Shown in pieces: positions 1 to 23,099 of a stretch of DNA of 23,099 nucleotides. The stretch's first letter is position 1. Every line of letters begins with the position of its first letter. Both the position numbers and the translations under genes were made by a program. Origin of the DNA: Thermoproteota archaeon (GTDB lineage Archaea; Korarchaeota; Korarchaeia; B14-G2); NCBI GenBank assembly GCA_003661385.1, contig QMWA01000010.1, positions 1-23,099 on the forward strand. The letters run 5' to 3'. The notes beneath the pieces are model-generated. The model searched no databases. It saw only the letters and a program-made list of their open reading frames with translations, and had not been told where the DNA came from.

Positions 1-89
1 AGCTAGGGCAGCATGCTCCTGAGCGACCTCAAGCTCCAACCCAGGTGGCTGCTCAAGCTAGGTAGATAACCGTTGCTATAGCATCTGCG

Positions 90-1040
90 CTACTCCTCAA
101 GCTTAGGCTTCACCCCCTTAGACCTCAAGAAGGATATCAGAGCGCCTAGAGTCGTGTACTCTGGGTTGAATCCAAGCTCTCTTCTGGCCTTCTCAGTGCT
201 CACAGCCTGCGGAAACCTCACTACATCATACTGGGCTGGAGAAGCCTCCATAACACCAGCCTTATGGAGGATGTATGCTATAGCATATGCTACCACAGGA
301 GGGAGCTTCAGGTACCTCCTCCCAGATATCTCAAGGACCTCAAGGAACGTGAGTGCCCCCTCTCCAGCGATGTTATAGGCTCCAGACGCCCTCTGCTCCA
401 TTGCAAGCTTACAGAACCTCACTACATCGTCCTCATGGATGAACTGGAGCGGCGCGTTGGCATCCCATGGTATCAAAGCCACTCCAGAGCCCATGATGTA
501 CCTGGAGAGGAAGCTCTCTACGTTAGGCCCGAGGACCATAGCTGGCCTAGCGATCAACACCCTCACATCAGGGTTCTCCCTGGCGAACTCCTGGGCAAGC
601 AGGTCGATTTCACGCTTATCCTGCGAGTACGGGAGCCTCCCTCCTCTAAGCGGGTGCTCCTCCGTCAGAGGCACAGGGTTATCCCTATAAGCCCCATAGG
701 CCATAGCACTGCTGAGTACCATCACCCAGCTTACATCAGCCTCTCTGCAAGCCTCAAGGACGTTCCTAGCTCCATTCACATTCATGTCTCTCATAGCACT
801 CCTACTCTCAGCTCTGCTAGCGAAAGCCGTGTGGACGACAGCATCCACCTCTTCCCTCTCAAAGACCTCAGCAAGCCTCTTCTCCCTCACATCCATCCTA
901 TAGAACTTAAGCCTATCGCTCCTAAACTCAGGCTTCCTCAAGTCTACTCCAACAACCCTGCTACACCTACTCCACTCTAGCAGAGAGGACGCTAGCTTCC
1001 GGCCGACACCCCCTGAGACCCCAGTTACCCCAACTATCAA
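90..1040 (-). CDS. NAD-dependent epimerase/dehydratase (extended SDR)
   Basis: The N-terminal Rossmann motif TGVSGGVG follows an initial beta strand. VLSSAMAYG supplies the catalytic Ser region and YSQDK is the YxxxK pair, so NAD(P) binding and a nucleotide-sugar epimerase, dehydratase or reductase-type chemistry are expected. The substrate cannot be told; around 316 residues is usual for extended SDRs. The frame is open up to a GTG at 1082, but that adds 14 unusual residues. I prefer the TTG at 1040 because GGTGGGG lies 7 nt upstream and the protein would then start right before the Rossmann strand, as family members do. A TTG at 1046 is also possible. It is divergent from the deacetylase gene and has a TATA-like tract near 1101-1108. 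A cell-envelope sugar role is possible but is inference. Confidence 0.85.
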   Translation of the reverse strand: MIVGVTGVSGGVGRKLASSLLEWSRCSRVVGVDLRKPEFRSDRLKFYRMDVREKRLAEVFEREEVDAVVHTAFASRAESRSAMRDMNVNGARNVLEACREADVSWVMVLSSAMAYGAYRDNPVPLTEEHPLRGGRLPYSQDKREIDLLAQEFARENPDVRVLIARPAMVLGPNVESFLSRYIMGSGVALIPWDANAPLQFIHEDDVVRFCKLAMEQRASGAYNIAGEGALTFLEVLEISGRRYLKLPPVVAYAIAYILHKAGVMEASPAQYDVVRFPQAVSTEKARRELGFNPEYTTLGALISFLRSKGVKPKLEE

Positions 1041-1177
1041 GCTCAAGCCCCACCAAGCAGCTTCTATGAAGTTAGGGCCCACCTGGGCTCAGGGAGCCCC
1101 TTTAAGAGGCCTAGCTTCTGCAGGCACACCACCAGGAGCCTAAGCGCTATCATGCTGGACGCTGCTGCCGTAGGCTT

Positions 1178-1186
1178 CTTATAAAG
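1178..1186 (+). promoter_or_regulatory. TATA box for deacetylase gene
   Basis: CTTATAAAG is centred about 37 nt before the GTG at 1219. Transcription would begin near 1208, leaving a short leader that contains the GGTGGG Shine-Dalgarno at 1210-1215. Confidence 0.55.
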
Positions 1187-1218
1187 CTTTCAACACCACT
1201 AAAGCTGAAGGTGGGCGC

Positions 1219-2052
1219 GTGAAGGTCGGTGTATTCTTCCACAGGGTATTCAAGGAAAGCTGGCCTGTGATAGGAGACAAGTTCAGAAGATTCCCTGAAG
1301 TCATGCAGGAGGCTTTAGCCAGCCCTAAAGTAGAGCTCATTGAGCCTAAGCCGGTGAGCGAGGCGCTCCTCAGGAAAGTGCACTCTGAAAGCTTGCTTGA
1401 GTCAGTTAAGAGGATGTATGTCTGGGATGCAGCCAGGCTGGCTGTCGGAGGGTGTGTCCAGGCAGCTGAGATGTGCTGGCGTGGCCACCTGGCTAGGGCT
1501 CTCGTGTTCACGGTTGCAGCAGGCCACCACGCTGGAGTAAGCTACGCGTGGGGTGGAACATACCTTTCCTGCACAGGGCCAGCTATAGCGAACCTGAGAG
1601 AGAAGTTTGGTAGAGTGAGGGCAGCTATACTGGACACTGACAGCCACCATGGAGATGGCTGCAGGGAGATATTCACAGGAGACAGAGACGTACTCCACGT
1701 ATGCTTCTGCAGCAGCAGTAGAGTAGAGGACGCTGGGACAAAGATATGCGTCGATGTAGGCTGGAAGACAACAGACCAGGAGTACCTGACACTGGTGGAA
1801 GACTGCTTCATAAGGGCGGCAAGGGAGTTCAAGCCAGACATAATCCTCCACTTCCACGGGCACGACACGTGCATAGGAGACTACGGAGACAGGGGGCTAA
1901 CTCCAAACCTCCAGGTAGAGCTTGTCAAGCTAGTAAGAGACCTTGCAGATGAAGTATGTGATGGAAGGTATGTGGTGCTGACTGGAGGAGGAGCTAGAGC
2001 AGACATAGCTGAGCTCATATACCCAAGGGCAATAGAGGTTCTCTCAGCCTAG
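1219..2052 (+). CDS. HDAC/acetylpolyamine-amidohydrolase-like protein
   Basis: This is a histone deacetylase superfamily protein (arginase/deacetylase fold). Visible motifs are GHHAG with the paired histidines H103-H104, DTDSHHGDG with the zinc-binding D141 and H143, and HGHD with the third zinc ligand D216. The expected activity is zinc-dependent removal of acetyl groups from protein lysines or small amines. An odd point: family members end the active site with a GGGY or EGGY motif whose tyrosine polarises the substrate, but here the motif reads TGGGAR with Ala at position 259. At 277 residues it is shorter than typical 300-370 residue members. The GTG start has GGTGGG 3 nt upstream. Its stop shares a palindromic CTAG with the stop of the convergent AbrB-type gene. 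Confidence 0.85.
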   Translation: MKVGVFFHRVFKESWPVIGDKFRRFPEVMQEALASPKVELIEPKPVSEALLRKVHSESLLESVKRMYVWDAARLAVGGCVQAAEMCWRGHLARALVFTVAAGHHAGVSYAWGGTYLSCTGPAIANLREKFGRVRAAILDTDSHHGDGCREIFTGDRDVLHVCFCSSSRVEDAGTKICVDVGWKTTDQEYLTLVEDCFIRAAREFKPDIILHFHGHDTCIGDYGDRGLTPNLQVELVKLVRDLADEVCDGRYVVLTGGGARADIAELIYPRAIEVLSA

Positions 2053-2285
2053 CTTGTAGGCAGCACCTCACCAGTCATCTCCTCCAGCTCCCTGAATGTA
2101 GCCTTAGCAAAAGACTTCTGAGAAAAAGCCTCGTCTAGAGATGGGATCCTGATAACAGTTATCCTGCCAGATGCAGCTATATAAAGGACCTTATCTCCAG
2201 GAGCTATCCCAGCAGCCTCCCTAACCCTCCTAGGAGGGTAAAGCTCGCCTTTAGAGCCTACAACACCTATAGCAGACACCACCAT
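2049..2285 (-). CDS. AbrB/SpoVT-type swapped-hairpin DNA-binding protein
   Basis: A 78-residue protein whose first 50 residues have the looped-hinge pattern of AbrB/MazE/VapB-type transcription factors: a strand, GELYPPRRVREAAGI, PGDKV, then two strands ending in ITVIRIP. The C-terminal 28 residues are charged and helical, the part that in antitoxins binds the toxin. It probably binds DNA as a dimer and may be an antitoxin. A truncated PIN-domain gene lies divergently 58 nt away, consistent with a decayed VapBC-like pair, although such pairs are usually co-directional. It ends convergently on the deacetylase gene with a 4-nt overlap. Confidence 0.8.
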   Translation of the reverse strand: MVVSAIGVVGSKGELYPPRRVREAAGIAPGDKVLYIAASGRITVIRIPSLDEAFSQKSFAKATFRELEEMTGEVLPTS

Positions 2286-2314
2286 ATGTCACTAGGCATA
2301 ATGCTAATCAACTA

Positions 2315-2324
2315 AGTTAATAAA
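2315..2324. promoter_or_regulatory. TATA-like element between AbrB and PIN genes
   Basis: GTTAATAAAG is AT-rich and nearly symmetric. Its centre is 24 nt before the ATG of the truncated PIN gene at 2344, fitting a leaderless transcript, and 35-38 nt before the AbrB start on the other strand. Confidence 0.35.
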
Positions 2325-2343
2325 GATTCCACCGGGTGAAGGC

Positions 2344-2460
2344 ATGCGCATCCAGGCAGTGGTATTCGATACGACTTACTTCCTGCCATCATTCGGTGTA
2401 GAAGTGGACGTCGACTCAACGGAAAACATAAGGAGCATACTCTGCCTCTCAAACCATTAG
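2344..2460 (+). pseudogene. Truncated PIN-domain (VapC-like) gene
   Basis: A 38-codon ORF beginning MRIQAVVFDTTYFLPSFGVE, the typical opening of archaeal PIN-domain RNases: a hydrophobic strand, the metal-binding Asp of FDT, and the first helix. A full PIN protein needs about 130-170 residues. Here a TAG at 2458 ends the frame, and the downstream codons do not carry the remaining acidic motifs. Base composition changes to an AT-richer, CTAG-poor style at this point, so the gene appears cut where foreign DNA begins. The remnant should be inactive as an RNase. The call is by pattern only. Confidence 0.5.
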
Positions 2461-2566
2461 CGGGTGCTTTGGTGTGAGTATACGCTCCAAAGTCTTAGGT
2501 ACAAGCCTATATGACGTACACAAGTCGAGTTCAAGGGAATTCTGGCCATAATCTATGGACGGTACT

Positions 2567-3979
2567 CTATCTGCTGTTAAAAAGATTTTTACCATTTCTG
2601 ATAACCTCCATCGCAGATTTGGCCATCTTTATGGCCTTTGGAATCACTCTTCTGAATATGAAGCCTCTCCTTGAAATTATATCTTTAATCAAATACGACG
2701 GGCGCAGGTAGAAGGAGAAATATGCCTTCCAAAGTAGGCGGGTTATCTGCTGGCTGGTGAAGTTTTTCAGCTTCATCACAGGGTCAAGTGTAGTGTATTT
2801 TCTCCAATTGAAGGTCAGTATAAGCTTCTTTGACAGGGCGTAATTCCATAATCTTGTCCCGGGATAGGGAGTAGCTATGGTGAACTGTGCGAAGTCTACG
2901 CCTACCTTTTTTGAGAATTTTATCGTTTTCTCTACATCTTCTTTTGTCTCCTCGGGAAATCCTATGACAAAAGATCCCAAAGTGTTAAGCTTATGCTTCT
3001 TCGCCTTCTTAACTGCAGAGATTGATTGCTCTGGAGTTATTCCCTTACCAATGAAATTAAGAGTTCTTTGAGATCCAGACTCGATGCCAAAGTAGATGGT
3101 GTGGCATCCGCCTTTCTTCATCGCTTGGGCAATCTCGTCTGTGAACAGGTCAACTCTAGAAGATGCCGACCAGGAAATGTCTAGCCCCTCCTCCACTACC
3201 CTCCTGGCTATTCTTATCGCTCTACGTTTATTCAATGTAAAGGTATCATCCAAGAATTCTATCTCTCGAATCTTGTATTCTTCACGGAGATATCTCAGTT
3301 CCTCGATCACTCTTGAGTCGCTATGTCCACGCCATATTCTTCCAAATTGAAGAGAAGAGGAACAGAATACACAGTTAAATGGGCATCCTCTACTCGTCAT
3401 TACAGTTCCAAATCTGGTCCCATTTACCTCGTACTTATTCATGGGAAGTAAATCGTAGGATGGTAGGGGTATGGCGTCAAGGTCTTTTATGAGAGGTTGC
3501 GGAGGGTTGTTTTTCACTTTACTACCCATGTTTATGCTCAATCCTCGAATGTTCGAAGGATCCTTACCCTTCTCTAAAGCATCGATAAGTTCCTTGAAAG
3601 TTTTTTCTCCTTCTCCCCTTACTATGAAGTCTATATAAGGGCATTCCCTAAATGTTCTCTCTGGCAAAAATGTCACATGAGGCCCACCCATCACAACCTT
3701 CGCGTTCTCATTATGCTTTTTCACCATCTCTGCAACCGCATAGGCATCGGGTATCATTGAGGTAGTCGAAGTTATACCAACAACATCAGGGTCATAACTT
3801 TTTACTATCCTTTCTACATCCTCATAAGTATAGTCCTCAGCAAGAGAATCGACTATGCGAACTTCATGTTCTTCCCTTACCATGGACGCAAGATATGCCA
3901 ATCCAAGAGGCGGGCCTGTTGCTCCAATAACCGCTTTAATCGCGCTTATAGTCGGGGGAGAAAGGAGAAGTATCTTCAT
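2567..3979 (-). CDS. B12-binding-domain radical SAM protein
   Basis: A 470-residue protein with an N-terminal cobalamin-binding-like Rossmann domain (about 1-130, MKILLLSPP then GGPHVTFLPE) and a radical SAM core with the 4Fe-4S motif CPFNCVFC (C199, C203, C206). Downstream elements include FLDDTF, GIESGSQ and GFPEET. It should cleave S-adenosylmethionine to start a radical reaction, perhaps a methylation or lipid/cofactor modification; the substrate is unknown. The base-on DxHxxG motif is not evident in the B12 part, as in many relatives. The ORF extends to 4027, but the ATG at 3979 has a perfect GGAGGTGG 7 nt upstream. It lies 29 nt after the end of a decayed radical SAM gene. Base usage is AT-richer than the flanking host DNA, suggesting transfer. 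Confidence 0.9.
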   Translation of the reverse strand: MKILLLSPPTISAIKAVIGATGPPLGLAYLASMVREEHEVRIVDSLAEDYTYEDVERIVKSYDPDVVGITSTTSMIPDAYAVAEMVKKHNENAKVVMGGPHVTFLPERTFRECPYIDFIVRGEGEKTFKELIDALEKGKDPSNIRGLSINMGSKVKNNPPQPLIKDLDAIPLPSYDLLPMNKYEVNGTRFGTVMTSRGCPFNCVFCSSSLQFGRIWRGHSDSRVIEELRYLREEYKIREIEFLDDTFTLNKRRAIRIARRVVEEGLDISWSASSRVDLFTDEIAQAMKKGGCHTIYFGIESGSQRTLNFIGKGITPEQSISAVKKAKKHKLNTLGSFVIGFPEETKEDVEKTIKFSKKVGVDFAQFTIATPYPGTRLWNYALSKKLILTFNWRKYTTLDPVMKLKNFTSQQITRLLWKAYFSFYLRPSYLIKDIISRRGFIFRRVIPKAIKMAKSAMEVIRNGKNLFNSR

Positions 3980-4008
3980 GATCTGTCCACCTCCACCCCC
4001 CTCCACCT

Positions 4009-4847
4009 TTATATCCATCGGCTCCAAGGTTTATCCAAATCTACTCCCTTCTTCCTCACCCACTTTCTTATGCTGCGCAACACCAACCTTGAGCCAGGTT
4101 TCGCAAGAGGCGCAAAGACCCAGAAGTTCGGGCTCCCTTCTGTTACTCTTCTCAAACCATGATCCACCTCCCAAGCAGGGTGGCGCCAAGCATGATAGAT
4201 GAGGAGAACCCTCCCATCCGTGAGCCCCTCTTCAATATTGAAGAGCCCTCTTTTCCAAGCTCTCTTTGAACCAACCATGGGACAAAAGCTAATAGGATTA
4301 TGATAAAGTGCGCCCTCTTCCCGAACTCTTTCTTTAGCTTCTTTTCCATCGTTACTATCAATTTTGCTGTTTCTATTCCATCTTCACCTGTTTCCCAAGG
4401 CAAGCCAATCGTAGTCGCGTAGGCAGGGAGCCAGAAAAACTCGCTGAAAGTATAAGTTCCGTTGCGTAGAACCCATGGCCATTCCTCAGCGCTGAAAGGT
4501 TTCATCTTGCTGTTTGCAAGCTTTTTCACGAGTTCTGGAGATGCTGTTTCAGATCCCACCTGGATACCGATCCATCTGTCCATTCCAACACAATTTAGCT
4601 CAGAGACTCCTTTCAATATTCTCGGCGCTGCAAGCGCACCAGCCACAGTCCCGTGCATGGGATCTGCGAGTTCTACTCTCTCAAACAGTTCTATTGCCAC
4701 ATTCTCGTTAGGGTGAAAGTTCCTTCGGTCCTCGACCATGTAATTGAAGATACCATCACTGTGGAGCCATGCTCTTTTCTGTCCAGCCTGCAAATTGACT
4801 TCTACTTCCTTCATTGCTTCTCTAAGGAGGGCAGAACCCTGCAGCTC
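4009..4847 (-). pseudogene. Decayed second radical SAM gene (3' half, frameshifted)
   Basis: From about 4847 to 4280 one frame reads like the C-terminal half of a radical SAM enzyme: LLREAMKEVE, WLHSDGIFNY, RWIGIQVGSETASPELV, KPFSAEEWPWVL, then GLPWETGEDG. At about 4279-4281 the reading must shift by one base to continue as MVGSKRAWKRG...YHAWRHPAWEV and end at 4009, as relatives continue after FVP. The upstream portion with the B12 domain and the CxxxCxxC cluster is missing, because an in-frame TAA at 4850-4848 precedes the homologous part. GLPWET where relatives have GLPGET also suggests drift. The gene is probably nonfunctional. It sits directly upstream of the intact radical SAM gene, so the two may once have formed an operon. 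Confidence 0.7.
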
Positions 4848-5090
4848 TTAAATTTTGGGAGCGGAAAGTACACCCTCTACCGCAGCACGCGCAGGGCTTA
4901 TCTCCTTTTCTATATTCTTGAATACTTTTGGCAAAGCAGGGAAGAAGACCACCGACATTCCATTAGCGTTCCCAAATAGTGGCGATAATAATTTTCCTAT
5001 GAAGGGGATTATGCGCGCGAGGATTTGAGCGAGGCAGATATCAGGAAGGAGATTTTTGGAGAAATGTTGGAATTGGAACTTTGTTAGCAT
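4848..5090 (-). CDS. Unassigned 80-residue ORF
   Basis: An ATG-started ORF with a hydrophobic middle (ARIIPFIGKLLSPLF) and a charged helical C-terminal part. I do not recognise a family. Its stop codon (4850-4848) is in the same frame as the decayed radical SAM gene that follows, so the two may be joined by a deletion, or this may be a remnant of another gene. No clear Shine-Dalgarno was identified. It is kept because the frame is open for 240 nt in an otherwise stop-rich AT-rich region, but it may not be a real gene. Confidence 0.3.
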   Translation of the reverse strand: MLTKFQFQHFSKNLLPDICLAQILARIIPFIGKLLSPLFGNANGMSVVFFPALPKVFKNIEKEISPARAAVEGVLSAPKI

Positions 5091-5210
5091 TTCTAGGATT
5101 TTTGTAATGTTTGCTACCGTGAATCTCGTTATTCCCAGCTTGCTACAGGAAAATAGCAGTAGAGCTGAAACTGTGAGTAATTTTTAAGATTTAGTCTTCC
5201 GTTTCCGTAG

Positions 5211-5489
5211 GACTACATCCTCCAAACGATCTATGCTTTCACTTTACTTACACCTACAGAAGAACTTCTATTTAGAGGCTTTATTCAAGGCAAGTTGCAA
5301 AGACGGGTGAGCATTTACTTAGCTATTATCATCCAGTCAGTGCTATTTGGGCTTGCCCATGGAATACATGCACGTATGATAGGGCTATCTGCTACTCACT
5401 CTGTAGGTTATGGATTGACTGGATTCTATAAAACAGGTAACAGTATCATCGCTTCTTGGATTGCTCATGCAACCTCAGACCCCCATTAG
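5211..5489 (+). pseudogene. CPBP (CAAX-type) intramembrane protease, 3' fragment
   Basis: The frame opens after a TAG at 5208-5210 and contains all three motifs of the CPBP/Abi membrane protease family: EELLFRG (EExxxR; GAA GAA at 5259-5264), then FGLAHG, then WIAHATSD (H followed by D). These are metal-independent or metal-assisted intramembrane proteases, some involved in bacteriocin self-immunity or prenyl protein processing. The N-terminal membrane helices expected before EExxxR are absent from this frame. Fragments upstream (5109-5186) are out of frame, so the gene is probably truncated or frameshifted. A short protein starting at TTG 5295 would lack the catalytic glutamates. Composition matches the island, not the host. 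Confidence 0.6.
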
Positions 5490-5857
5490 TGTTGCTGATC
5501 TTCGGAACCTAAATAATAAAAATTAACCTTTGCTCGAACTTTAATAGCGGTGGAGATACGGCTATGCTTCACCCACCTGATTTGACTCACTTTGTTTCAT
5601 AACTTTGTATATTTGCAAACAGTTAACAGGAAGTTTTGGGATTTTAATCCTATATCTGCTTCTGTATACTTGGTTATGCTATGGAATTCTCTGCGTGAAG
5701 AAAGGTTTGGAAAAATGATGCCACCGCTCCGCCTAACTCTTTGCTCCCCTAATGGCCGCTTCGGTGCTTACACCCTCACTTAACAGGCTGATGTGTGGCT
5801 TTGCCTTCGGCTACGCCCAAATTTCGCAGGGCAAAACTTCACATATCCTGCGCGCAT
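5490..5857. other. Gene-free AT-rich stretch in the island
   Basis: There is no convincing coding region on either strand. A 63-codon frame at 5592-5783 has no recognisable motif or Shine-Dalgarno. The stretch 5790-5850 has a different texture (GCCTTCGGCTACGCCC), possibly a remnant of a mobile repeat, but I saw no terminal inverted repeats or transposase motif. Confidence 0.4.
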
Positions 5858-5908
5858 GCAGTAAAGGAGCTTATAGCTCAGATAGCAGAGGAGCTAGCAA
5901 GCCCATAG
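5858..5908 (+). pseudogene. Possible 3' tail of an interrupted host gene
   Basis: In frame with the stop at 5906-5908, the sequence reads AVKELIAQIAEELASP, an amphipathic helix in host-style codons, and CTAG-rich host composition resumes here. No start codon or upstream body in the same style exists, so it looks like the end of a gene whose front was lost when the island entered. It is too short to assign. Confidence 0.25.
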
Positions 5909-5920
5909 CCACCACAGAAA

Positions 5921-5930
5921 ACTTTTACTA
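5921..5930 (+). promoter_or_regulatory. TATA-like element for pyrophosphatase gene
   Basis: ACTTTTACTA is centred about 36 nt before the TTG start at 5962. This predicts a start site near 5951 and a short leader holding the AGGGGGCTGAG ribosome-binding tract. Confidence 0.4.
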
Positions 5931-5961
5931 GCCCTATGCTCCGGGCGCCAGGGGGCTGAGC

Positions 5962-8019
5962 TTGCTGGCTATCGCAAGCCTAGTAGTAGGATGCCTCGTG
6001 ATGCTGACTGTAGCAGCCATATACAGGAGCGTAGCGAGGATAGACCCAGGAGAAAAGAGGATGGTTGAGATCGCAGGGTACATCAGAGAGGGTGCTAATG
6101 CGTACATGAGGAGGCAGTTCAAGACCATAGCATACTTCATAGCAGCCTTAGCAGCGATACTAGCAGCAGCGAGGGGACCATACACCTCGATAGCATTCAT
6201 CTATGGAGCAGTCCTCTCCCTGCTAGCAGCATACTTCGGCATGAACGCAGCGACCATAGCGAACGTGAGGACTGCTAACATGGCCAGAAAGGACCCAGGG
6301 AAGGCCGTTGTTGTGGCGTTCAGGGGAGGAGCTGTAATGGGCTTATCGCTAGTAGGCCTCAGCATAATAGGCATAAGCACACTGTACCTGCTATACGGCA
6401 AGCTGATCCCAGACGAGAGGACGATGCTAGAGTACATAGTAGGCTTCGGGTTTGGTGCAAGCCTAGCAGCTCTATTCGCCCAGCTAGGTGGCGGCATATA
6501 CACGAAGGCCGCTGACATAGGTGCCGACCTCGTAGGCAAAGTAGAGGCTGGGATCCCAGAAGATGACCCACGCAACCCAGCTGTCATAGCAGACCAGGTG
6601 GGAGACAACGTAGGAGACTGCGCAGGCAGAGGAGCAGACTTATTCGAGTCCTTCAGCGACAACATAATCGCCTCAATGATACTAGGCTTATCCCTAGCGA
6701 TGTCAATCGCAGCAGCATCGCCAGCCCTAGTCAAGAAGATAGTCGAGTTCCCACTCATGGTCGAGGCAGTAGGGGCCATAGCTGCCATAGCTGGAGTCCT
6801 AATGGTGAGAGGAGGCAGAGACCCAATGAAGTCCATAAACACAGGCCTAACAACAACCTCAGTGGTCTGCGCCATAGGCTTCATAGCTCTAGTGGAGGCT
6901 TTAGGCCTACCAGGAGGCCTAAGGCTAGCCTTAGCCTACATATCAGGTCTGCTTGCAAGCGTCATAGTAGGCTACATAACCCAGTACTACACCAGCGCAG
7001 ACTACGCTCCAGTGAAGAGGATAGCTGATGCAGCTAAGACAGGCCCAGCAATAAACATAATAATGGGCTTATCAGCTGGAATGGAGAGCGCAGTCCTCCC
7101 AATGGTCATAATCTCGGTTGTCATAATCTTCTCGTATGTGGTGATGGGAGGCATCAGGAACCCTGCTTCAGGCTTCTACGGCATCACAGCAGCCACCCTA
7201 GGCATACTCTCAACAACAGGCTTCATAATGTCATCAGACACATTCGGCCCGATATCAGACAACGCAGGCGGGATAGCAGAGATGTCAGGCATAGAAGATG
7301 AGGTAAGAGAGGCAACAGACGTGCTGGATGCTGTAGGCAATACAACAAAGGCCCTAACGAAGGGCTACGCGATGTCCTGTGCAGCCCTCTCTGCACTAGT
7401 CCTCTTCGCATCCTACGTGTACCTCATGAAGGAGTACGGGCACCCAGGTGTGATAAACCTCAGCAAGCCACATGTCATCGTAGGCACATTCCTAGGGGCA
7501 GCAGTGCCATTCCTGTTCTCAGCTCTAGCGATAAGAGCAGTCGGGAAGACAGCGTTCCAGATGGTAGAGGAGGTGAGAAGGCAGTTCAGAGAGATACCAG
7601 GGATCCTAGAGGGAAAAGCGAAGCCAGACTACGAGAGGTGCGTCGACATAAGCACGAGAAATGCCCTAAGAGAGATGATCGCTCCAACGCTGATAAGCCT
7701 AGCTGCACCAGTCCTAGTAGGCCTCCTGCTAGGAGGCGAAGCCCTAGGAGGGTTCCTCATAGCAGCAACAGCATCAGGAGCTCTGCTAGCGGTTTTCATG
7801 TTCAACGCTGGAGGTGCGTGGGACAACGCCAAAAAGTACATTGAATCTGGGTACCTAGGTGGGAAGGGGACACCAGCACACGCCGCCTCGGTGATAGGAG
7901 ACACAGTAGGAGACCCGCTAAAGGACACAGCAGGCCCGTCACTCCACATACTCATAAAGCTCCTCAACATAGTTGCACTAACCCTGGTGCCAATAATAGC
8001 CACAGCAGCTATCATCTAG
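5962..8019 (+). CDS. hppA: Membrane proton-translocating pyrophosphatase
   Basis: A 685-residue, roughly 16-helix membrane protein. It couples hydrolysis of pyrophosphate to proton pumping across the cytoplasmic membrane. The pyrophosphate- and Mg-binding region is DIGADLVGKVEAGIPEDDPR near residue 185, followed by DQVGDNVGDCAGRGADLFES. The second catalytic block, DTVGDPLKDTAGPS, is near the C terminus. The diagnostic GNTTKA at about 459-464 has Lys where K+-dependent enzymes have Ala, so this is the K+-independent, H+-pumping type. The TTG start is chosen from the GGGGG tract just upstream and from full family length. It overlaps the convergent HTH gene by 8 nt. Codon style is strongly host-like with many CTAG words. 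Confidence 0.97.
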   Translation: MLAIASLVVGCLVMLTVAAIYRSVARIDPGEKRMVEIAGYIREGANAYMRRQFKTIAYFIAALAAILAAARGPYTSIAFIYGAVLSLLAAYFGMNAATIANVRTANMARKDPGKAVVVAFRGGAVMGLSLVGLSIIGISTLYLLYGKLIPDERTMLEYIVGFGFGASLAALFAQLGGGIYTKAADIGADLVGKVEAGIPEDDPRNPAVIADQVGDNVGDCAGRGADLFESFSDNIIASMILGLSLAMSIAAASPALVKKIVEFPLMVEAVGAIAAIAGVLMVRGGRDPMKSINTGLTTTSVVCAIGFIALVEALGLPGGLRLALAYISGLLASVIVGYITQYYTSADYAPVKRIADAAKTGPAINIIMGLSAGMESAVLPMVIISVVIIFSYVVMGGIRNPASGFYGITAATLGILSTTGFIMSSDTFGPISDNAGGIAEMSGIEDEVREATDVLDAVGNTTKALTKGYAMSCAALSALVLFASYVYLMKEYGHPGVINLSKPHVIVGTFLGAAVPFLFSALAIRAVGKTAFQMVEEVRRQFREIPGILEGKAKPDYERCVDISTRNALREMIAPTLISLAAPVLVGLLLGGEALGGFLIAATASGALLAVFMFNAGGAWDNAKKYIESGYLGGKGTPAHAASVIGDTVGDPLKDTAGPSLHILIKLLNIVALTLVPIIATAAII

Positions 8020-8401
8020 TACGGTTGCTGTCATAAGTGCTTGTCACACCCTTTCTATTTACATTATCTGCCTCATGTAAGCTCCTCTTCTCGTAGCTGC
8101 AAGGCATTGAGGCTCTTAAGGCTCGACAAATCTGGCATATCTTCTCTGTCACCACTTCTGGATCCTTTGAGGTAGCTATCTCCCTTGCTGCCCCTCTTAT
8201 CTTCTCCATAATCTCCTTTCTGATCTCAACTGATCTCCCTCTCTTGCCCTTAAGGTACTGGGATACTGCAGCATGTGTCAGCCCAAGCTTGTCTGCAGCC
8301 TTCCTTTGGCTCAGTGAGAGCTCTCTAACCATGACTCTGGTGGGCTCCCTTCTTATCGCTGGGAGTATATACCATGTAGCTACTTCACAGGGGGTCTTCA
8401 A
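8012..8401 (-). CDS. COG2522-type HTH transcriptional regulator
   Basis: The N-terminal part, TPCEVATWYILPAIRRE, and the helix-turn-helix LSQRKAADKLGLTHAAVSQYLKGKRG match the archaeal regulator family whose HTH also occurs fused to ThiN in thiamine regulators. A cysteine cluster follows (CQICRALRASMPC), perhaps metal- or redox-sensing. The ThiN effector domain is absent. I chose the TTG at 8401 with GGGGGA just upstream because the family starts right before the PCEV motif; the frame remains open to 8461. It overlaps the SerK-like gene by 17 nt, so it is the last gene of the cysteine unit and may control it. The effector is unknown. Confidence 0.8.
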   Translation of the reverse strand: MKTPCEVATWYILPAIRREPTRVMVRELSLSQRKAADKLGLTHAAVSQYLKGKRGRSVEIRKEIMEKIRGAAREIATSKDPEVVTEKICQICRALRASMPCSYEKRSLHEADNVNRKGVTSTYDSNRTR

Positions 8402-8831
8402 CGCTCCCCCTTCTAAGCCTGCTAAGAGGCGTGTTGACAGGCCTTTGAAGCTTTTCGACATGCTTTAGCTCACCGTCAACTGACACCATGTGCTTCGTAG
8501 TTTTAGGTGGGAGTAGCTTGCCTGACATGGCTGCCTCCAAGGCTAGCTCCTTGCTTATATAGCCTTCTCCAGCCCACCTCCTGACCACTATCCTAGGGTC
8601 GCTGTAGTCTACTAGCATGGCTGGAACGACCTTTACACCCAGCTTTCTCAGAGCTCTCAGCCTGTGGTGCCCGTCGAGGATCGTGAGGGTCGCCCTGTCA
8701 GCTAGTATCGGCCTCTTCAGGACGCCGTCAGCCAGTATCTGCTTGATCAGCTCACTCAGTCTCTCGGTATCTACCTGCTCATGCTCTCTAAGCTTCTCTA
8801 GCTGAATGTACCCGAGCTCACATCCCACCAC
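8385..8831 (-). CDS. serK: SerK-like ParB-fold free serine kinase
   Basis: A ParB/sulfiredoxin-fold protein with LREHEQVD, TILDGHHRLRALRKLG (D53-G-H-H-R57), VVPAMLVDY and, later, PPKTTKH. This combination resembles the archaeal ADP- or ATP-dependent serine kinase SerK of Thermococcus, which phosphorylates free L-serine to O-phospho-L-serine for cysteine synthesis, rather than a chromosome-partition ParB, because no HTH follows. The neighbour supports this: it begins 2 nt after the stop of a cysteine/O-phosphoserine synthase gene. At 148 residues it seems shorter than the Thermococcus enzyme. The GTG start directly follows the upstream stop. A generic ParB-like nuclease-fold protein is the alternative. 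Confidence 0.75.
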   Translation of the reverse strand: MVGCELGYIQLEKLREHEQVDTERLSELIKQILADGVLKRPILADRATLTILDGHHRLRALRKLGVKVVPAMLVDYSDPRIVVRRWAGEGYISKELALEAAMSGKLLPPKTTKHMVSVDGELKHVEKLQRPVNTPLSRLRRGSVEDPL

Positions 8832-8833
8832 TC

Positions 8834-9747
8834 TTACACCCCATAGAGGTCTGTGCTCAGGTACTTCAGCCCAGAGTCCGGGAGCACAGCTACTATGACC
8901 TTCCCTTTACCAAGCTCCCTGGCCTTCTTCAGAGCTACGTAGAGGACTGCAGCTGAGCTCATCCCAACCAGCAGCCCCTCTTCTCTAGCCACCCTCCTAG
9001 CTGTCATCCAGACTTCCTGCAGCTCCTCTAGCCTAATCTCGACTATCTCATCGAAGTGCTCCCGCCTGAACAGCATGGTTGGGTTCGGCTCTCTAGGGTT
9101 CCTCAGCCCCTGTATGCTGACGCCCAGCTTCGGGGTAACTCCCACAACCTCTATAGATGGGTTGTACTGCTTAACTCTCATCGAGACCCCTACTCCTGTT
9201 CCAGCAGTCCCTACTCCGACTACAACCATGTCTAGCTTCCCGCCTGCCTGCTCGATGATCTCTCTCTTCCAGTGGTCTGGTAGTGTGCAAGTATGTTAGC
9301 TGGGTCTTTAAACTGGTCTAGGTCTATGTACCTGTCGGGGTTCTCCTCAAGGATCTTCCTCTTGAGCTCTATGGCTCCACTCGTCCCCTTCTCACCTGGA
9401 GATAGGATGAGCTCTGCTCCATATGCCCTTATTATCTTCCTCCTCTCTAGGCTGACAGACTCCGGCATCACTACAGCCACCTTATAGCCTTTAGCTGCAC
9501 CTATCATTGCAAGCGCTATCCCAGTGTTGCCAGGTGTGGCCTCAAGTATTGTTTTGCTCCTGTCTAGCCTCCCAGCTGCCTCCGCATACTCTATCAGGTA
9601 GAGAGCCATCCTGTCCTTAACCGAGCCCCCTGGATTGTATCACTCAAGCTTGGCGTAAACTGTAGCGTCTCTATCTCCTACTACCCTCCTAAGCTTCACC
9701 ATCGGTGTCCTTCCGATGAGGTCAAGCATGCTCTCAGCCACTAGCAT
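8834..9747 (-). pseudogene. Cysteine/O-phosphoserine synthase, twice disrupted
   Basis: Put together, the frames give a full-length PLP fold-type II cysteine synthase of about 300 residues: MLDLIGRTPMVKL, the PLP lysine K44 in NPGGSVKDR, the substrate loop [27 protein letters not shown] and PDSG near the end. Two lesions break it. First, codon 36 is TGA (9642-9640) where KLE is followed by YNPGG; a TGG tryptophan codon would fit. Second, a (TC)4/(GA)4 run at 9259-9266 is 2 nt longer than needed, so the frame after TTGRE ends early at 9232 and the rest resumes in another frame to 8834. Next to serK, the natural substrate would be O-phosphoserine. As written it cannot give a full enzyme; recent pseudogenisation, slippage variation or sequencing error are the options. 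Confidence 0.85.
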
Positions 9748-9765
9748 GTTAACGATTGTTAAATG

Positions 9766-9775
9766 CTTATATTAG
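9766..9775 (-). promoter_or_regulatory. TATA box for cysteine-synthase unit
   Basis: On the minus strand CTAATATAAG is centred 23-24 nt before the ATG at 9747, the spacing for a leaderless archaeal transcript. The sequence from 9776 to 9896 shows nothing else. Confidence 0.5.
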
Positions 9776-9896
9776 AGAGTTCCCTCTGAGGCAAGTCCTG
9801 AAGCCATTAAAGCATGCTGGTGGAGAGGCTGCTCACTTAGCACTACAATGTGGCTGCATAGCTTATACACAGTTAGCTCCAACAGCTGCAGCAGCT

Positions 9897-10769
9897 TTAT
9901 TCCATAGCTTCTGCCTTATCCGCCTCACTAGGTCTCCCAATCCACTGCTGGAACTCACTTAAGACAGGGAGCGTGGCTTCTTCAACGTCTCTCACATCCT
10001 CCGCCCTTTCCTCCTCAGTACTTACCCTGGAGAACGCTATTCTAAGCGGAATGTGCTTCTTGAAGAAGCTGATATGCGGTGATATCACACCTCTAATGAT
10101 TTCCTGGTATCTTCCTCTCATCAGAGCCCAGTACTGGGCTGTATTCCTCCTAACCATGTTGAACAGGAGCCTGACTTGATCAAAGACTTCCTTCTTAGGC
10201 TTACCAGCAAGCGCTGGAAGCTCACTGAGCATCTTACACGTCCTAAACACGTCTATTATGGTTGGTCTAAGCGGTATTATGCACTTATCTGAGCCATACA
10301 ACGTCAGTATGGCATACTTCCTGTCAAAAAAGGGTATTGTATCTATGATGATGAAGTCGTACGCCTCTCTCACACCGAGAGCCTCTAACACCCTTCTGAG
10401 CTTATACTCCTTCCTAGCTTCAGGACCATACCATAGTGAGTCTATGATGCTGGTCAGCTCTGAGTCTGGAATCAGTATATCCACTTCCACGTCTATAGCT
10501 TTACCTGAAACAACGTAGTCCTCAAGCTCCACGCTTCTACCCTTCCTAACCCTCTCAAAAACCCTAGACAAGCACCTGCCACGGTTCTCGTACTCAAACA
10601 GCTTGCTCTCATCCCTGAGAACGAGATATGAGAGCGATATGCTCGGATCCAGGTCTACCAGTAGAACTTTATTGCCAGCTCTCCTCAATAGCCAGCCTAA
10701 CACAAGGGATATCGTGGTCTTCCCTGTGCCACCTGGAGCGGAAAAGACTCCAATGACCACCCCAGTCAA
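9897..10769 (-). CDS. Atypical ParA/MinD-family ATPase
   Basis: A 290-residue SIMIBI-class ATPase. Residues 12-19 read PGGTGKTT, a Walker A loop, followed by LLVDLDPS (A' motif, D39/D41), an insertion with many charged residues, and FIIIDTIPFF (Walker B-like). The signature lysine of ParA/MinD (KGGxGKT) is replaced by proline, so the usual cross-dimer contact to ATP is missing. The C-terminal third (YWALMRGRYQEIIRG onwards) matches nothing I know. The TTG at 10769 is preferred: it overlaps the stop of the nuclease-like gene by TTGA and follows GGAGGTGG. GTG at 10760 is an alternative. The tight coupling suggests the two proteins act together. Confidence 0.8.
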   Translation of the reverse strand: MTGVVIGVFSAPGGTGKTTISLVLGWLLRRAGNKVLLVDLDPSISLSYLVLRDESKLFEYENRGRCLSRVFERVRKGRSVELEDYVVSGKAIDVEVDILIPDSELTSIIDSLWYGPEARKEYKLRRVLEALGVREAYDFIIIDTIPFFDRKYAILTLYGSDKCIIPLRPTIIDVFRTCKMLSELPALAGKPKKEVFDQVRLLFNMVRRNTAQYWALMRGRYQEIIRGVISPHISFFKKHIPLRIAFSRVSTEEERAEDVRDVEEATLPVLSEFQQWIGRPSEADKAEAME

Positions 10770-11176
10770 CCAACCACCTCCACTCTGCAATCTCTAAGTG
10801 ACATCAGTATAGCCTTAATCCCAAGCTTTGAAGCAAGAGCTCTCAGTCCGCTGGCATGCTTTTCATCAGCTTGCTCAACAAGGTGCACTATACAGGAGTT
10901 AAGCCCATATAGCTCTCTGACAGCTAAAGCCTGCCCAAATCCATCATAGAACCTCTTCCCAACCTTGATCTCAAGCGCTACATCAGGTAGGAGGATATCA
11001 ACCTCTACGTCAGGGTACTTCTGCGACTCAAGCCTCACACGCCTTTTCACATCCAGTCCACGTATTCTCAGCCTGAATGCGATTAAATCTTGAGCAAGTC
11101 TCTCACTTTCCACCTTCTTAAACTCGCATGAGAGCTCAGATAGGACTTCAACAAGGTGTTTTATGCTATCAAGCAT
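10766..11176 (-). CDS. PD-(D/E)XK nuclease-like protein
   Basis: A 136-residue protein with a nuclease-fold core: an N-terminal helix with Glu24, then YPDVEVDILLPDVALEIKVG giving D60 (D-x8-E-x-K), E69 and K71, followed by FGQALAVRELYG, the helix carrying Gln82 typical of restriction-endonuclease-like folds. It is predicted to cleave DNA or RNA, with metal bound by D60 and E69. No DNA-recognition domain is visible. It is translationally coupled to the ParA-like ATPase through a 4-nt overlap, suggesting that the ATPase controls or loads the nuclease. I know of no named system with this pair. It could also be a nuclease-fold structural protein. Confidence 0.65.
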   Translation of the reverse strand: MLDSIKHLVEVLSELSCEFKKVESERLAQDLIAFRLRIRGLDVKRRVRLESQKYPDVEVDILLPDVALEIKVGKRFYDGFGQALAVRELYGLNSCIVHLVEQADEKHASGLRALASKLGIKAILMSLRDCRVEVVG

Positions 11177-11197
11177 AGTAATCGTCTGCTAAAGACG

Positions 11198-11208
11198 CTT
11201 AATAAAGT
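11198..11208 (-). promoter_or_regulatory. TATA box for nuclease-ParA pair
   Basis: On the minus strand CTTTATTAAGC is centred about 28 nt before the ATG at 11176, fitting a leaderless bicistronic transcript. Confidence 0.45.
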
Positions 11209-11262
11209 TCCTAAGCTGTAGTCTACGCTAGCATAGTACATCCTCAGATCAGCTGCACCAGA

Positions 11263-11724
11263 CTACTCTGACACCTCCACTATGCGTCCTCCAGCCAGCT
11301 TAAGGATGTCCTGTGGTGATATTTCAAGTAGTGCATTTGGAGCTCCTCCTCCAGCATACACCTTGTCTAACTTGAGCACAGCTGGGTCAATTATGGTCTT
11401 CAGCTTAGTCTTATGTCCCACTGGAGGAAGTGCTCCAGCTGGATATCCTGTAATCGCCTCGACCTCGCTTCTGGTAGCTAACCTAGCCCATCCTGCTCTA
11501 ACAGCTTCAGCGAGCTTCCTGGCATCAACTCTCTGGGTGCCAGCTACTATGGCTAGCACAGGGCCGCTGCCTGTGATGAACAGCAGAGACTTCACCACGT
11601 TGTCCTCAGAGGTGCCTAGCCTCTCAGCTGCCTCCCTGACTGTTCTGGTCGGCTTATCAAACTCGAATATTCTGAACTCAATCCCCCTCTCTCTCAGGTA
11701 TCTGGTAAGGTCGTTAGGCCCCAT
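11263..11724 (-). CDS. YbaK/ProX-type aminoacyl-tRNA deacylase
   Basis: A 153-residue single-domain protein of the YbaK/EbsC/ProX family, which hydrolyses mischarged aminoacyl-tRNA (for example Ala- or Cys-tRNAPro) in trans. Visible features are TVREAAERLG, the conserved lysine K45 in NVVKSLLF, LAIVAGTQRVD, GYPAGALPPVGH and the C-terminal YAGGGAPNALLEIS. Length and motif order are normal. The ATG is followed by a helical start that suits the family. It sits alone between the two ParA modules on the minus strand and is probably a housekeeping gene unrelated to them. The family is certain from the motifs; the exact tRNA specificity is not. Confidence 0.92.
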   Translation of the reverse strand: MGPNDLTRYLRERGIEFRIFEFDKPTRTVREAAERLGTSEDNVVKSLLFITGSGPVLAIVAGTQRVDARKLAEAVRAGWARLATRSEVEAITGYPAGALPPVGHKTKLKTIIDPAVLKLDKVYAGGGAPNALLEISPQDILKLAGGRIVEVSE

Positions 11725-11900
11725 GGCTAACCCCTGAGTAGTGTACTTAAGGACTTAACTACTGGCCTATAGTGCCAGCTGCAACATGCAAGGCTCTCTC
11801 AGCCATAGACCGCCCATGGGTAGCTCATGTCCATCAGTGTGATGCAGCTCTCACGTAGACAGCTGAGCTTCTTACAACAGATGCACCTCTGCTCGAAACC

Positions 11901-11910
11901 TTTAATATAA
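11901..11910 (+). promoter_or_regulatory. TATA box for coiled-coil/ParA operon
   Basis: TTTAATATAA lies 10 nt before the GTG at 11920, which is closer than usual. The expected start site (about 11932) would fall inside the annotated ORF, so the true start may be a later codon such as ATG 11989, or transcription may start unusually near. Confidence 0.4.
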
Positions 11911-11919
11911 GCAGCTATT

Positions 11920-12393
11920 GTGACTACATGTGGGTGGTTCACGCTGAAGGACGAAGTTGACCTGCAGGAGCTTGCTCAGCTTATATCGATGAGGAAAGGT
12001 AAGGTGAAGCCTGCTGCACTAAGTAAGGCTAAAGGCGAGGCCTTAAAAGCTCTTCCAGAGGAGCTTGCAGCGGAAGCCCCTGAAGAGGCTGCTCCTCCAG
12101 GGATAGAGGGATTTCCATCAGTTGAAGAGATTCAAGCTGAGCTCGAGCTGCTAGACTACCTTCTGATGAAGCTCGGTGAGCTTAAGGCTAAGCTGAGAGA
12201 AGAGGAGTACATGAGGCTCAAGTCGAGGTATGAGCAGTTCATCAGGTCAAAGAAGAGGAAGCTGATGACGATGTCCAAGATAATAGAGCTCGAGAGGCAG
12301 AGGTCAGAGTACGAGAGGAAGCTTTCAGAGATAAGTGATGAGGTGAAGCGGCTGAGGGAGCTCCTCGAAAGGGAGGAGACCATCCCACCTTAG
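11920..12393 (+). CDS. Unknown coiled-coil protein paired with ParA
   Basis: 157 residues. The first about 60 are mixed, with an Ala/Glu/Pro-rich linker (AAEAPEEAAPPGIEG). From about residue 65 to the end, heptad-like leucine and charge patterns predict a long coiled coil (ELLDYLLMKLGELKAKLREEE, then SEYERKLSEISDEVKRLREL). No signal peptide or membrane segment is seen and I recognise no family. The downstream ParA/MinD ATPase begins 4-10 nt after the stop, so they are co-transcribed and probably interact. The GTG start is weakly supported: the TATA element is only 10 nt upstream and an in-frame ATG lies at 11989. Confidence 0.7.
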   Translation: MTTCGWFTLKDEVDLQELAQLISMRKGKVKPAALSKAKGEALKALPEELAAEAPEEAAPPGIEGFPSVEEIQAELELLDYLLMKLGELKAKLREEEYMRLKSRYEQFIRSKKRKLMTMSKIIELERQRSEYERKLSEISDEVKRLRELLEREETIPP

Positions 12394-12403
12394 GGTAGTG
12401 TAC

Positions 12404-13123
12404 ATGCCAATCATATCATTCACCTCATGGAAGGGAGGAGTTGGCAAGACATTCCTCACAGTGAATGCTGCAGTCTACCTTGCCTCCAAGGGGAAGAAGG
12501 TTCTGCTCGTCGATGGAAGCAGAAGCGGCGACGCAGAGCTGATGCTCGGGATAAAGGCTGAGAAGACCCTATATGACGTGGTGCTAGGGTCATGCAGCCT
12601 AAGTGATGTAGTGTCTGAGAAGTACGGCGTGAGCGTGCTTCCAATAGGCTTCTCACTTGAGGCTCAGCGCAGAGTAAGCTGGAAGGCAATCTACAAGTCT
12701 GTAAAGGAGCTGTCAGACAAGTATGAGCTCATCCTAGTCGACACGCCACCTATCGTAGCAGGGCTAGTCAGCAGGAGGGAGGCTTTGGGAAGCCTAGTCG
12801 TAGGAGACCTCTTCTACATAGTCACAACACCTGCTAAGACTGCTCTGATGAACGCCTTGAAGACCAAGATGCTGCTCGAGAAGATAGGCAAGAAAGTGAG
12901 TGGCGTCATAGTCAACAGGTGGAGAGCAAGCCTGCTCTCAAAGCCATACTACAGGCCCAGCGAGATAGAGGCCTTCCTTAAGGCTAAGATATCAGCTATA
13001 ATACCAGAGGACAAGAACGTTATGAGGTCAATTAACGCAAGCAAGCCTCTAGTGCTTAAGCCAAGCAGCCCTGCTGCAAGAGCCATAGTGAAGTTCTGTG
13101 ACAGCTTCCTACTCAGCTATTAA
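12404..13123 (+). CDS. MinD/ParA-family ATPase
   Basis: A 239-residue deviant-Walker ATPase with K10-G-G-V-G-K15-T, keeping the signature lysine, and LVDTPP as the Walker B-like strand. The A' loop is unusual: after LLVD it reads GSRSGDAEL, not the DxDPQ of plasmid ParA. These proteins form ATP-dependent dimers that position DNA or protein complexes at surfaces. No C-terminal amphipathic MinD membrane helix is obvious. I chose the ATG at 12404 because AGGG lies 8 nt upstream; a GTG at 12398 would overlap that site. It follows the coiled-coil gene closely. Its 3' end overlaps the convergent coiled-coil gene by 15 nt. Confidence 0.88.
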   Translation: MPIISFTSWKGGVGKTFLTVNAAVYLASKGKKVLLVDGSRSGDAELMLGIKAEKTLYDVVLGSCSLSDVVSEKYGVSVLPIGFSLEAQRRVSWKAIYKSVKELSDKYELILVDTPPIVAGLVSRREALGSLVVGDLFYIVTTPAKTALMNALKTKMLLEKIGKKVSGVIVNRWRASLLSKPYYRPSEIEAFLKAKISAIIPEDKNVMRSINASKPLVLKPSSPAARAIVKFCDSFLLSY

Positions 13124-13480
13124 GGCCACAGCCCTCAGCTCTGCTACAGCCTCTCTGAGCTCCTCCATCAGCGAGGCCAGCTTAACTAGCAGCTCCTTCA
13201 GCTCCCTGCTAGCTCCCTCCTCAACAGCCTTCTCCAGGCTAGCTAGCCTAGCCTCCATCATCCCAAGCTTCCTCTGAACGAGCTCAACTCTATTAGCAAG
13301 CTCCTCAAGTTGGCTAGCTAACGCTTCTCCCCCATGCTCCTCTCTCAAGGCATCGATGAGCTCCCTGATGGTGTCCTCTTTAGCCATGAGCCCGAGGACC
13401 TGGGTGATCTTGAAGTCGATTTCCTCCAGGAGGTGCTTGATGAGCTCGACACCAACCCTACGCTCTTCACCTTTAGGCAT
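13109..13480 (-). CDS. Unknown acidic coiled-coil protein
   Basis: A 123-residue, almost wholly helical protein with heptad patterning from about residue 40 to 115 (EELANRVELVQRKLGMMEARLASLEKAV, then ELKELLVKLASLMEELREAV). No membrane segment is present and no family is recognised. The ATG immediately follows the stop codon of the membrane-anchored gene upstream and uses a GAGGTGGG Shine-Dalgarno 7 nt before it, so the two are co-expressed. It converges on the ParA operon with a 15-nt overlap, which may give antisense interaction. Confidence 0.75.
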   Translation of the reverse strand: MPKGEERRVGVELIKHLLEEIDFKITQVLGLMAKEDTIRELIDALREEHGGEALASQLEELANRVELVQRKLGMMEARLASLEKAVEEGASRELKELLVKLASLMEELREAVAELRAVALIAE

Positions 13481-14035
13481 CTAGTCCCACCTCATGAGGA
13501 TGCTGTCTACTAGCCTGAGCACAGCACCCAAATCTATTGTGTTAGCTGAGATGTCCATCGACCTCCTCTCTGGCCTATGTCTCAGGTACTGGAGCCTAGC
13601 CTCCTTCAGCACCTCCCTAACCTCACCTGACTCTATGAGCTCTCTTCTGATGCTGCTCTCAACCTCACTTGGCGCCACAAACACCCCACCGCCGCTGCTG
13701 ACCAGAACCTCAAACTCTGGGAGGCTGCTGTCAGCAGCATAGTAGAATGTCGCATAGAGGTACTCTCTGTCACCTATTATCCCAATACGCCCCTCAACTC
13801 TAGCAACTCTCCCTCCAGGGACCTTCCCAGAGAACCTCATGACTATCTGCGGGACGATATCCGAGTCCTCCTTAAGCCTGCTCAGCCTGATGCCACTCCC
13901 CTTGAGCTTCTTAGTTATCCTCCTCCTCATCCTCCATATCCTACCAAGTGTAGAGTAGACTGCCACAAGTATAGACCCTAGCGAGAAGGCCATGAACCCT
14001 ACCAGAAACAGGGTAGCAAACCCCACATACCCCAC
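13481..14035 (-). CDS. Unknown membrane-anchored protein
   Basis: 184 residues: one N-terminal transmembrane helix (about 5-30, FATLFLVGFMAFSLGSILVAVY), then a basic stretch (RIWRMRRRITKKLKG) and a soluble, probably cytoplasmic beta-rich domain (VPQIVMRFSG through FEVLVSSGGGVFVAP), ending in helices. The positive-inside pattern points to a cytoplasmic C terminus. I do not recognise the domain. It abuts the coiled-coil gene with no gap. A GTG start is used; a GTG 9 nt further in, with GGTGGGG before it, is possible. Facing the ParA operon, it could be the membrane partner of that module (inference). Confidence 0.7.
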   Translation of the reverse strand: MGYVGFATLFLVGFMAFSLGSILVAVYSTLGRIWRMRRRITKKLKGSGIRLSRLKEDSDIVPQIVMRFSGKVPGGRVARVEGRIGIIGDREYLYATFYYAADSSLPEFEVLVSSGGGVFVAPSEVESSIRRELIESGEVREVLKEARLQYLRHRPERRSMDISANTIDLGAVLRLVDSILMRWD

Positions 14036-14062
14036 CCAAACTCCAAGTCTACTGCTAAAGCT

Positions 14063-14072
14063 CCTATAAAAG
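14063..14072 (-). promoter_or_regulatory. TATA box for membrane-anchor/coiled-coil pair
   Basis: On the minus strand CTTTTATAGG is centred about 32 nt before the GTG at 14035, predicting a very short leader. Confidence 0.45.
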
Positions 14073-14200
14073 CTTGCCCATGTAGGGCAGCTACCAGCTC
14101 CACCACGTATAAGCCATGTAGCTCAGGTCTCAAGTTTAAGTACAGCCTGCTCCCACGCTACAGGCCTCCTGCAGAATGCCTCTATGATGGTGTCCTGGAG

Positions 14201-15361
14201 ATGAGCGCTGCAGCCAGGAAACGCATAATGGCCTTCTCAGCAGCCATATCCTTCTCATGGTCCCTCGTGCTCCCCTTCATGTGGCTTGAGGCTTACAAGG
14301 GTGGCATGTGGGAGCTTGCTCTAGTACGTGGGCCACCAGCACTAGCATACTTCCTGGGATTGAGGCTCTTCGGCAAGCTAGTAGACCAGCTTAAGCTCAA
14401 GAAGCCGTTCGTCAAGCTAGGAGTCGTCTGCAACACAGCCAGCCTGCTCCTGCTGTCAGCCATGCCAGCGTGCTGCTACCCTGCTATAGCTGTCTTCTGG
14501 TACTTCACCTACTCAGCTCTAGACTCTGCTCTAGTAGTGCTGGTACACGACTACAGTGGGGAAGAGGCCTTCGGCAGAGGGCTAGGTGGGATCCAGCTAG
14601 CCTCTCTGCTCTCGATAACAGCAGGAAACCTGGTTGGCGGAGAGGTAACAAGGCTAGCTGGCCTAGAGAGGACATCTCTGTTAGGGGCAGCTGCCTCAGC
14701 TGCAAGCCTCCTGGTAGCTGCAGGCATAGAGGAGCCTGAGAGCAGAGGGAAGCTGGACATAAGGCAGGCAGCAGAGTGGGCGTTCTCGTTCAAAGTACCT
14801 AAGCACCTAGCTAGCCTAGCTGTATCGCTGTTGGTAGCATCAATGTCAGTCTCACAGTTCTACCTAGCTGCCACAGCCAAGCTGATGGAGGCAAGCAGCT
14901 TCTCACCGCTATACTATGGGGCTGTCGTGTCGGCCTCTGGGCTGCTGTCAGGCTTAGCCTCCCCACTCTTCGGCAAGCTAGTAGACCAGCTAGGCGCCTA
15001 CCGCTCCTATGTCATGAGCTGCCTTCTCTACGCAGCTTACCTGCCAGCTGTAGCAGCTGCCTCAACTCCACTGGCACTAGGAGCTCTCCTAGCAATCCCA
15101 CTATTCCAGCTCCTCTACATAGCGAAGACAGCCTTAGCACTCAAGCTATCAGAGCACAAGGGTGAAGCATACTCCGTATCAAGTGGAATAGGCTCACTAT
15201 CAGAGTTCGTAGGCAACTTAACTGGAAGCGCACTAGAACACCACATAGGTGTCAACAAAGTGATACTAGCCTCAGCAATAGGAGCAGCCGCAGCTCCTCT
15301 CCTCCTCCACTTACACGTAGCCACAGAGAGGCCTGCTAGCAGAGCGCGTTGGCAAGAGTAG
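14201..15361 (+). CDS. MFS-like transporter
   Basis: A 386-residue polytopic membrane protein with about 10-12 hydrophobic helices in two halves. Both halves carry the cytoplasmic-loop motif FGKLVDQL (residues 56-63 and 256-263), at the place of major facilitator superfamily motif A, usually between helices 2-3 and 8-9. A central polar linker with EEPESRGKLDIRQ separates the halves. The substrate cannot be predicted; drug or sugar export are possibilities. The ATG is preceded by GGTG about 8 nt upstream, and a TATA-like GTTTAAGTAC at 14134-14143 could drive it. Length is close to the 400 usual for the family. Confidence 0.8.
   Translation: MSAAARKRIMAFSAAISFSWSLVLPFMWLEAYKGGMWELALVRGPPALAYFLGLRLFGKLVDQLKLKKPFVKLGVVCNTASLLLLSAMPACCYPAIAVFWYFTYSALDSALVVLVHDYSGEEAFGRGLGGIQLASLLSITAGNLVGGEVTRLAGLERTSLLGAAASAASLLVAAGIEEPESRGKLDIRQAAEWAFSFKVPKHLASLAVSLLVASMSVSQFYLAATAKLMEASSFSPLYYGAVVSASGLLSGLASPLFGKLVDQLGAYRSYVMSCLLYAAYLPAVAAASTPLALGALLAIPLFQLLYIAKTALALKLSEHKGEAYSVSSGIGSLSEFVGNLTGSALEHHIGVNKVILASAIGAAAAPLLLHLHVATERPASRARWQE
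14366..14391 (+). repeat. 26-nt direct repeat, copy 1
   Basis: This is identical, including silent positions, to 14966-14991, with an offset of exactly 600 nt (200 codons). It encodes the motif-A loop LFGKLVDQL of the first half of the transporter. Confidence 0.85.
14966..14991 (+). repeat. 26-nt direct repeat, copy 2
   Basis: The second copy, in the same frame and at the equivalent loop of the second half of the transporter. The identity ends abruptly on both sides, which fits gene conversion or strong local constraint. Confidence 0.85.
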
Positions 15362-15590
15362 GTCAGCTTAAGGGCTTCCTGTATGCATCGAGCTCCTGTT
15401 CCCAGCGTCTCTTAAAGCCACGATCTAGCCCACGGTCTCGAGCAAGGAAGCAAAGGATAAGCATCTACCTAGCTTACAACATGTAGATCAGGCTAATCAA
15501 GAGGATTAGCTGCCTCAGGTCACAGCAGGTGGGAGGCACAACCCTTATTAGAAGAAGAATCACAGCCTACAGCTGATGAAGGTGGGCTAG

Positions 15591-17672
15591 GTGGCCTACT
15601 GGCCTTTAAATGGGAGGAGGGTGAGGCTATTAGTTTTACTCATATCTGTTGGTGTGGGGGGAGCTCTTAGACTTCGCTGTCTAGAACACCAGCCTTTTGA
15701 GGCAGACCAGATAAGAGACTGCTTTACTGTGAGGAACCTGGTTATTAACCATGAGCCAGTGCTTGTAGGCCCTAGTGCGGCGCCATTTCCAGACTTAGGG
15801 CCAGTCTACTACTACATAATAGCTCCTTCGATGCTTTTCTCCCAAGAGCCAGAGGCGATTTGCGCCTGGATAGCCATATTAAACACGATATCCATCATAC
15901 TGTGCTACAAGCTTGGATGCGAGCTCTTCGGAGAGCAAGTGGGGCTGTTATCAGCTCTGCTGTATGCGGTGTCACCGACCAACGTAACCTTCTCTAAGCT
16001 CATATGGAACCCGAGCATACTCCCCCCGTTTACGGCGGCTTTGTTCTACTCAGCAGCTAAGGTGCTGAAAGGAGTCAGCAAGTATGTCATAGCCGTAATA
16101 CCTCTAGCAGCTGTTACTGCTCAAATCCACCCTTCAGGAGGAGCATTTACCCTGGTTTTGCTGGCGCTCTTCCTTCTGTACATGCCGAAGATCAGTGTAA
16201 GAGAGCTGCTAGCCGCCATCACCCTCTCCTCTCCTCTCATAGCATCCGCCATCTTTGCTGCTGCTTCCACCACCCATAGCCAGCGCCCATTCACTGGCCA
16301 TGTTATAATCCCGGTAGACAAAGCTGTTCTCAAAGCAATAATCGATGTAGCATCAGGATACCCGTGCTCCTTCAGAATACATCAGATAGATACCCTAATC
16401 TACGTAGCTAGAGGAGTACATCTAGCTCTATTTACCGCGGGTATGTTATATGTCACATACGTTTCTGTGAGGAAGGGCAGGAAGGCAGAGTTCCCATACA
16501 TGCTTTCATTCCTGTGGTTTATCATACCATACCTCCTCCTAAACTACTCATATGTGGGGACGATGAAGTACCATGCTTTGGGGGTGGGATGCCACCACGT
16601 ACTGTGGATCACCCCCCTCCCCTCTATTCTAGTGTCTCTCACCCTGCTAAAGCTCTTTAACGTGAAAAGAAAGCAAAGACATGCAGCCGTCCTGGCGATA
16701 GTAGCTCTGGTCTTCACAGGGCAGCTGCTGCAGTGTGCTTTCCACCCGATATGCTACTGGAGGAGTATAGCTGATGTCCGCAAGCTTGCCCTGTCAGTAG
16801 CGAACGCCACCGAGGAGGACTTCTACATTGAGAGATATTACCCTGAGGAGGAGTGGTATAGCAGAGGCATAGAGTACTTCTTTGAAATCTATGGAATAAA
16901 GCAAGACCCCAGCTCCAGCCACAGATACACGATAGTAGACTTAGGGCTATATAGGCGTAAGCAGATACCCATGAACTATAGCGAGTTCGGAGGCATACTA
17001 GTGATTAAGGCAAGAATAGGCGATGTACTCCTCTGCGAGGCGCCTCCCCTCCACTGTGAGAACGTTTCCCCTGCTAATTCAGGGCACACAGCTACATTAA
17101 GAGACTACCCAAGCTTATTTAGGGCAAATTCACACTACAACCTCACGATAATATTTGGGAGCCAAGTTGACGCTAGCATCGCGAGAAAGCTGGCTTCAAA
17201 CTATGACTCTCCTCCCCCCATGTATCCAGCATCAAGATTCGTGTCATCAGGTACTGTAGACTGGAGCAAGCTGCCAGAGAGCAACATAATAAGCATAGGG
17301 GGCCCGTCATCGAATCCTCTAACTAAAGAGCTCATCGACTCCATCCTGACACCATTCTACTTCGTGACAGTCGATGGCACGTGGCGGCTTCACTCTAGCT
17401 TATCAGGCAGAGACTACCTGCCGATAGAGCATAAGACAGACTATGCTTTGATCGTATTAAGCTACCAGAGAGGAAGATGGTTCCTCATAGCATGTGGATA
17501 TGGGCCTAATGGAACTGAGGCAGCATGCATGGTGATTGGGCACCCAGGCATGTTCAGGCGTGTGCTGAGGGGGACTGCTGTCCTCATAGCCTGGACAGAT
17601 GTAGATGAAAACGGCCTAGTAGACCTTGGAGATAGAGTGGTGTTGATTGAGTGCTATGAGCAGAGGCTATAG
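15591..17672 (+). CDS. GT-C glycosyltransferase fused to S-layer-like domain
   Basis: 693 residues. The N-terminal about 410 residues are a multi-helix membrane domain resembling the PMT/ArnT (GT39/GT83) lipid-linked sugar transferases. The first external loop has FEADQIRDCFTVRN, at the position of the catalytic acidic residues, and then GPVYYYIIAP. An external region follows, and the C-terminal about 180 residues (from about 512, NLTIIFGSQVDASIARKLAS, then IISIGGPSSNP, then FYFVTVDGTWRLHS) resemble a domain of archaeal S-layer-type surface proteins. Near the end DVDENGLVDLGD (670-681) is a perfect EF-hand/dockerin-type calcium loop. It probably glycosylates or anchors surface proteins outside the membrane (inference). 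The GTG start has GAAGGTGGG 4 nt upstream. Confidence 0.75.
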   Translation: MAYWPLNGRRVRLLVLLISVGVGGALRLRCLEHQPFEADQIRDCFTVRNLVINHEPVLVGPSAAPFPDLGPVYYYIIAPSMLFSQEPEAICAWIAILNTISIILCYKLGCELFGEQVGLLSALLYAVSPTNVTFSKLIWNPSILPPFTAALFYSAAKVLKGVSKYVIAVIPLAAVTAQIHPSGGAFTLVLLALFLLYMPKISVRELLAAITLSSPLIASAIFAAASTTHSQRPFTGHVIIPVDKAVLKAIIDVASGYPCSFRIHQIDTLIYVARGVHLALFTAGMLYVTYVSVRKGRKAEFPYMLSFLWFIIPYLLLNYSYVGTMKYHALGVGCHHVLWITPLPSILVSLTLLKLFNVKRKQRHAAVLAIVALVFTGQLLQCAFHPICYWRSIADVRKLALSVANATEEDFYIERYYPEEEWYSRGIEYFFEIYGIKQDPSSSHRYTIVDLGLYRRKQIPMNYSEFGGILVIKARIGDVLLCEAPPLHCENVSPANSGHTATLRDYPSLFRANSHYNLTIIFGSQVDASIARKLASNYDSPPPMYPASRFVSSGTVDWSKLPESNIISIGGPSSNPLTKELIDSILTPFYFVTVDGTWRLHSSLSGRDYLPIEHKTDYALIVLSYQRGRWFLIACGYGPNGTEAACMVIGHPGMFRRVLRGTAVLIAWTDVDENGLVDLGDRVVLIECYEQRL

Positions 17673-17894
17673 GAGGCTAAATACCACATGCCAGCTTTCT
17701 GCCAGAGTCTGAGGTGATAAGCACACCAAGTCGAGTAACAGCCCTTAGCGGCACCATAGCAATGGCCTCTACCTCATGTAAGCTTATATGCTGGCGTGCG
17801 ACAGGCTTCTAGCAAGGCTGCTCTTCAAGCCAAAGCTCCAGAGGCAGCTAGCCTGTCACAATACGCCTTCTAGTGCTGAGCTGTAGCGGCTGTA

Positions 17895-17930
17895 GCCCTG
17901 CTAGCACCCTAGGAGCTCTCTCAGCAGGGC
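17895..17930. repeat. Inverted repeat at 3' end of TBP-like gene
   Basis: GCCCTGCT (17895-17902) and AGCAGGGC (17923-17930) form an 8-bp stem with a 20-nt loop spanning the stop codon of the minus-strand gene. It could act in transcript end formation; no T tract was seen after it. Confidence 0.35.
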
Positions 17931-18188
17931 CTTAGCCTCCTCCTCGCTGTCAACGCCCTTGATCAGCACCTTTCCCGTCTTGTACACGCTGACCTCCCTG
18001 CCTCTACACCTGAGCTTGGACATCAAGGAGGTAGAGAGCATTTTCTCCTCGCAGCTCTCAGCAATCTTCTTGATGGCCTCCTCTCTCCTATCCCACCTCA
18101 GTACAGCAATGTAGCTAGGCTCCCCTCCACAAGCCCTTTCAACAACCACCACATACTCCTCGAACTTCAACGAATCACCAGGCTTCAT
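17901..18188 (-). CDS. Small protein with TBP-fold-like C-terminal half
   Basis: 95 residues starting at ATG 18188, two codons inside a longer TTG start. The C-terminal half reads strand-strand-helix: REVSVYKTGKVLIKGVDSEEEAKALLREL. This resembles the half-repeat of TATA-binding protein (an xSGKxxxTGAKSxExA pattern) and the N-terminal domain of RNase HIII. The N-terminal half has two strands and a helix (EEYVVVVERA, SYIAVLRW, then AIKKIAES), which could be the other part of one such repeat. A nucleic-acid-binding role is possible but is inference. Two or three cysteines (24, 47, 61) are not in a metal pattern I know. Confidence 0.55.
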   Translation of the reverse strand: MKPGDSLKFEEYVVVVERACGGEPSYIAVLRWDRREEAIKKIAESCEEKMLSTSLMSKLRCRGREVSVYKTGKVLIKGVDSEEEAKALLRELLGC

Positions 18189-18210
18189 ATGCAAAGCTGG
18201 TTAAAAACAT

Positions 18211-18221
18211 AACATATAAGG
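18211..18221 (-). promoter_or_regulatory. TATA box for TBP-like small gene
   Basis: On the minus strand CCTTATATGTT is centred 28 nt before the ATG at 18188, predicting a nearly leaderless transcript. Confidence 0.5.
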
Positions 18222-18260
18222 TCAGCTCTAGCGAGCTGGCTGCAGGCATCGCTTAAGTAC

Positions 18261-18270
18261 TCTATATAAG
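18261..18270 (+). promoter_or_regulatory. Upstream TATA box before surface-protein gene
   Basis: TCTATATAAG is the best TATA match in this gap but lies about 95 nt before the likely start of the surface protein. It predicts transcription from about 18290, giving either a long leader or a separate small transcript. Confidence 0.4.
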
Positions 18271-18326
18271 GTGCTCAAGCAGCTGTAAACTCCATCATAA
18301 GCTGCAGCACCAGAGCCGCTTGGTAA

Positions 18327-18336
18327 CCCTTATATC
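18327..18336 (+). promoter_or_regulatory. Proximal TATA box for surface-protein gene
   Basis: CCCTTATATC is centred 24 nt before the GTG at 18356, the spacing for a leaderless message. It also argues against the 18320 TTG as the start. Confidence 0.5.
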
Positions 18337-18355
18337 TCATGGCGTCTTATGTAGT

Positions 18356-19957
18356 GTGCATGGTGGTTTGTTGAAGAAACACTGCTGTAGCCTAGTACCT
18401 CTACTCCTCTTAGCCTTCACAGCTGTGTCAGCTGTGGCCTGCCAGGAGTTCTATGGCTGGAGGGTTGAGGTTGAGGTTGCTGTCAGCAGCTTCCTGAAGG
18501 CTAGTGTAGCTGTCTTCTACAAGCCTATAGACAAGTCTGGGTCCCCTTACCCATGGGACAGGTTCAAGAGCCAGATATACCCTGGGGCAGCTAGCAAGCT
18601 TAAAAGCGACATGAAGGACCTCGTAGACTACCTCATTCAAGGCGAGTCTGCTCTGCAGTACTATGGGCTGGATGAACGCGCTAAGGCAGTACGTCTGACA
18701 TGCACTATAGACCTGAGGAAGACCTCGTCCATAGCTGAAGCTGGATACATGGTCAAGCTCACCTTAAGAGACTACCTCAAGGAGTCTAGAGGGTGGATTG
18801 ACGTGCTTACTGTCAAGGTAAGCGGGTACTCCATAGAGGACGCTCAGCCATCAAGCACCAGAGCCTACATGCGTGAGAGCGAGGTGAGGTGGGAGAACCC
18901 AAGCTACAGTGATGCACCAGAATCCTATACGGTGGAACTGAGGGGAAACACGCCTCCCAGAGCCTACATAGACTCCATATCACCGTCTCCAGCCAAGGAA
19001 GACAGCATAATATCCCTTACAGGGCATGGGGAGGACGAAGACGGCAGGATAGTGGCCTACGAGTGGAGGTCTAGCATAGAAGGCTTCCTAAGCAGCCAGA
19101 GAAGCTTCCAGACAAGGCTCTCTCCAGGCACACACACCATATACTTCAGGGTGAGAGATGACAGCGGAGCCTGGTCAGAGTACACAGCCGCAACCCTAGT
19201 AGTAAGCAGAAACCAGCCTCCCACCTCAGCTATATCAGCCTCCAGGAGCACAGCTGCTGTAGGAGAGGAAGTGGAGCTCGATGCATCAGAGTCAAGCGAC
19301 CCAGACGGCAGGATAGTGGCCTACGAGTTCGATTACGGCGATGGGGCAGCTGAAACCCTAACCACACCGAAGACAAGCCACAGCTACAGCTCTCCAGGAG
19401 AGTACACAGTGAAAGTCAGGGTCAAAGACGATAGTGGAGCATATAGCAGCTGGAGCACCCTGACGATCAAAGTCGAAGAGCCCAGCACAGAGCCGAGCAG
19501 GGAGCCAACCAGGGAGGCGACTCCAAGAGCTGAGGAGGCCTACATCATAGTGGTAGTGGAAGACGAGCAGGGCGCCCCAGTCAAGGGGGCTGAAATATAC
19601 GTTGATGGAGCATACGCTGGGTCAACAGACAGCAGCGGCACCCTACACGTAAAGAACTTGGCCACAGGCACCCACTCGATTAGAATAGCATCCAAGGGGC
19701 ATGCAGAGAAGCAGCTCTCAGTCCACATGCGGAAGGGTGAAAACAAGCTCCACATAAGGCTATCACCTGCTAGAAGCACGCAGATAAAGCCCATCTACGT
19801 GCTAGTACCCATCGGGGGGGCAGCAGCTCTAATAGCTGTACTCGCTTTCCTCCAGAGAAAGGCCCCCAGAGAGCTTGAGCAGCCTCCTGCACCCACACCT
19901 AAGCCAAGCCAGGCGCCAAGAGCTGACACGCAGCTATATGATGAAGGCGAGGAGTAA
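18356..19957 (+). CDS. Secreted PKD/PEGA surface protein with C-terminal anchor
   Basis: 533 residues: a signal peptide (KKHCC then SLVPLLLLAFTAVSAVAC), an unknown region of about 150 residues, two PKD beta-sandwich domains (about 199-282 and 285-373; each has DxDGRIVAYE, and the second has FDYGDG and YTVKVRVKDD), a Ser/Pro/Glu/Thr linker, a PEGA-type domain (about 395-470: GAEIYVDGAYAGSTDSSG, GTHSIRIASKGHAE), a transmembrane helix (about 478-500) and a short cytoplasmic tail. It is an extracellular protein anchored at its C terminus, probably for adhesion or S-layer scaffolding. GTG 18356 fits the TATA box; TTG 18371 with GGTGGT before it gives a cleaner signal peptide. A small nucleotide repeat (24 nt) codes the DGRIVAYE of both PKD domains. 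Confidence 0.85.
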   Translation: MHGGLLKKHCCSLVPLLLLAFTAVSAVACQEFYGWRVEVEVAVSSFLKASVAVFYKPIDKSGSPYPWDRFKSQIYPGAASKLKSDMKDLVDYLIQGESALQYYGLDERAKAVRLTCTIDLRKTSSIAEAGYMVKLTLRDYLKESRGWIDVLTVKVSGYSIEDAQPSSTRAYMRESEVRWENPSYSDAPESYTVELRGNTPPRAYIDSISPSPAKEDSIISLTGHGEDEDGRIVAYEWRSSIEGFLSSQRSFQTRLSPGTHTIYFRVRDDSGAWSEYTAATLVVSRNQPPTSAISASRSTAAVGEEVELDASESSDPDGRIVAYEFDYGDGAAETLTTPKTSHSYSSPGEYTVKVRVKDDSGAYSSWSTLTIKVEEPSTEPSREPTREATPRAEEAYIIVVVEDEQGAPVKGAEIYVDGAYAGSTDSSGTLHVKNLATGTHSIRIASKGHAEKQLSVHMRKGENKLHIRLSPARSTQIKPIYVLVPIGGAAALIAVLAFLQRKAPRELEQPPAPTPKPSQAPRADTQLYDEGEE

Positions 19958-19976
19958 AGCACGCTGCCAGCGTGCT
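19958..19976 (+). terminator. Hairpin directly after surface-protein stop codon
   Basis: AGCACGC and GCGTGCT pair perfectly around TGCCA, starting at the base after TAA, followed by a pyrimidine-rich tract (CTCCCCTTTGTTT). This suits a transcript end or 3' stability element. Archaeal termination does not require hairpins, so the function is uncertain. Confidence 0.5.
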
Positions 19977-19987
19977 CTCCCCTTTGT

Positions 19988-20098
19988 TTACAGTGCTTTA
20001 GGCTTCGAGAACCCCGCACAAGCCACCAAAGCCCCAGCTAAACCCTCAACGCCCAATATACCCCAGAAGCTCCCACCTAAGCTCCACTGCAAAGGCAC
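19988..20098 (-). CDS. Possible 36-residue membrane miniprotein
   Basis: GTG at 20098 opens a frame reading PLQWSLGGSFWGILGVEG, then LAGALVACAGFSKPKAL, a single hydrophobic helix with a basic end. No Shine-Dalgarno was recognised and the frame could be chance. Nothing else coding is evident in 19977-20290. Confidence 0.2.
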   Translation of the reverse strand: MPLQWSLGGSFWGILGVEGLAGALVACAGFSKPKAL

Positions 20099-20254
20099 AC
20101 GATCAGCAAACCCATGCGACTCCAAGCTCAGACAGCCTAAGGTTTACAGCTCGACTGCCATGGACAGATAACGTCGATGATGGGCTACTTTTCACCTAGC
20201 TCGAGTGCTCCGAGGTTTCAGCTGCCCTCCCATACTCCGGTAAGCGCACCAACC

Positions 20255-20263
20255 ATTTTAACC
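20255..20263 (+). promoter_or_regulatory. TATA-like element for ABC exporter operon
   Basis: ATTTTAACC is centred 33 nt before ATG 20291, leaving a short leader with GATGGGG as the ribosome site. The rest of 19977-20290 has no clear gene on the plus strand. Confidence 0.35.
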
Positions 20264-20290
20264 ACAGGCTCCAGTTCCGATGGGGCTTCC

Positions 20291-21268
20291 ATGATAAAGG
20301 CAGAGGGCTTGACGAAGAGGTTTAGCAGCCTTACTGCAGTGGACCACATCTCCTTCAGGGTTGAGGTGGGTGAGATATTCGGGCTCCTGGGCCCCAATGG
20401 AGCGGGGAAGACCACTACAGTGCACATGCTAGCTACACTGCTTAAGCCAAGCGAGGGAGAAGCCTGGGTTGCTGGCTTCAGCGTGACTGAGAGCCCTGGG
20501 GAGGTCAGGAAGCACATTGGGATAGTGTTCCAGGAGCCCACCGTGGACAGGTTCCTCTCAGGCTGGGACAACCTCTACATCCATGGGATGATATACGGTG
20601 TGCCGAGAGGAGAGCTAAAGGAGAGGATAAGGAAGGCTCTTGAGTTCGTCGAGCTAGAGAGGTGGGCTGGCGTCCTGGTGAAGAAGTACAGCGGCGGGAT
20701 GCTCAGGAGGCTTGAGCTAGCGAGGGCTCTGCTCTACGAGCCTGAAGTCCTCTTCCTAGACGAGCCCACCCTCGGGCTAGACCCACAGAGCAGAGCCAAG
20801 ATGTGGGAGTACATCAAGGAGCTCAGGAGAAGCCAGGGTACCACGATACTCGTGACAACCCACTACATGGAGGAAGCTGACAGGCTCTGTGACAGGGTAG
20901 CCATCATAGACAGAGGCAGGATAGTGGCTGAGGGGAGCCCTGAGGAGCTTAAGAGGAAGCTCGGCTCAGAGGTCATATACCTGAGGAGCAGGAAGGCCAG
21001 CGAGCTCATCGACGAGCTGAGGGAAGCTGGCCTAAGCGCTAGGATGCTCTCACCTGAGCTGATAGCGCTAGCTGTCAGCAGCGCAACTGAGGCCATGCCG
21101 AAGCTGTTCACGGTGCTGGGGAATTTAATCAAGCACGTCGAAGAGATCTCGTACCACAGGCCTAGCCTAGAAGATGTCTTCCTGCACTACACTGGCAGGA
21201 AGCTGAGGGACTCTGAGGCTGATGCAGCAGACTTCATCAGGATGGTAGCCAGGGTGAGGAGGTGGTAG
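20291..21268 (+). CDS. ABC exporter ATP-binding protein (DrrA type)
   Basis: 325 residues from ATG 20291; the frame opens earlier at 20177, but those 38 residues do not belong to the family. MIKAEGLTKRF is the standard start. Walker A GPNGAGKTT is at about 33-42, the signature YSGGMLRRLELARAL at about 132, Walker B VLFLDEPTLGLDP at about 153, and the H-loop TTHYMEE at about 190. The C-terminal extension (about 230-325) is typical of DrrA/NatA-like drug or lipid exporters. It powers the permease encoded 1 nt downstream; two copies of each would form the transporter. The substrate is unknown. The surrounding envelope genes hint at lipid or surface polymer export. Confidence 0.95.
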   Translation: MIKAEGLTKRFSSLTAVDHISFRVEVGEIFGLLGPNGAGKTTTVHMLATLLKPSEGEAWVAGFSVTESPGEVRKHIGIVFQEPTVDRFLSGWDNLYIHGMIYGVPRGELKERIRKALEFVELERWAGVLVKKYSGGMLRRLELARALLYEPEVLFLDEPTLGLDPQSRAKMWEYIKELRRSQGTTILVTTHYMEEADRLCDRVAIIDRGRIVAEGSPEELKRKLGSEVIYLRSRKASELIDELREAGLSARMLSPELIALAVSSATEAMPKLFTVLGNLIKHVEEISYHRPSLEDVFLHYTGRKLRDSEADAADFIRMVARVRRW

Positions 21269-21269
21269 A

Positions 21270-22043
21270 GTGGGCTTCACTTCAGCTGTAGCTGTGATGT
21301 GGTATAGGCAGGTGAAGAAGTTCTACATGGCCAAGCCTAGGCTCCTAGGCTCACTAGCCCAGCCGATCCTCTGGATGGTGTTCTTCGGCCTTGGCTGGTC
21401 ATCGACTATAAGAGGCCCAATGGCCAGGATGCTCTTCCATGGCTTAGATTACATGTCCTTCCTTGCTCCAGGAGTCTACATGATGAGCATATTCATAGTA
21501 AGCTTCATGTCAGGGGTCTCGGTGATATTCGACAGGCAGTTCGGGTACTTGAAGGAGCTCCTAGCGTCGCCAGCGCCAAGGGAGGCTATAATGCTAGGTA
21601 GAGTGCTAGGGGACTCGACAGTCTCCATAGCGCAGGCTACAGTGCTCCTTATGGCAGCTAAGGCGCTCGCACCAGGCATTAGCTTAGCAACCCTCCCAGT
21701 AGCCTCGCTGGTAGGCTTCCTAGCAGCACTCTGCTTCACATCGCTCGGCTCAATCATAGCATTCAAGATGGAGACCTTTGAGAGCTTCAACATAGTCAAC
21801 ACGTTCATAACGATGCCCATGCTGTTCTTGAGTGGCGCATTCTACCCCATAGACACGATGCCAGCTTGGATGAGGCACCTAGCCTACGTCTCTCCTCTGA
21901 CCTATGCCGTCGACGCGACAAGGGGGCTGCTAGCCGGCTACAGCCACCTGCCTCTAGCTGTGGATGCTGCTGCCCTGCTTGCTGCAGCTGCAGCTCTGCT
22001 GCTGCTCTCAGCTGCAGCCTACAAGAGAGCTACGGTGGGCTAG
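21270..22043 (+). CDS. ABC-2 type permease (DrrB type)
   Basis: 257 residues with six predicted transmembrane helices. The amphipathic N-terminus (MWYRQVKKFYMAKPRLLGSL), the RQFGYLKELLASPAPREAIMLGR loop region and FLSGAFYPIDTMPAWM, then LAYVSPLTYAVDATRGLL are hallmarks of ABC-2/DrrB permeases. The GTG start lies 1 nt after the ATPase stop, with GAGGTGG as ribosome site inside the ATPase end, so the two are translationally coupled. It forms the membrane channel of the exporter. Confidence 0.94.
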   Translation: MGFTSAVAVMWYRQVKKFYMAKPRLLGSLAQPILWMVFFGLGWSSTIRGPMARMLFHGLDYMSFLAPGVYMMSIFIVSFMSGVSVIFDRQFGYLKELLASPAPREAIMLGRVLGDSTVSIAQATVLLMAAKALAPGISLATLPVASLVGFLAALCFTSLGSIIAFKMETFESFNIVNTFITMPMLFLSGAFYPIDTMPAWMRHLAYVSPLTYAVDATRGLLAGYSHLPLAVDAAALLAAAAALLLLSAAAYKRATVG

Positions 22044-22303
22044 CTTAAGGCCGTATGCCTGCGCGCACGTGCCTCTGGTCCCATAGCTGCTACTATCCTC
22101 CCTACTGCAATCCAGTATGCTGCTGTCCTCATGTCAGCATTCTTCTCTGCGTGCAGCCTGTAGACCCAGCTGAGTTCCTTCTTCATCCTCTACTTGAGCC
22201 TCCTCCTGCGCGTGGGAACACGCTTCATAGCTGAAGCTAAGGTAGCTGCACCAGGTGACCCAGAGTTCACAACCCTTTTAGTACCTGAAATGCCTTCTAC
22301 CAC
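22044..22303 (+). pseudogene. Hydrophobic in-frame tail or decayed ORF
   Basis: Beyond the permease stop, the same frame is open except for one TAG at 22161. It reads hydrophobic segments (GPIAATILPTAIQYAAVLMSA; then SSFFILYLSLLLRVGTRF) up to a TGA at 22305-22307. This may be the remnant of another membrane protein, or chance in GC-moderate DNA. No homology is recognised and no start with a ribosome site was found. Confidence 0.2.
22274..22283 (+). promoter_or_regulatory. TATA box for hydrolase gene
   Basis: CCTTTTAGTA is centred 26 nt before ATG 22304, the expected distance for a leaderless transcript. Confidence 0.5.
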
Positions 22304-23099
22304 ATGAGCTTGAAGAGCATACTTGCGCTAGTCCTTGCTTCCATAGCTGCTCTCGCCATAACGCTATATGCCCTCGCTAGAATAGTAGAACAGCAGCATC
22401 CAGCGCCACCTGAAGCCACGGGCATGCCTGCTGGAGCTGCACGCAGTGCTCAGCCACCAGCACCGCCCTCTCAAGCTAGCAGGCTTAAGATCGAGGTTGT
22501 AGAGGGCTACCTCGTCACGGCGCCAACAGGATGCAAGCTCTATGTGAGGATATACCAGCCTAAGCGATCCCTGTACGCCGCTAGGTTCCCAGCTATAGTC
22601 TATGTTGGCGGGGGCAGAGGAGAGGGTGTGGTGAGGCCTCCCTGGGAGGGCAGGCCCCTAGCTGTAGCTGAGCTAGGCGTGATAGAAGTGTACTTCAACC
22701 CTGAGGGCGTAGGCCCGCCACAGTACAGGAGTGAGGGGGAGCCTGACTTCGGCGGATTCAGGCAGCAAGATGACCTCAAAGCTGTGATAGAGTACGTTAA
22801 AGCCCTCCCCAACGTTAACCCAGAGAACATAGGCGTCATATCATTCTCCTTCGGGATAGCTACAGCAGCAGGGTGCCTAGGCAGGTACCCTGAGCTAGGT
22901 GTCAAGTACCTGATCGACGTGGAGGGCCCATCTCACAGCGTTATAGCAGCGCTAGACTACGGGACAGAGGAGCAGCAGAGGAAGTTCTATGAGGCGTTCG
23001 GCCACTGGAGCCTAGCAAAAGACCCCTCACCTGAGAACGAGGAGTGGTGGAGCCAAAGGGAGCCAATAAGGTACATAGGAGGCTTCCCAGGGGCATACC
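22304..23099 (+). CDS. Membrane-anchored alpha/beta hydrolase (partial)
   Basis: The gene starts at ATG 22304 and runs off the window after 265 codons. It begins with a signal anchor (SLKSILALVLASIAALAITLY) and a Pro/Ala-rich linker (about 30-60). A hydrolase domain follows: AIVYVGGGRGEG (oxyanion-type loop), then DDLKAVIEYVKALPNVNPENIGVISFSFG, where the nucleophile elbow reads S-F-S-F-G in place of GxSxG. This resembles dienelactone hydrolases, acylpeptidases and CocE-like esterases that act outside the membrane. The acid and His residues would lie beyond the window. A leaderless start is supported by the TATA spacing. Family membership is likely; the substrate is unknown. Confidence 0.8.
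   Translation, partial: MSLKSILALVLASIAALAITLYALARIVEQQHPAPPEATGMPAGAARSAQPPAPPSQASRLKIEVVEGYLVTAPTGCKLYVRIYQPKRSLYAARFPAIVYVGGGRGEGVVRPPWEGRPLAVAELGVIEVYFNPEGVGPPQYRSEGEPDFGGFRQQDDLKAVIEYVKALPNVNPENIGVISFSFGIATAAGCLGRYPELGVKYLIDVEGPSHSVIAALDYGTEEQQRKFYEAFGHWSLAKDPSPENEEWWSQREPIRYIGGFPGAY

Follow-up and report, generated by a model that had tools for sequence, protein, structure and literature searches.

A PD-(D/E)XK nuclease-fold protein encoded beside a ParA-type ATPase in Korarchaeia and Thermoproteia

ParA ATPases move or place cargo. In the ParABS and McdAB systems (Soj-Spo0J, McdA-McdB) the ParA-fold ATPase is encoded with a small dedicated operon partner, and McdA, which lacks the signature lysine of the family (SGGQGKT), still binds DNA and hydrolyses ATP (PMC9178275). 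Archaea further possess the two-gene units SegAB and NurA-HerA, the latter coupling a nuclease with a DNA-handling ATPase. In Thermoproteales, where neither FtsZ nor ESCRT-III is present (PMC3189178; PMC7613921), the ParA TTX_1301 of Thermoproteus tenax was put forward in 2011 as a cell-division candidate. The passage on TTX_1301 gives its role as unknown, counts it among 19 families that are core to Thermoproteales and absent in other Crenarchaeota, and treats it as a ParA alone, with no mention of a nuclease neighbour (PMC3189178). Nuclease-ATPase couples (NurA-HerA) and ParA-partner couples (ParAB, McdAB, SegAB) are already known, and we found no description of a nuclease-ParA pair, or of a nuclease partner for TTX_1301, in the literature outside subscription papers.

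Here, such a pair is described from the window, by which we mean the whole stretch of 23,099 nt that was analysed, a contig of a metagenome-assembled genome that is 91% complete and, to judge from its relatives, probably one of the Korarchaeia. Like ParABS and McdAB, the locus joins a ParA-fold ATPase to a small dedicated operon partner, and the signature lysine is absent as in McdA; unlike in those systems, a PD-(D/E)XK nuclease whose active site is conserved stands in place of ParB, McdB or an adaptor of the ribbon-helix-helix type. No ParB or centromere-binding protein of the ParABS kind accompanies the ATPase, its constant partner being the nuclease. NurA-HerA is comparable as an archaeal two-gene unit of nuclease and DNA-handling ATPase, but NurA has an RNase H fold, HerA is FtsK-like and the nuclease family is not shared; SegAB is also an archaeal two-gene unit, but SegB is not a nuclease and its family is not shared either. 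The nearest nuclease cores are those of EndoMS/NucS and AF1548, with the acidic residues and the E-x-K motif in common, whereas the window nuclease is a single compact domain with less than 25% identity to them, has no DNA-binding N-terminal domain and occurs nearly always with ParA. TTX_1301 very probably belongs to the same ParA family.

The gene pair and its predicted products

The pair comprises the following features.

10766-11176, minus strand: stand-alone PD-(D/E)XK nuclease-fold protein of 136 aa with an ATG start; active-site set E25, D60, E69-x-K71 and Q82
9897-10769, minus strand: ParA/Soj-type ATPase of 290 aa, start at TTG 10769; Walker A (SAPGGTGKTT) lacks the signature lysine, whereas Walker A' (DLDP) and Walker B are retained
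10766-10769, minus strand: TTGA overlap with the ParA start codon within the nuclease stop codon; probable translational coupling
11199-11206, minus strand: TATA-like box TTTATTAA, 30 nt upstream of the nuclease ATG; candidate leaderless promoter

An AlphaFold2 model of the 136-aa protein, calculated with 38 homologues as input, reached a pLDDT of 94.4 and contains an alpha-beta-beta-beta-alpha-beta core (helix 25-38, strands 44-49, 57-62 and 66-72, helix 76-90, strand 93-100). Foldseek gave no match to this model in the PDB at E<=0.001. With VIA-align the top PDB rows were nearly all PD-(D/E)XK nucleases at Z 9.2 to 8.0, led by AF1548 (9.2), EndoMS (8.7, 21-22% identity), VC1899 (8.4), BstYI (8.3) and BglII (8.2); Can2, Card1, NucC and Hjc follow further down the ranking. 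A Z of 7-9 by itself could be common, and we regard the fold as settled because of the near-unanimous superfamily among the rows together with the catalytic residues. The sequences of the 38 homologues diverge strongly, and their alignment leaves E25, D60, E69, G79 and Q82 as the sole invariant positions. Residue 71 is lysine in 20 of them, the window copy included, and glutamate in 18; active restriction enzymes likewise have either residue at this place, E-x-E being that of BamHI. By its model, the protein belongs to the PD-(D/E)XK fold with the catalytic residues kept, and DNA cleavage is predicted; a DNA-binding fold gone inactive would be expected to drop E25, D60, E69 and Q82. An earlier note, made from the window sequence, had proposed a nuclease with D60, E69-x-K71 and Q82 next to a ParA-family ATPase, and had named structure prediction of the nuclease in advance as a refutation test. 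Both reading frames proved to be real, the residues are those claimed, with the invariant E25 in addition, and the predictions uphold the nuclease fold as well as the ParA assignment.

Pfam holds no family for the window nuclease and none that is convincing for any of the 38 relatives, no PADLOC 2.0.0 model matches the nuclease in the 38 members, and PHROGs yielded marginal matches only, all of unknown function. The nuclease is not a recognised family in any of these three collections, and with the pair comes a nuclease family that Pfam lacks. An NCBIfam secretion-effector model was dismissed as a chance match, scoring 15 bits where the cut-off is 872.

The ATPase matches PF13614 (AAA_31) with 71.6 bits (1e-19), and its AlphaFold2 model (pLDDT 94.5) finds its closest structures in ParA, Soj and McdA, with Z from 26.6 to 25 (26.6 for ParA, 25.8 for McdA). 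Invariant throughout this ParA family are G13, G14, G16, K17, T18, D39, D41, D143 and P146. Wherever the P-loop of a copy can be read, proline, serine, alanine or glycine stands in place of the signature lysine (KGGxxK[ST]), the loop being otherwise intact. The earlier label of a deviant-Walker ATPase needs correcting, since the lysine that defines the deviant type is missing. An arginine as stand-in is not claimed, as the conserved R168 lies about five columns off McdA K151 in the alignment. A MinD-like membrane-targeting C terminus was not apparent when the ParA C termini were inspected by eye.

The longest ATPase reading frame would start at TTG 10790 and overlap the nuclease gene by 25 nt, whereas a start at TTG 10769 gives an overlap of 4 nt; the latter is likelier because the copy in genome G012 shares the identical TTGA junction, and the 4-nt overlap stated in the earlier note holds with this start. 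Overlap exceeds chance: the two genes share from 4 nt to a few tens of nucleotides in each of the 12 nuclease-first pairs whose junctions were inspected. At three junctions from Thermoproteaceae (L113, L063, L067) the nuclease stop codon falls at the Walker A codons of ParA, so that both frames constrain each other. TATA-like boxes comparable to that of the window stand 29-30 nt upstream of the start in G011, G014, G076 and G078 and 33 nt upstream in L066. A single leaderless promoter, as had been proposed, is on this pattern plausible for the window pair.

Occurrence, pairing and inheritance

Searches covered 26 Korarchaeia, 81 Thermoproteia, 398 Thermoproteota and 227 Asgard genomes. The nuclease is present in 5 of the Korarchaeia, 32 of the Thermoproteia and 4 of the Asgard genomes, one Asgard copy being a fragment. 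Because the matches listed for the 398 Thermoproteota all come from genomes already in the Thermoproteia search, the nuclease looks confined to class Thermoproteia within that sample. A ParA of the same family directly adjoins the nuclease at 49 of its 52 loci, which are spread over Korarchaeia, Thermoproteia and a handful of Asgard archaea, and the pairing is thus not peculiar to the window genome. The second refutation test named in the earlier note, homologues that never co-occur with the ATPase, likewise did not refute the proposal. Two of the three exceptions are fragments of fewer than 75 residues (L087, L112); the third, in G032, is the only full-length nuclease without adjacent ParA, which lies on a separate contig of that genome (L059). 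ParA was found without a detected nuclease in G024 and G025 and may therefore do a separate job. The ParA matches in bacteria, Paenibacillus among them, lack an adjoining nuclease.

The genomes carry 5 to 12 ParA-type genes each, and adjacency to the nuclease by chance is expected at about 1%. Four arrangements occur (nuclease-first at about 23 loci, ParA-first at 14, convergent at 9, divergent at 3), and the ParA tree requires eight changes of arrangement label, orphans included. The distance matrices of nuclease and ParA correlate with r=0.82 over 29 pairs, a value reached in none of 5000 permutations and to which shared ancestry contributes. Because adjacency has been kept in dozens of distant heat-loving archaea despite the reshuffled order, the two proteins very probably cooperate, and from these sequence patterns they very probably form one functional unit. 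There is no third conserved partner beside the pair; the neighbours in common reflect synteny within genera.

On the ParA tree the window copy groups with one Korarchaeia group, near copies from Lokiarchaeota and other Asgard archaea, while the Korarchaeia G011 and G014 group with Thermofilum-like copies. This split placement suggests transfer. The surroundings of the pair are conserved within Vulcanisaeta-like and within Caldivirga genomes, so there it is inherited with the chromosome. Paralogous copies also occur within one genome. Decay has affected both genes in G003 and probably in G015. G102 has a second copy in which the nuclease beside an intact ParA is lost or broken, and the same holds for G105. 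In G104 the ParA N terminus including the P-loop is gone and the nuclease active site is retained. Sequencing errors may explain the frameshifts seen in G092 and G094. As several copies are decayed, the module is evidently dispensable. Frameshifts or truncations of either pair member also recur in Vulcanisaeta- and Pyrobaculum-like genomes (L143 7181-8145, L138 8925-9889, L139 8593-9231, L145 8330-8744).

The earlier note had also considered the core of an integrated element. This reading found no support: no integrase or transposase is among the 25 commonest of 116 neighbour families (16 loci), a tRNA scan of the window returned no tRNA, a plasmid search gave no support for a plasmid cassette either, and context is shared within genera. 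Virus contigs scanned with the nuclease and ParA alignments gave no match.

Possible functions of the pair

The genome G111, which we take to be Thermoproteus tenax, has one strong ParA-type (AAA_31) match outside a 106-kb region, at 1.144 Mb, the sole strong one in that half of the genome, and an actin match at 0.6505 Mb. Because actin as TTX_0752 puts tag 1301 near 1.13-1.15 Mb, the ParA of the nuclease pair is very probably TTX_1301, an identity derived from position and not from annotation. The pair would give a concrete partner and testable biochemistry to the ParA that was very probably flagged in 2011 for Thermoproteales division.

We favour a model of an ATP-controlled DNA-processing nuclease, and to this mechanism we give an even chance. 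The ParA-type ATPase would load on DNA as an ATP-bound dimer, like Soj, McdA and other ParA proteins. The PD-(D/E)XK protein would fill the place of ParB or McdB, binding the ATPase and being recruited by it to DNA, where it would cut or nick as the ATP cycle dictates; it would probably also stimulate ATP hydrolysis by ParA. The nearest structures speak for the model, those of the nuclease being DNA nucleases (AF1548, EndoMS/NucS, BglII-type and CARF-linked enzymes) and those of the ATPase the DNA-binding ParA, Soj and McdA. The setting may be repair, recombination or the resolution of replicated chromosomes. Physical contact, cutting, ATP gating and the biological role, be it genome maintenance or defence, we infer from sequence comparison and models. 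Chromosomal DNA maintenance as the likeliest setting, with the pair as a non-essential accessory of Thermoproteia and Korarchaeia, deserves about half the confidence given to the mechanism. It is favoured by the chromosomal context, the inheritance within genera and the core-gene statement of 2011; a core maintenance role fits badly, since the pair is limited to about 40% of Thermoproteia and about a quarter of Korarchaeia and copies have decayed. Tentatively, the pair could be a novel two-component archaeal DNA machine, with a PD-(D/E)XK nuclease under the direction of a ParA that lacks the signature lysine. It would serve to handle or divide chromosomes in archaea whose mode of division has yet to be described. 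If this is true, directed DNA cutting would be added to the work of the ParA family through its constant nuclease partner.

Another role, favoured by the patchy distribution, the transfer and the decay, is defence against plasmids or viruses, in which ParA would scan incoming DNA and license the nuclease to cut. Patchy and cross-phylum presence, two unrelated Korarchaeia lineages, paralogues, divergence and repeated decay are typical traits of defence genes, and the defence effectors NucC, Can2 and Card1 are among the structural neighbours of the nuclease. Taken by itself this reading is nevertheless unlikely. PADLOC gave ParA only a weak P-loop match at 22 bits and the nuclease none, consistent with the earlier view that the pairing lies outside described defence. 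Among 90 neighbours from 16 loci, those with a match are mostly metabolic or translation genes; defence models match scattered single neighbours only, with CRISPR-type models on single genes and a HerA-like ATPase close to the pair at L114. The conserved context in Vulcanisaeta-like and Caldivirga genomes also speaks against it, as does the ranking, in the T. tenax passage, of what is probably TTX_1301 as a Thermoproteales core gene (PMC3189178). Genome maintenance and defence are given about equal weight, and segregation through a non-cutting adaptor less.

In that last reading, which we consider improbable, ParA would drive positioning in chromosome segregation or cell division, and the nuclease-fold protein would serve it as a DNA-binding adaptor for which cutting is no longer required. 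Soj and McdA are closest to the ParA fold, the probable T. tenax member is a division candidate where FtsZ and ESCRT-III are absent, and the pair occurs only in groups with actin-bearing members. An adaptor, however, would not need the metal-binding acidic residues and Q82, all of which are invariant; moreover, the pair is missing or decayed in many members of both groups, and actin genes occur in 69 of 81 genomes as against 32 of 81 for the pair. A toxin-antitoxin-like couple, with a nuclease harmful alone and restrained by ParA, agrees with small overlapping genes, a nuclease rarely found without ParA while ParA is found alone, and the intact ParA beside a lost or broken nuclease in G102 (second copy) and G105, but is very improbable given that the pair is passed on vertically at one position within genera and given the reverse case of G104, and ParA ATPases are not known to act as antitoxins.

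Neighbouring genes in the window

ParA genes have been reported near Ted DNA-import loci of Thermoproteales (PMC9905601); on inspection, no Ted gene stood out among the genes around the pairs that had been scanned. The window itself contains a second, canonical ParA (KGGVGKT) at 12398-13123 on the plus strand, 1.2 kb from the pair and preceded by a small coiled-coil gene (11920-12393, plus strand). These two genes are possibly an unrelated ParA-partner operon; the second ParA was rejected as part of the nuclease-ParA unit, being absent next to other copies.

A ParB_N protein at 8385-8831 on the minus strand was likewise rejected as ParA partner, since it is SerK-like and not recurrent beside other copies. 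TK0378, annotated as ParB, is the ADP-dependent serine kinase SerK (PMC5120207). The window gene carries a DGHHR motif and adjoins a cysteine-synthase-like gene, and by this motif and its context it is probably a serine kinase of the TK0378 type and not a partition ParB. It overlaps the reading frame of an HTH regulator (8012-8461, minus strand) by 77 nt, which is unusually long, or a later start is used. The cysteine-synthase-like (PALP) gene at 8834-9609 on the minus strand appears to be split over two frames at about 9230, by a sequencing error or as a pseudogene.
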